Source of the DNA: Acinetobacter tibetensis
Lineage (GTDB): Bacteria > Pseudomonadota > Gammaproteobacteria > Pseudomonadales > Moraxellaceae
Direction: 5' to 3'
DNA length: 64,000 bases
Assembly: GCF_023824315.1 (NCBI RefSeq)
Contig: NZ_CP098732.1
Location: forward strand, 806,001-870,000
Shown piece after piece: positions 1 through 64,000 of this stretch. Every line of letters starts with the position of its first letter. Within the stretch, counting starts at the first letter, position 1. The position numbers and the translations under genes are program-made. The notes below the pieces were generated by a model. That model was not told the DNA's origin and ran no database searches. It saw nothing but the letters and a program-made list of their open reading frames with translations.

Positions 1-273
1 ATAATGGTCGAAATGCACGCCAAAACCATCAAAGTCACGGATGTGTTCTTTTTGCACATTGGCAATTTGTTGTTCTGGAGAAATGCCATTGGCTTCGGCA
101 CGTAGCATAATGGCTGTACCATGAGCATCATCCGCACAGACATAAGTCACATCATGTCCCATCGCACGCATGGCACGAACCCAGATATCTGCTTGGATAT
201 AACCGAGTAAGTGACCCATATGGATAGGGCCATTGGCGTATGGTAGGGCGTTAGTGACTAAAATATTACGCAC
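1..273 (-). CDS. metG: Methionyl-tRNA synthetase, N-terminal part (runs off the window)
   Basis: This is the first 91 codons of class I methionyl-tRNA synthetase, which charges tRNA-Met in the cytoplasm. The reading begins [20 protein letters not shown], containing the Rossmann-fold entry and the HIGH-type ATP signature in the form HMGH. It continues with the conserved [10 protein letters not shown] segment and [11 protein letters not shown]. The start is a GTG at 271-273, preceded by a purine-rich GAGAGAG; the ATG a little upstream is out of frame. The gene is transcribed away from the accessory genes that follow. Identity is very secure; only the C-terminal part is missing because the window ends. 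Confidence 0.97.
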
Positions 274-449
274 GGATATGACTCTCTCATTCGTATTTTA
301 TATAAGGTCAACGATTTTACCTGATGAATGAGGTAATACAAAGAGATGCTTCCTAAAAAGTAGAATAAAAACAAGAGATGATTTAATTTCTGCATGTTAG
401 TCTAACCGCAGTTTTATTTATTTATTTAATTTAATAACATAAGGTAAAT

Positions 450-1703
450 ATGAGCATATTTTTGTTTGAGAATGGTCAGTTAAATGCCATACAAGGAACA
501 ACATTTATCAATGAATCTATTTTAGAGCGTCAGCATTTACAGCATGCTTTAAAGCAAAATATTAGTGTGATTGCAGCCGATTGTTTAGTTTTAACGGAGG
601 AATATGCAGAATGGGATGCTTCACGTAAACGTATTGATTTATTAGCAATTGATAAACAAGCAAACTTGGTGATCATAGAGTTAAAACGAACGGATACGGG
701 TGATCATATGGAGTTACAAGCTCTTCGTTATGCTTCTATGATTTCTACCATGACTTTTGAGCATGCATTGGATGTATTGGTGGAATACAGAAACAAAAAT
801 GGAGAGGAAGGCTTTACAAGAGAAAATGCTAGAGAAGCTATTGAGGATTTTATTGAATTAGAAGCGATTAATGAAACAAATTTTGGTAATGATGTTCGAA
901 TCATTTTGGTTTCTGCTGAGTTTTCTAAAGAACTCACTACATCAGTAATATGGTTGAATGAGAGAGACTTGGATATTACTTGTGTTCGAATGAAACCATA
1001 CAAATATCAAGATCAAATTTTGATTGATATCCAGCAGGTGCTGCCTTTGCCTGAGGCTAAAGATTATCAAATACGAGCTCAAAAGAAAGCTGAAGAAAGA
1101 AGAGAAATACAGAAAAATCTAAATAATCGGGATTATTCTAAATACCTATTTAACGGATTGGAGTTAAATAAAAGAAAACTTGTATTAGAGCTAATTAAAA
1201 CACATATTAAAAATAATAATATTTTATCTTTTGAAGATTTATTATTTGATTTTCCTCAAGAATTAAGAAAGGGGAGGAAGATGTATAAGCGTTATGATGA
1301 AGTGATTCAGACAAATGATAAGAATAGATATTTTTCTGAAGTTGATGAGATTCTAAATTTGAATGATGGAAAATTTGTTATTTCAAATCAATGGGGGGCT
1401 GGAAATATTCAGGCAATTTTGGATAGAGCTGATGAGTTAGGTTATGAAATAGAGATTGTTACTGACAATGTTTCAGTAATTAAAGAAGTAGTTTTTGGAG
1501 AGTATCAGATTCAACAATTATCAAACCTAAGTATTAACATAAGCAAAAATCAAGTGCTGCAATCGGTTGTAAAACCTATATTAAGAGAAATTGCTATTAG
1601 AATTAATGTTGATTTAAATAACTTGAAAGGTAATGAAAAAAATACAAGATCATTAGGTTCTGACGTGATTCAGAGAATCTCTCAATTGGAGAAAGAAAGA
1701 TAG
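450..1703 (+). CDS. PD-(D/E)XK nuclease-like protein (DUF91/NucS-like N-terminal part)
   Basis: A 417-residue protein of unknown role. Residues about 55-85 show a restriction-endonuclease-like core: RIDLLAIDKQANLVIIELKR gives an acidic residue on one strand followed by E-L-K on the next, the usual metal-binding D...ExK arrangement, then a helix (MELQALRYASMIS) as in NucS/DUF91 proteins. The C-terminal half is highly charged, rich in Lys and Asn, coded by AT-rich DNA, and contains an SNQWGAGNIQ motif I cannot assign. The start ATG follows AAGG. The gene lies between metG and apbC, which are neighbours in E. coli and others, so it looks like an accessory insert. A role in DNA cleavage or defence is inference. 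No signal peptide or membrane segment is visible. Confidence 0.6.
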   Translation: MSIFLFENGQLNAIQGTTFINESILERQHLQHALKQNISVIAADCLVLTEEYAEWDASRKRIDLLAIDKQANLVIIELKRTDTGDHMELQALRYASMISTMTFEHALDVLVEYRNKNGEEGFTRENAREAIEDFIELEAINETNFGNDVRIILVSAEFSKELTTSVIWLNERDLDITCVRMKPYKYQDQILIDIQQVLPLPEAKDYQIRAQKKAEERREIQKNLNNRDYSKYLFNGLELNKRKLVLELIKTHIKNNNILSFEDLLFDFPQELRKGRKMYKRYDEVIQTNDKNRYFSEVDEILNLNDGKFVISNQWGAGNIQAILDRADELGYEIEIVTDNVSVIKEVVFGEYQIQQLSNLSINISKNQVLQSVVKPILREIAIRINVDLNNLKGNEKNTRSLGSDVIQRISQLEKER

Positions 1704-1776
1704 AAAATTAGAAATGGTTATGTATCCATTTTGAAATAACAGTGATAATACGTGCATTCAGCCCGTTTTTAAGAGT

Positions 1777-2586
1777 ATGCAGTCCATGATCGATGATGAT
1801 TTTGATTTCGACCAACCCGTGACCCGAATTCCGCAAAATCCACAAGCGACTAAACTATTGGGCAATCAACTTTTACAACAAGCTGAACAATACCTTGCCT
1901 CAATGGGGAGTCGACCACATGCACAATTGGTCGAGTCGCTACGTCAGCTCGAGTCTGAAGATCCGTACTTTGCAGTAATGGCCGATCAACTCGAGTATGA
2001 AAGTGATGAACCGATGGCCAATGACGTGCTCAATCTGTTGTATTTTTGGCAAATGGCCAATGAAAAAGAAGCGGATATTACTGAGTTTCAATTGCCCCAT
2101 TTAATCCAAACGGATTATTTCCAAGCAGCTTTACTTGAAGCGTATGATGCGATGGATTTGGGCGCATTCCAAGCCCAACGCCGCAGTGTGATTGAAGAAA
2201 CCTTAAAACTGTATCAACAGCAGTGTTATGCAGGTTGTATTACGGTTCTTTATGGTCAAATTGAAGGGATTTTGACGGATACACTGATTGAACATAGATA
2301 TTTACAGCAAAATCAAACCAAGTTTGTCGATGTGTATAAAATCGTACCGGGTTTGAAAGGTCATGAGGTCAAAAGCTTATGGCATAAAGTCAAAATTGCC
2401 AGTGAAATCAATCCGTATTTTCTGAGCCTTGAAGCATTGAAAATGGATACAAGCTCAAGTGTTACCGCCAGCCGTCATAATATGGTACACGGTGCAGACG
2501 TTACTCATTTCACTCAAGCACGCAGTTTTATTTTGTTTATTTGGTTGTTTGCCGTCATTAGCTTTATCAGCACTTTAAAGCGTTAA
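1777..2586 (+). CDS. Conserved hypothetical protein with a C-terminal HEPN-like region
   Basis: A 269-residue protein I do not recognise by name. The N-terminal 110 residues are acidic and helical. Residues about 145-260 look like a HEPN fold: a helix YAGCITVLYGQIEGILTDTL is followed later by R233-HNMV-H238-G, an R-x4-H signature in the RN..vHG context typical of HEPN ribonucleases and their inactive relatives. A hydrophobic C-terminal helix (SFILFIWLFAVISFIS) could be buried or membrane-facing. The start may instead be the ATG at 1786, which has better spacing from AAGAG at 1771. It lies 73 bp after the nuclease-like gene on the same strand. RNase activity is inference from the motif only. 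Confidence 0.5.
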   Translation: MQSMIDDDFDFDQPVTRIPQNPQATKLLGNQLLQQAEQYLASMGSRPHAQLVESLRQLESEDPYFAVMADQLEYESDEPMANDVLNLLYFWQMANEKEADITEFQLPHLIQTDYFQAALLEAYDAMDLGAFQAQRRSVIEETLKLYQQQCYAGCITVLYGQIEGILTDTLIEHRYLQQNQTKFVDVYKIVPGLKGHEVKSLWHKVKIASEINPYFLSLEALKMDTSSSVTASRHNMVHGADVTHFTQARSFILFIWLFAVISFISTLKR

Positions 2587-2728
2587 TCTATTCCTTATCG
2601 TGGTACAGGATGGCGTTTAAATTGCTGCATCCTGTACAGCTATTGTTTCAATATGCTGTTTTGTATTTTATTCAATTCAGATCACGGTATAACTATAGAC
2701 GGGTGCTATAACAGAAAAGGGTGTAACA

Positions 2729-3202
2729 ATGACCGTTGAAAATAAAATTGATGAATTAAAAGACAAAGCTGCGGAACTTGGTGATGATTTAAAACAAGTC
2801 GCAAAAGATGCTCAAATTGAAGGCGAAAATGCGATGGATGAATTAAAGAGTTCTGCTGTCGAAGTCAAACAAGCTGCCGAACAAAAGCTTGATGAAGTGA
2901 AGGACAAGCTAGATGAACAACAAGCTGCGGATGAAGATGCAGGTTTTGATAGCACCATTGAAGATGCCAAAGCCAAATGGGCTGACGTGCAGCATCAGGC
3001 GCAAGAAAAGTACGAGCATTTAAAAGCAGAAGCGAGTCATTTACTTGATGAAGCTAAGGTGAAATCAGCAGAGCTGAAACAGGAAGCTTCGGTCAAATTT
3101 GACGAATTAAAAGTTCAGGCAACTGAAAAATTTGATGAACTGAAAAAAGCCGCGACTGACAAGCTCAACAAATTTAAAAAAGATGATCATGATCAAACTT
3201 AA
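2729..3202 (+). CDS. Charged helical LEA/apolipoprotein-like protein
   Basis: A 157-residue protein consisting almost entirely of Ala, Lys, Glu, Asp, Gln and Leu in a heptad/11-mer pattern (repeats such as KLDEVKDKLDE, KFDELKVQATE, KFDELKKAATD). It has no cysteine, signal peptide or membrane helix. Such sequences form long amphipathic helices, as in LEA-like, YtxH-like and apolipoprotein-like proteins, and are often linked to desiccation or stress, but no function is shown here. A similar protein is encoded at 53438-53893. An AAAAGGGTG run precedes the ATG as ribosome binding site. The coding region is convincing; the role is unknown. Confidence 0.7.
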   Translation: MTVENKIDELKDKAAELGDDLKQVAKDAQIEGENAMDELKSSAVEVKQAAEQKLDEVKDKLDEQQAADEDAGFDSTIEDAKAKWADVQHQAQEKYEHLKAEASHLLDEAKVKSAELKQEASVKFDELKVQATEKFDELKKAATDKLNKFKKDDHDQT

Positions 3203-3269
3203 TTTTAAATTATCTTGATCAGGTTAAATGAGTGAGCGTTCGACATGGACGTTGAGTGGCTTTAGGTCA

Positions 3270-3581
3270 TTAATGATTTATGCTGACCCATTCGATTTGA
3301 CGAATTCGGTCATTCACTACAGTAATGGTATAGCGTTTACCTTCTATTTCGTAAACATAGTGCATTGCAGTGTAGTTTCTTTGATTTTCGCTGATTGTTG
3401 AACTGCTCATGCCCTCGGGGGACTGTCCCATATGCGTTGCTAATTTTTGATAACTGTCGCCAACGTGTAGCACTACGCCTGATGAGGTTCGTAGACTGTT
3501 GAGTTGTTGTATAGCCGCCCAAATGCTTGAGGATATGCTGAAACATACGAAACTTAACACTAAAACATGCCGTATTTTCAT
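3270..3581 (-). CDS. Small exported protein, DUF2845-like
   Basis: A 103-residue protein beginning MKIRHVLVLSFVCFSISSSIWA, a clear Sec signal peptide with likely cleavage after WA. The mature part has the pattern G-x-S-Y-x-K-L...MG-x-P and ends in a short beta-rich segment (YVYEIEGKRYTITVVNDRI), as in small periplasmic DUF2845/OmpA-linker-like proteins whose core is thought to follow the product of one gene to the next. The ATG is preceded by GGAGATTGCC, a good ribosome binding site. It is transcribed towards the helical-protein gene. Function is unknown; the family assignment is by general pattern only. Confidence 0.55.
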   Translation of the reverse strand: MKIRHVLVLSFVCFSISSSIWAAIQQLNSLRTSSGVVLHVGDSYQKLATHMGQSPEGMSSSTISENQRNYTAMHYVYEIEGKRYTITVVNDRIRQIEWVSINH

Positions 3582-3909
3582 GGCAATCTCCTGTTTTTAT
3601 CTCAGATATGTTGGTTGCCTCGGTATTTTGAATAATGTGCTGTGAAGCTCAAATGAGTTAAAGCCTGTATTTTAAAATTTAATGCCTATTTATTTACAAA
3701 ACAGCATGGAAATTGTTAATTGTTTACCCTTTTTAAGGGTATGGAAATCCTCATTTTCCAGTGATGAAAATAAAGTCAGATGATATCTGACTGAAACACT
3801 CGGTTTTTTCTGGCTTATTGCCAAAGTGGCGCGGTGAAATGCTTAACCTAACGGAAAATAACCGTTAAACTATGTCATTCAGCTGTATATCCAGACTTGG
3901 AGTAAATGT
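3582..3909. other. Intergenic region between divergent genes, with two inverted repeats
   Basis: This 328-base stretch separates the divergent small exported protein and apbC, so it must hold both promoters. I see no open reading frame of note. Two short inverted repeats are visible: TACCCTT-TTT-AAGGGTA at 3725-3741 and TAACGG-N7-CCGTTA at 3849-3867. The second sits about 45 bases upstream of the apbC start, a position that would suit an operator. No convincing sigma-70 hexamer pair with good spacing was found. Confidence 0.4.
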
Positions 3910-5163
3910 ATGTCGTGGCTTTCTTCACTTAAATCTGTTTTTTCACCCGCTCAGGAGGTGAAAGAAGAAGAAATCCAGCAAGTTTTACAACAATATCTTC
4001 TGCCGAATTCAAATCACGCATTAAAAGACCGTATTTCGCAAATTAATGTGCAAGGTCGAGTCTTACAAATCACCATTAATACCTACCCTGAAGAAGCCGA
4101 TCATTTACAGCAAATTCATGATGATCTGGCAGATGCCCTTGAAAAATGTGGCATTCAGGAACTCAATATGCATGTAATTCAGCAAAAAACAGGACATAAG
4201 GTGGGTGGCTGTGGGCATAATCATGCGCAAGGCGAAAGCTGTTCAAGCCCTGCTAAACCAGAAAAAACCAATTTACCGCCAGTCATGGATGCTGCTGCAT
4301 CGACTCAGACTGAAACAGAAACCGATCCGAATAATCCTCCAATTGCCAAAGCAGCCCCGCAACAGCGCGATGTGCCGAAGCATCCACGTATTCAGAATGT
4401 GATTTTAGTGTCTTCTGGTAAAGGTGGTGTCGGTAAATCAACGACGACAGTCAATTTGGCGTTGGCATTGCAGCAATTGGGACTAAAAGTTGGTGTATTA
4501 GATGCCGACATTTATGGCCCAAGTATTCCTACCATGTTGGGCAATGCGGGTAAAACCCCAATGATTGAAGCGGAAAACTTTGTTCCGCTTGATGCGTATG
4601 GACTTGCTGTACTTTCGATTGGGCATTTAACTGGTGACAATAATACCCCTGTGGCATGGCGTGGTCCTAAAGCAACAGGTGCATTAATGCAATTATTCAA
4701 TCAAACCTTATGGCCAGATTTGGATGTGCTAATGATTGATATGCCTCCAGGAACTGGAGATATTCAATTGACTTTGGCACAGCGTATTCCAGTGACTGGC
4801 GCAGTGATTGTGACCACGCCACAAAATGTCGCACTCTTGGATGCGACCAAAGGCATTGAATTGTTCAATCGTGTGCACATTCCAGTGATGGGTGTGATTG
4901 AAAATATGTCGACCCATATTTGCTCGAATTGTGGATTTGAAGAACAAATTTTTGGTACAGGTGGGGGAGATAAACTGTCAGAGCAATATCACATTCCATT
5001 GTTGGGACGTTTACCGCTCGATGCAGCCATCCGTGAAAATGCAGATGCAGGTCAGCCCTCTGTTATTGTTGGTGATGCTGCGGCAGAAAGCTACTTGGCG
5101 ATTGCGGAAAAAATCGTGGCACAATTAACCAAGTCGGATAAAGATAAAAATCGAATTTTCTAA
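3910..5163 (+). CDS. apbC: Iron-sulfur cluster carrier protein ApbC/Mrp
   Basis: A 417-residue Mrp/NBP35-type P-loop ATPase that binds and transfers [Fe-S] clusters in the cytoplasm. Residues 1-95 form the MIP18/DUF59-like domain. A linker follows with an unusual Cys/His cluster, GCGHNHAQGESC (about residues 100-111). The ATPase domain opens with the deviant Walker A SSGKGGVGKST near residue 168, followed by LDADIYGPS and MIDMPPGTGD. The cluster-binding pair C338-S-N-C341 is present in HICSNCGFEE. In many gammaproteobacteria this gene is divergent from metG; here four genes separate them. A strong bidirectional terminator follows. Confidence 0.95.
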   Translation: MSWLSSLKSVFSPAQEVKEEEIQQVLQQYLLPNSNHALKDRISQINVQGRVLQITINTYPEEADHLQQIHDDLADALEKCGIQELNMHVIQQKTGHKVGGCGHNHAQGESCSSPAKPEKTNLPPVMDAAASTQTETETDPNNPPIAKAAPQQRDVPKHPRIQNVILVSSGKGGVGKSTTTVNLALALQQLGLKVGVLDADIYGPSIPTMLGNAGKTPMIEAENFVPLDAYGLAVLSIGHLTGDNNTPVAWRGPKATGALMQLFNQTLWPDLDVLMIDMPPGTGDIQLTLAQRIPVTGAVIVTTPQNVALLDATKGIELFNRVHIPVMGVIENMSTHICSNCGFEEQIFGTGGGDKLSEQYHIPLLGRLPLDAAIRENADAGQPSVIVGDAAAESYLAIAEKIVAQLTKSDKDKNRIF

Positions 5164-5171
5164 ACTCGATA

Positions 5172-5203
5172 AAAAAGGGATGTTGATCGCAACATCCCTT
5201 TTT
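5172..5203. terminator. Bidirectional intrinsic terminator apbC/DUF2062
   Basis: AAAAAGGGATGTT, a six-base loop GATCGC, then AACATCCCTTTTT form a perfect 13-bp stem with A-tract and T-tract on either side. It lies between the convergent apbC and DUF2062 genes and can serve both. Confidence 0.9.
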
Positions 5204-5231
5204 ACATGAAAGTTTTGGCTGAGTATTTCTT

Positions 5232-5771
5232 TTAGGGATGAAATCTTTTATTCCATTTACGCAGAACTGACCAGCGCCAAATAATACGTGTGCAAATATA
5301 AAGAATAAATGCAGTTAACAATGCTTCTAATACTAAGCCTGTCATTAAAATTTTGGCAAGATGCAAGTCAATATGACCATGCCCAAAGTTTTTAACCCAG
5401 TTCAAAATCTGGTGTAATACCCCTAAAATCATATCTTTATCAATCATATTGACTTGAAAAATTTTACTGCCTAACCAGAAGCCCAAATATAAAATGGGTA
5501 CGACAGTGAGCGGGTTAGATAACCATGCAAGGGTTAGGCTCAGTGGGAGGTTCACTTCAATCAATAATACTGTGAACACAATAAACACACTGTGAAATGG
5601 CACAGGTAGAATGCCCCAAAAAGTACCAATAAAAACGGCATGGGAAATAGATTTTCGATTGACGTACCAAAGCACAGGATTCAAGGTGCGTTGACCAAAA
5701 ATCCGCATAAACTTCAGTTGATTGACTTTTTCAGGAGAGGGAAGCCACGATTGGAAAAATTTCTTTGCCAT
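5232..5771 (-). CDS. DUF2062 inner-membrane protein
   Basis: A 179-residue membrane protein of the DUF2062 family. The diagnostic block runs from about residue 45 to 110: IGTFWGILPVPFHSVF, then VNLPLSLTLAWLSNPLTVVP and a glycine-rich helix ILYLGFWLGSKIF. A further helix near the C terminus (LVLEALLTAFILYICT) gives about three or four membrane segments, and the C terminus is basic. The ATG at 5769-5771 begins MAKKFFQSW. Biochemical function of the family is not established. It is convergent with apbC and divergent from the LysE-type gene. Confidence 0.85.
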   Translation of the reverse strand: MAKKFFQSWLPSPEKVNQLKFMRIFGQRTLNPVLWYVNRKSISHAVFIGTFWGILPVPFHSVFIVFTVLLIEVNLPLSLTLAWLSNPLTVVPILYLGFWLGSKIFQVNMIDKDMILGVLHQILNWVKNFGHGHIDLHLAKILMTGLVLEALLTAFILYICTRIIWRWSVLRKWNKRFHP

Positions 5772-6142
5772 ACGAAATCAGCTTTTCAGGACAGGGTATT
5801 GTGCATGATTTAAGTGAAAAACGATAGTTGATTCACCTTTTTGCTATAAGGAACTGTGCTTTAGAGTTACATACCAAACTGAAAGTAAACTTAAAAAAAC
5901 TGCTGAATCATGGCTTTAAATTGTATAGCGCGACATAAAAATTAAATGAATTGTGACAAAAAATATAATATATCTTGATAGCGTGACCCACAGGTTTTAT
6001 TGGACTTATTGTTGTTAAAATGATGATTTTTATCGAATATGTTAAAGTCGCAAAAACTTTCTCGATTTTCCTTTACAATATTTTTTTTGCTATATTGAAA
6101 CAATTCAACTACGCTTCATTTGCTCAAATGTGAGGTAAGGGT
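5772..6142. other. Divergent intergenic region, AT-rich
   Basis: This 371-base stretch separates two divergent genes and must contain both promoters. It is very AT-rich around 5930-6100, with runs such as AAAAAATATAATATAT near 5958-5973. I found no -35/-10 pair with good spacing, no hairpin of note and no reading frame worth calling. Confidence 0.4.
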
Positions 6143-6736
6143 ATGGTTTCTTTGTTTTTTATAGGATTGGTGGTTTCTTTATTATTAACCCCAGGTCCTA
6201 CCAATACTCTACTTGCTTCATCTGGTATTCAGGTCGGCATTCGAAAATCATTTCGTCTTATTCCTGCAGAAGCATTTGGTTATCTAATTTCTATAACCGT
6301 ATGGGGTATCATTATTGGTACCGTATCGCGTCATTATCCTGTCATTCCGACTGCACTGAAACTTTTTAGCGCTAGCTATATTTTATTTTTAGCCGTTAAA
6401 CTATGGAAAACGGCAGATGTAGAAGAAAGTTTTAATCAACCAACCATTCGTGCTCGTGAGCTATTTTGTGCAACTTTGTTGAATCCTAAAGCACTTTTAT
6501 TTGCATCTGCTATTTTTCCAGCAGTTGTTTGGATCAATGTAGATGCTTACATTGCACATATGTTGGTATTTTTGATTTTGATTGTTCCTATTGCTTTTTT
6601 CTGGACTTTTATTGGTTCGATCTTGGCATCCAACCGAGTACGTTGGTTAACTAAATCTAATCTGCAAAAAACAGCATCGATTGTGTTGGTTAGTTTTTCT
6701 ATTCCATTGAGTTATTCGGCTTTATTAAACCTTTAA
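6143..6736 (+). CDS. LysE/RhtB-type amino-acid exporter family protein
   Basis: A 197-residue hydrophobic protein with about six membrane segments. The N terminus has the family signature LLTPGPTNTLLASSGIQVG (LysE/RhtB proteins show PGP followed by a small-residue-rich stretch). A second hallmark, ATLLNPKALLFASAIFP, sits near residue 115. Length agrees with the usual 200-210 residues. Family members export amino acids such as lysine, homoserine or threonine from the cytoplasm; the substrate here cannot be read from sequence. The ATG follows GAGGTAAGGGT. It lies 128 bp upstream of dcd on the same strand. Confidence 0.85.
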   Translation: MVSLFFIGLVVSLLLTPGPTNTLLASSGIQVGIRKSFRLIPAEAFGYLISITVWGIIIGTVSRHYPVIPTALKLFSASYILFLAVKLWKTADVEESFNQPTIRARELFCATLLNPKALLFASAIFPAVVWINVDAYIAHMLVFLILIVPIAFFWTFIGSILASNRVRWLTKSNLQKTASIVLVSFSIPLSYSALLNL

Positions 6737-6864
6737 TTTTCTCAAGCACGCTGTTGAATTTGCATTTTTAAAGCATGCAGCATCACATGTGCCCGTATTT
6801 TCATTGGGGCTGAATTAAGTTAAAGTACAGCGCAAGAATTGCTTGAAGTTTTGGAAATAGAATA

Positions 6865-7434
6865 ATGGCTATTAAGTCTGATCGTTGGATTCGCGAAATG
6901 AGCGAAAAACACGGCATGATTGAACCGTATGCGGAAAATCAGGTACGTTTGGATGAGAATGGCGAAAAGCTCATTTCTTATGGCGTGTCGAGTTATGGCT
7001 ATGATGTTCGTTGTGCGCGTGAATTTAAAGTGTTCACCAATGTTCACTCTGCAATTGTAGATCCAAAACATTTCGATGAAAAAAGTTTTATCGATATCGA
7101 GTCTGATGTTTGCATCATTCCACCAAACTCATTTGCTTTAGCGCGTACTGTGGAGTATTTCCGTATTCCCCGTAATGTGTTAACCGTATGTCTTGGCAAG
7201 TCGACTTATGCACGCTGCGGTATTATTGTAAACGTGACGCCGTTAGAGCCTGAGTGGGAAGGTCATGTCACGCTTGAGTTTTCCAACACCACCAATTTAC
7301 CTGCGCGTATTTATGCAGGTGAAGGTGTTGCGCAAATGCTGTTTTTTGAGAGTGATGAAGTGTGTGAGACTTCTTATAAAGACCGTGGTGGTAAGTACCA
7401 AGGTCAAACGGGTGTAACTTTACCGAAAGCTTAA
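6865..7434 (+). CDS. dcd: dCTP deaminase
   Basis: A 189-residue enzyme that converts dCTP to dUTP, supplying dUMP for thymidylate synthesis. The sequence begins [19 protein letters not shown] and contains the trimeric dUTPase-like core with [20 protein letters not shown] followed by [13 protein letters not shown], where the conserved Glu of LEPEWEG is the catalytic acid. The C-terminal glycine/lysine-rich tail [17 protein letters not shown] closes over the nucleotide. Length matches the 188-193 residues of bacterial Dcd. Linkage with apbC is common in Acinetobacter and pseudomonads. A strong terminator follows immediately. Confidence 0.97.
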
Positions 7435-7458
7435 TTTGCAGTAAGTTGTATTATCACT

Positions 7459-7493
7459 AAAAACCTATTTGTTCAGTCAAATAGGTTTTTTTT
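7459..7493 (+). terminator. Intrinsic terminator of dcd
   Basis: AAAAACCTATTTG, loop TTCAGT, CAAATAGGTTTTT forms a perfect 13-bp stem continuing into a T-tract. It lies 24 bases after the dcd stop codon. Confidence 0.92.
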
Positions 7494-7531
7494 ATGGCTA
7501 AAAATGCATCAAGCTCTGAATCTTCATTCAT

Positions 7532-7563
7532 CGGAAAATGTCGACATTTTCCGAGTTTTTTTT
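7532..7563 (+). terminator. 22-bp perfect palindrome followed by a T-tract
   Basis: CGGAAAATGTCGACATTTTCCG at 7532-7553 is a perfect palindrome, followed after two bases by eight T residues. Folded with a TCGA loop it gives a 9-bp stem and would act as an intrinsic terminator. A full terminator already follows dcd about 40 bases upstream, so this could be a back-up, or an operator ahead of the next operon. Confidence 0.6.
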
Positions 7564-7713
7564 GCAATCGTGTAATTATTCAGCATAATGAGGGTTAAAA
7601 ATGTCTTGGTGAAATGTACCTGATACGGAACATTTGACAGTAAAACAAAGCATAACCAAGTCTAGGATGAACAAAATAATGATGCGGAGCATCAAATAAC
7701 AAGGAAGGTCGCG

Positions 7714-9111
7714 ATGACGGATTGGCATACGACAATTTTGCGTAAAACATTGCTGGCGAGCATGATTGGGCTCTGTTGTTCTTATAGTTTTGCTTTAGAA
7801 GCACTTTCAGATCAGGTATTAAGTAATTCTACGGGCGAAGGCATTGCTATTCTGCCTGAAAATTTCAAAATGGTATTTCAAACTGCCGAAGATGGTTTGA
7901 GCGTGGCGCAGAATCAAACTCGTTTAGCCAATCGCAACTACGACACTGGTTTAATTCGCTTTATCCCAGTGGGACCACTTTCAGACACAGCCAAAACTGC
8001 GGGTGCCAAAAAAGCAGATGTCTTTTTTTATGGTTTAGCGTTATCGGCATCGGACAGTAATCTAAACTCTCGTTTTAGTAATATGGGCTTCAATTGGGGG
8101 CAAGAAACCAATCCTTGGGTATTTAGTGTGAAGTCTATTAGTACCACCGCCAACCGCGTGGTATATGACTTTGCAGGGGTTGCACAAGATTTCAGTTATT
8201 TATCTTTAGAGGCACCTTATGCTCTTGATGGTGCTGCCAATACCGCAGCGGATAATAATATTAAATTAGGCTTGTGGGGAGATTTCTTCGAACGTAATCC
8301 TTTGGTTGCTGCACCTGTCGATGCTAAAAACGGCGCACCTGCGAATTTAAATGGCTTAGACAGTCGTTTAAGGCTGCAAATGGTGGCCAATGGTTTGTCT
8401 TTGAATGGATCTAATTTAAAGTTATTCCAGACTTTGGGGGGAGCAGCCAGCTCATCACTACCGACGTCTTATAACAATACCTTAGGTTTGGCGGCACTCA
8501 TTCGATTAAATACCAATGATAATCCAAGCACTGCAACTGAAGATAAATCCAAAGCATTACGCATTAGTACGGCAGAAGCCTTAGGCACAGATATAACCAA
8601 TGATTTAACTACGCCTGCGATTTCTAAAACTTCTGCACCAAATTTTAATGAACATGATGGCGTGTTTTTATATAGCCCGAATATTAACTTGGTGCTAGGA
8701 AGTGTTTATCAACCCTTAATTGTTGATACAGCGGCAGATGGTCAAAACTTTGTGATTGAATTGACCCGTATTCCGAATAAAGCCAATGTTTATCAACAAA
8801 TTTATACGGACTACACCGCATTGGCGAGTGGTGCGGCTTCGGCTTATAAGGGTTCAACCTGTAATGTTCAATACTGTGGTGATCCAATCAGCATGGGGCA
8901 AACTTATCAGGGCAATACAGCCACACACAGCAGTATTTCTATTGGTACGGTAGGCTTTACCAATAACAATAAATTTTTAAAAGCAGATACCAGTACCAAT
9001 GCAGTAGGGGTGAGTTTTGTTACCCCAACAGGAACCAAGACCAATTTAGGATCCGCAGCGATCGATGGAATGTTAATTCAACATCTGAAAATTACGACAA
9101 CAGGGCTATAA
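7714..9111 (+). CDS. Exported Fil/DUF6160-like protein 1 with double-glycine-like leader
   Basis: A 465-residue exported protein, first gene of a four-gene operon. Residues 1-27 form a Sec signal peptide ending YSFA. Directly after it comes L31-x4-L36-x4-G41-E42, within ALEALSDQVLSNSTGEG, the motif shared by all four proteins of the cluster. The rest is rich in Asn, Ala, Thr and Gly, is predicted to be mostly beta strand, and has one close cysteine pair (CNVQYC). No membrane anchor is visible. AAGGAAGG precedes the ATG. Acinetobacter genomes call relatives putative pilus-system (Fil) proteins, a name I recall rather than demonstrate. Function is unknown; a surface or extracellular role is inference. 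The next gene starts 10 bp downstream. Confidence 0.7.
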   Translation: MTDWHTTILRKTLLASMIGLCCSYSFALEALSDQVLSNSTGEGIAILPENFKMVFQTAEDGLSVAQNQTRLANRNYDTGLIRFIPVGPLSDTAKTAGAKKADVFFYGLALSASDSNLNSRFSNMGFNWGQETNPWVFSVKSISTTANRVVYDFAGVAQDFSYLSLEAPYALDGAANTAADNNIKLGLWGDFFERNPLVAAPVDAKNGAPANLNGLDSRLRLQMVANGLSLNGSNLKLFQTLGGAASSSLPTSYNNTLGLAALIRLNTNDNPSTATEDKSKALRISTAEALGTDITNDLTTPAISKTSAPNFNEHDGVFLYSPNINLVLGSVYQPLIVDTAADGQNFVIELTRIPNKANVYQQIYTDYTALASGAASAYKGSTCNVQYCGDPISMGQTYQGNTATHSSISIGTVGFTNNNKFLKADTSTNAVGVSFVTPTGTKTNLGSAAIDGMLIQHLKITTTGL

Positions 9112-9121
9112 GGAGAAATAG

Positions 9122-9739
9122 ATGAAACATTATATTTTTGCTGCCCTAATGTTAAGTTCTCAGTGTGCTTCGGCAGCGTTAGATGCATTAGATGCCAACC
9201 AATTATCGAATATACGTGGACAAGGCGGGGCAGATTTAAGCTGGTCATTTTCTTTAAATCATAACTTGCCGACCAATACTACAGAAGTCCCTTATGAGTA
9301 TTCCTGTAATGGCGCAGGTAATGAATTTTGCCGTTTAGCCTTTAACGTGAGTAATCGTAAAGATGCCAGTGGAAACTTGTATTGGCTAGTTTTCAAAAAA
9401 ATACAGGGCACAATTGCGATCGATAAATTTCAATTAGATGGCACCACTGTAACGACCAGTGCAGGCTATAAAACGGCAATGAAATTGACCTTTCTAGATG
9501 GCTATCCAATCCAGATTCGTAATTTTGGTTTTGAAGCACTGGCTATTGAAAAAGATTCAGGTACGAGTGATGCGCAAAAAGGTTATTTAAAGCAAACGAC
9601 TTATAGTTCATCGCATGAGTCTGTGTTTGATCGTGGTTTAGAAACAGGCTTTACGGGCTTAAATATGCATGGAAATTTAGCCTTATCAGGAACAATGAAG
9701 TTTTTTAGTTGTAATTCTACTGCGACTTCACGTTGTTAA
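9122..9739 (+). CDS. Exported Fil/DUF6160-like protein 2 (short)
   Basis: A 205-residue exported protein. The signal peptide MKHYIFAALMLSSQCASA is followed at once by ALDALDANQLSNIRGQGG, giving L23-x4-L28-x4-G33-Q34, the cluster's shared motif. The mature part is beta-rich and contains two cysteine pairs: C-x7-C in YSCNGAGNEFCRLAF and a second C-x7-C that ends the protein (SCNSTATSRC). The ATG has an excellent AAGGAG ribosome binding site, 10 bp after the previous stop, so the two are co-transcribed. No enzymatic motif is visible. Function is unknown; it may be a minor subunit or partner of the larger proteins. Confidence 0.7.
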   Translation: MKHYIFAALMLSSQCASAALDALDANQLSNIRGQGGADLSWSFSLNHNLPTNTTEVPYEYSCNGAGNEFCRLAFNVSNRKDASGNLYWLVFKKIQGTIAIDKFQLDGTTVTTSAGYKTAMKLTFLDGYPIQIRNFGFEALAIEKDSGTSDAQKGYLKQTTYSSSHESVFDRGLETGFTGLNMHGNLALSGTMKFFSCNSTATSRC

Positions 9740-9762
9740 TTCAATCACATAAGGAACTGTGA

Positions 9763-12000
9763 ATGAGTACAAACAAAATTATAAAACTCAGTGTGTTGGC
9801 TTCGAGTGTTTTATTGGCGCAGCAGATTTATGCTTTAGAAGCACTTTCAGATCAAAGCTTGCGTACTGTCTCAGGACAGGATGGAATTAGCTTAAGTTAT
9901 GAAACTGACCGAGTCACCATTGATCAATTGAATTGGAAAGACAATACCAATTTCTCGAATGGTACTTCAGGGAATTTGAATCTTTCCTTGAATAATATTG
10001 AAATCAATAAAATTGACAATAATAAAATTGGTGGGAAAGTTAAACTCGATGTGGGAACCAATGCCAATAAGACGGGCATGCGGATAGAGGCGGTGATTAA
10101 TCCTGCCAATATACATATTGCCAAAGTGGCTGTGTGTGGTGATGGCACACGTGGTGCAGATTGCATGAACCAAAATACCTTGGGTGCTTTAACTCTGCAA
10201 AATCGGGCACCGATGAATTTTGTCTTAGAAACCCGAAGTGGTTTGTTTAACTCAAAAGATAAAGCCTATTTGGAATTTGGTCTGCAAAATGCCAATATTT
10301 TCCATACGCTAAAAAATGGCAATGAATATAACCAGCTTATTTTAAAAGACTTTAACTTTAATTTTAAAGGTACAGGTTATTTATATTTAGATGCCAATAA
10401 AGGCATGGTGTTATCGACCAACTCACCGAATGCTTCGGACAGTACGGTGAATGAAGTTGTTCTTGAGCGTGTTCAGGATTTGGATAATCCAGGCAAGACT
10501 CGACCTGGTTTTAATATTGATGTGCGATATAAAACCAATGTCGGCAATGATGGAAAAACGTATACCGCCAATGAAAATACAGACCAACTGAATTCTATTA
10601 TCCGTTTAGGGGCATCTGGACGTTTACGAGATGCAGAAGTATCGGTCAATGCTGATCGAACAAATTTAGGTGGTGCAGAAGGGACTTCAACTTCTAGCAC
10701 TCAAATGACAGGTTCAACAGGACTGCACCTGAATGTGAAAACCAGTTTTACTCGTGATGAGAAAAATTCATCTGGTGTAGTGACAGCAGAAGGCACAAAA
10801 TTTGAGCTGGGGCATACAGGTAAGAATTCCTATGCAATCGAGTTTGGTAATTTAACACCGTTACAAATTCGTACTCAAAGCGGCGCTAATTTAGTTGCCA
10901 ATAATAATTTGGCCTATATTAATTTTGGCGACATTTATATTAATGCAGTGCAAACCAAATCGTTGGAGTTTGAAATAGGGCAAAATATTGCCAAATTATT
11001 AGGCAAGCAAGCAGGCATTGGTCGTTATAACTTAAGCAATAATGCACAGAATGCTGTCGCAATTGCAGTACGAGGCATGGATTTTCAAGCGATTGCCCGA
11101 AATGCTAAATTTATTGCCAATAATAGCAATGACGCGAGCCATCAAATTACCTCCCAAAGTGCAACATGGGGATTGGGTATTCCCATTTATAATTTGAATG
11201 CCAATTTAGGTTTATATGGCACGACTTATGGGGAAAATAATGCTGAAGCGATTGGTTTTGGTTTAACTATGTCCACACAGGGGCGTGATGCAGTAGGCTC
11301 TAAAACGACCTCCATTATTTTGATTGATGGTGCTCCGAACAGTTTCAATACGGCGGAAGAAGTAAATTATTATACAGGTCTGCGCAATATTGATTTCTTC
11401 ATGGATACGCAAGGCGTGTTGGCAATGGAGCAATCAGGCATTAAGTTAGACTTGCCTCGTTTAGTGATTGCAATGGGGGCTGAAATTGCATTGGGACAGT
11501 TACCAGGCAGTCGCTATGAGGCTGCTGCATGCGCGAATGCTGCAACAACCAGTTTAAATTGTTTTGTTCCAGCCAATAGTTTTACCAATACAGATGATGT
11601 GTTATTCGGATTGGCATTGCGCTTGGATTCTTCAGCACAATTGAACATTTTACCAGGGACAGCAGCAGATAATCATTTAGCCATTCAAGGCAATATTAAA
11701 CTGAATGCTTCTGATGCAACCACCAATAAAAACTACCTACATTTGACCAATGTTCAAGACAATGCCACGATTGGTTTTGACCGAATTCAAGGTGAACTAG
11801 ATTTGAATGCCAAAATTTTGGTAGAGAAAGATCAGGTTAAATTTAATAATAACATCCGTTTAAATCCGACTAATCAGGCTGCTGGGGTTTTCAAAGCCGA
11901 TGTTAATTTATACCCGACAGCAGATCGAGCACAGAATTTAGGCACGATGGTGTTTACTGGTGGGAATATTCGCAGCAGTTTCGGCATTACACCAAGATAA
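9763..12000 (+). CDS. Exported Fil/DUF6160-like protein 3 (large)
   Basis: At 745 residues this is the largest protein of the cluster. The signal peptide ends YA at residue 24 and is followed by LEALSDQSLRTVSGQDGISL, giving L28-x4-L33-x4-G38-Q39, the best match in the cluster to the DUF6160 pattern seen in exported proteins of many gammaproteobacteria. The remainder is a long, Asn-rich, strand-forming sequence (for example NLNLSLNNIEINKI and LYLDANKGMVLS) with a cysteine pair in VCGDGTRGADC and another near residue 590. It looks like an extended beta-helix or fibre-like protein, though that is inference. AAGGAA precedes the start, 24 bp after the previous gene. No transmembrane helix is seen beyond the signal. 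Confidence 0.72.
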   Translation: MSTNKIIKLSVLASSVLLAQQIYALEALSDQSLRTVSGQDGISLSYETDRVTIDQLNWKDNTNFSNGTSGNLNLSLNNIEINKIDNNKIGGKVKLDVGTNANKTGMRIEAVINPANIHIAKVAVCGDGTRGADCMNQNTLGALTLQNRAPMNFVLETRSGLFNSKDKAYLEFGLQNANIFHTLKNGNEYNQLILKDFNFNFKGTGYLYLDANKGMVLSTNSPNASDSTVNEVVLERVQDLDNPGKTRPGFNIDVRYKTNVGNDGKTYTANENTDQLNSIIRLGASGRLRDAEVSVNADRTNLGGAEGTSTSSTQMTGSTGLHLNVKTSFTRDEKNSSGVVTAEGTKFELGHTGKNSYAIEFGNLTPLQIRTQSGANLVANNNLAYINFGDIYINAVQTKSLEFEIGQNIAKLLGKQAGIGRYNLSNNAQNAVAIAVRGMDFQAIARNAKFIANNSNDASHQITSQSATWGLGIPIYNLNANLGLYGTTYGENNAEAIGFGLTMSTQGRDAVGSKTTSIILIDGAPNSFNTAEEVNYYTGLRNIDFFMDTQGVLAMEQSGIKLDLPRLVIAMGAEIALGQLPGSRYEAAACANAATTSLNCFVPANSFTNTDDVLFGLALRLDSSAQLNILPGTAADNHLAIQGNIKLNASDATTNKNYLHLTNVQDNATIGFDRIQGELDLNAKILVEKDQVKFNNNIRLNPTNQAAGVFKADVNLYPTADRAQNLGTMVFTGGNIRSSFGITPR

Positions 12001-12026
12001 AAAGAATGAAAGGAATCTAAGCGGTC

Positions 12027-13361
12027 ATGAAGACGAAACTATTATTAAGCATTTTATTGGCTACAACTACACCCGTCATGGCAAAGAGTTTGCAAAGTCT
12101 TTCCGATCAGGAACTGTCAGATGTATCTGGTCAAGCTTTATTAACCTTGCAGTATTTACAGGGAACCTCACAAACCGATCAAAAAGGGGATACTTATAAT
12201 CAATCCAATATTGGCTTTTATAAGTTGGGTCTTGAAGCGGTTATGGAGTTGAATGCCAATATCAATAAATTGGCATTGGGTTGCGGTGGGGTTAACAACA
12301 GCGTACGTGCCAGTAGTTGTGACATTGATATTGATAATATTTCTTTAAGTGGTTTACCTGCAAACTCCAACTATACTTCGGATGAGCGAGCAGCAACTTC
12401 GGCTAAAATTACCAATCCATTTTTACAATTTGCGATAAAAAATCCGAACTCAGCAGCTACGCGTGAAGTCGTAGGATTTCGAGTCAGTGCCGAGAAGATT
12501 TCAGGACTCATGACTTTGGGTACAGAAAACTCTGCAACACCAAATGGAATTAACACTTTTAGTGGTTATATGAAAACTAAAACTGCAACGGGTACAGCCG
12601 TGACACAGGCACGTAATATGACTTATGCTGATACAGGGTTAACGATCAATGGTATTGTGCAAGGTCGATTATTGGGAAGTAGTTCTGGAACAACGTGTGT
12701 CGATGGTTTTTTAGATCCTTGTTATGATATTTCTTATACCTCGAATAATTATAATTTAAGCCTTTCTTCAACTTCTGCCCCTTTTACGATTAACTCTACC
12801 ATTGTGTCGGGAACGAGACTAAAAGATGTGGTTTTAAAAGGCAGCGGGACAGTTGGGCAGATTGACTTTAGTGGGCAATTAACGGCTAAAGTATTAAATT
12901 TATTAAACTTAGATAAGCAAGTAACAGGCAACATTACAGGGCTTAAAACTGATATTACAGTCAATCAGAACTTGGGTCTAATTCATGCGCTATATTTAAA
13001 TAACCCAGCTTCACTATCGTTACAGTCACAAAAAATATTGTGGCCTGGGGCAGCGGTAGCTGCCAATCAAGGTTGGTGGCTGTCTATGGAAGATGAAGTG
13101 GAACTCGGGAGTTTAAGCCCAACTACACAAGTAGCGATTACCAATCAAGTTTTACAGCAAACCATTGCTGGGATTAATAAAGACTTAACTGAAAATCCAC
13201 GAAATTGTGGAAACCTATTAACAGGATGTGTAGGGGGCTCTGCATTAGTCGTGGGTAATGTTCCGATGAATACCACGACTTTAGATTTTCCACTCACCAA
13301 TTTAACTTTGCAAGGGCAAAACTTCCGTTCTAACTGCTTTGGTGGAATGAAGTTCTGTTGA
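12027..13361 (+). CDS. Exported FilA-like protein 4
   Basis: A 444-residue exported protein, last gene of the operon. A signal peptide ends VMA at residue 19; then comes KSLQSLSDQELSDVSGQALL, giving L25-x4-L30-x4-G35-Q36. This is the closest of the four to the double-glycine leader consensus, including the E-L pair. The mature region is strand-rich with several cysteine pairs (GCGGVNNSVRASSC; CVDGFLDPC; CGNLLTGC), and the protein ends C-x6-C (NCFGGMKFC). I recall similar Acinetobacter proteins annotated as putative pilus system protein FilA, but am not sure enough to assign the symbol. AAAGGAA precedes the start. A terminator follows the stop codon. Confidence 0.72.
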   Translation: MKTKLLLSILLATTTPVMAKSLQSLSDQELSDVSGQALLTLQYLQGTSQTDQKGDTYNQSNIGFYKLGLEAVMELNANINKLALGCGGVNNSVRASSCDIDIDNISLSGLPANSNYTSDERAATSAKITNPFLQFAIKNPNSAATREVVGFRVSAEKISGLMTLGTENSATPNGINTFSGYMKTKTATGTAVTQARNMTYADTGLTINGIVQGRLLGSSSGTTCVDGFLDPCYDISYTSNNYNLSLSSTSAPFTINSTIVSGTRLKDVVLKGSGTVGQIDFSGQLTAKVLNLLNLDKQVTGNITGLKTDITVNQNLGLIHALYLNNPASLSLQSQKILWPGAAVAANQGWWLSMEDEVELGSLSPTTQVAITNQVLQQTIAGINKDLTENPRNCGNLLTGCVGGSALVVGNVPMNTTTLDFPLTNLTLQGQNFRSNCFGGMKFC

Positions 13362-13374
13362 TTGCAAGACAATA

Positions 13375-13403
13375 AAAAATCCCGCAACTTGCGGGATTTT
13401 TTT
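13375..13403. terminator. Bidirectional terminator between the exported-protein operon and proS
   Basis: AAAAATCCCGCAA, loop C-T region, TTGCGGGATTTTTTT forms a tight GC-rich hairpin flanked by A and T runs. It separates two convergent transcription units. Confidence 0.92.
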
Positions 13404-13419
13404 ATTTTACGAACAAAAA

Positions 13420-15135
13420 TTACTTGGCAATTTTTACTAATAATTCATCTTTAGAAATGTTCACTGATTCAGCATCGGTACGACCTTTATATTCAAACGT
13501 ACCTGCATCCAGACCTTTCTCGCCAATCACGATGCGGTGTGGAATACCTGTTAACTCAAGATCGGAGAATTTCACACCTGGGCGCTCATTACGATCATCC
13601 AGTAATACGTCATAACCCGCAGCAGTTAACTCCGCATATAAAGCTTCAGCAGCTTCTAAAGTACGTGGAGATTTGTGTGCATTCATTGGCACAATTGCGA
13701 CTTCAAACGGTGCAATTGCTGCTGGCCAAATGATGCCTTTCTCATCAAAATTTTGTTCGATTGCAGAAGCGACGACACGTGTAACGCCAATGCCATAACA
13801 ACCCATAGTGACAGTAAATGGTTTGCCATCTTCGCCCAATACTTTGCAGCCTAAAGCTTCTGAGTATTTTTGACCCAATTGGAAAATATGACCAACTTCA
13901 ATTCCGCGTTTAATTTGCAGCGTACCTTTACCATCTGGAGATGGATCACCTTCAACTACATTACGTAAGTCATAAACTTCGGTGAATTGAGCATCACGTT
14001 CCCAGTTTACGCCAGTTGCATGTTTGTCTGCTTCATTGGCACCCGCTACAAAGTCAGACAGTACCGATGCAGCACGGTCAACAATGACCGTTAAACCTTT
14101 TTCAACTAAACCTTGTGGCCCACAGAAACCAGCAGTTAAACCAAGCGCTGCAAGCTGTTCTTCTGTTGCAAACGTTAATGGTGATGCAATCAATGGGTGC
14201 TTCTCAGCTTTAATTTCATTCAGCTCATGATCGCCACGCAAGAATAAAGCGATAACAGGAGTTTGGTCGTTCTCATCTGTTACACCTTGTACCAACAATG
14301 CTTTTACAGAGTGTGCAGGATCAGAATTCAAGAATGCAGAGACATCTGCAATGGTTTTTTGATTTGGTGTATCGACAACTTCCAAAGCTTGGGTTGGAGC
14401 AGCGCGTTCACCGACCAATACTGCTTCAGCCATTTCAATGTTGGCTGCATAGTCTGATTCAGTCGAGAAAGCGATATCATCTTCACCGCTTGAAGCCAAA
14501 ACGTGGAATTCATGTGAACCTGAACCACCAATCGAACCTGTATCCGCTTGTACTGGACGGAAATTCAAACCTAAACGGGTGAAAATGTTGCAATAGGTTT
14601 GATACATCAAATCATAGGTTTCTTGCAAAGATGCTTGATCTGCATGGAAAGAATAAGCATCTTTCATAATGAATTCGCGTGAACGCATTACACCAAAGCG
14701 TGGACGAATTTCGTCACGGAATTTAGTCTGAATTTGGTAGAAATTGATTGGTAATTGCTTATAACTTTTTAATTCATTACGTGCTAAATCAGTAATCACT
14801 TCTTCGTGGGTAGGACCCAAAACGAATGGATTATCGTGACGATCTTTGAAACGTAATAATTCTGGACCGTATTGCACATAACGGCCAGACTCTTCCCAAA
14901 GGCTTGCAGGTTGCGCTACGGGCATGAATACTTCAAGTGAGCCTGAACGGTTCATTTCTTCACGTACAATCGCTTCAACTTTATTTAGCACACGTACGCC
15001 CATCGGCAGCCAAGTGTATAAACCTGAAGCCAATTTACGAATCATACCCGCACGGAGCATAAGTTGATGTGAAATAACTTCAGCATCGTTTGGGGTTTCT
15101 CTTAACGTTGCAAATAAAAAGCGACTCGCGCGCAT
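13420..15135 (-). CDS. proS: Prolyl-tRNA synthetase (bacterial type)
   Basis: A 571-residue class II aminoacyl-tRNA synthetase that charges tRNA-Pro. The N terminus [20 protein letters not shown] is typical, followed by [20 protein letters not shown]. Motif 2 appears as [20 protein letters not shown] and motif 3 as [17 protein letters not shown]. Residues about 225-405 form the YbaK-like editing insertion that hydrolyses Ala-tRNA-Pro, which marks the bacterial form. The C-terminal anticodon-binding domain contains [18 protein letters not shown]. Length matches the family (about 570). It stands alone between a terminator and the RND operon. Confidence 0.97.
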
Positions 15136-15224
15136 GAATACTGTCCTAATATTAATCGTGAAGGATAATCCAATCTAAAATGAAACAGCCACTCGATGCT
15201 GACTGTCCATTGAACTGCCATGGA

Positions 15225-18200
15225 TTATGCCATGATTTTCTGTTTGAGACGAAGTAGAAAATTCTTAAAGTCATCTAAGTAGGTAAAGATGACAGGAACC
15301 ACCACCAAGGTGAGCAGGGTAGAGGTAATGACTCCACCAATCACGGCATGTGCCATCGGTGCGCTTTGCTCACCACCTTCACCGAGTCCGAGCGCTAGCG
15401 GAATCATACCCATGACCATCGCACTGGTGGTCATCAAAATTGGACGTAAACGGGTTTTACCTGCTTGTAAAATCGCATCATAACGGCTGCTGCCAGATTC
15501 CATGGCTTTTTTAATAAAGTCGATGAGTAAGATGGCATTTTTGGTGACCAGTCCCATCAGCATAATGATGCCAATAATGGAGAATAGATTCATGGTCGAA
15601 TTGAACAAGAACAGGGCCAAAAATACCCCAATCAGCGACAGCGGGAGTGAAGCCATGATGGCGGCAGGGTGAATAAAGCTATTAAACTGCGAACCTAAAA
15701 CAATATAAATAAACACAATCGACAAGGTAATAGCCGTGAGTGCATAGCCCGCCGATTCAGCCATATCGGCATTTGCTCCTTGAGTATCGAAGCTATAGCC
15801 CGCAGGCAGTTTAAAATTATCCTGAATTTTTTGTATATCGGCACCAATATCACCCGCAGGGCGCCCAGCCGTATTGGCTTCAACTAAGACTTCTCGTGCC
15901 AAATCACGACGATTAATCTGAGAAGCTCCTAAGCTTTGTTCTAGGCTCGCGATACTGCCAAGAGGCACTAAAATATTTTGTCCTGACTGATCTTGTTTTG
16001 CAGCGTTAATGTATAAATTGCCTAAATCACTTGGTAGGCTACGTTGGCTTTCAGCTAATCGAACATTGACCTCATAGGTTTCACCTTTGTCATCTTGCCA
16101 AGACGTGACATTATCTCCAGCAATTAAAGGGCGCACAACATTGGCAATTTGACTGACAGATAAACCTAAATCATTCGCCAAAACTCGATTAATGTGGACG
16201 GCCAAAGTGGCTTTAGGTTCTTTGAGCGAACTTTCTAAATCGACAACGCCTCGAACTTGGGCAACTTCTTGCATGAACTGATCTGAGATTTTTTGTAGTT
16301 GATTTAAGTCAGGTCCTTTAATCGAGATCATGATCGGTTTTTGTCCGCCAGAAACATTTTCATCGGCAGAGGCAACCGAAGTCACCCGAATTCCTGCAAT
16401 GCTTTTAAGACGATCACGGAATTCATTATTTAGCTGAATGAGGGTTTTATCGCGTTGTTGGCGTGGGGTCACCGTCACATGCAGGCTGACATGGTTTTTC
16501 CCACGATCTGTAACGCCGTTAATTACGCCATAAGTACCGAGTACTTCAGGGTTCTGCCTTAGAATTTGCTCGACTTGTAACAGTTTGGCCTGTGAATATT
16601 CCAAAGATGCGTTAACTGGCGTTTCAAATTTGATCCGAATCTGAGCTTTATCTGGCGTAGGTACAAATTCGGTACCAATCATTTTAGATAAAGCGAGTGC
16701 ACCGAAAAGGGAGGCAATCGCAATCATGAGCGTGATCAAGCGAAAGCGTAATGCCAACTTTAATAAGTACTCATAAACGTGGGTAATACGCTCTAGTAGA
16801 TGTGCAATCGCATCAAAGAAACGTCTTAATAGGTTTGGTTTTTTAGATTTTTTGCCTGAATCTGTCCAATGCGCAGAAAGCATAGGATCAAGGGTGAAAC
16901 TGACAAACATGGAAATCAGCACGGCTGTACTGACTGTGACCCCAAATTGGTAAAAGAAACGACCGATAATACCGCCCATAAAGGCAACAGGTAAAAATAC
17001 CGCCACAATGGTTAAGGTCGTGGCTAAGACCGCCAAGCCGATTTCTTTGGTTCCATCCAAGGCAGCACTGACGTGATCTTTACCCATATCGGCATGGCGA
17101 ACAATATTCTCCCTGACCACAATCGCATCATCAATCAGTAAGCCAATGCTGAGCGACAAGGCTAACAGCGTCATCATATTAATGCTAAAGCCGAAAGCCC
17201 AAATCATCGCTAAAGTACCCAATAAAGAGATGGGCAGGGTCATGCCTGTAATAATGGTAGAGCGGAAGGAGCCAAGAAAAAGTAAGACGATGAAAACGGC
17301 GAGTATTGCACCTTCAAGAATGGTTCGGCTGACATCTTGAATACTGCCACGAATGCCTTGAGAGCTATCGACCACAACTTTGACACTGACGCCCTTGGGG
17401 AGTTGTTGTTCAATCTTGGCTAAGGCTTTACGGGTGCCATCCACCACTTGAATAATATTTGAATCGGAGTTGCGTAATACATCAACCGCGACAGCAGGGT
17501 TGCCATTTAAAAAAGCGCTAGAGTCAAGTTCTGCCTGACTGTCTTCAACAGTCGCAACTTGTTTTAAAAAAATCGGACTGCCATTTTTGGTGGCAACGAT
17601 TAAATCTCCAAAAGCATAGGGATGAATCACTTTGGATTTGATTTCGACCACAAGTTCGGAATTGGCTTGTTTGAGGGTGCCACCTGGAACTTCAATATTT
17701 TCACTTTTTAGGGTGTTGATGACTTGGTCGATGCCAATGCCATAGCTTTGTAATTTGTATGGATCAATGACAATTCGAATTTGACGCTGGCTATCGCCTA
17801 ATAAGTTAACCGCACCCACGCCAGATACCGTTTGTAATTCTGGCACAATCCGCTGGTCAATATAGGTACTGAGTTCACGTAAGGACTGGGTATTGGACTC
17901 AAATACAATTGACATAATTGCACTGGCAGTTGGGTCATAGCGTTCTACTACAGGATCCTGAATTTCATCTCGAAATTCAGCAGTAACAGGCGCTATTTTG
18001 TCGCGAATATCTTGAGCAGCGACAGCAGAGGGAACGTCTAAGTTAAACTCAACAATGATGGTGGAAAGCCCTTCACTGGATTGAGAAATGACTTGTTTTA
18101 ATCCTGAAATGGTATTGATCTGATCTTCCATTTTTTTGGTAATTTCAGATTCAATGGTTTCAGGCGAAGCACCCGGATAAGTGGTATGCACAACAACAAA

Positions 18201-18329
18201 TGGAAAGTCGACATCAGGAAATTCCTCCACGCTCATGCGTTGCCAAGAAGCTAAGCCGAGCACCATCAGCGATAACATCATCATGATAGTAAAGACAGGA
18301 TATTTTACGCTGATACGGGTTAACCACAT
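15225..18329 (-). CDS. RND multidrug efflux permease (HAE1-type)
   Basis: A 1034-residue inner-membrane proton/drug antiporter of the AcrB/MexB superfamily. It starts [20 protein letters not shown] (first membrane helix), continues with the porter-domain hallmark [11 protein letters not shown], and carries the proton-relay aspartates in [13 protein letters not shown] on helix 4. The C-terminal half repeats the fold, with [21 protein letters not shown] and the closing helix [19 protein letters not shown]. It is the last gene of a minus-strand operon, 15 bp after the adaptor. Substrates cannot be inferred. No outer-membrane channel gene is nearby, so a housekeeping TolC-type channel is presumably shared. 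Confidence 0.93.
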
Positions 18330-18344
18330 TTTGAGACCCTAAAC

Positions 18345-19442
18345 TTATTTAGTTCGCTGAATCGTAACGGTTTTATGAAGATCATCATCGTTGAACTTTA
18401 CACGGCTAATTTGATCGCCATTGGTCAGTCCAGAGACAACAGCCATATTTTCGCTATAGCGTTGTTCAAGTATTTGTATAGGAGCGCGTTCAATTTTTTG
18501 TTGACGGATAACCCAGACATAAGGCTTTTGTTCAAGGTTTTGAATCGTATCTAAGGGAATTAATTGTCCCGATGCAGAAGGTACTGCCAGAATATTACCT
18601 TCGACAAATGCGCCTATACTTAATGGATTAAGCACTGAATTGGGTGTGGCATAAAATTCAATTTGACGACTGTTTAAATCCGCCAATGGTGAGATGCGAC
18701 TGAGTGTTGCGGTCAGTGTTTCAGGACTTCCTTGTATGCGGTATTCAATTTTTTGCCCAGCTTTTAAAGCACTGCGCTGATCACTTGGTAAACGTGCTTG
18801 AAGTTCTAACCGTGTTGGATCAATGATTTCAAATAAGGTTTGACCCGCAGCAACGGTTTGACCGGGTTCAACCTGACGCTTGGTCACAACGCCTGTTATT
18901 GGGCTACGTAAAGTCCCATCTTGTTCAGCTTTCAGTGCAATATCAACAGTCGCTTGTTGCGCGTTGGCATTTTCTAATTGCGCTTGATAGTCTACCTGAC
19001 TTTGTTCAAATTCAACTCTGGAAATAAAGCCCTGATCAAGTAACCGTTGCTTACGTTTCATCATATTCTGAGCAAGGTTGGCTTGTGCTTTAGCCGCAGC
19101 TAAATTCGCTTTCGCTTGAGCTAGACGAGCTTCATTATCTTGATTGTTGAGCTGGATTAAGATTTGTCCTTGCTGTACAGCATCTCCAATATCTGCACGC
19201 ACAGAAGTTGCAGTTGCTGTCACTTGAGATTGCAGGCTGCTTTGATTCACGGCGCGAATACTGCCCGTAAATGAAGTTTTTTCTACAGACTGACCAAAAT
19301 TAAGCGCAACTAAATCTTGCTGAATCAGCTCAATCTTCTTATTTTCACTGGGGGGAAGAGTTTCAGGTTGTTTTTGACAAGCTGCGAGTAAAAGACAAAT
19401 CGTGAGAGCGGATGTTTTAAATAAACGGAGTACATACTGCAT
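18345..19442 (-). CDS. RND periplasmic adaptor lipoprotein (membrane fusion protein)
   Basis: A membrane-fusion protein linking the RND permease to an outer-membrane channel. The N terminus has a lipoprotein signal with lipobox LLAAC and Cys near residue 22. Biotinyl-lipoyl-like halves appear around ATATSVRADIGDAVQQGQIL and GVVTKRQVEPGQTVAAGQTL; between them lies an Ala/Gln-rich coiled-coil hairpin (about residues 105-170). The C-terminal beta-barrel and membrane-proximal domains follow. I place the start at the ATG preceded by GTAAGGACT rather than at a TTG one codon further up. It is co-transcribed with the permease and with the small exported gene upstream. Confidence 0.9.
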   Translation of the reverse strand: MQYVLRLFKTSALTICLLLAACQKQPETLPPSENKKIELIQQDLVALNFGQSVEKTSFTGSIRAVNQSSLQSQVTATATSVRADIGDAVQQGQILIQLNNQDNEARLAQAKANLAAAKAQANLAQNMMKRKQRLLDQGFISRVEFEQSQVDYQAQLENANAQQATVDIALKAEQDGTLRSPITGVVTKRQVEPGQTVAAGQTLFEIIDPTRLELQARLPSDQRSALKAGQKIEYRIQGSPETLTATLSRISPLADLNSRQIEFYATPNSVLNPLSIGAFVEGNILAVPSASGQLIPLDTIQNLEQKPYVWVIRQQKIERAPIQILEQRYSENMAVVSGLTNGDQISRVKFNDDDLHKTVTIQRTK

Positions 19443-19469
19443 CAAAAAAGTCCTTACTACATTGCAGAA

Positions 19470-20111
19470 TTAGTTTTCCATGGCTTTTAAGCGCGCAATG
19501 ATATTCGCGTATTCAGCTTGCGTATTGCGATAGTTGGTTTGTAACGTCTGAATTTGCTCTTTTTTATTGCTGATATTGGTCGCATTATTGCTGAGATTGC
19601 TTTTTAAAATCGCTGGAACAGGATCACCTTTACGTAAATATTCCATTTCTTGTCGTTTAAATAAAATACGATCACTTTGTAATTGTTTGAGCTGGTCTTG
19701 TTGGAAGCGGATCTGCTTTTTGAGATAGGCTAAGGCATCATCACGTTTTTGGGTTGCAACTTGGCTGTTGGTATAGGCACGTTTTAAACGTAAATCAGCT
19801 TCACGCTGTTTAGCCTGAGCAGCACGTTGAGGTGCTTTTTTTTCTTCGGTTTCTGCATTATAGGGGCGATTACGTTTAATCACCTGCATATTGCGGTCGA
19901 GTGCTTCATAGCCATAGCGAATATGATTGGGGGTTACATTGGTGCTAATATTCGCCACACCTTTGCTATCATAGTAACGATACCAAACAGCCTTTACGCC
20001 TTCAGCAAAAGTAAATGCAGATTGGAGGAGCAATAGGCTAATCAGCAATACTTTAAATGCGATTTCCTTTTCTGCAATGAAAGCAAGTTTTCGACTAAAC
20101 TGACTTTTCAT
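19470..20111 (-). CDS. Exported coiled-coil protein, DUF4124-like N-terminal part
   Basis: About 213 residues. The start MKSQFSRKLAFIAEKEIAFK leads into a hydrophobic segment (VLLISLLLLQSAFTFA) that looks like a Sec signal peptide. Residues about 40-75, VWYRYYDSKGVANISTNVTP, resemble the DUF4124 module found in small periplasmic proteins. The rest is a charged coiled coil (KREADLRLKRAY, QLKQLQSDRILFKRQEMEYL). The chosen ATG has GGGGGA immediately upstream; a GTG four codons earlier is less likely. It lies 27 bp before the adaptor gene, so it is probably the first gene of the efflux operon. Function is unknown. Confidence 0.7.
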   Translation of the reverse strand: MKSQFSRKLAFIAEKEIAFKVLLISLLLLQSAFTFAEGVKAVWYRYYDSKGVANISTNVTPNHIRYGYEALDRNMQVIKRNRPYNAETEEKKAPQRAAQAKQREADLRLKRAYTNSQVATQKRDDALAYLKKQIRFQQDQLKQLQSDRILFKRQEMEYLRKGDPVPAILKSNLSNNATNISNKKEQIQTLQTNYRNTQAEYANIIARLKAMEN

Positions 20112-20394
20112 TGAATCCCCCACAAAAGTTAAAGTTGACTAAATTACTTATTTTTAAGTAATAAAAAAGTTATATTAGAACTAATCTAGAGAAGAAAAAA
20201 CCTTTATTCATCAAAAAAAATATTGGGGTGAATTAAAATGTGAAATTGTTTGTGAAATTGGGTGAAAATGTCGACTTAGTTTGAAACTGTTCATTGAAAA
20301 TACAAGTAAATATATGTTAAAAATGTTAGCAACTTGTAATAAAATTTTTATATACCAAATGTATGTACATTCTAAAAATGGGACGGGTCATTAA

Positions 20395-20778
20395 ATGGAC
20401 GATAAATTTCAAAATCTAAAAGTCATGGTAATTGATGATTCAAAAACCATTCGTCGTACAGCCGAAACATTATTACAACGTGAAGGTTGTGATGTGGTCA
20501 CCGCAGTAGATGGCTTTGAAGCTTTATCAAAAATTGCTGAAGCAAATCCAGATATTGTTTTTGTCGATATCATGATGCCGCGTCTAGATGGCTATCAAAC
20601 TTGTGCACTGATTAAAAACTCACAAAATTATCAAAATATTCCTGTCATTATGTTATCGAGTAAAGATGGCTTATTTGATCAGGCTAAAGGACGTGTTGTC
20701 GGTTCTGATGAATATTTAACAAAACCATTCAGTAAAGATGAACTTTTAAACGCAATTCGTAATCACGTAACAGCATAA
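20395..20778 (+). CDS. pilG: Response regulator PilG (twitching motility)
   Basis: A 127-residue stand-alone CheY-type receiver, first gene of the Pil-Chp operon. The acidic pocket is in VMVIDDSKTIRRTAETLL, the phosphoacceptor Asp is in IVFVDIMMPRLDGYQ (about residue 59), the Thr/Ser switch is in VIMLSSKDG, and the Lys in YLTKPFSKDE. In Pseudomonas and Acinetobacter, PilG is phosphorylated by the ChpA kinase and promotes pilus extension through effects on cAMP and the pilus motors. It is followed at 21 bp by pilH. The 270-base region upstream holds the operon promoter, which I could not pin down. Confidence 0.93.
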   Translation: MDDKFQNLKVMVIDDSKTIRRTAETLLQREGCDVVTAVDGFEALSKIAEANPDIVFVDIMMPRLDGYQTCALIKNSQNYQNIPVIMLSSKDGLFDQAKGRVVGSDEYLTKPFSKDELLNAIRNHVTA

Positions 20779-20798
20779 GTTTTGTATTGGGGAAGAGC

Positions 20799-21167
20799 AT
20801 GGCTCGTATTTTGATTGTAGATGATTCGCCTACAGAAACATTCCGTTTCAGAGAGATATTAGGCAAGCACGGATTTGAAGTCATTGAAGCTTCAAATGGT
20901 GCAGATGGGGTAACAATGGCACAAGCAGAGCTTCCTGATTTGGTGCTTATGGATGTAGTGATGCCTGGTGTGAATGGTTTTCAGGCAACACGTCAAATTG
21001 CGCGTGGTGAAACAACCAAACACATTCCAGTTGTGATTGTGAGTACCAAAGATCAAGCAACTGACCGTGTTTGGGGTAAACGTCAGGGGGCATGTGATTA
21101 CTTAACCAAGCCAATTGATGAACAGCAATTGATCGACACCATTAAGCAGCACCTCAACGCAGGATAA
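20799..21167 (+). CDS. pilH: Response regulator PilH
   Basis: A receiver-only response regulator of 122 residues. It starts MARILIVDDSPTETFRFREIL, with the phosphoacceptor Asp in LVLMDVVMPGVNGFQ, the switch Ser in VVIVSTKDQ and the Lys in YLTKPIDEQQ. The ATG at 20799 is preceded by GGGGAAG at good spacing; a TTG four codons upstream is unlikely to be used. PilH is the second output of the Pil-Chp pathway, usually opposing or balancing PilG in pilus retraction. The gene is followed by pilI with a 3-bp gap, indicating tight co-translation. Confidence 0.93.
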   Translation: MARILIVDDSPTETFRFREILGKHGFEVIEASNGADGVTMAQAELPDLVLMDVVMPGVNGFQATRQIARGETTKHIPVVIVSTKDQATDRVWGKRQGACDYLTKPIDEQQLIDTIKQHLNAG

Positions 21168-21170
21168 ACT

Positions 21171-21707
21171 ATGGCAGCGAACGGATTTATCGAATTACTT
21201 CGCCTAGCGAAACGTGGGAATAAAAACTACGTTTCGACTGAGAATGAAGTAAACCGATGGTCAGGGATTGCATTTGAAATGATGGGGCAATATTTCGTTG
21301 CCCCTCTAGGTGAGGTTTCGGAAGTTATTTATCCACCAAAATATACGCCTGTTCCAAATACTCAGTCTTGGGTGATGGGGCTAGCGAATATTCGTGGACG
21401 ACTGCTTTCTGTTGCAGATTTGCCACACTATATTTCTGGACATCGAAGCCAATATTCACCGACACAAAAAGTCTTATGTATCAGTCATCATGATCATTAT
21501 GTCGGATTAGTCGTCGATCAGGTTTTGGGCATTCAACACTTCAATAAGAAAAGTTTCTTTTCTAAACATAAAGATTTAGATAGTAATTTACAAGAATATT
21601 GCCAAGGGTATTTTCATCAACATAACCAACAATGGCATGTTTTCTTATTTAGTCGTTTATTGCAAAATCCAAAATATATGAACGCATCTATAAAACTTAT
21701 AAATTAA
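21171..21707 (+). CDS. pilI: CheW-type coupling protein PilI
   Basis: A 178-residue CheW-like adaptor that couples the PilJ receptor to the ChpA kinase. The CheW domain spans about residues 30-170, with GIAFEMMGQYFVAPLGEVSE at its start and the hallmark WVMGLANIRGRLLSVADLP near residue 65, followed by LVVDQVLGIQ. The ATG begins only 3 bp after the pilH stop. Length agrees with PilI of Pseudomonas aeruginosa. The placement between pilH and pilJ is the conserved order. Confidence 0.92.
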   Translation: MAANGFIELLRLAKRGNKNYVSTENEVNRWSGIAFEMMGQYFVAPLGEVSEVIYPPKYTPVPNTQSWVMGLANIRGRLLSVADLPHYISGHRSQYSPTQKVLCISHHDHYVGLVVDQVLGIQHFNKKSFFSKHKDLDSNLQEYCQGYFHQHNQQWHVFLFSRLLQNPKYMNASIKLIN

Positions 21708-21755
21708 TATAGTCCCACTCATTAAGAATGAAGGCAAAATTCGGGGAGAAGCTGC

Positions 21756-23828
21756 ATGGGCTTTAAGCTAAAAAAGAAAAATGCAGGTGAAAGTACCAAC
21801 CGTTCAGGTGGTAATGCTTTAGTAGCAAAATTTCAATCACAGACGGAACAGTTTTCACGTGTATTCGGTGACAGTGAAAAGTCCAAACCATTAATTTTGG
21901 GTGCAGCATTTTGTATCATCTTGGCCCTATTCCTTCTGTTATATCTATTCTATAGCGTACCGCGTAATAATGAATTTACGCGTAGTTTGGGTGACTTACG
22001 TTTATTATCTCAAACGATTTCACGCCAAGCGACAGAAGCAACTGCTTCAGGTACGCCAGAAGCGATTAAAAAATTGACAGATTCGCAAAAGACGTTCGCT
22101 GAAAACCTTGAAACAGTGAATGATATTCATGCGAGTACTCCAGCACTACGTGAAGTAGATGCACAATGGAAAAAAGTTTCTGACAATATTGATTTAATTG
22201 CTTCACAACAAAAAATCATTAATCAGTTATATGACACTAACATTGCGATCAGTGAAAGTATTCCAGGTATTCAGGCTGAATATAACTTGATGGTTGACCA
22301 AATGGCACGTCAAAATATGCCAAGTAGTCAGGTTGTTATTGCGAAAAACCAGGTGTTTATTGCAGAACGTATTTTACGTTCGATTAACTCGGTATTAACA
22401 GGTACGACTAACTCAAGTGCATCAGCAGATGACTTTAGTGCAGATACTGAAACGTTTGGTTCGTATTTGAATGCACAAATTAATGGTAGTGCAGAACTGG
22501 GTGTACAACAGATTGCAGAACCTGCTTTACGTGAATCTTTAGATGGGATTAAAGCGGAATATGATGAAGTATTAAAATCTGCGGCAGCAACAGTTTTAAA
22601 GAACTCCACGCAAATTGTAAAAGTACGTCAAGCTTCTTCTTCAATTTTTGAACAATCAGATGCATTGTTAACAAACTTAAACAAGCTATCTGGTGGTACA
22701 GGCTGGTCAATTGCAATTCCTGCCTTGGGTCTAATTCTGGCACTGATTGGCTTCTTATTCTGCGTATTTAAATTACTGGTACTTCGTGGTGAAGCCGATA
22801 AGGTTCGTGTATCACGTTTACAAGAAGAATATGACCGTAACCAGAATGCGATTTTACGTTTACTTGATGAAATTGCCGACTTAGCAGATGGTGACTTACG
22901 TTCATATGCAACGGTATCTGAAGATTTTACAGGCGCAATTGCCGACTCGATTAACTTCGCGATCGACCAATTACGTGAGTTAGTTTCGCGTATTACTGAA
23001 ACTTCAGCAGAGGTTGCACACTATACGCAAAATACTCAGGTCATTACTAACCAGCTAGCCGAAGCTTCTGAGCATCAGGCACAAGAAATTGCAGGTGCCT
23101 CTGCCGCAATTAATGAAATGGCAATGTCAATTGACCAAGTATCTGCCAACGCTTCTGAATCGGCTACGGTAGCAGAACGTTCAGTACAGATTGCAACCAA
23201 TGGTGCAGAAGTCGTAAACCGTTCAATCGAAGGTATGGATATCATTCGTGAGCAGATTCAAGAAACATCAAAACGTATTAAGCGTTTGGGTGAGTCATCT
23301 CAAGAGATTGGTAACATTGTTGCCCTGATTAACGATATTGCAGACCAAACAAACATCTTGGCATTAAACGCAGCCATTCAGGCATCTATGGCGGGTGAAG
23401 CTGGTCGTGGTTTCGCGGTTGTAGCCGATGAAGTACAGCGTCTTGCGGAACGTTCTGCCTCTGCAACCAAGCAGATTGAAACACTGGTAAAAACCATTCA
23501 AACAGATACCAACGAAGCCGTTATTTCAATGGAGCAAACCACTTCGGAAGTTGTCCGTGGTGCGAACTTGTCTAAAGATGCGGGTGTTGCACTGGATGAG
23601 ATTCAAAACGTATCGGGTAACTTGGCAAAACTGATTGCGAGCATTTCGGATGCAGCAAAACTGCAATCGGCATCAGCGGGTCATATTGCAACCACGATGA
23701 ACGTTGTACAAGAAATTACGTCACAGACCACAACAGCGACTTTCGATACAGCACGTTCGGTTTCTGAACTTGCCAATATGGCAGAATCTCTGCGTGAATC
23801 TGTAACGGACTTCAAACTACCTGAATAA
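21756..23828 (+). CDS. pilJ: Methyl-accepting chemotaxis receptor PilJ
   Basis: The 690-residue transmembrane receptor of the pilus chemosensory system. Two membrane helices, about residues 48-68 ([19 protein letters not shown]) and 325-345 ([19 protein letters not shown]), bracket a periplasmic helical PilJ sensor domain. A HAMP-like segment follows, then the cytoplasmic signalling hairpin, whose tip reads [20 protein letters not shown] and [26 protein letters not shown] precedes the ATG. No pilK (CheR-type methyltransferase) or chpB (CheB-type esterase) gene lies in this cluster. A strong hairpin lies just after the stop codon, before chpA. Confidence 0.95.
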
Positions 23829-23844
23829 GTTAGCTATTCAAAGG

Positions 23845-23873
23845 GTATTCCGATCTGACACAGGTCGGAATAC
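23845..23873 (+). other. Long RNA hairpin between pilJ and chpA
   Basis: GTATTCCGATCTG, loop ACA, CAGGTCGGAATAC forms a 13-bp stem with one G-T pair, starting 17 bases after the pilJ stop codon. It has no proper T-tract (TTATCTAGTTTT follows), so it is not a classical terminator. It may stabilise the upstream message or reduce read-through into chpA. Confidence 0.75.
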
Positions 23874-23986
23874 TTATCTAGTTTTAAGCATCGAACCGCT
23901 GTACTTCTAGAACAAAGTTCGGCGTGATGATTACACTCAGGTTTTAGCGCCTTTTATGGTGGCGAGAAACGTAAGAAGCCAAAGCT

Positions 23987-26900
23987 ATGAAAGAAATATT
24001 AAAAAATTTAGTCGATACGACAACGCTTCCAGAAGATAGTTATCTTGAACAAGATGCTGAAATTCTAGAGATCTTTGTAGAAGAAATTGAAGAAATTTTT
24101 GAAGAATTAGATACTGTTTTTGAGCAGTGGTTAGCAAATCCTTCTGATCAGGATACTTTAACGACCATTCGACGCCATTTTCACACTTTGAAAGGCTCGG
24201 GTCGTATGGTGGGGGCAAAGTCTGCTGGTGAAGTGGCTTGGGCTGTCGAAGATACTTTAAATCGTGTTATTTTTGGTTCTGTTCCTTTAGAGCTTAAGAT
24301 CCAGAAATTTGCAGAAATGGTTTATCGTGTTTTTCAGTTCAAGCTTTATCCGCAGTTTAAATCGGTCAAACCGATAGAAATTGATTTAAGACCTTTGGTT
24401 CTATTGGGGCAAGAGCTACAACAAGGTCGATCAATTGAGCCTGCACTTGAAGAGTTATTATCTTTAGCGGATCGACTCAGATCTTCGGATGATTTGACTG
24501 GACTGGAATTGGGTGCTTCTCAAGCAGATATTGCCTTGGTGGAAGAAGAGCTATCTACCGAATCTAGCGATTTGCAAGAAGAGACTACTTCAATTTTCAT
24601 TGAAGAAGCGGAAGAACATCTTGCAACGATTGATCACTTCTTGAAACAAGAAGCTGGCGAAGTGCCTGATTATAATGGGTTGATTCGTGCCTTGCATACT
24701 TTGCGAGGTAGTTCATCTATGGCGCACATCCAGCAAATTTTTGATGCCAGTTCAAAAGTTGAGAATTTATTTAAGACGCTTTTACAAGAAGAGATTGTTT
24801 CAACTTCAAATGAAACAGTATTACTCATTCAGTATGCAGAATTTATGCGAGACTTTTTGCATATTCTACGTCAGGGTAAAGTCGAAAATTTAAGTCAAGT
24901 TGATCAAACTTTTAATCAAGCATGGGAAAATTACGGCTTTAATCAAGAAGAGTTTGAATCTAGTGCAAATCCACAAGGTTTAGTATCACAATTAATTGAA
25001 TTGGATATTGATCTGTTATTGGATGCAGAGCTCGAATTTGAAAAACGGATTAAAAATGAATTTCCTACTTATGTCGAGCACTTAAGTCAAAAAGCAAATT
25101 TACTCGCGGAGCATACCAATAATCGTGCTTCACAGGGGATTCATGATTTTATTCAGATTTTAGATAAATGTTATCAAACGCTTTTAGCTAAACCGACATT
25201 ACTCAATATTGACTATGCTTATGAGTTATTTGCTCAGGCGCATCAAGAATTTATCTATCTGTTTGATACTTTAGCTGCGGGGCAGCGCATAAGTTTATCT
25301 GCACCAGCAGAGCAAGTGCTTCAAAACTTAACGGCATTTGTACAGCAAGATCTGGAGATTTTTGATCCAGTTGAAGAAAACCTATCTGTAGAAAATACTT
25401 CTGAGCTTGAAGCAGATTTAACAACCGAATCTGGTCATCAGGTCGCTGCCGTTAACTTTGCGACTTTGTCAAAACGCTTGCACAGTGATGCGAAATTAGT
25501 GGATGTCGATGAAGCCAATCGACAATTTGATGAAGACCTGTTGGATATCTTCCTCGAAGAAGCTGATGAGTTGCTGATGGGGATGGATCAGGATGTTCAT
25601 ACATGGAGCAGTGATCAATCTAATACGGCGGCATTGAATAATTTAATGCGCTATTTGCATACCCTAAAGGGTGGTGCAAACATGATTCAAGCGACGCATA
25701 TTGGTTTAATTGCACATGAATTAGAAACCATTTATGAGCGTATTATTAATCAGCAAATTCAAGCATCTCCTGCTTTGATTCAGATTGTTCGTTTGGTTCA
25801 AGACAACATTGCCGATCGTATTCAAACGATTCGAGAAGAAAAAGTTGATTATCCAGCTCCAGAAGCGATTGATATTTTAAATAATATTCAAGCTTTGGTT
25901 GCGGGATCTGTGGTATCTACAGCTACAGAGGTGGTTGCAGAACAAAAACTGCCTGCTGTTGAGCAGGTGGTTGCATATGAAGCTACGACCATTGAACCGC
26001 CAGTTGTACAGCCTGTGCACGCGGAAGTCAGTCCATTTGAAGAAGAACCTGAAACTTCCGATTGGGTTGAACCAGTATCACAATCGAACATTGTTGAGCC
26101 ATCACTTCAAGTTGAATCTTTAGTACTTGATGAGAGTGTACGCTCAATTGTTGAAGAAACTTTCTACGAAGAAGCCGCAGAAATTTTCGATACCATGGAA
26201 AAGTTACTGCGGAATTGGTCCGAGCAGCGTAGTGATCGTAGTTTATTGCTTCAATTGCAACGTGCAGCACATAGCCTTAAAGGTGGTGCGCGCATGGCTG
26301 AAATTGAGCCAGTAGGGGCTATTGCATATCGTTTAGAAAGTGCTTTTGAACAGTTTGCAGTTCATCACTTCAATTCAAATGTTTATGATCCATTACTACA
26401 AACCACGATTACATGGTTAAGACATGCAATTTTTGACCATGATTATACTAATTTCGATAGTTTAAAAGCGGGCTTGGAAGCAATTGAATATGCAGATGTC
26501 ACTGTTCAATTGCCAAGCCGTAATAACTCTAGCTACACGCAGATTACTGCGCCAAGCTTTGAATTTATTCAAGGGGATGGAGCAGAACCACCTGCAATGA
26601 TGGGCGAGTGGGAAAGCTTTGGAGCCAATGATCAATCAAATGAGATGATTCGAATTTCAGCTGATTTGATTGAGAAGATGATTGATTTGTCGGGCGAAAA
26701 TTCGATTAACCGTTCACGTATTGAAATGGACCTTGGTCAATTAGGCAATACATTGAATGAAATGGAATTGGCGATTAAGCGTCTTGCAGACCAGTTACGT
26801 CGAATGGAAGGTGAATTAGAGTCACAAATTATTGCCAAACATGGCAGTGAAGTTGGTCGATATGCTGACTTTGACCCATTAGAAATGGACCAATATTCAT

Positions 26901-28471
26901 CGTTAAATCAGTTGTCTAAATCCTTGGCGGAATCTGCTTCGGACTTGGTCGATTTCAAGAGTACTTTGGCTGAAAAAATTCGTGATACGGAAGGTTTATT
27001 ATTACAACAATCTCGTATTCAGGCCGAAATTCAAGAAGGCTTAATGCGAACACGCTTGGTGCCTTTCTCGCGTTTATTACCTCGTTTGCAACGTATTGTG
27101 CGCCAGACAGCTTCAACGCTAAACCGACCTGCTGAGTTAATTGTCAACAATACTGAAGGGGAACTGGATCGTACTATTCTTGAGCGTTTAGTGACCCCGC
27201 TTGAGCATATGTTACGAAATGCTGTCGACCATGGTATTGAAGACCCTGCACAGCGTCAGTCGGCAAACAAGCCTGAAATTGGAAAAATTGAACTCAATAT
27301 TAGCCGTCAAGGCACAGATGTTGTAGTCGAATTCCATGATGATGGTAAAGGGATTGATGTAAATCGAATCAAAGAAAAAGCGATGTCTTTAGGTTTGATG
27401 AAAGCTGATCAATTACTTGAAAAAGAAGAGATTCTACAGTTTATTTTCCATCCAGGTTTCAGTACAGCGCAGCAGATTACCCAAATTTCTGGACGTGGTG
27501 TTGGTTTGGATGTCGTGCAAAGCTCGATTAAAGCGTTGGGTGGTCATGTCACTGTAGACTCAACACTTGGAAAAGGAACAAGTTTTAGTATCCGCGTTCC
27601 AACCACTGTGGCTGTAAGTGACGCCTTAATGGTGAAATCTGGCGATCAGCAATTCGCACTTCCTTTGGCGCACATTGAGCGTATTGTTCGAATTGCACCA
27701 GCAACTTTGGAAACTTACTTTAATAGTAAAGAAGATTATTTCAAGATTGATAACCAAAGCTATAAGTTACGTTATATTTCGGAATTTGTTTCCAGTCAGC
27801 CTTTACCGCGCTTAAGCAGTATTGCTCATTCGTTGCCTGTGCTGTTAATTAAGGGCAATAGTGGTCAAACCATTGCCTTATTGGTTGATCAGTTGATTGG
27901 ATCACGTGCACAAATTGTGGTGAAACCAATCGGTCAGCAATTTGCTGCAATTGGTGCAATTACTGGTGCAACCATTCTGGGTGATGGTCAGGTGTGTTTG
28001 ATTCTGGATGGTCAAAATATTGCCCGTCAAGTGCAAACGACACAACGTGTGAAACATGGACATGACCAACGTGATTCATACCGTTACAGTGATACACGTC
28101 GTTTAATTATGATTGTGGATGACTCGGTTACAGTACGTAAAGTGACCTCACGCTTGTTAGAACGACAAGGTTATGATGTGGTCACTGCAAAAGATGGTGT
28201 TGATGCTATAGAGCAGTTAGAAAACGTCAAACCAGATTTAATGCTACTGGACATTGAAATGCCACGTATGGATGGATTTGAAGTGACGAACTTGGTTCGC
28301 CATCATGAAGTTCATAAGCAATTGCCAATTATCATGATTACATCACGTACAGGTGAAAAGCATCGTGAACGCGCATTTAGTTTGGGTGTAACTCATTATA
28401 TGGGCAAACCATTCCAAGAGTCTGAATTGTTGAATAACATTGAAAGTCTTTTGACTGTGAAACAGGGGTAA
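23987..28471 (+). CDS. chpA: Hybrid chemotaxis histidine kinase ChpA (PilL)
   Basis: A 1494-residue CheA-type kinase driving the Pil-Chp system. Four histidine phosphotransfer domains are visible by their H-x-L-[KR]-G cores: HTLKGSGRMVG near residue 66, HTLRGSSSMAH near 237, HTLKGGANMI near 557 and HSLKGGARMAE near 761. The dimerisation and ATPase region follows, with the N-box LEHMLRNAVDHGIEDP near 1075 and glycine boxes HDDGKGID and ISGRGVGLDVVQ. A CheW-like domain and a C-terminal receiver (LMLLDIEMPRMDGFEV) close the protein. It is shorter than the Pseudomonas aeruginosa homologue, which has more transfer domains. The ribosome binding site is weak. Confidence 0.95.
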   Translation: MKEILKNLVDTTTLPEDSYLEQDAEILEIFVEEIEEIFEELDTVFEQWLANPSDQDTLTTIRRHFHTLKGSGRMVGAKSAGEVAWAVEDTLNRVIFGSVPLELKIQKFAEMVYRVFQFKLYPQFKSVKPIEIDLRPLVLLGQELQQGRSIEPALEELLSLADRLRSSDDLTGLELGASQADIALVEEELSTESSDLQEETTSIFIEEAEEHLATIDHFLKQEAGEVPDYNGLIRALHTLRGSSSMAHIQQIFDASSKVENLFKTLLQEEIVSTSNETVLLIQYAEFMRDFLHILRQGKVENLSQVDQTFNQAWENYGFNQEEFESSANPQGLVSQLIELDIDLLLDAELEFEKRIKNEFPTYVEHLSQKANLLAEHTNNRASQGIHDFIQILDKCYQTLLAKPTLLNIDYAYELFAQAHQEFIYLFDTLAAGQRISLSAPAEQVLQNLTAFVQQDLEIFDPVEENLSVENTSELEADLTTESGHQVAAVNFATLSKRLHSDAKLVDVDEANRQFDEDLLDIFLEEADELLMGMDQDVHTWSSDQSNTAALNNLMRYLHTLKGGANMIQATHIGLIAHELETIYERIINQQIQASPALIQIVRLVQDNIADRIQTIREEKVDYPAPEAIDILNNIQALVAGSVVSTATEVVAEQKLPAVEQVVAYEATTIEPPVVQPVHAEVSPFEEEPETSDWVEPVSQSNIVEPSLQVESLVLDESVRSIVEETFYEEAAEIFDTMEKLLRNWSEQRSDRSLLLQLQRAAHSLKGGARMAEIEPVGAIAYRLESAFEQFAVHHFNSNVYDPLLQTTITWLRHAIFDHDYTNFDSLKAGLEAIEYADVTVQLPSRNNSSYTQITAPSFEFIQGDGAEPPAMMGEWESFGANDQSNEMIRISADLIEKMIDLSGENSINRSRIEMDLGQLGNTLNEMELAIKRLADQLRRMEGELESQIIAKHGSEVGRYADFDPLEMDQYSSLNQLSKSLAESASDLVDFKSTLAEKIRDTEGLLLQQSRIQAEIQEGLMRTRLVPFSRLLPRLQRIVRQTASTLNRPAELIVNNTEGELDRTILERLVTPLEHMLRNAVDHGIEDPAQRQSANKPEIGKIELNISRQGTDVVVEFHDDGKGIDVNRIKEKAMSLGLMKADQLLEKEEILQFIFHPGFSTAQQITQISGRGVGLDVVQSSIKALGGHVTVDSTLGKGTSFSIRVPTTVAVSDALMVKSGDQQFALPLAHIERIVRIAPATLETYFNSKEDYFKIDNQSYKLRYISEFVSSQPLPRLSSIAHSLPVLLIKGNSGQTIALLVDQLIGSRAQIVVKPIGQQFAAIGAITGATILGDGQVCLILDGQNIARQVQTTQRVKHGHDQRDSYRYSDTRRLIMIVDDSVTVRKVTSRLLERQGYDVVTAKDGVDAIEQLENVKPDLMLLDIEMPRMDGFEVTNLVRHHEVHKQLPIIMITSRTGEKHRERAFSLGVTHYMGKPFQESELLNNIESLLTVKQG

Positions 28472-28475
28472 TTTG

Positions 28476-28937
28476 ATGAGTGAGAAAATCGCGAATAAAT
28501 CGGTTTTAGACCAAATTAGTCAGCAAGAGTTACATCATCTTATTACAGTTTCTACTGGATTTATTGATGCTTACATCATTCAGTGCTATGGCAAAGTGGC
28601 AATGTTATTGCCACAAAATATTGTGCTTTCTGCGTTGGATAGCCAGACACACGTTTCTTCAGTGGAATGGCATGATGTCAAATTACCTGTTTATGCAGTG
28701 AATGATCCTGCAAAAGAAACAGGTGTTGCATTGGTGATTGAAGGTGATGAAGTCGATCAGCGTTTTGCCTTGATGTGTAATGAAATGCCGAAATCTGTGC
28801 GTGTTCGTATTTCTGAGGTGGTTGACGAAGAAATGACAGTCACTGATCCAATGGTGTTTCAGTACGTGAGAATGGGTGAGCAAACTTTTCAAGTGCCTAA
28901 TGTTGTACAGATTCAAACCAGTTTAGGCATCAATTAG
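28476..28937 (+). CDS. CheW-like protein at the end of the Pil-Chp operon (ChpC-like)
   Basis: A 153-residue protein with a diverged CheW-like fold: DAYIIQCYGKVAMLLPQNIV at the start, a conserved turn near VEWHDVKLPVYAVND, then GVALVIEGDEVDQRFALMCN. It starts 4 bp after the chpA stop, with AGGGG as ribosome binding site, so the two are translationally linked. In Pseudomonas aeruginosa the corresponding position holds chpB and the CheW-type chpC; by position and fold this is most likely the ChpC counterpart. The sequence is diverged enough that I leave the symbol blank. A bidirectional terminator follows. Confidence 0.75.
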   Translation: MSEKIANKSVLDQISQQELHHLITVSTGFIDAYIIQCYGKVAMLLPQNIVLSALDSQTHVSSVEWHDVKLPVYAVNDPAKETGVALVIEGDEVDQRFALMCNEMPKSVRVRISEVVDEEMTVTDPMVFQYVRMGEQTFQVPNVVQIQTSLGIN

Positions 28938-28950
28938 TCAAGCTTCAATA

Positions 28951-28979
28951 AAAAAACCCATGTTCAACATGGGTTTTTT
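28951..28979. terminator. Bidirectional terminator between the Pil-Chp operon and dapE
   Basis: AAAAAACCCATGT, loop TCA, ACATGGGTTTTTT is a perfect 13-bp stem with flanking A and T tracts between convergent genes. Confidence 0.93.
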
Positions 28980-29001
28980 ATTGTTTGATTGATCCGAAAT
29001 T

Positions 29002-30162
<1,161 letters not shown>

Positions 30163-30203
30163 CTATGATAGGCGAATCGAATCAATAAAGGGAGTTTTGA
30201 TAT

Positions 30204-30230
30204 AAAAAAACCTTATCGTTTTGATAAGGT
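30204..30230 (-). terminator. Terminator of the entericidin-like gene
   Basis: On the minus strand CCTTATC, a short A-rich loop and GATAAGG are followed by seven T residues. It lies about 20 bases after the entericidin-like stop codon and before dapE. Confidence 0.85.
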
Positions 30231-30250
30231 CTTGATGTTCTTTGGGGGGA

Positions 30251-30391
30251 TTATAATTTGTCTGCACTTTTTTCCGCACTATCTGTAACGACATCCCCAA
30301 CTTTGGAAACGTCTTTACCTACACCTGCGACGGTATTACAACCTGCCAGAAAAAAAGTGAGTAGTAATGAGATCGCAATTGCTTTTTTCAT
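30251..30391 (-). CDS. Entericidin EcnA/B-like small lipoprotein
   Basis: A 46-residue lipoprotein. MKKAIAISLLLTFFLAGCNT is a lipoprotein signal with lipobox LAGC; the mature peptide VAGVGKDVSKVGDVVTDSAE is the short amphipathic segment of the entericidin A/B family. Members are tiny outer-membrane lipoproteins linked to stationary-phase lysis in E. coli, but their role elsewhere is unclear. The start is the ATG preceded by GGAGAACACT; a longer reading frame beginning 18 codons earlier has no ribosome binding site. Its own terminator follows. Confidence 0.88.
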   Translation of the reverse strand: MKKAIAISLLLTFFLAGCNTVAGVGKDVSKVGDVVTDSAEKSADKL

Positions 30392-30506
30392 AGTGTTCTC
30401 CAAAACATGAATTATTATCTTGAGCACATATAGATTAAAAAACATTCAGCATAAACAGTACCATGATTTCATTATAAAAAAGTTAAAGAATGTATATGGC
30501 GTCATT

Positions 30507-31385
30507 TTACTGCTGAACGTAATGCTGTAGCAGAGGGCGGTTGCGATACATATAAAAATTTTGTTCCCCATCTTTATCCAAATAACAATACAAACCATCA
30601 GTCCAGAGCCGTGGTGTTATGCTGGTTGCAGATGCGTGAGGGCAGAGCCATTCATGTCGCTGTAAACGATAAGGTGATGCAGCGTGAGGAATCACATCAT
30701 AGCCCCACAAGCCTATTCTACGGTGCTGATTCACCCAATGTGGTATTTGCTGTGTCGTTGCATGTAAAGGAATATACAGTTGACCTTTTAGGATAACGAA
30801 GCGTTGTTGTATTACGTAATTAAGTGCTTGATCAAATTGAAACTGCTTTTGGGTAAAATGGTTTAATTTACGTTTTAATGTATCTGTTCGATTGAGCCCA
30901 TACCAATGCGGAAAAGAAAAATCACATTCTGCCAAATAATATTTTAATGCCACTTCCCAATGTTCAATTTGATTGGTCTGCGTATTCTTAAGTAAAAAAT
31001 CTAATTCGCCTAAAGTTTTTGGGCCTGCAATTTGTTGGATGCTATGCCCTAAAAGCTCATAAGGGTGATAATTATGATCACGTAACCAAAACCAAATGAA
31101 CATTTCAAAGCGTAATCCGAGTCGAGTGCTTTTTAATTGATTTAAAAAATCTTCTAATTCGCTCGGATGCTGATCTAAATACTGTAGTCGTGTTTGGTAA
31201 AGATGAAAATATTGTGTCCAAATAAGTGCAGTATGCAATTGAAATGATTGTTGGATATTAAATTGATCTGGATAAGCGCTCAGAATATTGGGACTGGCAA
31301 GGCTAAAAGCCAATTGCCGCACCAGTGGATTTTTAAAATACAGCCATGGTTCAAAAAGATGGTCTTGTTGTAAGGTCAAAAACAT
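30507..31385 (-). CDS. DUF1853 family protein
   Basis: A 292-residue cytoplasmic protein of the DUF1853 family. It shows the family's N-terminal FEPWLYFKNPLVRQLAFSLA and the central block LGELDFLLKNTQTNQ followed by IEHWEVALKYYL. In that block a D/E residue followed by E-x-x-x-K resembles a PD-(D/E)XK nuclease core, and the family has been suggested to be nuclease-like, but no activity is established. The C-terminal part contains several Trp and His residues. It has no signal peptide. It is divergent from the DUF454 gene with about 95 bp between the starts. Confidence 0.75.
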   Translation of the reverse strand: MFLTLQQDHLFEPWLYFKNPLVRQLAFSLASPNILSAYPDQFNIQQSFQLHTALIWTQYFHLYQTRLQYLDQHPSELEDFLNQLKSTRLGLRFEMFIWFWLRDHNYHPYELLGHSIQQIAGPKTLGELDFLLKNTQTNQIEHWEVALKYYLAECDFSFPHWYGLNRTDTLKRKLNHFTQKQFQFDQALNYVIQQRFVILKGQLYIPLHATTQQIPHWVNQHRRIGLWGYDVIPHAASPYRLQRHEWLCPHASATSITPRLWTDGLYCYLDKDGEQNFYMYRNRPLLQHYVQQ

Positions 31386-31481
31386 AGTGAAAACCGAAAT
31401 GGCAGAATAATGTACAGAATTTAAAAAGGATAAAGTGTAAAAACATTTTATACTAGCGCAATTCTGGATTAGGGCTTGAAG

Positions 31482-31856
31482 ATGAATATATTGTTTTGGC
31501 GAAGTTTAGTGGTGCTTTTTGTCATCCTTGGCTTTATTGGTGCTGTACTACCAGGTATGCCAACAACAGTATTTTTAATTTTAGCTGCTTGGGCAGCCTC
31601 AAAAGGTTGGCCGCAAGTGGATGATTGGTTATTGAATCATCCCAAACATGGCGCAACATTACGTGCTTGGCGTGAAAATGGCACTGTGCCACGCAAAGCC
31701 AAATGGATTGCATCGATCATGATGTTGTTTAGTGGTGCGTTGATGCTATTCACAACCGCCCCATTTGCAGTCAAAGTCTTTACTGACTTAACCATGTTGA
31801 TTGTAGCGATTTGGTTGTGGTTGCGTCCAGAACCAGTTTCGCGTGAAGCACGATAG
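31482..31856 (+). CDS. YbaN/DUF454 family inner-membrane protein
   Basis: A small membrane protein of 124 residues with three hydrophobic segments: SLVVLFVILGFIGAVLPGMP, a short helix after TTVFLILAAWAASKG, and a C-terminal hairpin with IASIMMLFSGALMLFTTAPF. The LPGMPTT...AAWAASKG signature and HPKHGATLRAWRENG loop are diagnostic of DUF454 (E. coli YbaN). I start at the ATG 10 bases after AGGGC rather than a TTG two codons earlier. The family's function is unknown. It precedes the ElsL-like gene by 41 bp and may be co-transcribed. Confidence 0.88.
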   Translation: MNILFWRSLVVLFVILGFIGAVLPGMPTTVFLILAAWAASKGWPQVDDWLLNHPKHGATLRAWRENGTVPRKAKWIASIMMLFSGALMLFTTAPFAVKVFTDLTMLIVAIWLWLRPEPVSREAR

Positions 31857-31897
31857 ATGATGCTCATAACAAGTTGCACGTTTTTTAGGACAGTTCA

Positions 31898-32404
31898 ATG
31901 CAATATTCATTACAACAAGCAGATATTTTAATAGATTTGGCAGAGCAAACTTTGCAACTGCCAAAGCATAATAAATTTTATGTGATTTCATCGGGTAAAA
32001 ATGGGATTGGTGAACAAGAAAATAGCGGCAAGACGCCAAGAGGATGGCATCAAGTGGCATTAAAGTTTGGTGAGTTTGCACCAATCAATGCAGTCTTTAT
32101 CGCACGTAAAGAAACAGGGGAGGTTTATGATCAGGCGCTTGCCACAGAATTTCCAGAACGTGACTGGATCTTGTCACGTATTTTATGGCTTGCTGGTTTA
32201 GAGCCACAGTTTAATCAAGGTGAGGGATGCGATACCTTCAATCGTTATATTTATATTCACGGTACACCAGATACCGAACCAATGGGTATTCCAATGTCGC
32301 ATGGCTGTATCCGCATGCGCAATCAAGATGTGATTGAGCTATTTGAACTGATTCCTGAAAATGCATTGGTCTATATTTCTGAACAAACTTTAAATTTAAG
32401 TTAA
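31898..32404 (+). CDS. elsL: Cytoplasmic YkuD-family L,D-carboxypeptidase (ElsL-like)
   Basis: A 168-residue YkuD-domain protein. The catalytic block is HGTPDTEPMGIPMSHGCIRM, with the nucleophilic Cys near residue 137 in the SHGC motif and the upstream His near 121. There is no signal peptide or membrane segment: the sequence starts MQYSLQQADILIDLAEQTLQ. Most YkuD L,D-transpeptidases are exported, so a signal-less form suggests a cytoplasmic role. A. baumannii ElsL is exactly such a protein, an L,D-carboxypeptidase trimming recycled muropeptide tetrapeptides and affecting beta-lactam susceptibility. The match to ElsL rests on family, size and absence of signal; confidence in the symbol is moderate. 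Confidence 0.7.
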   Translation: MQYSLQQADILIDLAEQTLQLPKHNKFYVISSGKNGIGEQENSGKTPRGWHQVALKFGEFAPINAVFIARKETGEVYDQALATEFPERDWILSRILWLAGLEPQFNQGEGCDTFNRYIYIHGTPDTEPMGIPMSHGCIRMRNQDVIELFELIPENALVYISEQTLNLS

Positions 32405-32575
32405 AACACCAGTATTTTTGTCTATACGTTCAAAATGCTTGAAAATAAAGAGATGGTCGTGTGTGAAAAACAAGCATATTTTCTAAATAACTTGCAGGGT
32501 TTGCTTGTTTTTATAGCAAAACACTTATTTTTTAATCACTCAAACATAAAATTATGAAAACAGTGAGAAAAGCGT

Positions 32576-32603
32576 TTGACACTGGGTCAGGATTCTCTAT
32601 AAT
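32576..32603 (+). promoter_or_regulatory. Sigma-70 promoter of the tRNA array
   Basis: TTGACA at 32576-32581 and TATAAT at 32598-32603, both perfect consensus hexamers, are separated by 16 bp. The first tRNA gene begins 27 bases after the -10 element. This is the strongest promoter visible in the window, as expected for stable RNA. Confidence 0.93.
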
Positions 32604-32630
32604 GCACCACACAAACGATGAAGACGTTAA

Positions 32631-32706
32631 GGGCGCTTAGCTCAGTTGGTAGAGCGTCTGCCTTACAAGCAGAATGTCGGCGGTTCGATCCCGTCAGCGC
32701 CCACCA
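32631..32706 (+). tRNA. tRNA-Val (anticodon UAC), copy 1
   Basis: The 76-nt gene has acceptor GGGCGCT pairing with AGCGCCC, D arm GCTC...GAGC, anticodon loop CTTACAA, T arm with GTTCGATCC, and an encoded CCA end. First of an eight-gene alternating Val/Asp array. Confidence 0.98.
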
Positions 32707-32729
32707 AGCCTTTACGTTAAACTCTCAGT

Positions 32730-32806
32730 GCAGCGGTAGTTCAGTTGGTTAGAATACCGGCCTGTCACGCCGGGGGTCGCGGGTTCGAGCCCCGTCCGCT
32801 GCGCCA
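32730..32806 (+). tRNA. tRNA-Asp (anticodon GUC), copy 1, variant
   Basis: The 77-nt gene starts GCAGCGG and ends CCGCTGC-G-CCA, with anticodon loop CTGTCAC. It differs from the other three Asp copies by C-G instead of T-A at the outermost pair of the anticodon stem (CCGGC/GCCGG against TCGGC/GCCGA). Confidence 0.98.
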
Positions 32807-32856
32807 CTTGATGAGTTTAATAATTGTTTGTACCACAAATGCGATATTGTGTAAGT

Positions 32857-32933
32857 GCAGCGGTAGTTCAGTTGGTTAGAATATCGGCCTGTCACGCCGA
32901 GGGTCGCGGGTTCGAGCCCCGTCCGCTGCGCCA
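32857..32933 (+). tRNA. tRNA-Asp (anticodon GUC), copy 2
   Basis: The 77-nt gene has anticodon loop CTGTCAC, anticodon stem TCGGC/GCCGA and an encoded CCA. It directly follows copy 1, the only place where two Asp genes are adjacent. Confidence 0.98.
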
Positions 32934-32954
32934 TTTACACAAAATAGCTTTTGA

Positions 32955-33030
32955 GGGCGCTTAGCTCAGTTGGTAGAGCGTCTGCCTTACAAGCAGAATG
33001 TCGGCGGTTCGATCCCGTCAGCGCCCACCA
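32955..33030 (+). tRNA. tRNA-Val (anticodon UAC), copy 2
   Basis: The 76-nt gene is identical to Val copy 1 over the whole gene including CCA. The 21-base spacer before it includes AAAATAGCTTTT. Confidence 0.98.
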
Positions 33031-33043
33031 TAATCTTTGCGAT

Positions 33044-33120
33044 GCAGCGGTAGTTCAGTTGGTTAGAATATCGGCCTGTCACGCCGAGGGTCGCGGGTTC
33101 GAGCCCCGTCCGCTGCGCCA
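33044..33120 (+). tRNA. tRNA-Asp (anticodon GUC), copy 3
   Basis: The 77-nt gene is identical to Asp copy 2. It begins only 13 bases after Val copy 2, the tightest spacing in the array. Confidence 0.98.
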
Positions 33121-33190
33121 TTTCAAAGAAGTTTTACAGTCTGACAAGCTGTGTTTTAAAAGATAAGCTTTGTTGTTTATCTTGCATCAT

Positions 33191-33211
33191 AAAAATAGTG
33201 ATGCTATTTTT
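33191..33211 (+). other. Hairpin in the spacer before tRNA-Val copy 3
   Basis: AAAAATAG, loop TGATG, CTATTTTT forms an 8-bp AU-rich stem ending 9 bases before the tRNA. A nearly identical hairpin precedes Val copy 4. Such a structure could mark an RNase processing site or a weak pause. Confidence 0.6.
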
Positions 33212-33220
33212 AATGCCTTA

Positions 33221-33296
33221 GGGCGCTTAGCTCAGTTGGTAGAGCGTCTGCCTTACAAGCAGAATGTCGGCGGTTCGATCCCGTCAGCGCCCACCA
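33221..33296 (+). tRNA. tRNA-Val (anticodon UAC), copy 3
   Basis: The 76-nt gene is identical to the other Val copies, with anticodon loop CTTACAA and encoded CCA. Confidence 0.98.
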
Positions 33297-33340
33297 TAAT
33301 TTTGACAGATTATGGATTTTGGTTTTAAGAATTCCGTGTT

Positions 33341-33417
33341 GCAGCGGTAGTTCAGTTGGTTAGAATATCGGCCTGTCACGCCGAGGGTCGCGGGTTCGAG
33401 CCCCGTCCGCTGCGCCA
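33341..33417 (+). tRNA. tRNA-Asp (anticodon GUC), copy 4
   Basis: The 77-nt gene is identical to Asp copies 2 and 3. Confidence 0.98.
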
Positions 33418-33483
33418 TTTTAATATCTTATTACCCTGAATAAGATGTTTAATCCAGATAAAGCTCCTTTATCTAGATATGAT

Positions 33484-33503
33484 AAAAATAGATCTCTATT
33501 TTT
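33484..33503 (+). other. Hairpin in the spacer before tRNA-Val copy 4
   Basis: AAAAATAG, loop ATCT, CTATTTTT forms the same 8-bp stem as the one before Val copy 3, again ending 8 bases before the tRNA. Confidence 0.6.
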
Positions 33504-33511
33504 ATTCTTCA

Positions 33512-33587
33512 GGGCGCTTAGCTCAGTTGGTAGAGCGTCTGCCTTACAAGCAGAATGTCGGCGGTTCGATCCCGTCAGCGCCCACCA
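33512..33587 (+). tRNA. tRNA-Val (anticodon UAC), copy 4
   Basis: The 76-nt gene is identical to the other Val copies and is the last of the array. No clear terminator follows before the next gene at 33668, so the array transcript may run into it. Confidence 0.98.
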
Positions 33588-33667
33588 TATATCTCCTTCA
33601 TATTGTTTAAACTCAGTCTTTTATATAGAATTTATTATTCAATAATAATTCAATATATATCATTGAT

Positions 33668-34129
33668 ATGAGAAACCCTTATCAGCGTAAAGCTGCATCT
33701 AAAAGTCATAATTCTAGCCCGAGTGCGCAGAATATCTATCGGCAATTTATTGAAAATATGGTTGCTCAAGGATCTGTGAGTGCTTTATATCAGGATGGTT
33801 GGGCATTATGCGCAACCCCGACAGGGCAACGTGCATTTGCAATCTGGCAAAATAAAAATTTAGCTAAATTGTTTATTAGGGACAATTGGGCAGATTATCA
33901 ATTGAAAGAGATCAGCCTCAAAGATTTGGTAGAAAAACTGATCCCCTATCTAAGAAAGGAACATACCACTATTTCTTTGGACTTAACGCCTGAGGGGCAA
34001 AATATCTTGGTTGCACCAGAAAAACTATTATTAGATTTAAAAAACTATTTATACCAAGTGTACATGCAAAAACCTGAGTTATTTCAGGACATGAAGCTTC
34101 CTTTACCTCGTCATATTCGTCTGAATTAA
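33668..34129 (+). CDS. DUF2750 family protein
   Basis: A 153-residue cytoplasmic protein. After a basic, serine-rich N terminus it shows the DUF2750 layout: FIENMVAQGSVSALYQDGWA (the family has a gW motif), an AIWQNKNLAKLFIRDNW segment matching the family's PvWp.keyA...W block, then LKEISLKDLVEKLIPYLRKE and a short strand-rich end. No catalytic motif is known for the family. It lies 80 bp after the last tRNA gene without a visible terminator or clear ribosome binding site, so it may be read partly from the tRNA promoter. It is convergent with the next gene, with 3 bp between the stop codons. Confidence 0.75.
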   Translation: MRNPYQRKAASKSHNSSPSAQNIYRQFIENMVAQGSVSALYQDGWALCATPTGQRAFAIWQNKNLAKLFIRDNWADYQLKEISLKDLVEKLIPYLRKEHTTISLDLTPEGQNILVAPEKLLLDLKNYLYQVYMQKPELFQDMKLPLPRHIRLN

Positions 34130-34132
34130 TCC

Positions 34133-34918
34133 TTAAAATTCATTGAAGAGCCAGCCACTACCATAAGCAAAATATTCTCTGAGCCATGAATTATAACGGT
34201 TAATCAGAGGTGTAGGGGCGGCTACCGTAATGATATGACGATAGCCTTGTTTACGGGCAATCGCGGCAGCTCTTAGGGTATGAAAATCACTAGTAACGAT
34301 GGCAATGGGTTCATTCAATTGAATATTGAGCTGAGCAAGAATTGGTTGACTATTTTTTAGATTTAAATCAGTACTGGTACTTTTGTCTTCAAGCCAAATA
34401 CGGGTAGGGGATATAGAGAATTTTTTCTGCACATACTTAGACATAATTTCTGCTTCAGTGTATTTCTCTCTAAAATCCAAACCGCCCGTCATAATGAGGG
34501 GAACGTTGGGTTGTTGTTCTGCCAGTGCAGCAGCCTGATCTAAGCGTTGTGCTAAGGTGGCGGAAGGTTTCCCATTTTCTATGCCACTCCCCAAAACGAT
34601 AATGGCTTTCACAGGGGCTTGCTGAGTATTGTTTTGAGTTGCTAGATGTAAATAGAGAAAAAAGCAAACTACACTCGTGCTCCAAAGTAGAAAACCTAAG
34701 CAGCCCACACGCCAGAGGATATTTCTCAATGGTGTTTTATGAATAGAAATTTGAATTTTAGGGTAGAAAATTGCAAAGATCAGTAGTCCTAATCCAATCA
34801 ACAACGGCAGTATAGTACCTAAATGAATTTTATTGAGACTGATTAAGTAAGCCCCATCCATAAAGAGTGTAGTTCCAATAAGTACTGCCAATAGTCTTTT
34901 TAATAGTGTTGATTGCAT
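34133..34918 (-). CDS. YdcF/SanA/ElyC-type membrane protein (DUF218)
   Basis: A 261-residue protein with an N-terminal membrane part (three helices within about residues 1-85) and a DUF218 domain. The domain has the entry motif VKAIIVLGSGIENGKPS, then TLAQRLDQAAALAEQQPNVP and the hallmark LIMTGGLDFREKYTEAEIM, followed by WLEDKSTSTDLNLKNSQPIL and IVTSDFHTLRAAAIARKQGY. This layout matches ElyC/YdcF proteins, some of which affect peptidoglycan or undecaprenyl metabolism in E. coli. The precise role here is not deducible. The ATG is at 34916-34918. Confidence 0.87.
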   Translation of the reverse strand: MQSTLLKRLLAVLIGTTLFMDGAYLISLNKIHLGTILPLLIGLGLLIFAIFYPKIQISIHKTPLRNILWRVGCLGFLLWSTSVVCFFLYLHLATQNNTQQAPVKAIIVLGSGIENGKPSATLAQRLDQAAALAEQQPNVPLIMTGGLDFREKYTEAEIMSKYVQKKFSISPTRIWLEDKSTSTDLNLKNSQPILAQLNIQLNEPIAIVTSDFHTLRAAAIARKQGYRHIITVAAPTPLINRYNSWLREYFAYGSGWLFNEF

Positions 34919-35000
34919 AGGTATAGATTGGATTTATATATTTAAGATGAATGGTAACTGAGTTTAAGGCATTGCTGCTTATGATATTGAATTGATCAAT

Positions 35001-35032
35001 AAAAAACCGAGCCTATTTAAGCTCGGTTTTTT
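35001..35032. terminator. Terminator after the PepSY/flavodoxin gene
   Basis: AAAAAACCGAGC, loop CTATTTAA, GCTCGGTTTTTT is a perfect 12-bp stem symmetrical for both strands. It ends the minus-strand gene at 35052. Confidence 0.92.
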
Positions 35033-35051
35033 GTTTTATGCTACTGCTTTT

Positions 35052-37667
35052 TTAGTACACATCGCGACGATAGCGACCTTCTTGACGAAGTTGTTCTACA
35101 GTACTTTCACCTAGAATATCAATGAGGGCTTGATCGACATCTTGGGCCATTCCCTGAATGCTACCACAGACATAAATGACAGCACCACGATTGAACCAAG
35201 AGATCAGCTCTGCTGCTTGATTACGCAGAACATGGTGTACATAGATCTTTTCAGCTTGATCACGTGAGAAGGCTAAATCCAGACGTTCTAACATACCTGT
35301 GCTTTGCCACGCTTCAATCGTAGTTTGATAGAAAAAGTCATGTTCTCGTTGCCGTTCACCAAAGATCAGCCAGTTTTGGGTGTAATCTGCACGGACACGC
35401 GCATGTAATAGACTCATCAGTCCTGCAATACCTGTCCCATTACCAATACAAATGATTGGGCGATTATCATCAATGAGGTGGAATGACTCATTATTACGAA
35501 TACGTAGTGCAATCTCTTGACCGATTTCAGTGTGTGCAGTTAACCAACCCGAGCCTAAGCCAAGCTCACCAGTACGATCACTTTGCTGACGTACCACTAA
35601 ACGTAGTGTTTGCTGTGATGGAATGCTGGCAATCGAATATTCACGCGAAGCCAAAGTGTGTAGTTGCTCAAGCAAATGTTCCATGTTGGCAAAAGGTTCA
35701 ACATCGGTATTTAGTTGTTTGTCCCATAACGCCTGCTCAATTGAAACGGCTAAGGATTCCACCTGAGTTTGGGGTGCAATTTGATGTTTCGCCATAAATT
35801 CAGCAATACGCTTCGCACTATTGCCGGGTTGAATTTCTGCAATATCGCCCGCTTGCCAATGTGCCTCATGCTGGGCTTGGAGTTCGATATTAAATGCCGG
35901 TGCACCCAGACTATTAGGGTTTAATAAATCACGTTGGGTTAATGTCCAGCGATCAAATGTTTTATCGATGTGCATGGCTTGTAAATCAAGCTTGCTGCTT
36001 TTCGCAAGTGCGTTATTCCAACGCTGTATATCTTCATGGTTGGCATTATCGACTTCTATGGTGTCGAACAGTGCGTGTGCTTGGTTTTGTTTGAGCCAAG
36101 CCGCAATGGCATGTCCGAAGCTACAATAACTGTCTGGATATTCTTTAGACCCTAAGGCCAATACTGCAAAATGCACATGGCTTAAATCTATTTGACTATT
36201 CAGTATTTTCTTGGCAAAACCTGAAGCAAGATCAGGTGCATCGCCCGTACCGTAGGTACTTGCAACAAACAAGATTTGTTGAGCAGATTGCAGATCTTCT
36301 AGAGTCAGTTGTTGCACGGTTTTGACCGTTACAGGCTGGCGAGCTTCTTGTAAACTGGTGGCTGTACGCCAAGCCAGTTGTTCAGCCACACCTGTTTGTG
36401 ATGCATAAGCAATGAGCCAAGGTTTTGCATTTGGATCTACAGTAATGCCGTGATGGCTTAAGCGAGCTGCTTGAGTTAATTTCTTCTGCTTGCGACGTTT
36501 AAGATAGAGCATCCATCCTGTGACAAAGAACAATGGCATTGCAAGTGCGGCAAGCATGGCAAAGAAGTGATACACAGGACCAAAGAAGCTACCACGGTGT
36601 ACGGGCAGCATACTACTCATGATTTTCTCATTGAGCTTTTTGTCTGCATATAATTCAATATTTTGTATGGTCGCAGTTTGATAGTTATAGACGGCTTTAT
36701 TTCGTGCTCGTTCATGTTGTGGAGCTGGATCGACAAAACCTAGTTCAACTTGACCATCTGCTTTTTTAGGCAGATTCAAGGTGAGTGTGGAATAGTCATG
36801 TCCCAGTTTAGCTTGAACACCTGTCCAAGTTTGTGAAAGTACCGTTTGCATCTGTGCTGGACTCAGCTCAGCGTGGCCTCGATTTTGTATATTGGTATTA
36901 TGAGAACGACCTTGTGAGGCATCACCACGTTGTTCACCTGATGCTCCACGTGGACCTTGCTCTTTAGGTTTACCGCCTTGCATTTCTGGTTTCGGTTGTT
37001 CAACACCCATAACTTTAAACATGCCACTACGCCACCAATCATAAGACCAGTAGAGTCCTGTACATGCCATCAGTAAATAAAATATCACCACCCATGTACC
37101 AACAACGGCATGTAAATCCCACAGAAAATTACGACCTTTAAGTTTAGGCTTAACAAATAACCATTGTTTAATAGAGTGTTTTTTGGGCCAGCGTAAATAT
37201 AATCCACTCAAGACGAAGAAAATCAGCATGAGTGTACAAGCGGCCGTAATTTGTTTACCTACAGGTCCAACAGTCAGATTACGATGCAATTGCTGCACAA
37301 ACTGGAAAAAACCTTGTCCCTTTATTTCTGGTAGAACTTCAGCAGAGTAGGGGTTGACCATCATGTTATAGCCGCGTCGAGCGCCTTCTTTGACAATATT
37401 GACCGTGCTTGAAGCAGTAGGGTCTTTCGCAATTGTGATGCTGTTAATTTGGATATTGGAATCGACGTGCTGAAAATGTAAATAGAGTTCAGCTGGTGTC
37501 AGCTTGTCTCGATTTTCAGCCTGCACAACATAGCTATCCGTATTGATCCATTTAAGGATTTGTTGATCATAAGAATAAATAGCGCCAGTTACGCCCATGA
37601 TGGACAGTATTAATCCAGCGGTAATCCCCATAAACCAATGAATTTGGAAAAATATTTTTTTCAACAT
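35052..37667 (-). CDS. PepSY-membrane / flavodoxin / FAD-NADPH reductase fusion
   Basis: An 871-residue fusion. Residues 1-400 form the PepSY-associated membrane domain with about four helices (IHWFMGITAGLILSIMGVTG; LHRNLTVGPVGKQITAACTL; ALAMPLFFVTGWMLYLKRR) and a periplasmic Gly/Gln-rich loop. A flavodoxin domain follows (IAYASQTGVAEQLAW; FVASTYGTGDAPDLASGFAK; LGSKEYPDSYCSFG). The C-terminal FAD/NADPH reductase part has SLLHARVRADYTQNW, the NADP motif CIGNGTGIAGLMS and the closing RYRRDVY typical of CPR/CysJ-type reductases. Such proteins are thought to move electrons from NADPH across the inner membrane, often to ferric-siderophore substrates. A Fur-like box lies upstream. An in-frame TTG three codons earlier is an alternative start. 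Confidence 0.88.
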   Translation of the reverse strand: MLKKIFFQIHWFMGITAGLILSIMGVTGAIYSYDQQILKWINTDSYVVQAENRDKLTPAELYLHFQHVDSNIQINSITIAKDPTASSTVNIVKEGARRGYNMMVNPYSAEVLPEIKGQGFFQFVQQLHRNLTVGPVGKQITAACTLMLIFFVLSGLYLRWPKKHSIKQWLFVKPKLKGRNFLWDLHAVVGTWVVIFYLLMACTGLYWSYDWWRSGMFKVMGVEQPKPEMQGGKPKEQGPRGASGEQRGDASQGRSHNTNIQNRGHAELSPAQMQTVLSQTWTGVQAKLGHDYSTLTLNLPKKADGQVELGFVDPAPQHERARNKAVYNYQTATIQNIELYADKKLNEKIMSSMLPVHRGSFFGPVYHFFAMLAALAMPLFFVTGWMLYLKRRKQKKLTQAARLSHHGITVDPNAKPWLIAYASQTGVAEQLAWRTATSLQEARQPVTVKTVQQLTLEDLQSAQQILFVASTYGTGDAPDLASGFAKKILNSQIDLSHVHFAVLALGSKEYPDSYCSFGHAIAAWLKQNQAHALFDTIEVDNANHEDIQRWNNALAKSSKLDLQAMHIDKTFDRWTLTQRDLLNPNSLGAPAFNIELQAQHEAHWQAGDIAEIQPGNSAKRIAEFMAKHQIAPQTQVESLAVSIEQALWDKQLNTDVEPFANMEHLLEQLHTLASREYSIASIPSQQTLRLVVRQQSDRTGELGLGSGWLTAHTEIGQEIALRIRNNESFHLIDDNRPIICIGNGTGIAGLMSLLHARVRADYTQNWLIFGERQREHDFFYQTTIEAWQSTGMLERLDLAFSRDQAEKIYVHHVLRNQAAELISWFNRGAVIYVCGSIQGMAQDVDQALIDILGESTVEQLRQEGRYRRDVY

Positions 37668-37747
37668 GATGGTCAAGTGTTGGAAGTGTGAAAAAATTGA
37701 CGAAATTATAACTTAAGATTTAGAAGATAATGTGGATTTTGAGGATA

Positions 37748-37766
37748 ATATTTATTCTCATTATCA
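37748..37766 (-). promoter_or_regulatory. Fur-box-like operator upstream of the PepSY/flavodoxin gene
   Basis: On the minus strand TGATAATGAGAATAAATAT resembles the Fur consensus GATAATGATAATCATTATC in its GATAATGA and AAT parts, and lies about 80 bases upstream of the gene's start in an AT-rich promoter region. It fits iron-repressed expression of a reductase. Binding is a prediction. Confidence 0.6.
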
Positions 37767-37783
37767 TTTTTAATTTGTTTCGT

Positions 37784-37815
37784 AAAAAAGCCTTCATATT
37801 TCAGAAGGCTTTTTT
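37784..37815. terminator. Terminator after the YcxB-like gene
   Basis: AAAAAAGCCTTC, an eight-base loop, GAAGGCTTTTTT is a 12-bp stem located 14 bases after the stop codon of the minus-strand gene at 37829. Confidence 0.9.
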
Positions 37816-37828
37816 TGTATTCGGCTGC

Positions 37829-38389
37829 TTAGATTTTCTTCGCTTCGCCTACAGATTCATTTAGATGTTTGCGAATGGTTTCGAAAGAGAAATTACGCGA
37901 GTCCATACGCTTAGGTAAAATATAGGCACCTTGTTGACCTTTCACTTTAAAGTTCAGCAACATAAATTCTGGTGTGTTATACCATTCGTAAATGTCTTTC
38001 CAGCCAATTGCACCAACACCTTCTTGCATGCCCATTTGTTGGCGCATCACGAGACCGTGAGGTTGTACGCCCAATTTTACGCCTTTGATTTCCTGTGCAG
38101 GAAATTCATTCATTTTGCGTTTAACATACCATTCTAAGCCATAAATACGAATTGCAAGGTATAAAGCCACCCCAACAATTGCCACCCAGCAGAAAATGGT
38201 TGAGTAGTTTTTTAATAAGATGATGCCCACAATCGCAAGAGCTACGATGGCACCCATAATCATCCATGCTTTGGTGCTAATTTTATTGGTACTACGCCAA
38301 ATCACCATCTGAGCATGACGTTGCTCAGCTTCAGAGATTTCGTAGTTCACAGGTTGTAGCGTGTAAGCGTATAAATTTTTTGCGGTCAT
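37829..38389 (-). CDS. YcxB-like membrane protein
   Basis: A 186-residue inner-membrane protein. Two adjacent helices, about residues 40-80 (AWMIMGAIVALAIVGIILLK and IFCWVAIVGVALYLAIRIYG), form a hairpin near the N terminus. The C-terminal 90 residues match the YcxB-like pattern: a short basic stretch, a beta-rich part with GVQPHGLVMRQQMG, the conserved GWKDIYEWYNTPEFMLLNF and the closing YILPKRM...FETIRKHL. In the family this region reads an environment-dependent strand-turn-W motif, but no function is known. The start at 38387-38389 gives a good N terminus. Confidence 0.8.
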   Translation of the reverse strand: MTAKNLYAYTLQPVNYEISEAEQRHAQMVIWRSTNKISTKAWMIMGAIVALAIVGIILLKNYSTIFCWVAIVGVALYLAIRIYGLEWYVKRKMNEFPAQEIKGVKLGVQPHGLVMRQQMGMQEGVGAIGWKDIYEWYNTPEFMLLNFKVKGQQGAYILPKRMDSRNFSFETIRKHLNESVGEAKKI

Positions 38390-38549
38390 AGTGAAAAGAG
38401 CAAATTTAAAACTGGAGAAAGTTTAGCATTAAATAGTCATGGTTGATACGTTATAAATGCATTGTATTGCGGGGAAATTGCTGCTTTTTTAACAGCAATT
38501 TTTTAAATGCCCCGCAAGCCTATTTGTAATGTGTAGAATTTAATATCTT

Positions 38550-40724
38550 TTATAAAGATGCAAACTCGGTCGCCTGATCGTCACGTTCGTTGCTCAAGTT
38601 TTGTTTGAGGTGACTCAATTGCTGTAAGATGCTGAACATTAAAGATAATTGCTGCAAAATAATCAAAGACAATTGATCTTCTTTTTTATCTTGCGTCAGG
38701 CGTTGTCGAATGGTTTGCAGCATATTTTGCGTCGTTAAATCAGGCATTTCATCTTTAAGTAATGCCCCTTGAATATCCTCCTGTGCTTGATTCAGCAAAT
38801 TTAGAATTTCAGGATCTGTGATTTGGGCACGATGTGCGCCAAGTGCAGCGATATAACTCAAGAAGGTATGATTCAGACAAAGAAACTCAAAGGCCTGACT
38901 TTTTTGCGTAGGGTCAAAGTCGGGTTCGGTCGCAAGGGTTGAAATAAGGGATGCTACATCAGCATCTGTATTGTGTGCGGCACGTCGGACCACACGATAA
39001 TTCAAACCATTATTTCGACCTTGTTTATATTGTTGAATCACTTCATTTAAATAGTTACATTGAGCCTGTAAGCTACGTTGAATACTATGCGGCAGACGAC
39101 GGAATTTCCAATCTGGAAAAATAAAGGTCACTCCTAGCCATGCAAGGGCGCAACCAATCAAGGTATCAATCATTCGTGGTACGGCTGCCGAAAATCCTAA
39201 ACCATCTAAATTAAAATTAATTAAGGCCAAAATAGTGATAAAGGCAGTCGCTTGCGCATATTGTTTACTGCGTAATTCAAAAAACAACACGCCACTCAAA
39301 ACTAGCAGCAGTAACTGACCTTCAATTGAAGGAATAAAGTACAGCACCGCTTCACCAATGATAATCCCGATGAGTGTGCCGACGATGCGTAGGCGGAGTC
39401 GCCGTTTGGTGGCATTAAAGTTGGGTTGGCAAACAAATAGGGCAGTTAAGATAATCCAGTATCCATATTGAATTTGGGTGACTTGTACAAAAATATAGCT
39501 GACCAACAGCACAATGGAGAGTCGAATGGCATGGCGAAATAAGACGGATTCAGGTGTAAGATGCTGTTTGATTCGAATGACAATATCATCCCAACCTTTA
39601 AGGTCATCATCCTTCAGTTGGTTTTCAATATGTTTGCTTTTATCAAAAACAATATTTTGTTCAGTTTCCAAGTTACGCAGTTGCGCATCAATGGACTTCA
39701 GGTTTTGGTATAGAGAAAACAGGGCATTGATCCAAATCGGATCGTAATGGTTATCGTCGCGTAATTTTTCTAAAGATACCTTTAGATTTTGAAAAGCATG
39801 TTTAAAGCGCTTGTTATGTTTATAGTTTTTCCGCAATAAAATGCTTTCACTTAAATCTTTACAGGCTTTACCTTGAATAGACAAGATGCGTTGAAAGCGA
39901 AACAGGATATCGCTGTGTTCAAAAACTTTGGTCAGAATTTGATAGTCAATGTGGGCGGAATCTGCACGTTCATGGATATCTTGTGCGACAAAATAATATT
40001 GTAAACTACGCCGAGTATCGCGTTGACCACGGTCACCTTTTAAGCGAGTGAGCAGGGCTGTTTTCATTTCGTTAAAAATGCCCACCAATTTGCCATTTTC
40101 CAGTGACAAATCAATCATGCTTTGCTGGTAGCTTTGTGGAGTCATATCGACATCAAAAAGATTGGATTTTGCAAACAGGAAATTGCCCAGTGAGGAATAG
40201 CATTCGGATAATTTGTCTTGCACCTGACGCACGGGGAATAACAAGAAGCTGATGGTTGAAATTAAGCCATACCATGCGGCGCCTGCAACCAATAGCGAGG
40301 GTTGCATATACCATTCTTCAAATAAATGTACGCCCAACATGGAATATACGGAAATGACCAAACAACCATAAGAAATGGTGGCATAGCGGCGCCCCAAAGA
40401 GCCCAATAAAATAAAACCAATACAAGAGATGATCAGCCCGATGGCGAACAAAACAGGATGTGGGAAAAGAAAATAAATAGAGGTTGCTGTAACAAAAAAA
40501 CCGATATAGGTATAAACCAAATTTAAAAGACGCACCGAGAAGCGGTCATCAATGTCACTGAGACCCGCGGCAACAACACCTAAGGTGAGGGGGATGGTTG
40601 CCAGTTGATAGTCTAAAAAATAGGGAACAAAAGCAGTCCCTGAGAACGCAATAATCATGCGCACGTTATACATAAAAGAGGTGTTATAAGTGGTTTGCTT
40701 CAGACGAGTAAGCCAAGTGTTCAA
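38550..40724 (-). CDS. yccS: YccS/YhfK-type FUSC family membrane protein
   Basis: A 724-residue inner-membrane protein of the FUSC superfamily. An N-terminal block of about six helices (for example TLGVVAAGLSDIDDRFSVRL) is followed by a large cytoplasmic part to residue about 390, then a second membrane block starting LSIVLLVSYIFVQVTQIQYG and containing the family stretch YWIILTALFVCQPNFNATKR and RLRIVGTLIGIIIGEAVLYF. The C terminus is cytoplasmic. E. coli YccS and YhfK have the same layout; aromatic-acid efflux relatives suggest transport, unproven here. The start appears to be TTG at 40722-40724 with AAGGAA just upstream; no in-frame ATG gives a better N terminus. Confidence 0.88.
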   Translation of the reverse strand: MNTWLTRLKQTTYNTSFMYNVRMIIAFSGTAFVPYFLDYQLATIPLTLGVVAAGLSDIDDRFSVRLLNLVYTYIGFFVTATSIYFLFPHPVLFAIGLIISCIGFILLGSLGRRYATISYGCLVISVYSMLGVHLFEEWYMQPSLLVAGAAWYGLISTISFLLFPVRQVQDKLSECYSSLGNFLFAKSNLFDVDMTPQSYQQSMIDLSLENGKLVGIFNEMKTALLTRLKGDRGQRDTRRSLQYYFVAQDIHERADSAHIDYQILTKVFEHSDILFRFQRILSIQGKACKDLSESILLRKNYKHNKRFKHAFQNLKVSLEKLRDDNHYDPIWINALFSLYQNLKSIDAQLRNLETEQNIVFDKSKHIENQLKDDDLKGWDDIVIRIKQHLTPESVLFRHAIRLSIVLLVSYIFVQVTQIQYGYWIILTALFVCQPNFNATKRRLRLRIVGTLIGIIIGEAVLYFIPSIEGQLLLLVLSGVLFFELRSKQYAQATAFITILALINFNLDGLGFSAAVPRMIDTLIGCALAWLGVTFIFPDWKFRRLPHSIQRSLQAQCNYLNEVIQQYKQGRNNGLNYRVVRRAAHNTDADVASLISTLATEPDFDPTQKSQAFEFLCLNHTFLSYIAALGAHRAQITDPEILNLLNQAQEDIQGALLKDEMPDLTTQNMLQTIRQRLTQDKKEDQLSLIILQQLSLMFSILQQLSHLKQNLSNERDDQATEFASL

Positions 40725-40864
40725 GTGGTTTCCTTCAAGAGATGTACATCAAACCTTTATGTGAAAAGTAGGTTTGAGTCAGGATTTAATTTCACTTTTT
40801 TGATCAAGAAATAATACTATGGAGAGTGTAAGCTTGTCTTGTTTCTTCGTAGTTAAAATTAAAT

Positions 40865-42082
40865 ATGAATACTCTGCAATCTCCCGTAAAAAAAACATAT
40901 TCGACTTCTTGGATCATGTTATTGGCCCTATTAACTGCTTTAGGTCCACTTTCCATTGATATGTATTTACCTGCTTTACCACAGATGGCAAAAGACTTTG
41001 GGGTCAGTACCCAAATGGTGGCAAATACTTTACCTGCTTATTTTCTGGGGCTTGCCATAGGGCAGTTAATTTATGGACCTTTGAGTGATCGGATTGGGCG
41101 GAAGAAACCACTGTACTTTGGCTTAACTCTATATGTGGTTGCCAGTTTATTGTGTGTGCTTGTAAGTAATGAATGGGCACTCATAGCTGCCAGAGTATTA
41201 CAAGCACTTGGGGGATGTGTAGGGGTGGTGATTGCACGAGCCGCGATTCGAGACCGTTTAGATATGAATGCCTCTGCGCAGGCTTTTGCCAGTATGATGA
41301 TTGTGATGGGGGTTGCACCAATTTTGGCACCCACACTGGGAGCATTGGTACTCAGTTATTTTAATTGGCATGCCATTTTTGTTTTTCTGATGATGATTGG
41401 TGTGGCTTGCTGGTTATGTATTCATTTCTTCTTTCAGGAAACCTTAGCGCCTGAACGTCGTCTACGTTTAAATTTAACCCAAGTTTTTCAGTTGTATGCG
41501 GCTATTTTTCAAGATCGTAGCTTCCGTGTCCCAATGCTTGCAGGCTGTTTCTCGGGTGGTGTGCTGTTTTGTTATATCAGTTCATCCGCAGCTATCCTCA
41601 TGAATGGCTATGGTCTGAATCAGCAACATTTTGCGATTGCTTTTGGTTCCAATGCTTTTGGTATTATGTTGTTATCGACCCTAAACAAAAAAATGGGTAA
41701 ACATCTTTCTGTCTTTACCCGTCTGAAAATTGGCGGATTTATTCAGCTTGCAGGTGCCTTAGTGTTAGTGCTTGCAGGTCTGTTGCAACATGCGCCGATT
41801 GGACTGGTGTATGCGGGTATGTTCTTGGCGGTTTCAGGGATTGGTTTTACAGGGCCGAATGCCATGGCATTGGCGATGTCAGAACAAGGTGCTCGTGCAG
41901 GAACCGCAAGTGCAGTAATGGGCAGCATGCAATTTGCTTGTGGCTTGCTGGGAGGGGTGATTCTGAATTTCTTGGTCTGGACAGACTTAATGAATATGGC
42001 GACTTTAATGTTGTGCTTTATTAGTATCGCGATGTTGGCAATCTTTAGTTTATCTCCAGAAAAAGTAATGGCTCAGTCATAG
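40865..42082 (+). CDS. Bcr/CflA family multidrug efflux MFS transporter
   Basis: A 405-residue twelve-helix major facilitator. The first helix carries LTALGPLSIDMYLPALPQMA, diagnostic of the Bcr/CflA drug-export family. The loop between helices 2 and 3 contains YGPLSDRIGRKKPLY, the MFS motif A, and helix 4 begins RVLQALGGCVGVVIARAAIRD, also typical of the family. The protein is expected to export drugs such as bicyclomycin, sulphonamides or chloramphenicol, but substrate cannot be read from sequence. It is divergent from yccS with 140 bp between the starts. No strong ribosome binding site is seen. Confidence 0.92.
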   Translation: MNTLQSPVKKTYSTSWIMLLALLTALGPLSIDMYLPALPQMAKDFGVSTQMVANTLPAYFLGLAIGQLIYGPLSDRIGRKKPLYFGLTLYVVASLLCVLVSNEWALIAARVLQALGGCVGVVIARAAIRDRLDMNASAQAFASMMIVMGVAPILAPTLGALVLSYFNWHAIFVFLMMIGVACWLCIHFFFQETLAPERRLRLNLTQVFQLYAAIFQDRSFRVPMLAGCFSGGVLFCYISSSAAILMNGYGLNQQHFAIAFGSNAFGIMLLSTLNKKMGKHLSVFTRLKIGGFIQLAGALVLVLAGLLQHAPIGLVYAGMFLAVSGIGFTGPNAMALAMSEQGARAGTASAVMGSMQFACGLLGGVILNFLVWTDLMNMATLMLCFISIAMLAIFSLSPEKVMAQS

Positions 42083-42098
42083 GGCTGAAGCGAAGTAA

Positions 42099-42134
42099 GA
42101 CAGCCATCATCATGATTAAAAAAAGATGGCTGTC
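42099..42134. terminator. Hairpin between the Bcr/CflA gene and its convergent neighbour
   Basis: GACAGCCATC and GATGGCTGTC form a perfect 10-bp stem with a 16-base A-rich loop. No long T-tract follows on either strand, so termination would be moderate. Confidence 0.6.
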
Positions 42135-42154
42135 TTTGAATATGGAGCTATGGG

Positions 42155-42712
42155 CTATTTACGTAGAAATTGCTTAAAGTTACGTAGAATACGGTAGCTG
42201 ACATACAACGCAATCAGCGCAAAGATGGCAATCCCGAAGACCACATACTTTAATTGCTGAATGTCTTGTTGGAAGAAATTTTGGATTTGCGCATCGCTAT
42301 AATTAAAGCGGCTGACTTTCTGAGTTTGGCTGTCATGAAATTGAATATGTTGAATGTAATGCTGCTGTCCAATTTGTTTCAAACCAAGCGAGTCAATTTG
42401 ACGTCGATGAGTTTGATTTTCAGCATCGATACACAGGTCTTGGGCATAATGCTCACAGCTTATTTTGGCAATAAAGCCTTGGTTGGCGACTAAAATAAAA
42501 ACGGATTCGTCAGGTTTTTGATTGTTGGTGACCAAGACTAACGGTTTAGCTGTGCTAGATTTCAGCTCAAACTGCTGAGCTTGAGCCAAAGCCTGAGAGG
42601 CATTTTTAATTTCTAATGTTTTGACAATACATGTCCAGACCAATGCCAAGGTAATTAAAAAAATACTGGTTGCGAAACACAGGCGAAATACGGTTTTAAT
42701 GGTCTGGTGCAT
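42155..42712 (-). CDS. Hypothetical membrane protein with two flanking helices
   Basis: A 185-residue protein I do not recognise. One membrane helix lies at residues about 12-32 (CFATSIFLITLALVWTCIV) and another at about 155-172 (YVVFGIAIFALIALYVSYRI), with a roughly 120-residue loop between them that is probably periplasmic and contains two cysteines (ISCEHYAQDLC) able to form a disulfide. The C terminus is basic (NFKQFLRK), consistent with the cytoplasm. It looks like a two-helix sensor-type protein without an output domain. Function is unknown. Confidence 0.65.
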   Translation of the reverse strand: MHQTIKTVFRLCFATSIFLITLALVWTCIVKTLEIKNASQALAQAQQFELKSSTAKPLVLVTNNQKPDESVFILVANQGFIAKISCEHYAQDLCIDAENQTHRRQIDSLGLKQIGQQHYIQHIQFHDSQTQKVSRFNYSDAQIQNFFQQDIQQLKYVVFGIAIFALIALYVSYRILRNFKQFLRK

Positions 42713-42957
42713 AAATGAGTCAATATCCTAAAAGTTTAAAGCGCAAAATAGTGGGAGTCATTTGAATAGGGATTCAATCTAAACGCTTTGTTTAATTTTG
42801 CACAAGTTTTATGTTAAAAAAATTAACGAAACTAGGAGGCTAGCTTTAAAAGGCGGTACACTAAAAATGTAAAAAACAGTGTTTAATTCAATATTTAGTT
42901 TATAAAACATTGAGTTCATTCGCTTGATTTCACCCCTTGGTTAGCATCGGAACTCGC

Positions 42958-44457
42958 ATGGGTAATTTTTTATTTCTTCAAATTTTCACCGTTATTTTTG
43001 CCTTATCAATTGCGACCACGATTTTTAACAAGCGAATTTTAGGTTTTCCACAGGCCATAGGCGTTCCTATCGTTTCTGCAATTTTTGTCTTTATTTTGCA
43101 GTGGGGAGCTAGTTTACTCAACGGTAATCAGTTTATTACCATCAATATTCATAATATCGAAAATGCTGTACGTCACATCGACTTTTATGACTTTCTGATT
43201 AATGGGGTGATTTGTTTTATTTTGACCTCCTCAGCCTTGAAATTCAAAGTGTCCGATTTACGCAGTTATTGGAAGCCAATCAGTATTTTAGCCAGTATCG
43301 CATTGGTGTTATGTGCTGTTTTTTTTGGTGTCGTACTCTATGGTTATCAATTTTTGGTTGGGAAGCATGTCGATCTGTTGGTGTTATTGCTTTTGGGCGC
43401 GGCTTTAGGTGCGACAGATCCGATTGGGATTAAAGGGGTATTAAGTTCGGTTCGTGCGCCGCATCATTTAATTGTTAAGTTGGAAGGCGAATCCTTATTT
43501 AATGATGCAATGTGTATTGCCTTATTCATGACCTTACTCAATGTCTTGCAAGGTGAGCATTTTAGTTTTATTGGTACACTACAAACCTTACTGTATGAAA
43601 TTGTCGTCGCAATTATTATTGGTTGGGGTTTTGGTCTAGCCATTTTGAGATTGCTTCGTGGCAAACATGAAATGGAATCCCTTATTTTAACTACCGCTTT
43701 ACTGGCATGCGGATCTTACTTGGTTGCACTGTTTGCACATGCTTCCGCACCAATTGCCTGTGTATTTGGTGGCTTAATTGTCGGAAATCGTTGGAAAGAA
43801 ATTCTACAAGAACGTGAGATTCGGGAGGTCAATCACTTTTGGCATACCGTTGAGGGAATTATTAACTCCTTCTTATTTACCTTAATTGGTTTAGAACTCT
43901 TTATTCTAGATTTAAGCGTGAGTCTGATTTTGGGCGGTATTATTGCCTTTATTATTTTGCATGCATCACGTTTTGCAGCGAATTATCTTGCCTTTGCCTT
44001 TTTCCCAAGTTTCCGACACAAAAGTTATAACGGGAGTTTAGCGATTCTTTCTTGGGGTGGGGTACGAGGTGGAATTTCACTGGCTTTAATTCTTGCTGTT
44101 GCCAATATTCCACAATTGAGTGAATACAGCAGTATTCTGATTGGATACACCTTTATTAGCGTACTTTTATCGGGATTGGTCTGTGGATTAGGGCTACCTG
44201 CCGTGATGAATGCCTTTTATTACAACCCTAATGAAGAAACAGAAGGCTTTAAAGGTTGGTATCAGCGTTTGTGCCATAAGATGAACCGTAAAGGTTTTCA
44301 GTATATCGTCGGGGAAGATGCGACTGGCAATGAAACCATCACCATTTATAACCCCGATGCCTTTGTCGATGTAAAAGCAGATGATGGGGTTGCAGCGGTG
44401 CATAATCCAGAAAAAGTCCAAGAAGTGAAACGACTGGAGAGCCCAGGTAACTTCTAA
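42958..44457 (+). CDS. NhaP-type monovalent cation/proton antiporter (CPA1)
   Basis: A 499-residue membrane antiporter. It begins MGNFLFLQIFTVIFALSIAT and shows about twelve helices. The conserved ion-binding block of helix 5 reads LGATDPIGIKGVLSSVRAPH, with the essential Asp in ATDP, followed by LIVKLEGESLFNDAMCIAL, where the ESLFND motif is diagnostic of CPA1/NhaP transporters. Helix 8-10 features include HFWHTVEGIINSFLFTLIGL and SWGGVRGGISLALILAVANI. A hydrophilic 80-residue tail is cytoplasmic. It probably exports sodium (or potassium) for protons. The start is the ATG at 42958; a TTG seven codons earlier has no better ribosome binding site. Confidence 0.9.
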   Translation: MGNFLFLQIFTVIFALSIATTIFNKRILGFPQAIGVPIVSAIFVFILQWGASLLNGNQFITINIHNIENAVRHIDFYDFLINGVICFILTSSALKFKVSDLRSYWKPISILASIALVLCAVFFGVVLYGYQFLVGKHVDLLVLLLLGAALGATDPIGIKGVLSSVRAPHHLIVKLEGESLFNDAMCIALFMTLLNVLQGEHFSFIGTLQTLLYEIVVAIIIGWGFGLAILRLLRGKHEMESLILTTALLACGSYLVALFAHASAPIACVFGGLIVGNRWKEILQEREIREVNHFWHTVEGIINSFLFTLIGLELFILDLSVSLILGGIIAFIILHASRFAANYLAFAFFPSFRHKSYNGSLAILSWGGVRGGISLALILAVANIPQLSEYSSILIGYTFISVLLSGLVCGLGLPAVMNAFYYNPNEETEGFKGWYQRLCHKMNRKGFQYIVGEDATGNETITIYNPDAFVDVKADDGVAAVHNPEKVQEVKRLESPGNF

Positions 44458-44486
44458 TTGATCTTCAGCCTAGGAATAAACTCCAA

Positions 44487-44831
44487 ATGCCTATTGCTAA
44501 AACATCTTCCCAAGAATTAGCACTGTTAATTCTGCAAGTGGTTGCTTTAATTCCTTATGGAAAAGTTGCAACCTATGGGCAAATTGCCAAGATGGCGGGT
44601 TTGCCCAAACATGCCCGTTTAGTTGGGCGTGTACTGCAACAAGTTGAAGATCAGCATTTGCCTTGGCATCGTGTGATTAATTCGCAAGGTAAAATTAGCC
44701 TAAGTAAATTGGACGATCAGGGGGATAATCTTCAAATTGTAAAATTACAAGCAGAGAATATTGTTGTGATTGCGGGGAAGATAAATTTAAAGCTCTATCA
44801 GTGGAATGGAGAAATTTGTAAAGTTGGTTGA
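44487..44831 (+). CDS. Alkyltransferase-like protein (ATL), Trp in place of catalytic Cys
   Basis: A 114-residue homologue of the DNA-binding domain of O6-alkylguanine-DNA alkyltransferase. The helix-turn-helix with the arginine finger reads ARLVGRVL, preceded by IPYGKVATYGQIAKMAG. The active-site motif, PCHRV in true alkyltransferases, is PWHRV here, with Trp60 replacing the acceptor Cys. ATL proteins with this change bind O6-alkylguanine without transferring the alkyl group, flip the base and hand the lesion to nucleotide excision repair. Length fits ATL (100-130 residues). The gene is 29 bp after the antiporter gene on the same strand. Confidence 0.9.
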   Translation: MPIAKTSSQELALLILQVVALIPYGKVATYGQIAKMAGLPKHARLVGRVLQQVEDQHLPWHRVINSQGKISLSKLDDQGDNLQIVKLQAENIVVIAGKINLKLYQWNGEICKVG

Positions 44832-44833
44832 AG

Positions 44834-44869
44834 GGTCTTACACCCAATGCTGAGTATGAATGTAAGACC
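44834..44869. other. Inverted repeat between convergent ATL and usp genes
   Basis: GGTCTTACA and TGTAAGACC form a perfect 9-bp stem with an 18-base loop, sitting directly between two convergent genes. No T-tract is present, so it may slow rather than stop transcription. Confidence 0.5.
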
Positions 44870-44885
44870 AAGTTGATTAATCAAA

Positions 44886-45326
44886 TTATTGACGAACCAC
44901 CAATACAGGTACACTTGTGTCGCCCAGAATTTTTTGTGCAACACTACCTAAGAAGAATTTTTTTAGCCCTGTACGACCATGTGAGCCAATCACAATTAAA
45001 TCGGCATTGGTTTCTTTGGCAGCATTAAGAATTTCCTGATGGATCATTTGCCCTTCAAGTAAACGAGTTTCAACAGTTAAGCCTTCAGCACCAAATTTAG
45101 CTTTGGCATCTTCAAGTGTACCTTCAATTGATGTACGAGCACGTTCAATCAGATCGTTAGTCTGTGCCGCAGTAATATATTCGGCTGCAATGTAAGGGTC
45201 TAAAGCAAGTACTTGCACAACCGTAATTTTACTGCCAAAGACTTTGGCAAGTTCTGCTGCTTGCTTCACTGCTGCAAAAGAGGTTTCTGAACCGTCAACT
45301 GGAACTAAAATATTTTGATAAGCCAT
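44886..45326 (-). CDS. Universal stress protein, UspA family
   Basis: A 146-residue cytoplasmic protein of the UspA fold. It begins MAYQNILVPVDGSETSFAAV, the strand-helix entry with the Asp that holds the ATP ribose, and has the ATP-binding motif G-x2-G-x9-G-S within VIGSHGRTGLKKFFLGSVAQ followed by KILGDTSVPVLVVRQ. This marks an ATP-binding Usp. Such proteins aid survival under starvation or oxidative stress. The start is preceded by AAGGAGTAATACAG, a good ribosome binding site. It is single and monocistronic. Confidence 0.92.
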   Translation of the reverse strand: MAYQNILVPVDGSETSFAAVKQAAELAKVFGSKITVVQVLALDPYIAAEYITAAQTNDLIERARTSIEGTLEDAKAKFGAEGLTVETRLLEGQMIHQEILNAAKETNADLIVIGSHGRTGLKKFFLGSVAQKILGDTSVPVLVVRQ

Positions 45327-45675
45327 CTGTATTACTCCTTGTTTTCATTACAATCTTTTCTAAAACTGTTTTATCTGAGAGTTGCGACTCAAAACTATTG
45401 TTTATACTTTTATACTAACGCTAATTTTGATTTTATAAAACCTAGTATTTTCATAAGGATAAGGCTTTATAAACCGTCGATTCCATAACTTAACTTAGCA
45501 TGTTTTTTGTCTAAAAAGTATGCGTTGTTGTACTAAAGTCGGGTAAAAATTGTGATAAAAATGAAACAGCTAAGTTAAAGCATATTTTTATTAGAAATAG
45601 GCTTAAATGAGTGAAACTTGGTCAGGTTTGTAAGGCATAGTATGATGTTGCTAACTTATTAATAACAAACAATAC
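45327..45675. other. Divergent intergenic region with a spaced inverted repeat
   Basis: These 349 bases lie between the divergent usp and KAP NTPase genes. No reading frame or RNA gene is apparent. TTAACTTAGC at 45490-45499 and its exact inverse GCTAAGTTAA at 45569-45578 form a perfect 10-bp inverted repeat 69 bases apart. A weak promoter-like pair, TTGGTC and TATGAT with 17-bp spacing, lies near 45620-45647, in front of the KAP gene. Confidence 0.4.
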
Positions 45676-47124
45676 ATGACTGATCAAACCCAATTAAACT
45701 GGAACAGAACAAATTTAGACAATATTGAAACTGCTTGGGAGGGTGACCTTTGGGATCGTAAGCGTCTAGGTATTCAACTGACGAGCTATGTTGATCGTTT
45801 GCAGTGTGGAGCTGTACTCACTTTAGATGCCCGTTGGGGTGAAGGGAAAACTTGGTTTGTTCGAAACTGGCAAAAGCACTTAGAAGATGAAAATCATCAT
45901 GTGATTTATTTAGATGCATTTGCAAATGATTATTTGGATGATCCATTTTTAACTATCGCTGCTGAAATTAGCCAAACATTTAAAAATTCAGACAATATTG
46001 ATGATGCAGATGTGAATAGTTTTAATGAGAAAACGGCATCTGTCTTAATTTCTTTAGCCGCAATACTTCCTGTAATCGCAGCAAAAGCTGGCTTGCATTG
46101 GATTGGTCTTGGTGGTGCAGGTGAGGCAATTCAAGAAGTTTATAAAGATGGTAAAGATATTTATGACTCAGTCAGTGATGAAATTACTGGTAAATTAAAA
46201 GAACATATAGAAAAGAAAATTGAAAATCATCACTTAGAGAAAGAGTTGATTCAAGATTTCAAAAGGGAGTTAAATCAATTAGCTGATAAGTTAGAAAAAC
46301 CATTAGTTTTTATTATTGATGAATTGGATCGTTGCCGTCCTGATTTTGCAATTCGTTTGATTGAAAAAATTAAGCATTTCTTTGATATTCCTAAAATTGT
46401 TTTTGTTTTGGTAATGGATAAGACTCAATTTTCAAAGGTTGTTTGTCATAACTATGGTTATGATGAAGAGTCAGGTGAAGAATATTTAGATAAATTTGTG
46501 GATTTCACAATTAGACTCAAAAGCACATTAAATGAACCTGACTTTTATGCAGAGGTGATTAAACATTTATTCGTGAATGTGCTTGGCTATAAATATGAGT
46601 TGTTAGAAAGTAATAATTTTTATCATGAGTGCAGAGCATATAATCAAGCCACTGGATATTCCAAAAGAGAAATTATAAATTTAATCCATAGGTTTTCATT
46701 ATTAGTAACAGGAGATGATAAGAAGGACTCTCTAGTTCTAGCAGCTTTATTTTTCAAAAACTCTGAAGATTTATTTAAAGATATTTTTTTAGCCATCCAT
46801 AATTATACAGATTTTATAATTCGTAAAAATAATAGTGCTTTTGGAGATGTGTGGTATGAAACTGATAGAGAACAAAGATCAAATATTATGCTGAATGTGT
46901 GGAGTAATTCATTCGGTGTAACATCATCTATTGTTAACTTTATAAACTTAGTTAAACAAAATATTGGAGATCGTGAGTCATTCATCAGTAGCTCTATATT
47001 TACACAGAAAATTGATCAAAAAATATTGTCATTACTTCAAAGTTATTCAATAAATTCTTTGTGTCAATCAAACCAGTTTGATCTTAAATGGTTTCAATAT
47101 ATAGAGTCAGGTATAAAACATTAA
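45676..47124 (+). CDS. KAP-family P-loop NTPase
   Basis: A 482-residue NTPase of the KAP family. Walker A is RWGEGKTWF, with GEGKT at residues 55-59. Walker B is [15 protein letters not shown], near residue 215, followed by the family block [20 protein letters not shown] and VMDKTQF. A hydrophobic insertion (about residues 118-148, [19 protein letters not shown]) sits between the two, as in KAP proteins that contact membranes. The C-terminal 200 residues are helical and AT-rich in coding. KAP NTPases occur in several phage-defence systems (for example QatA and PifA relatives), but this one has no recognisable partner gene. Its stop overlaps the next gene by 4 bp, tail to tail. Confidence 0.85.
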
Positions 47125-47753
47125 GTAAGATTTATATAAGCCTTTAGTATTTCTACATCATCCGTCTGTAACTGCTCACGCATCTTTAAAAACTGCTTTT
47201 CATCTAAGTCATAAAGTTTAAGGGCAAGCAGTTTTTGAATATCATCTTCTGGAAAGCGGTATTTAATAATTTTTGCAGGTACACCACCTACAACCGCATA
47301 AGGTGGTACATCTTTGGTGACTACAGCACCCGTCGCAACCACAGCACCTTCACCCAGTGTGACCCCTTGCATAATCATGGCACGAGAGCCAATCCAGCAA
47401 CCATCGCCAATAATAGTATTTCCAGCAGGGACAAAACTACGTGTATCAAAGGGAAAAGCTGAAATCCAGTCGGTACGATGTAGCTGATTCCCACCCATCA
47501 TAATCACACATTCTGCGCCAAAACAGACGAAGTTGCCGATATAAAGTTGGTCAATCGGTTTTTCAGGAGTTGATGGCTTGTCATGTAAATAGCGTACAAC
47601 ACAACGCTCAAAACCCTGATCCCAATAGGCTGAATAATATGAATAATTACCTTTAATGTGAATATTCGGATTCTTCACGGTCTTTGAGATGAATTCAAAT
47701 TCACACCAATGTTTGACAGGGGAGTTAATCAAAGGTTCAGACATAAAAGACAT
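47121..47753 (-). CDS. CatB/XAT-type hexapeptide-repeat acetyltransferase
   Basis: A 210-residue acyltransferase of the xenobiotic (type B chloramphenicol) family. The left-handed beta-helix is evident in [40 protein letters not shown] and [15 protein letters not shown]. The catalytic His lies in [16 protein letters not shown], the family signature. Substrates in the family include chloramphenicol, streptogramins and others; many chromosomal members have no resistance role. The start may be the ATG at 47744 (MSEPLINS) or the one I chose at 47753; neither has a strong ribosome binding site. The 3' end overlaps the KAP gene tail to tail. Confidence 0.87.
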
Positions 47754-47854
47754 CACAAAGCATGAGGATGTGTATTATAGCGGATCATATGGCGTTTCCC
47801 TATTGGGTCATTTTGATGTGATTGTTTGTTGTATATCCAGATGACCATGCTGTG

Positions 47855-48067
47855 CTAACGAAAGAGATTCCAAAATAACCTAAACCCATGTTGGATAGAA
47901 TTGGGAAAAAGAAAACCGGCAATAGCGGAAATTATGGTCGTCATCAGGATGATCATCACTGAGCTAGTACTGCTGTTAATATACATTGACCATGTGAATG
48001 CAAGCATTATTCCAAGGAAAATGCCACCAATTGCGTAGTAGAAAGCTTGGATGATTCTATTGTCCAT
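47855..48067 (-). CDS. Small hypothetical membrane protein
   Basis: A 70-residue protein with two hydrophobic segments, about residues 10-29 (YYAIGGIFLGIMLAFTWSMY) and 36-54 (VMIILMTTIISAIAGFLFP), separated by a short polar SSTSS turn. It ends in an aromatic, basic tail (HGFRLFWNLFR). I do not recognise it. It lies between the CatB-like gene and greA on the same strand as both. The coding case rests on composition and a clean start; function unknown. Confidence 0.55.
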   Translation of the reverse strand: MDNRIIQAFYYAIGGIFLGIMLAFTWSMYINSSTSSVMIILMTTIISAIAGFLFPNSIQHGFRLFWNLFR

Positions 48068-48122
48068 TATTTGAGTAGTCGTTTTGAATATATGTTTATA
48101 TTTATCTTAAAAGGTTTTGTAC

Positions 48123-48148
48123 AAAAAAGCCCCTCAGCAGAGGGGCTT
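48123..48148 (-). terminator. Terminator of greA
   Basis: On the minus strand GCCCCTC, loop TGCT, GAGGGGC is followed by six T residues, 20 bases after the greA stop codon. Confidence 0.92.
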
Positions 48149-48168
48149 GAATCGCTAATTAAATAAAA

Positions 48169-48645
48169 TTAGAGATATTCAACGCTAACAATTTCGTATT
48201 CAACTTCGCCATTTGGCGTTTGAATTTTTGCTTCGTCGCCTTCGCTTTTGCCCAAAAGGCCACGTGCGATAGGAGAGTTCACTGAAATTTTATTGATTTT
48301 AAAATCAGCTTCGTCATCGCCCACGATCATATAGGTCTTTTGTTCTTCGGTATCTAAGTTTTCGATAGTGACTGTCACCCCAAAAACCACACGACCGTTC
48401 TGTTCAAGTTCTTTTACATCGATCACTTGAGCCGCACCCAATTTACCTTCGATGTCTTGAACACGACCTTCACAGAAGCCTTGTTGCTCACGCGCAGCAT
48501 GGTATTCCGCATTTTCTTTCAAATCCCCGTGCTCACGTGCTTCAGCAATTGCCGCAATAATACGTGGACGTTCAATACTTTTTAATTGATGTAATTCTTT
48601 CTCTAAGGCTAATTTGCCTTGGGGAGTCATAGGATAACGTTGCAT
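48169..48645 (-). CDS. greA: Transcription elongation factor GreA
   Basis: A 158-residue elongation factor that enters the RNA polymerase secondary channel and stimulates cleavage of backtracked transcripts. The N-terminal coiled coil starts [20 protein letters not shown] and carries the tip acidic residues in [20 protein letters not shown], the functional D/E pair of GreA. The C-terminal FKBP-like domain ends [20 protein letters not shown]. Length matches the family exactly. GAGGGA precedes the ATG. It follows carB, but a terminator-like hairpin separates them. Confidence 0.97.
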
Positions 48646-48693
48646 TGTTGTCCCTCAAGTCTGTGAGTGTAAAAAAATATAGGTTTATAAATG

Positions 48694-48722
48694 AAAAAAG
48701 CCCGCCACCGAGAGGTGACGGG
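48694..48722 (-). terminator. Terminator of carAB
   Basis: On the minus strand TCCCGTCACC, loop TCTC, GGTGGCGGGC with one mismatch is followed by six T residues, 18 bases after the carB stop codon. Confidence 0.85.
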
Positions 48723-48739
48723 ACTTCTCGGTAAACGAA

Positions 48740-51700
48740 TTAACCTACAGTTTGTAAATCTTGCAAACGGTATACATCCATTGGCAATTGAATCGCAAAA
48801 GCTTGGCATACAGCATCAGCACCGTTCAAGGTCGTCGTGTTATACACTTTCGCTTGAAGCGCTGAACGACGAATCGAGAACGAATCTTGTTGAGCTTGTT
48901 TGCCTTCAGTTGTATTGATAATGAGGTGAACTTCGCCATTTTTCAAGCGGTCCACGATATTAGGACGGCCTTCAGTGACTTTATTTACACGTTCACACTC
49001 AATACCCGCAGCTTTAATGAACTCATAAGTACCGCCAGTCGCAAGTACTTTGAAACCAAAGCCTACCAGTTGCTTCGCAATACCAACAGCACGAGGCTTG
49101 TCTGAATCACGCACAGAGATAAATGCATGCTTCACTTCGCCTTCTGTAGGAAGACCCGGTACGCGTTCATTCGAGCCTAACACAGCTTTATAGAATGCTT
49201 CACCAAATGTTTTACCTACGCCCATTACTTCGCCTGTAGATTTCATCTCAGGGCCAAGAATAGGGTCAACACCCGGGAATTTGTTGAATGGGAACACCGC
49301 TTCTTTTACAGAGAAGTGAGTCGGGATGATTTCTTTAGTGAATCCTTGAGATTCTAAAGATTGACCCGCCATACAACGTGCAGCGACTTTTGCTAAAGAC
49401 TCACCGATACATTTAGAAACGAATGGCACAGTACGAGACGCACGTGGATTCACTTCTAGGATGTAAACGTCTTCGCCTTTTACAGCAAACTGTACGTTCA
49501 TCAAACCAACAACGCCAAGCTCTTTCGCCATAGCAACAGTTTGACGACGCATTTCGTCTTGGATTTCAACTGAGAGCGAGTATGGAGGAATCGAACATGC
49601 TGAGTCACCTGAGTGAATCCCTGCTTGTTCAATGTGCTGCATAATACCGCCAATCACAACGTCTTTACCGTCAGATACACAGTCTACGTCAACTTCAATC
49701 GCATCATCTAAGAAACGGTCAAGAAGAACAGGCGCTTCATTTGATGCTTGAACCGCATCACGTAAGTAGCGTTTAAGCTCTTCGTCGTTGTATACGATTT
49801 CCATCGCACGACCACCGAGTACATAAGAAGGACGTACCACAAGTGGATAGCCTACTTTAGATGCTTCAGCCATACCTTCTTCAGCAGATTTTACGATGCT
49901 GTTGTTGGGTTGACGAAGTTGAAGACGTTGAATCATTTGTTGGAAACGTTCACGGTCTTCTGCGCGGTCAATCGCATCTGGTGATGTACCGATAATTGGC
50001 GCACCCGCTTCTTCTAAAGCACGAGCCAATTTAAGCGGCGTTTGACCACCGTACTGAACGATAATGCCTTTTGGCTTTTCAGTACGTACGATTTCAAGTA
50101 CATCTTCCAAAGTGATTGGTTCGAAGTACAAACGATCAGAAGTGTCGTAATCCGTTGAAACAGTTTCAGGGTTACAGTTCACCATGATGGTTTCGTAGCC
50201 ATCTTCACGCATTGCAAGCGCCGCGTGTACACAGCAGTAATCGAATTCGATACCTTGACCAATACGGTTAGGACCACCACCGATCACCATGATTTTATCT
50301 TTATCAGATGGGTTTGATTCACACTCTTCATCGTAAGTTGAATACATGTATGCAGTGTCAGATTCGAATTCTGCTGCACAAGTATCCACACGTTTGTAAA
50401 CTGGAGTCACGCCCAAGTTCCAACGGTGCTTACGGAATTGTTTTTGTGAAATACCCATCAAGTTCGCGATGCGAAGGTCAGATAAACCTTTACGTTTGAA
50501 CGAACGGATGTTGTCTGCGTTTAGATCACCAAAACCTAAAGTTTTGATTTCATTTTCAGTTTTGATGATGTCTTCGATTTGGATCAAGAACCATTTATCG
50601 ATTTTTGTCGCTTGGAACACATCTTCTAACGTGAAACCATGACGGAATGCATCAGCCACATACCAAATACGCTCTGGACCCGGAACTTTAAGTTCAACCA
50701 AGATCTTTTCTTTCGCGCCTTCAGTACCTACTGCGATTTTTTCATCAAAACCACATGCACCCACTTCAAGACCACGAAGCGCTTTGTTTACAGACTCTTG
50801 GAAGTTACGACCAATCGCCATCACTTCACCCACAGATTTCATTTGCGTGGTGAGCGTTGCGTCTGCTTGTGGGAATTTTTCGAAGTTGAAACGTGGAATT
50901 TTTGTTACCACGTAGTCAATCGCAGGTTCGAACGAAGCAGGAGTCGTTCCGCCCGTTATGTCATTTTTCAATTCATCAAGGGTATAACCGACAGCCAGTT
51001 TCGCTGCAATTTTTGCAATCGGGAAACCTGTTGCTTTCGATGCAAGTGCAGATGAACGCGATACACGCGGGTTCATCTCGATGATCACCATACGGCCAGT
51101 ATTTGGGCAAATACCGAACTGAACGTTAGAACCACCTGTTTCAACACCAATTTCGCGAAGAACTGCTAAAGATGCATTACGCATCAATTGGTATTCTTTG
51201 TCTGTCAATGTTTGCGCAGGAGCAACAGTGATAGAGTCACCTGTGTGCACGCCCATTGGGTCAAAGTTTTCGATCGCACAAACGATAATACAGTTATCGT
51301 TTTTGTCACGAACAACTTCCATTTCGTATTCTTTCCAACCAATTAAAGATTCATCAATCAATAATTGTTTAGTTGGAGAAAGATCGAAACCGCGTTCACA
51401 GATTTCAAGGAATTCTTCTTTGTTATAAGCGATACCGCCACCTGAACCACCCATGGTGAATGATGGACGGATAATCACAGGGAAGCCGAAGCGCGCTTGG
51501 ATTTCTAACGCTTCTTCCATGTTCTCAGCAATCGCAGCTTTTGGACATTCAAGACCAATTTTACGCATTGCTTCATCAAACAGTTTGCGGTCTTCAGCTT
51601 TTTCAATCGCTTCTTTACTCGCACCGATCAATTCAACATTGTATTTTTCTAAAATACCGTTGGCATCAAGTGCAAGCGCACAGTTCAGTGCTGTTTGACC

Positions 51701-51973
51701 ACCCATTGTTGGAAGGACAGCATCTGGACGCTCTTTTTCAATGATTTGTGCAACAGTCTGCCACGTGATTGGCTCGATATAAGTTGCGTCTGCCATAGCA
51801 GGGTCGGTCATAATGGTTGCTGGGTTAGAGTTCACCAAAATAACACGGTAGCCTTCTTCACGAAGAGCTTTACACGCTTGTGCACCTGAGTAGTCAAACT
51901 CACATGCCTGTCCGATGACAATCGGACCTGCACCAATAATTAAGATACTTTTAATGTCTGTACGTTTAGCCAT
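48740..51973 (-). CDS. carB: Carbamoyl-phosphate synthase large subunit
   Basis: A 1077-residue subunit that makes carbamoyl phosphate from bicarbonate, ATP and the ammonia delivered by CarA, feeding arginine and pyrimidine synthesis. The two homologous ATP-grasp halves are seen at [20 protein letters not shown] (start) and [20 protein letters not shown] (near residue 565); each continues with the expected loops [15 protein letters not shown] and [15 protein letters not shown]. The C-terminal MGS-type regulatory domain (about residues 940-1077) has [17 protein letters not shown], which binds allosteric effectors such as UMP. AAGGAAG precedes the ATG, 14 bp after carA. Confidence 0.98.
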
Positions 51974-51987
51974 GATCGCTTCCTTAA

Positions 51988-53130
51988 TTACTTCTTAGAT
52001 GCTTCGATAAGTTCGATGAAATGATCGAACAATGGTGCGCAGTCATGCGGACCAGGGCTTGCTTCAGGGTGACCTTGGAAGCTGAACGCTGGTTTGTCTG
52101 TACGATGAATCCCTTGAAGAGTTTGATCGAACAAAGACTTGTGCGTAGCTTTCAAGTTTGCTGGAAGTGTTTCTGCATCCACTGCGAAGCCGTGGTTTTG
52201 CGAAGTAATCATCACTATGCCAGTTTCCATGTTTTGAACAGGGTGGTTGGCACCATGGTGGCCGTGAGGCATTTTCACCGTTTTTGCACCTGAGGCAAGT
52301 GCAAGAATTTGGTGACCCAAGCAAATACCAAAGACAGGTAGGTTGCGAGCGTCTTCTACAATTGTTTTTACAGCTTCAATTGCGTAGTCACATGCAGCTG
52401 GATCGCCAGGGCCGTTCGATAAGAACACGCCATCTGGATTCAATGCAAGCACGTCAGCAGCAGGAGTTTGTGCAGGCACGACAGTGAGTTTACAACCGCG
52501 GTCTGCAAGCATACGTAAGATGTTGGTTTTGACACCGTAGTCGTATGCAACAACATGGAATTTAAGTTCAGGTTGTGTGAAGCCTTTGCCTAATACCCAA
52601 GAACCTTCTGTCCATTCGAAACCAGTTGGGTCACAGCATTCTTTAGCTAGGTCTAAACCATTTAAACCACCGAAGGCACGTGCTTTTTCTAAAGCTTGCT
52701 CTTCAGTAATATTTTCACCAGCAAGGATGCAACCATTTTGCGCACCTTTGTCACGCAAAATACGGGTTAATTTACGCGTATCAATATCTGCAATTGCGAC
52801 AACATTATGTTCTTTTAAGTATTCGCCTAAAGATTGCGTTGATCGGAAGTTGCTATGCAATAAAGGCAGGTCACGAATGATCAATCCGTTGGCCCATACT
52901 TTATGAATTCGACCTGACTCAGCGTCTTCATCATTACAACCTGTGTTACCGATATGAGGGTAAGTTAAAGTCACAAGTTGTTGTGCATAACTCGGGTCAG
53001 TCAAAATTTCTTGATAGCCAGTCATGGCAGTGTTGAAAACGACTTCACCAGTCGTACTACCCGATGCACCAATAGACGTTCCTTTAAAGATCGTACCATC
53101 GGCAAGGGCTAAAATTGCTGGGGTGCTCAA
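51988..53130 (-). CDS. carA: Carbamoyl-phosphate synthase small subunit
   Basis: A 380-residue glutamine amidotransferase subunit supplying ammonia to CarB. The N-terminal domain begins [20 protein letters not shown] and has the family motif [20 protein letters not shown]. The class I amidotransferase domain carries the nucleophilic Cys in [17 protein letters not shown] and the catalytic His in [15 protein letters not shown]. The initiation codon is TTG at 53128-53130, with AGGAG six bases upstream; no ATG or GTG is available in frame. The first gene of the carAB operon, it is preceded by a leader with nested terminator-like hairpins. Confidence 0.97.
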
Positions 53131-53156
53131 ACCAAAGCTCCTGAAATTTAGGCTGT

Positions 53157-53222
53157 AAAAAAGCGAGTAGACGAAAAAAAAGGAAGGCTATCTAAAAACC
53201 TACCCTCCCTATGTCTGCTCGC
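53157..53222 (-). promoter_or_regulatory. Attenuator-like leader of carA
   Basis: Read on the minus strand, GCGAGCAGAC (53222-53213) pairs with GTCTACTCGC (53172-53163) with one mismatch, and is followed by six T residues. Within its 40-base loop a second hairpin, GGAGGG with CCTTCC, is followed by eight T residues. Both lie between the likely promoter and the TTG start, 26 bases before carA. The arrangement suggests transcription attenuation. Confidence 0.6.
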
Positions 53223-53238
53223 TTGAACTTAACATGGC

Positions 53239-53267
53239 ACTATACGCAACTTTACCCATAAAGTCCA
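53239..53267 (-). promoter_or_regulatory. Candidate carAB promoter
   Basis: On the minus strand TGGACT and TATAGT are separated by 17 bp. The -10 matches five of six consensus bases, the -35 four of six. A transcript from here would start just before the leader hairpins. Confidence 0.45.
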
Positions 53268-53437
53268 TGCCAATAAGACGGAATTAACAAGATAAAGGGT
53301 TTTTATTTTGTAGAGAAAGCAGTTTTAAGTTTTTAAAAGAAAAATGTAACAACAAATAATTGTCTGACAAATCAGAATCTAAATTTTATCAAATCACGTT
53401 AAGCTGTCGCTGTGTATATAACAACAGGAATAAAATC

Positions 53438-53893
53438 ATGACTGAACAAGAAAAAGTGACCAAATCAAAGCCAGCGTTGAAAGAAGTCGTTGCAGAAAGC
53501 ACTGAAAAGCTTGAGCAAGTGGCGAAAGAAGCAACAGAGCAGGTCACTGAAGCCGTAGTTGAAAGTAAAGAAAAGATTGAGGCAGAAGCGAAACAGCTTA
53601 ATGCCAGTGTGCAAGATCAAATTCGTCAGTTGAAAGAAGATGTATTGCAGCGTATCGACAGTTTGAAATCACAATTAAATCTGTCTCAGAAAGATTTGAC
53701 TGAGCTTAAAGATTTTGTGAAAACTGAAGTTAATGCTGTGATTGATGATTTGAGCAAATTTGGTAAAGAGTTAAAAGATGATGTGAGTCAGATTTCTGTC
53801 AAGCATAAAGATCAACTCACTGAAACTTTTAAACGTTCTAAAGAGCATACGCTTGAAGCTTGGAATAAAGTATCAAGTAAAGAAATCTCTTGA
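53438..53893 (+). CDS. Charged helical protein, second LEA/apolipoprotein-like member
   Basis: A 151-residue soluble protein dominated by Lys, Glu, Ala, Asp and Gln. Repeated segments such as EKLEQVAKEATEQVTEAVVE and ELKDFVKTEVNAVIDDLSKF indicate a long amphipathic helix. It has no cysteine, signal or membrane helix. The composition and repeat style match the protein at 2729-3202; the two may be distant paralogues, or have converged. The start is the ATG after ACAGGAATAAAATC; a longer frame beginning 26 codons upstream has cysteine-rich non-coding character. Function is unknown, perhaps stress protection. Confidence 0.72.
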   Translation: MTEQEKVTKSKPALKEVVAESTEKLEQVAKEATEQVTEAVVESKEKIEAEAKQLNASVQDQIRQLKEDVLQRIDSLKSQLNLSQKDLTELKDFVKTEVNAVIDDLSKFGKELKDDVSQISVKHKDQLTETFKRSKEHTLEAWNKVSSKEIS

Positions 53894-53925
53894 GCTTGTG
53901 AGTAAATAAAAACCTTTAAGCTTCA

Positions 53926-53947
53926 CCTCTCCTTGTAAAGGGAGAGG
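53926..53947. repeat. Imperfect palindrome of the CCTCTCC/GGAGAGG type
   Basis: CCTCTCC, an eight-base loop, GGAGAGG forms a GC-rich hairpin between two convergent genes, without a T-tract. Palindromes with this core (CCTCTCC...GGAGAGG) occur repeatedly in many bacterial chromosomes, so it may be a dispersed intergenic repeat; only one copy is seen in this window. Confidence 0.4.
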
Positions 53948-53959
53948 AGTTGAATTGCT

Positions 53960-54499
53960 TTAGAGCTGATGTAGCCAATCACGCTTGTTGTGGAAGTCTG
54001 CATTTGGACTGCTATGCTGCATGGCGTAGAACTGTTCACCTTGAGCAGTTTTTAGCACAGCCGTTAAACCAATAAATAAGTCAGACCATTTCAACTTATG
54101 TTTCAGTATAAATTCGGTTAAATCTAAACTGACATTCAGTCCATAGTGCGTGCGCTTAAGTTGATTTAACTCAATATCATACGCAGCATGTGGCGGCATA
54201 TCTTCAGGATAGCGATACTCTTCAAATTGATAAACTTGCCACGCTTGAGAAGGCGACAAATTGATTTCACGATAAAAATCTTCGTCTTTCACACCAATAA
54301 AAATCTCAAAGCAGGTGCTTTCCCAAAGAAAATCCTGACGTGGGTGAGCGGAAACCAATGCAGGCCACTCAATCCACTGATTCGGGTCACGAATCCAAAA
54401 TCCGACATTTAGATTAAACGGGCTGACTTGTTCAATCGCGCCGACCACTGAAATCGCTTGAAAGCGACGATCAAATGCACTGAGCTCGTAGCTTGCCAT
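53960..54499 (-). CDS. DOMON-like domain protein
   Basis: A 179-residue protein made mostly of beta strands, matching the DOMON-like (CBM9-like) proteins common in Acinetobacter. Typical blocks are IEWPALVSAHPRQDFLWEST, CFEIFIGVKDEDFYREINLS and PSQAWQVYQFEEYRYPEDMP, the last giving the W-x-x-Y-x-F-x-x-Y pattern of the family. There is no signal peptide, unlike many DOMON proteins, so a cytoplasmic location is likely. Ligand unknown; DOMON domains bind haem or sugars. It lies 9 bp downstream of yhbY on the same strand, so the two form an operon. Confidence 0.78.
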   Translation of the reverse strand: MASYELSAFDRRFQAISVVGAIEQVSPFNLNVGFWIRDPNQWIEWPALVSAHPRQDFLWESTCFEIFIGVKDEDFYREINLSPSQAWQVYQFEEYRYPEDMPPHAAYDIELNQLKRTHYGLNVSLDLTEFILKHKLKWSDLFIGLTAVLKTAQGEQFYAMQHSSPNADFHNKRDWLHQL

Positions 54500-54508
54500 A
54501 AATTGAAA

Positions 54509-54832
54509 TTACTTAGATAAATGTGCGTGGCGAACAAGGTTCGAAAGTTTTGGATTTTGTTGCTTAGCTTTTTTATAAAGCAGGGCAATTTTACCAATCG
54601 TTTGCACGACTTCAGCACCTGTCACTTCCGAGATTTCAGCAATAGCCGCTACACGTGCTTCACGATCTTCACCAGCAATTTTAACTTTGATAAGTTCGTG
54701 ATCATTTAATGCACGGGTAGTTTCCTCAACGACATTTTCAGTCAAACCTTGACCACCAATCATTACTACAGGATTAAGTGCATGACCAATTTGACGTAAA
54801 CGCTTGCGTTCCTGAATAGATAAAGCCGCCAT
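54509..54832 (-). CDS. yhbY: CRM-domain RNA-binding protein YhbY
   Basis: A 107-residue protein that consists of one CRM domain. The hallmark GQGLTENVVEETTRAL and the preceding RKRLRQIGHALNPVVMIGG give the GxxG loop of the domain; the middle reads HELIKVKIAGEDREARVAAI, and the end GAEVVQTIGKIALLYKKAK is conserved in YhbY. The family binds the 50S precursor and helps large-subunit assembly. It is divergent from rlmE (ftsJ), as in E. coli, where yhbY is divergent from rrmJ-ftsH. The neighbourhood supports the assignment. Confidence 0.95.
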   Translation of the reverse strand: MAALSIQERKRLRQIGHALNPVVMIGGQGLTENVVEETTRALNDHELIKVKIAGEDREARVAAIAEISEVTGAEVVQTIGKIALLYKKAKQQNPKLSNLVRHAHLSK

Positions 54833-55017
54833 GAAAGATAACCTAATTTTAAAAACGACCTAGTATAGCAAAATTGAGTTGAAGCGGTTGAAATAATCGA
54901 TCTTGTTGATTGAAAAAAACAGCAGGATAAAGTGGATTTTGATACAGATGTATACTGCAAGCACTTGGTTTTTCACGTACAATAAAAAATTAGAAGTTTT
55001 TATACGCATAGAGAGTT

Positions 55018-55668
55018 ATGGCAACACGCATTACCAATCAAAAATTATCCCAAAGTAGTCGTGCGTGGATGAGAGAACATCTTGATGATCCTTTCGTGAA
55101 AAAAGCGCAAAAGGAAGGTTATCGAGCACGTGCTGCTTATAAGTTGTTGGAAATTCAAGAAAAATATAAAATTATTAAGCCCGGTATGACCGTGGTGGAT
55201 TTGGGAGCTGCTCCAGGGAGTTGGTCTCAAATCGCAGGAAAACTGGTCGGTGACAAAGGTTTAGTCATTGCATCAGATATTTTAGAAATGGATGCTTTAC
55301 CAGATGTGACTTTTTTACAAGGCGACTTTCGTGAGGAAGAAGTCTTCGAAAAATTGTTAAATATTTTAAATGGGCGCGTTGTTGACGTTGTAATTTCAGA
55401 TATGGCCCCCAATACATCAGGTAATAAGGCTGTAGATCAACCTCGTCAAATTTACCTTTGTGAGCTTGCATTAGATTTTGCCAATAAGGTTTTAGGACCG
55501 AAAGGGCAGTTTGTGGTGAAAGTTTTCCAAGGCACTGGATTTGACGAATTCCGTAAACAAGTGGTCGATAGTTTTGACGTGCTGAAGACGGCTAAGCCGG
55601 CTGCATCACGTGCTCGTTCGAAAGAAGTTTTTTTAATCGGCCAAGGGCGCAAGAAGGCTTTGAAGTAA
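55018..55668 (+). CDS. rlmE: 23S rRNA 2'-O-ribose U2552 methyltransferase
   Basis: A 216-residue SAM-dependent enzyme that methylates U2552 of 23S rRNA in the 50S subunit (FtsJ/RrmJ). The catalytic K-D-K-E set is visible: K in [16 protein letters not shown] in [11 protein letters not shown] in [11 protein letters not shown] and E in [10 protein letters not shown]. The SAM motif is [13 protein letters not shown]. The length is a little above the E. coli 209. It is followed 136 bp later by ftsH, the order of the heat-shock rrmJ-ftsH operon. I did not find a clear sigma-32 promoter before either gene. Confidence 0.97.
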
Positions 55669-55804
55669 AGTTTACTTGCCAACGCGTTAAAAATTGTGCA
55701 TTTTGTACTTTTTTACATTATTGAACAGCTGGGTTTACAGCTTACATTATTAAGGTCACCCATCCTTGGGCATGATCAAATTAGATTGATATGGGAATAA
55801 AGCT

Positions 55805-57694
55805 TTGAGCGATCTCTTCAAGAATGCCGTGTTGTGGCTCATTATACTGGGTGTGCTGATTTTAATTTTCAGCAACATCAGTGACCGTGATAAGCCAACT
55901 GCAATGAACTATTCAGAGTTCGTTACAGCGGTGAATGCTGGTCAAATTAAGCAAGTCACAATTGATGGTGAAAGAATTAGTGGCACTAAATCAAATGGAT
56001 CTGAATTTGAAAGTATCCGTCCAGCGGTGCAAGATCCTGAATTGATGCCTAGCCTGATTAAAAACAATGTTGTCGTTGAGGGAACTGCACCACAACGTCA
56101 AGGTTTGTTGATGCAACTTCTGATTGCAAGCTTCCCTGTACTTTTAATCATTTTGTTATTCATGTTCTTTATGCGCAACATGGGTGGCGGAGCAGGTGGT
56201 AAAAACGGCCCAATGAGTTTTGGTAAGTCAAAAGCAAAAATGCTTTCTGAAGACCAAATTAAAATTACATTTACGGATGTAGCGGGCTGTGATGAAGCAA
56301 AGCAAGAAGTCGTCGAAATTGTAGACTTCTTGAAAGATCCTGCGAAGTTTAAACGTCTAGGTGCAACCATTCCAAAAGGCGTTTTGATGGTGGGTCCACC
56401 AGGTACAGGTAAAACTTTGCTTGCAAAAGCCATTGCGGGTGAAGCGAAAGTTCCTTTCTTTAGCATTTCTGGTTCTGACTTCGTTGAGATGTTTGTGGGT
56501 GTTGGTGCATCACGTGTCCGTGATATGTTCGAACAAGCTAAACGTCATGCACCATGTATCATTTTCATTGATGAGATTGATGCGGTAGGTCGTCATCGTG
56601 GTTCGGGTACAGGTGGTGGTCATGATGAACGTGAACAAACCTTAAACCAGATGTTGGTAGAAATGGATGGTTTTGAAGGTAATGAAGGCATTATCGTCAT
56701 TGCTGCAACCAACCGTGCAGATGTATTGGATAAAGCATTGCTACGACCAGGTCGTTTTGACCGCCAAGTCATGGTGGGTCTTCCAGACATTAAAGGTCGT
56801 GAGCAAATTTTAAATGTTCACTTGAAGAAATTGCCGTCGGTGACTGGTGTAGATCTGAAAGTTCTTGCACGTGGTACGCCTGGTTTCTCTGGTGCACAAT
56901 TAGCAAACTTGGTGAATGAGGCTGCATTGTTTGCTGCTCGCCGTAATAAAAATACGGTTGATATGCATGACTTTGAAGATGCGAAAGACAAAATTTACAT
57001 GGGACCAGAGCGTAAATCGATGGTTCTACGTGAAGAAGAGCGTCGTGCAACGGCTTACCATGAAGCAGGTCATGCCATTGTTGCAGAAATTTTGCCGGGT
57101 ACAGATCCTGTTCATAAAGTTACAATCATGCCACGAGGTTGGGCATTGGGTGTAACTTGGCAGTTGCCTGAACAAGACCAAATTAGCCACTATAAAGACA
57201 AGATGTTGAATGAACTTTCAATTTTGTTTGGTGGTCGTATTGCAGAAGAAATCTTTATTAACCAACAGTCAACTGGTGCTTCGAATGACTTCGAGCGTGC
57301 AACCAAAATGGCACGTTCGATGGTGACCAAATATGGTATGTCGGACAGATTGGGTGTAATGGTTTATGAAGATGAAAACCAAAATGGTTTCTTCGGTAAT
57401 GTTGGTAGTCGTACTATTTCTGAAGCTACACAGCAAAAAGTAGATGAAGAAGTACGTCGTATTTTGGATGAGCAGTACCGTGTGGCGCGTGAAGTCTTAG
57501 AAAATAACAAAGATATTGCACATGCCATGGTGAAAGCTTTGATGGAATGGGAAACGATTGATCGTGATCAGATCCGTGACATTATGGAAGGTCGCGAGCC
57601 ACAACCGCCTAAAGTGTATGTGGCGGAGAATCCTGTGATTGATGTGACTCCAACCAAGGGTCCATCTACTCCACCACCATTACCAGCAAGTTAA
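55805..57694 (+). CDS. ftsH: ATP-dependent zinc metalloprotease FtsH
   Basis: A 629-residue inner-membrane AAA+ protease. Two membrane helices, residues about 8-25 ([18 protein letters not shown]) and 101-122 ([20 protein letters not shown]), bracket the periplasmic domain. The ATPase has Walker [15 protein letters not shown] near residue 197, Walker [16 protein letters not shown] and the second region of homology around [20 protein letters not shown]. The zinc site is HEAGH near residue 419. Start codon is TTG at 55805, with GGGA eight bases upstream; the next in-frame ATG would remove the first membrane helix. A terminator follows the gene. Confidence 0.97.
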
Positions 57695-57708
57695 GTTTAA
57701 ACGTTAAT

Positions 57709-57739
57709 AAAAAGAGTCTCTACATGAGGCTCTTTTTTT
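57709..57739 (+). terminator. Terminator of ftsH
   Basis: AGAGTCTC, loop TACAT, GAGGCTCT with a preceding A-run and seven following T residues. It lies 15 bases after the ftsH stop and before folP. Confidence 0.85.
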
Positions 57740-57837
57740 GTGCTGAGGCTTTTGAAGTGATGTTTAGGTTAAAAACTTTTCAGCCAGAGAGAGCATTGAA
57801 TTGCTACACTAATAGCACTTGTTTCAGGAGTGTTTTC

Positions 57838-58689
57838 ATGCAAATTATGCCCTTACCCAATCGAGTTTTAGCATGTGGTCGTTTAAGTTTAGATTTGTCA
57901 CAACCACATGTAATGGGTATTTTGAATGTTACACCTGATTCTTTCAGTGATGGTGGATTACATAGCACCAAGGATGCGGCAGTTGCACGTGCATTACAGA
58001 TGCTCACTGAAGGTGCAACTGTGATTGATGTTGGTGGAGAATCTACGCGACCGGGAGCATCTGCGGTTGAGATCGGAGAAGAAATTCGACGTGTGATTCC
58101 TGTGGTGGAAGCACTTGCACAGCATAATGTGATTATTTCAATTGATACTTCTGAACCAGAGGTAATATGTGCGGCTGTAGCAGCAGGAGCACATATTTGG
58201 AATGATGTGCGTGCATTAACTCGACCACAGGCCCTTCAAACTGCTGCTGAGTTAAATATACCGATTATTATTATGCATATGCGTGGTGAACCAACTACGA
58301 TGAATAATCTGGACCAATACCAAGATGTCACGGAAGATGTGATGATTGAATTGCAGCAACGAGTTGATGATGCATTGGCTGCTGGGGTTAAGCCTGAACA
58401 TATTTTGATTGATCCAGGGTTTGGTTTTGCCAAAAATGCCCAGCAAAACCTCAAACTGCTCAATGAGTTTTGGAAGTTGAATGCAATGGGGTATCCAATA
58501 CTATCGGCATTGTCGCGTAAGCGTTTTATTGGTGAAGCATTGGGAGGGGCTGACGCAGGGCAGCGAGCAATAGGTTCGGTCGCTGCGCATTTATTGAGTA
58601 TTCAACAAGGGGCATGTATGGTGCGTGCACATGATGTTAAAGCGATGTCCGATGCAATTAAAGTGTGGCAAGCTATGCAATTGGCTTAG
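57838..58689 (+). CDS. folP: Dihydropteroate synthase
   Basis: A 283-residue enzyme that joins p-aminobenzoate to dihydropterin pyrophosphate in folate synthesis and is the sulphonamide target. The TIM-barrel signatures are present in order: MGILNVTPDSFSDGG, VIDVGGESTRPGASAVEIGE, IWNDVRAL, IDPGFGFAKNAQQN and ALSRKRFIGEALGG. The start is the ATG at 57838 with AGGAG seven bases upstream; a longer frame beginning at 57724 is not supported by a ribosome binding site and overlaps the ftsH terminator. The ftsH-folP linkage is conserved in gammaproteobacteria. Confidence 0.97.
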   Translation: MQIMPLPNRVLACGRLSLDLSQPHVMGILNVTPDSFSDGGLHSTKDAAVARALQMLTEGATVIDVGGESTRPGASAVEIGEEIRRVIPVVEALAQHNVIISIDTSEPEVICAAVAAGAHIWNDVRALTRPQALQTAAELNIPIIIMHMRGEPTTMNNLDQYQDVTEDVMIELQQRVDDALAAGVKPEHILIDPGFGFAKNAQQNLKLLNEFWKLNAMGYPILSALSRKRFIGEALGGADAGQRAIGSVAAHLLSIQQGACMVRAHDVKAMSDAIKVWQAMQLA

Positions 58690-58821
58690 TTGTTGATTGA
58701 ATTTTTTAAAGAAATAAAAGGATTATTGCTTTAATCTTTTTGGGTTGCCACGCAGTAAGTGTGTGCTGTAAAGATGTAGATGAGTTTGTTAAATATTTGA
58801 AATTAAAATAACACGGGAATA

Positions 58822-60417
58822 ATGATGATTGTGAAACCGAAATTGTTGGTTGTGAGCATGAGTGGTTTATTGTTGGTGGCTTGTGGGAAAATGCCCAATC
58901 AACAGATGTCTATGAGCAAAATGGCAGCTGTGGAAGTGGGAATGCCTGTACCATCAATGGTAAATGCTTATGAAAGTATGCCCCAACCCATTGAGAATAC
59001 TGAAAACTATCAGAAAATAGAAACTAATCCAGTATATGTGGTTGCGCAACAGCCCATCTCGACGTTTAGTGTTGATGTGGATACGGGCAGTTATAGCAAT
59101 GTGAGGCGTTTTCTGACACGTGAAGGTCAGTTGCCGCCTGTAGATGCGGTTCGAATTGAGGAAATGGTGAATTATTTCAACTATGATTATCCCAATCCTA
59201 CGGGGCAGCATCCATTTTCAGTGAATACTGAGGTTGTAAATTCGCCATGGCAGCCAACTGCTAAAATTATAAAAATTGGTATTAAAGCTAAAGATTTGGA
59301 AATAAAGCAATTACCACCTGCCAATCTGGTATTTTTGGTGGATGTTTCGGGAAGTATGGATGAGGACAATAAACTGCCTTTGGTTAAAAAAACCTTAACC
59401 TTACTTACTGAACAATTGCGCCCACAAGATAAAGTTACCATTGTGACCTATGCGAGTGGCGAAGATTTAGCATTGGCACCGACTTCTGGTGCAGACAAGG
59501 ATAAAATTTTAAAAGTCATTCACCGATTAAAAGCGGGGGGTGCTACTTCAGGTGAGCGAGCAATTCAATTGGCCTATGAACAAGCACAAAAGTCTTATGT
59601 TCAGGGTGGCATTAACCGCATTCTGATTGCAACAGATGGTGATTTTAATGTGGGAATTACTAATTTTGAAACCTTAAAAGGGATGATCGCTGAGAAACGA
59701 AAGTCAGGGATTTCTTTCTCTACATTCGGTTTTGGAACGGGTAATTATGATGAGCAGTTGATGGAACAATTGGCTGATGCGGGAGATGGTAACTATAGTT
59801 ATATCGACAATGAGCGTGAAGCAAAAAAAGTATTACAGCGACAACTGAGTTCGACATTGGCAACGGTTGCTCAAGATGTAAAAATCCAAGTGGAATTTAA
59901 TCCGGCTACGGTTAAAGAATACCGTTTAATTGGTTATGAGAATCGCGTATTAAATAATGAAGATTTTAATAATGATCGTATCGATGCAGGAGATATTGGT
60001 GCAGGGCATACGGTCACAGCCCTATACGAAGTTATTCCTGTAGGTCAGAAAGGTTGGCTAAGTGAATCACGCTATCAAGCACCAATGAATTCATCCAAAG
60101 CCAATAAACAAGAATACGCTTATGTGAATGTACGTTATAAACAACCACAACAAAGTCAAAGTATTTTACTGAGCCAACCTGTCCCAGCACGCAGTCTAGC
60201 ATTGGCACAATCATCTTCAGATACTCGCTTTGCTATTGCGGTTGCATCTTATGCTCAACAGCTACGTGGTGGGCAATATAATGCCAATATGAAGTGGGAT
60301 GATATTTTAAAATTAGCCCAAAGTGCAGCTCAACCAGATGAATTTGGCTTGCGTGCAGAATTTTTAGATTTGGTGAAAACAGCGAAAAGCTTAAGTGCTG
60401 AGTCTATAAAACCCTAA
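58822..60417 (+). CDS. VWA-domain lipoprotein, YfbK-like
   Basis: A 531-residue lipoprotein. MMIVKPKLLVVSMSGLLLVA followed by CGKMP is a lipoprotein signal with lipobox LVAC. Residues about 70-150 match the N-terminal region of YfbK-type proteins (STFSVDVDTGSYSNVRRFLT; GQLPPVDAVRIEEMVNYFNY). The von Willebrand A domain has a perfect metal site D-x-S-x-S in VFLVDVSGSMDEDN near residue 173 and a conserved ATDGDFNVGI. The C-terminal DUF3520 segment ends the protein. Family members bind divalent metal through the VWA site, but the partner is unknown. Second-codon ATG at 58825 is an alternative start. Confidence 0.87.
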   Translation: MMIVKPKLLVVSMSGLLLVACGKMPNQQMSMSKMAAVEVGMPVPSMVNAYESMPQPIENTENYQKIETNPVYVVAQQPISTFSVDVDTGSYSNVRRFLTREGQLPPVDAVRIEEMVNYFNYDYPNPTGQHPFSVNTEVVNSPWQPTAKIIKIGIKAKDLEIKQLPPANLVFLVDVSGSMDEDNKLPLVKKTLTLLTEQLRPQDKVTIVTYASGEDLALAPTSGADKDKILKVIHRLKAGGATSGERAIQLAYEQAQKSYVQGGINRILIATDGDFNVGITNFETLKGMIAEKRKSGISFSTFGFGTGNYDEQLMEQLADAGDGNYSYIDNEREAKKVLQRQLSSTLATVAQDVKIQVEFNPATVKEYRLIGYENRVLNNEDFNNDRIDAGDIGAGHTVTALYEVIPVGQKGWLSESRYQAPMNSSKANKQEYAYVNVRYKQPQQSQSILLSQPVPARSLALAQSSSDTRFAIAVASYAQQLRGGQYNANMKWDDILKLAQSAAQPDEFGLRAEFLDLVKTAKSLSAESIKP

Positions 60418-60447
60418 GGATTCACGTTATTTTTATATTCAGACAAC

Positions 60448-60476
60448 TGGGCAGTATTTATACTGCCCATTTTTTA
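60448..60476 (+). terminator. Terminator after the VWA lipoprotein gene
   Basis: TGGGCAGTA, loop TTTA, TACTGCCCA is a perfect 9-bp GC-rich stem followed by six T residues. Confidence 0.93.
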
Positions 60477-60539
60477 TTTGGTAAATGTTCATCTTTATGC
60501 TATATAGGCTCGCGTTTATAAGTAGTTTTGAGTGGCTGT

Positions 60540-60854
60540 ATGTTTGCAGATTTACTTCTCCCAATGTTTGACGATGATTATTACCCTGATGTATTGGTGG
60601 CGGATGTACAACAATGCATTGTGCAATTTGCCAATAAAGTCGCAAAGGTGAAAGAAAGCACGGCAGAAATTTATCGTTTTGCTAATGAAACAGTTATGGC
60701 AATTAATGAAATGAAGCCACAATTTGAAGATTTAGATTCATCCTTGGATGATACCGCTGCGGATTATATTGCCGAAGCGATGATGATGGTGGTGCAAGAG
60801 CATGGCCATTTCGATGTGGAAATGGAAGAATTGATTGTAAATCGAGAGTGGTAA
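60540..60854 (+). CDS. DUF5713 family protein
   Basis: A 104-residue acidic protein. DYYPDVLVADVQQCIVQFAN at the start and VVQEHGHFDVEMEELIVNRE plus a final W at the end match the DUF5713 family, which has a YYPd.LV.. beginning and an EELIa.RdW end. The middle contains an amphipathic helix (STAEIYRFANETVMAINEMK) and an acidic D/E-rich segment. It has no signal peptide. The ATG at 60540 is chosen; a TTG four codons upstream is unlikely. The stop codon lies inside the following terminator hairpin. Function unknown. Confidence 0.75.
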   Translation: MFADLLLPMFDDDYYPDVLVADVQQCIVQFANKVAKVKESTAEIYRFANETVMAINEMKPQFEDLDSSLDDTAADYIAEAMMMVVQEHGHFDVEMEELIVNREW

Positions 60855-60868
60855 CACTCTCTTTTTTT
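60844..60868 (+). terminator. Terminator overlapping the end of the DUF5713 gene
   Basis: GAGAGTG, loop GTAA, CACTCTC followed by seven T residues is a perfect 7-bp stem. The last two codons and the stop codon (60852-60854) are part of the hairpin. Confidence 0.9.
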
Positions 60869-60883
60869 ATTTATTTCAGATAT

Positions 60884-60907
60884 AAAAAAACCAGCTTTCG
60901 CTGGATT
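60884..60907 (-). terminator. Terminator of tRNA-Leu
   Basis: On the minus strand CCAGC, loop GAAA, GCTGG is followed by seven T residues, about 30 bases after the tRNA 3' end. Confidence 0.88.
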
Positions 60908-60938
60908 CTTTATTGCACCATTTTAAGAAGTATTAAAA

Positions 60939-61024
60939 TGGTGCCCGGGGCCGGACTCGAACCGGCACGCTTTGAGGGCGGGGGATTTTAAATCCCCTGT
61001 GTCTACCTATTTCACCACCCGGGC
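60939..61024 (-). tRNA. tRNA-Leu (anticodon UAA)
   Basis: The 86-nt class II tRNA has acceptor GCCCGGG pairing with CCCGGGC, an anticodon loop with TAA (GATTTAAAATC), a long variable arm and an encoded CCA. It is a single gene with its own promoter and terminator. Confidence 0.98.
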
Positions 61025-61033
61025 ATGAGCGCA

Positions 61034-61062
61034 ATAATAGAGTACGAATTTATTCTTTGCAA
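61034..61062 (-). promoter_or_regulatory. Promoter of tRNA-Leu
   Basis: On the minus strand TTGCAA (61062-61057) and TATTAT (61039-61034) are separated by 17 bp. Transcription would begin a few bases before the tRNA gene. Confidence 0.75.
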
Positions 61063-61149
61063 GACTATTTCTTTGTGTTTGCTTTATTTTCAGACAATTC
61101 AGAGGTTTGTGATCAAAAAATCACAATTTCAACGCCAATCTAATTTTTA

Positions 61150-61167
61150 TTGTCATCATATGTTCAT
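61150..61167 (+). promoter_or_regulatory. Pho-box-like site upstream of the PhoD-type phosphatase
   Basis: TTGTCAT-CATA-TGTTCAT has the 7-4-7 layout of the PhoB binding site (consensus CTGTCAT twice, 4 bp apart), with six and four of seven matches. It lies 67 bases upstream of the phosphatase start, where phosphate-starvation control would be expected. Binding is a prediction. Confidence 0.5.
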
Positions 61168-61233
61168 GTAATTGAGATCATCATTAAATAATTATTGCCT
61201 ATTTTTAACTCACGTTTGTAGTGGATTAAAAAA

Positions 61234-63018
61234 ATGACAAATACTTTAACGCGCCGTGAACTCATTCAAAAAACTTTAGCGGGTTTTGGTGCAGTCTCTT
61301 TACCTATTTCGCTCACCGCATGTGGAGATGACTCAGATAACTCCTCTGGCTCGGGTGTGAGTGTTCAATTTAAACATGGTGTAGCCAGTGGTGACCCTTT
61401 ACAAGACCGCGTAATTATTTGGACGCGAGCGACCCCCAGTGATGTGCAAGCCCGCTTAGAAATTACTTGGGAAGTTGCTCTAGATGCACAATTTACTCAA
61501 ATTAAAACCTCAGGTAAAGTGCAAACAAGCCCAGCACAAGACTTTACCGTAAAAGTAGATGTTATTGGCTTACAGGCACAGCAGCGTTATTTCTATCGCT
61601 TCCGCTTCGGGCAAACAGTTTCACCGATTGGGCAAACCAAAACCTTACCATCGCAAACCAATCAGGTGAAATTAGCCGTCTGTTCTTGTTCTAATTATCC
61701 TGCGGGCTATTTTTATGTCTATCGTGAAATGGCCAAACAAGATGTTGATGTGGTGCTGCATCTGGGGGACTATATTTATGAATACGGTCAAAATGGTTAT
61801 GCGACTGAAGATTCGGAAAAGTTAGGACGCTTATTGGCAGCAGATAATCAGCAAGAAATATTGAGCTTGGAAGATTATCGCAAACGTTATGCTTTGTATC
61901 GTCAAGATGCTGATTTACAAGCATTGCATCAGCGACACCCTTTTATTGTCATTTGGGATGATCATGAGCTTGCCAATGATACGTGGCGTAATGGAGCAGA
62001 GAATCATACTGAAGTGACAGCTCAGGCACAAAATGAAGGTAAGTTCTCAGAGCGTAAGCTGGCGGCATTACAAGCTTATTTTGAGTGGATGCCTATTCGT
62101 CCTGTTTCAGAGGATGATCATTTGCATATCTATCGTCAGTTTAATTTTGGTTCATTGGTACAGCTCACCATGTTGGACACACGAATTATTGCACGTGATC
62201 AGCAATTGGATTATGCCAATTATATGACGGCTCAGGGCTTAAATACGGTGCAGTTTCAGCAAGATTTGTTAGCACAAGACCGAACTTTGCTCGGCTATGA
62301 ACAGCGTGAGTGGTTGTTGCAGAAAATGATGCAAAGCAATGCACAGTGGAACGTATTGGGACAACAAATTTTAATGTCAAAGATGTTTATTCCTGCCGAG
62401 TTGCTTTTATCTTTGGCGGAAATTACCAGTGGCTCAGTCAGTGCTGAAACGCTCACAAGAATGAATGCGCAAATTGCTGAATTAGTGGGTATTAAATTGC
62501 GTGCTCAAGCGGGTGATCCTACATTGACAGATTTGGAAAAGGCGCGGGTTAATACGCTGGCACCTTATAATCTGGATGCATGGGATGGCTATTTTTATGA
62601 GCGAGAAGTGTTGTATGCAACCCTAAAGGCCTTGAATAAGAAAGTAGTGGTCTTGGCTGGGGATACGCATAATGCTTGGTATTCTGAATTGCTGAGCAAG
62701 GATCAAGATGTGGTTGGTGTCGAATTGGCGACAAGTTCTGTGTCTTCGCCTGGTTTAGAAAAGTATTTGAATATTCCTTTGGCACAATTGCAGCAATTTG
62801 AATATGCCTTTCAAACACTCATTAATGATTTAGCTTATTGTAATTTGAATCAGCGCGGCTATCTGTTGGTGAGTTTTACTGAGCAGAACATGCAAGCTGA
62901 TTGGATCTTTGTTGATAGTATCAAGGAAAAAAGTTACGTGGTCGATGAAACCAGAGGATATCAATTGATATTCAATTCACAGCTACAAGTGTTGGAATCA
63001 TTACCACAATCAGCATAA
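61234..63018 (+). CDS. PhoD-family alkaline phosphatase/phosphodiesterase
   Basis: A 594-residue metallophosphoesterase. The N terminus MTNTLTRRELIQKTLAGFGA is a twin-arginine signal (TRRELIQK) whose hydrophobic core ends in LTAC, a lipobox-like sequence, so the protein may be a Tat-exported lipoprotein. An N-terminal Fn3-like PhoD domain has FKHGVASGDPLQDRVIIWTR. Metal ligands appear in LAVCSCSNYPAGYF, VVLHLGDYIYEYG, VIWDDHELANDTWR and VVVLAGDTHNAWYSEL. It is expected to release phosphate from phosphodiesters or phosphomonoesters. A Pho-box-like site lies upstream and a bidirectional terminator downstream. Confidence 0.9.
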   Translation: MTNTLTRRELIQKTLAGFGAVSLPISLTACGDDSDNSSGSGVSVQFKHGVASGDPLQDRVIIWTRATPSDVQARLEITWEVALDAQFTQIKTSGKVQTSPAQDFTVKVDVIGLQAQQRYFYRFRFGQTVSPIGQTKTLPSQTNQVKLAVCSCSNYPAGYFYVYREMAKQDVDVVLHLGDYIYEYGQNGYATEDSEKLGRLLAADNQQEILSLEDYRKRYALYRQDADLQALHQRHPFIVIWDDHELANDTWRNGAENHTEVTAQAQNEGKFSERKLAALQAYFEWMPIRPVSEDDHLHIYRQFNFGSLVQLTMLDTRIIARDQQLDYANYMTAQGLNTVQFQQDLLAQDRTLLGYEQREWLLQKMMQSNAQWNVLGQQILMSKMFIPAELLLSLAEITSGSVSAETLTRMNAQIAELVGIKLRAQAGDPTLTDLEKARVNTLAPYNLDAWDGYFYEREVLYATLKALNKKVVVLAGDTHNAWYSELLSKDQDVVGVELATSSVSSPGLEKYLNIPLAQLQQFEYAFQTLINDLAYCNLNQRGYLLVSFTEQNMQADWIFVDSIKEKSYVVDETRGYQLIFNSQLQVLESLPQSA

Positions 63019-63030
63019 CTGCAATAAAAT

Positions 63031-63057
63031 AAAAAACTGGGAAAGTCCCAGTTTTTT
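63031..63057. terminator. Bidirectional terminator between the phosphatase and its convergent neighbour
   Basis: AAAAAACTGGG, loop AAAGT, CCCAGTTTTTT is a perfect 11-bp stem with A and T runs on either side. Confidence 0.92.
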
Positions 63058-63058
63058 A

Positions 63059-63790
63059 TTACATTAAGCTATCTAGATAATTTTCTAAATCTTGATGTTT
63101 ATGTGTTTGGCAAAGTTGCTGTTCCATATGCATAGATTTTAAATGCAAAGCATGAAAGTGCTGTAATTGTTTAGTTTTTTGCTGATATTTTTCAGTATCT
63201 TTTCCAATGAATTTTAGTTGAAATTTTAGTTTAAGCGTCTGTTTATAACTCCAGAAGTTAAAACGTCTTAATTCTTGCAGGTAATACAATCCAACATGGG
63301 TTGCGCTATTACGAAAAAGATTTTCTTTATAAAATTTCACAAAGCCAAAACCCATAGCAAAGAAAAACAGTACAATTTGCAAAAAAGTACTTTCAATAAA
63401 TGCGATATTAATTGCTTGTAGAATAATTAATGCTGCAATTTTAATCGGTGCATGTTGTTGCTGTTCATAACAGGAGCTTGAGCTGTGTTTCATTTGTTTG
63501 AGTACAATCGGAACATACAGCATAAATAACAACATAAAGCACAATACAGCAAAGCCATGCGCTTGAAAGGGGGTAAAGCGAGGAAAATATATTTCGAAAT
63601 AATGTCCTAAGCTGAAGGACAGGGAAACAAAAATCATAATGGCTAAAATCCAAGGAATAAATTCTTTGATTTCATCCATTAAACCTTTGGTTTTGAGCAT
63701 GCCGTAAAATACAAAGTTACGTTTAAATGCTGCGGGATACTGCATTTGTAACGGTTTTAAAAAAAGTGCTGCCTGCTTATCACTGACCAT
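63059..63790 (-). CDS. Hypothetical membrane protein
   Basis: A 243-residue protein I do not recognise. Helices are visible at about residues 47-67 (WILAIMIFVSLSFSLGHYFE), 78-96 (FAVLCFMLLFMLYVPIVL), 110-130 and 132-150 (FLQIVLFFFAMGFGFVKFY), giving about four membrane segments. The C-terminal 90 residues are soluble, basic and rich in Gln, Lys and His (KQTLKLKFQLKFIGKDTEKY; HALHLKSMHMEQQLCQTHKH), likely a cytoplasmic helical tail. The start ATG is at 63788-63790. No neighbour gives a clue to its role. Confidence 0.65.
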   Translation of the reverse strand: MVSDKQAALFLKPLQMQYPAAFKRNFVFYGMLKTKGLMDEIKEFIPWILAIMIFVSLSFSLGHYFEIYFPRFTPFQAHGFAVLCFMLLFMLYVPIVLKQMKHSSSSCYEQQQHAPIKIAALIILQAINIAFIESTFLQIVLFFFAMGFGFVKFYKENLFRNSATHVGLYYLQELRRFNFWSYKQTLKLKFQLKFIGKDTEKYQQKTKQLQHFHALHLKSMHMEQQLCQTHKHQDLENYLDSLM

Positions 63791-63959
63791 AAAAATGAGT
63801 ACTTGAAAGTTACGGCATTATAAATCAGAAATACACTTTTTGTTTAAATGATCTTAAAATCGATTAGAAGAGTATAAAATTTGATTGTGAAATAGAATCG
63901 TGACATAACCTTGCCTGTAGATAGCATATTTAAAAAACTGAGATCAGTTGAAGGGTTTT

Positions 63960-64000
63960 ATGAAAACTACCGCTATGCCATTACATAATTTATATAAATT
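63960..64000 (+). CDS. Possible start of a further gene (runs off the window)
   Basis: An ATG at 63960 preceded by GAAGGGTTTT opens a frame (MKTTAMPLHNLYK) without stop to the window end. Only 13 codons are visible, too few to identify. Confidence 0.35.
   Translation, partial: MKTTAMPLHNLYK

Follow-up and report, generated by a model that had tools for sequence, protein, structure and literature searches.

Four exported proteins encoded by one tight cluster of open reading frames in Acinetobacter tibetensis (ORFs 1-4, separated by gaps of 10, 23, and 26 bases) have a signal-peptide-like N-terminus followed by the spaced motif L-x4-L-x4-G-[QE], that is, L at position -12, L at -7, G at -2, and Q or E at -1 (table 1). 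Judging from sequence, we consider it likely that this motif acts as a second leader peptide, used after Sec export, which the exported C39 peptidase FilB docks and cuts; the motif is probably a recognition site of exported C39 proteases. What the sequences provide is the motif, the family of the peptidase, its catalytic residues, and the co-occurrence and linkage of the partners. The window referred to below is the whole stretch of 64,000 nucleotides that was analyzed.

Table 1. Coordinates of the four exported proteins and of their leader-type motifs in the window.
Feature	Position	Strand	Description
ORF 1	7714-9111	+	465 aa, exported protein; signal peptide about 7714-7794, judged by eye
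ORF 1 leader-type motif LSDQVLSNSTGE	7804-7839	+	residues 31-42
ORF 2	9122-9739	+	205 aa, exported protein; signal peptide about 9122-9175
ORF 2 leader-type motif LDANQLSNIRGQ	9188-9223	+	residues 23-34
ORF 3	9763-12000	+	745 aa, exported protein; signal peptide about 9763-9834
ORF 3 leader-type motif LSDQSLRTVSGQ	9844-9879	+	residues 28-39
ORF 4	12027-13361	+	444 aa, exported protein; signal peptide about 12027-12083
ORF 4 leader-type motif LSDQELSDVSGQ	12099-12134	+	residues 25-36

The observation of the motif in all four ORFs is confirmed, and the residues listed in an earlier note on this DNA (L31-L36-G41, L23-L28-G33, L28-L33-G38, and L25-L30-G35) were all reproduced exactly. That note had the signal peptides ending one to three residues before the first leucine, where reading of the A-x-A sites by eye gives three to five; of the hydrophobic positions it named, -12 and -7 hold throughout and -4 in three of the four proteins (Ser in ORF 1). 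Ser is found at -11 in three of the four motifs. The proposed identity with the leader consensus of bacteriocins stands as a match to the PCAT1 consensus (PMC6959990) at all positions save -1. Like the double-glycine leaders of C39 peptidases, ORFs 1-4 have hydrophobic residues at -12 and -7 and Gly at -2; unlike them, they have Q or E instead of a small residue (G, A, or S) at -1, and a signal-peptide-like stretch stands ahead of the motif, where a leader read by a cytoplasmic C39-ABC transporter lies at the very N-terminus.

To set the motif against its chance level, we counted signal-peptide-like ORFs in the window and, with the same script, in 40 control stretches. The bare pattern matches 7 of 35 such ORFs in the window and 17/565 in the controls, which comprise genomes without a FapD/FilB profile match (7/261), other parts of the same genome (6/179), and FapD-type genomes (4/125). 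When at least four polar residues are required in addition, the window retains 4/35, exactly ORFs 1-4, and the controls 4/565 (2/261, 1/179, and 1/125, respectively). By eye, these four control matches look like membrane or random sequence.

The N-terminal signature is the same as in FilA of the fil locus and in DUF6160 proteins, and ORF 3 exceeds the gathering cut-off of PF19657 (DUF6160) with an N-terminal match of 40.2 bits versus 27, whereas ORFs 1, 2, and 4 remain below it (13, 21.5, and 20.1 bits), all four stay below the cut-off for FilA (NF050077; best 45.7 bits vs. 220), and the bodies of the proteins differ. In Pfam, ORF 1 matches FimH and ORF 4 matches MreC, both weakly and below cut-off, and sequence searches returned no solved relative for ORF 4 or for FilA, the latter giving a single match at an E-value of 0.47. 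Across 163 sequences after reduction, a set which includes chance matches, the consensus reads L-[DS]-D-x-E-L-[SA]-x-V-[TS]-G-Q, with -1 mostly Q, otherwise A, R, G, E, or K. Substrates of PCAT enzymes are described as L-12 xxx E-8 L-7 xxxx G-2 G-1, with a helix from -10 to -4, a hydrophobic knot formed by L-7 and L-12, and a C39 cleft that is very narrow at -1 (PMC6959990). The leaders of PCAT1/CtA, ComA, and LahT resemble our motif in L-12, a tendency to E-8, L-7, G-2, the C39 fold of the protease, and a modeled helix from -10 to -5; they differ in the residue at -1, in that the window leader sits behind a Sec signal peptide, and in that its protease lacks a fused transporter. In a 36-row alignment of ORF 2, the motif positions are occupied as follows: -12, L34 M2; -7, L26 M10; -2, G34 A2; -1, Q36. 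In the ORF 2 family the residues behind the putative site are conserved as well (GGADLS), in contrast to classical leaders.

The C39-family FilB of fil loci, named in the earlier note as the natural processing enzyme, is indeed present in this genome, about 173 kb from the window. It adjoins FilA, which carries the motif and scores 303.7 bits on NF050077 (cut-off 220). FilB, the partner protease, scores 540 bits on NF050078 (cut-off 475) and 57.6 bits on PF03412 (Peptidase C39; cut-off 22) with the Q/C/H/D active site kept, and is related to, though no member of, the FapD model NF058616 (104.9 bits vs. 330). When a FilB of 98% identity was modeled (L248, Acinetobacter sp. ANC 4910), the leader-cleaving domains of PCAT1, ComA, and LahT ranked first in the Foldseek list. 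Read from its conserved Met, the Acinetobacter FilB begins with a hydrophobic segment without a clear positive N-region or cleavage site; a longer reading of the start adds R and K. We infer that FilB faces the periplasm, because FapD is periplasmic and relatives of FilB, such as that in L067, have a clear signal peptide (by eye). A second C39 match of the host genome (L009:9687-10226, 179 aa) was rejected as the processing enzyme because it lacks a signal peptide, because its match spans no more than half of the domain, and because orthologues of it occur in two genomes without FilB, G410 and G468.

The closest parallel is the Fap system of Pseudomonas, in which FapD acts in the periplasm and its active-site Cys is needed for secretion of FapC (PMC5557850). 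As FapD had already been shown to be periplasmic and Cys-dependent, a two-step maturation by Sec and then C39, which the earlier note took to be new, is not new as a principle. The same paper states that the target of FapD "remains unclear" and that the Fap proteins have no canonical C39 sequences; it describes FapE as the sole Fap protein with complete N-terminal processing, its N-terminal peptides being missing, and names FapF as a further possible target. Of other papers, one leaves the substrate of FapD undetermined (PMC6173800), one states that FapD modifies FapC (PMC10638192), and one that it is "thought to" process FapE and FapF (PMC12822426). We find FapE in three loci (L226-L228), those read among the six with a FapD over cut-off. 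Two of these Pseudomonas-type proteins encoded beside fapD (L226 and L227; 346 and 351 bits on the FapE model, cut-off 250) carry LKD[QA]E[LM]A[TE]LRGR after their signal peptides. Among the best 120 of 1288 FapE homologues the motif is present in all 120 (112 strict, 4 in which V replaces L-12, and 4 N-truncated entries still holding the motif), and -1 is R in all 112 strict cases; no such motif was seen in FapC. In both systems an exported, standalone C39 peptidase accompanies an outer-membrane barrel (FapD/FapF and FilB/FilC), and in FapE, a candidate client, the signal peptide is likewise followed by the motif at identical spacing; the next NCBIfam relatives of FilB and FilC are FapD and FapF. 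They are unlike in that FilB and FilC miss the cut-offs for FapD and FapF by a wide margin, that the FapE homologues studied have R at -1 and the window proteins Q or E, that NCBIfam names none of FilA-FilF as FapB or FapC, and that some of the window and fil clients are encoded away from the protease.

We infer the docking, the cleavage, the scissile bond, and the route through FilC as follows. Sec would take the four precursors across the inner membrane, and their signal peptide would be removed; the remaining tail of about 15 to 17 residues would form a short helix (-10 to -4), whose hydrophobic residues at -12, -7, and mostly -4 would dock on the leader groove of FilB, and FilB would cut at or just behind G-Q or G-E. 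The cut client would then be handed to FilC, a FapF-like outer-membrane barrel, or be assembled at the surface. FilB/FilC and FapD/FapF would be versions of one module, with FapE as the matching client of FapD. The motif could instead be a docking or export signal, read by the C39 protein as a chaperone or by the pore, with no cut at the motif. The Q or E in place of G at -1 and the conservation behind the motif in the ORF 2 family would suit such a role, and C39-like domains that only bind are known, for example in HlyB (PMC5557850). We regard this as rather unlikely, given that the catalytic residues are invariant in 15/15 standalone C39 peptidases and 38/38 relatives of FilB, and given the requirement of FapD for its active-site Cys together with the missing N-terminal peptides of FapE.

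To interrogate how far the motif accompanies exported C39 genes, we used an even sample of 276 gammaproteobacterial genomes, 59 of which match the FapD profile, 40 with a standalone protein. Within 6-kb windows, a signal-peptide ORF with the motif occurs at 31 of 51 standalone C39 sites, compared with 8/114 in the control windows. The scan took in 51 of 54 standalone rows (leaving out the host's own FilB, G233:C6:538411, and G206:C238), and of 34 sites with a raw match, three (L374, L375, and L377) have it only inside the C39 protein. It should be noted that scans over all ORFs also catch chance matches, for example inside FilC, and that other scans, restricted to long, nonoverlapping ORFs, lost real genes in GC-rich loci. 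At the remaining 20 sites the scan gives no motif ORF; at seven of them (L064, L071, L075, L371, L372, L374, and L376) a motif missed through the limits on pattern or spacing can be seen by eye. Stretches of the type GNALSGxxGA, which are FapA/FapB-like (e.g., L046), were rejected as leaders and read by eye as amyloid repeat sequence, and the 51-site scan still counts them. In the best 80 of 579 confirmed FilB-relative loci, 92/532 signal-peptide-like ORFs on the strand of the C39 gene match (4.2 expected from shuffles) and 25/256 on the other strand (2.8 expected), the latter mainly divergent clusters in relatives of Janthinobacterium, Rugamonas, and Duganella; 62 of these 80 loci have a motif ORF on the C39 strand, 8 on the other, and 13, including 8 from Marinobacter, have no match on either. 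A stricter script gave 105/788 ORFs in FilB-type loci and 19/631 in loci of the FapD-profile class, versus 4/565 in controls; the value for the FapD-profile class is low because an 8-residue spacer limit misses many FapE-type proteins.

Homologues of ORFs 2 and 4 were found no more than about 5 kb from the C39 gene in all 14 of a group of mainly betaproteobacterial loci (L314-L327: Ideonella, Janthinobacterium, Roseateles, Massilia, Duganella, Rugamonas, Pseudoduganella, and Burkholderiaceae, with L314 placed only as Proteobacteria), the ORF 4 homologue of L316 being a weak partial match. The queries lacked signal peptide and motif, and the three iterated rounds included their own matches, which makes the E-values too good; the same search found no homologues of ORFs 1 and 3 in these loci. 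In the betaproteobacterial relatives, -1 is G, A, R, or Q, and several have VRGG or VSGG followed by DGISF, a classical double glycine. Six GG-bearing relatives that were tested gave no match to bacteriocin leader families. We consider it improbable that the motif merely marks a family, or opens the fold of a surface protein as its first structural element, and resembles C39 leaders by coincidence: it is common to members of one family, DUF6160, and genomes G410 and G468 keep it without FilB, but it co-occurs with exported C39 peptidases and is also found in proteins not joined to DUF6160 by Pfam or NCBIfam (FapE of L227; L056, L062, and L064). The earlier note had named a first strand of the fold as a refuting outcome, and the model of ORF 2 hints otherwise, at low confidence (mean pLDDT 63): residues 25-30 (-10 to -5) form a short helix ahead of a disordered stretch (31-50, pLDDT < 50), with no strand there and the beta domain starting near residue 71.

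The distribution across genomes largely follows that of FilB, with association tests (Fisher, hypergeometric) that ignore shared ancestry. A strong FilB (E below 1e-90) is encoded in 81 of 199 genomes of the host family, and a DUF6160 protein in all 81 of these versus 3 of the 118 lacking it, 9 of which have weaker FilB-profile matches and no DUF6160 (0/9). ORF 3 provides the sharper test, because FilA is itself a DUF6160 protein and ORF 3 is unlinked to fil in the host genome: it is present in 58/58 FilB-positive Acinetobacter genomes versus 2/16 FilB-negative ones. In a sample of the phylum, DUF6160 occurs in 12 of 397 genomes; of the 10 outside the host family, 8 have a FilB-type C39, compared with 0/16 same-order genomes without DUF6160 (6/16 have other FapD-profile matches), where FilB-type was assigned from match span and reading by eye rather than by the FilB profile. 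Genomes G121 and G221 have 16 and 17 DUF6160 matches spread over many contigs. The co-occurrence expected in the earlier note is upheld for ORF 3 and fails in G410 and G468, which keep all four motif ORFs without FilB and FilC; their remaining C39 matches are a 176/177-aa protein without a signal peptide, orthologous to the rejected L009 candidate, and weak ones in 715-aa frames. DUF6160 is also found without a standalone C39 in G559 and, as a weak match, in G622, and without FilB in G308, a 300-contig assembly whose sole C39 domain has no signal peptide. Mere co-inheritance of FilB and the motif proteins, with FilB cutting something else, would fit the shared ancestry behind the counts and the 20/51 sites without a motif ORF, but is slightly less probable still, as the unlinked ORF 3 is also absent from 14/16 FilB-negative Acinetobacter genomes and distant loci show the pairing again, with other partner proteins.

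Against a leader cut by FilB stand G410 and G468, the C39 sites at which the scan gave no motif ORF, Q or E at -1, the conservation behind the site in ORF 2, the absence of a clear signal peptide in FilB, and the naming of FapC as a protein modified by FapD (PMC10638192) and also of FapF as a possible FapD target (PMC5557850). What appears to be new is a defined leader motif behind a Sec signal, its spread, and the prediction of FapE/FilA-type substrates; in the excerpts available from the open-access literature we found no description of such a motif or of its assignment to FapE/FilA-type clients. On balance we lean towards a broader proposal, that exported C39 peptidases with FapF/FilC-type barrels form a general Sec-coupled double-glycine processing system in proteobacteria, in which a single protease would serve a large set of clients, some of them unlinked to it (FilA, DUF6160 proteins, the window operon, dispersed DUF6160 matches, amyloid factors, and bacteriocin-like peptides) and FapE would be the FapD substrate, cut at L-x4-M-x2-L-x-G-R. 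If true, double-glycine-type leaders are not bound to ABC transporters or to the cytoplasm. The putative recognition motif, with its defined spacing, makes the question of the FapD target a peptide-cleavage assay, and it predicts which surface proteins in Acinetobacter, in Pseudomonas, and in some betaproteobacteria would share one protease and probably one pore.

Seven standalone C39 proteins matching the profile of FapD, the periplasmic C39 protease of the Pseudomonas Fap system, are encoded in a single genome (G042, loci L370-L375). Short signal-peptide proteins with an LSxxEMxxxxG-type leader adjoin distant exported C39 genes at loci L371 and L374, as they do at L370 and L378, where the leader is followed by a bacteriocin-like tail, glycine-rich and hydrophobic (for example, LSDQEMKNTEGA and, after it, WFNFVSAGWGAVGGGVGYASST). 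Among the Fap-like loci L054-L058 and L060-L064, several have two motif proteins flanking the C39 gene, and the downstream one often reads RGGF, a true GG; in the four small proteins of locus L376, the leader-like motif has A-G (ITAG, VTAG) in place of G-Q. The C39-like protein of locus L009 has a sub-cut-off Pfam match to a guanylate-cyclase family, and orthologues are present in G410 and G468, two Acinetobacter genomes without FilB.

Coordinates of features at the compared loci
Location	Feature
L009:9687-10226	C39-like protein, 179 aa, conserved, no signal peptide
L376:699-2486	Four small exported proteins in tandem, upstream of exported C39
L370:622-870	Short signal-peptide protein, LSxxEMxxxxG-type leader, adjoins distant exported C39 gene
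L378:4929-5318	Short signal-peptide protein, LSxxEMxxxxG-type leader, adjoins distant exported C39 gene
G806:C6:10209-13096	Clustered DUF6160 matches, ORFs 411/198/947 aa

As in G806, DUF6160 matches are clustered on contigs G670:C3 and G616:C3, with ORF sizes resembling those of the window operon. Together with G806, this clustering and similarity in size suggest that the window operon also occurs outside Acinetobacter.
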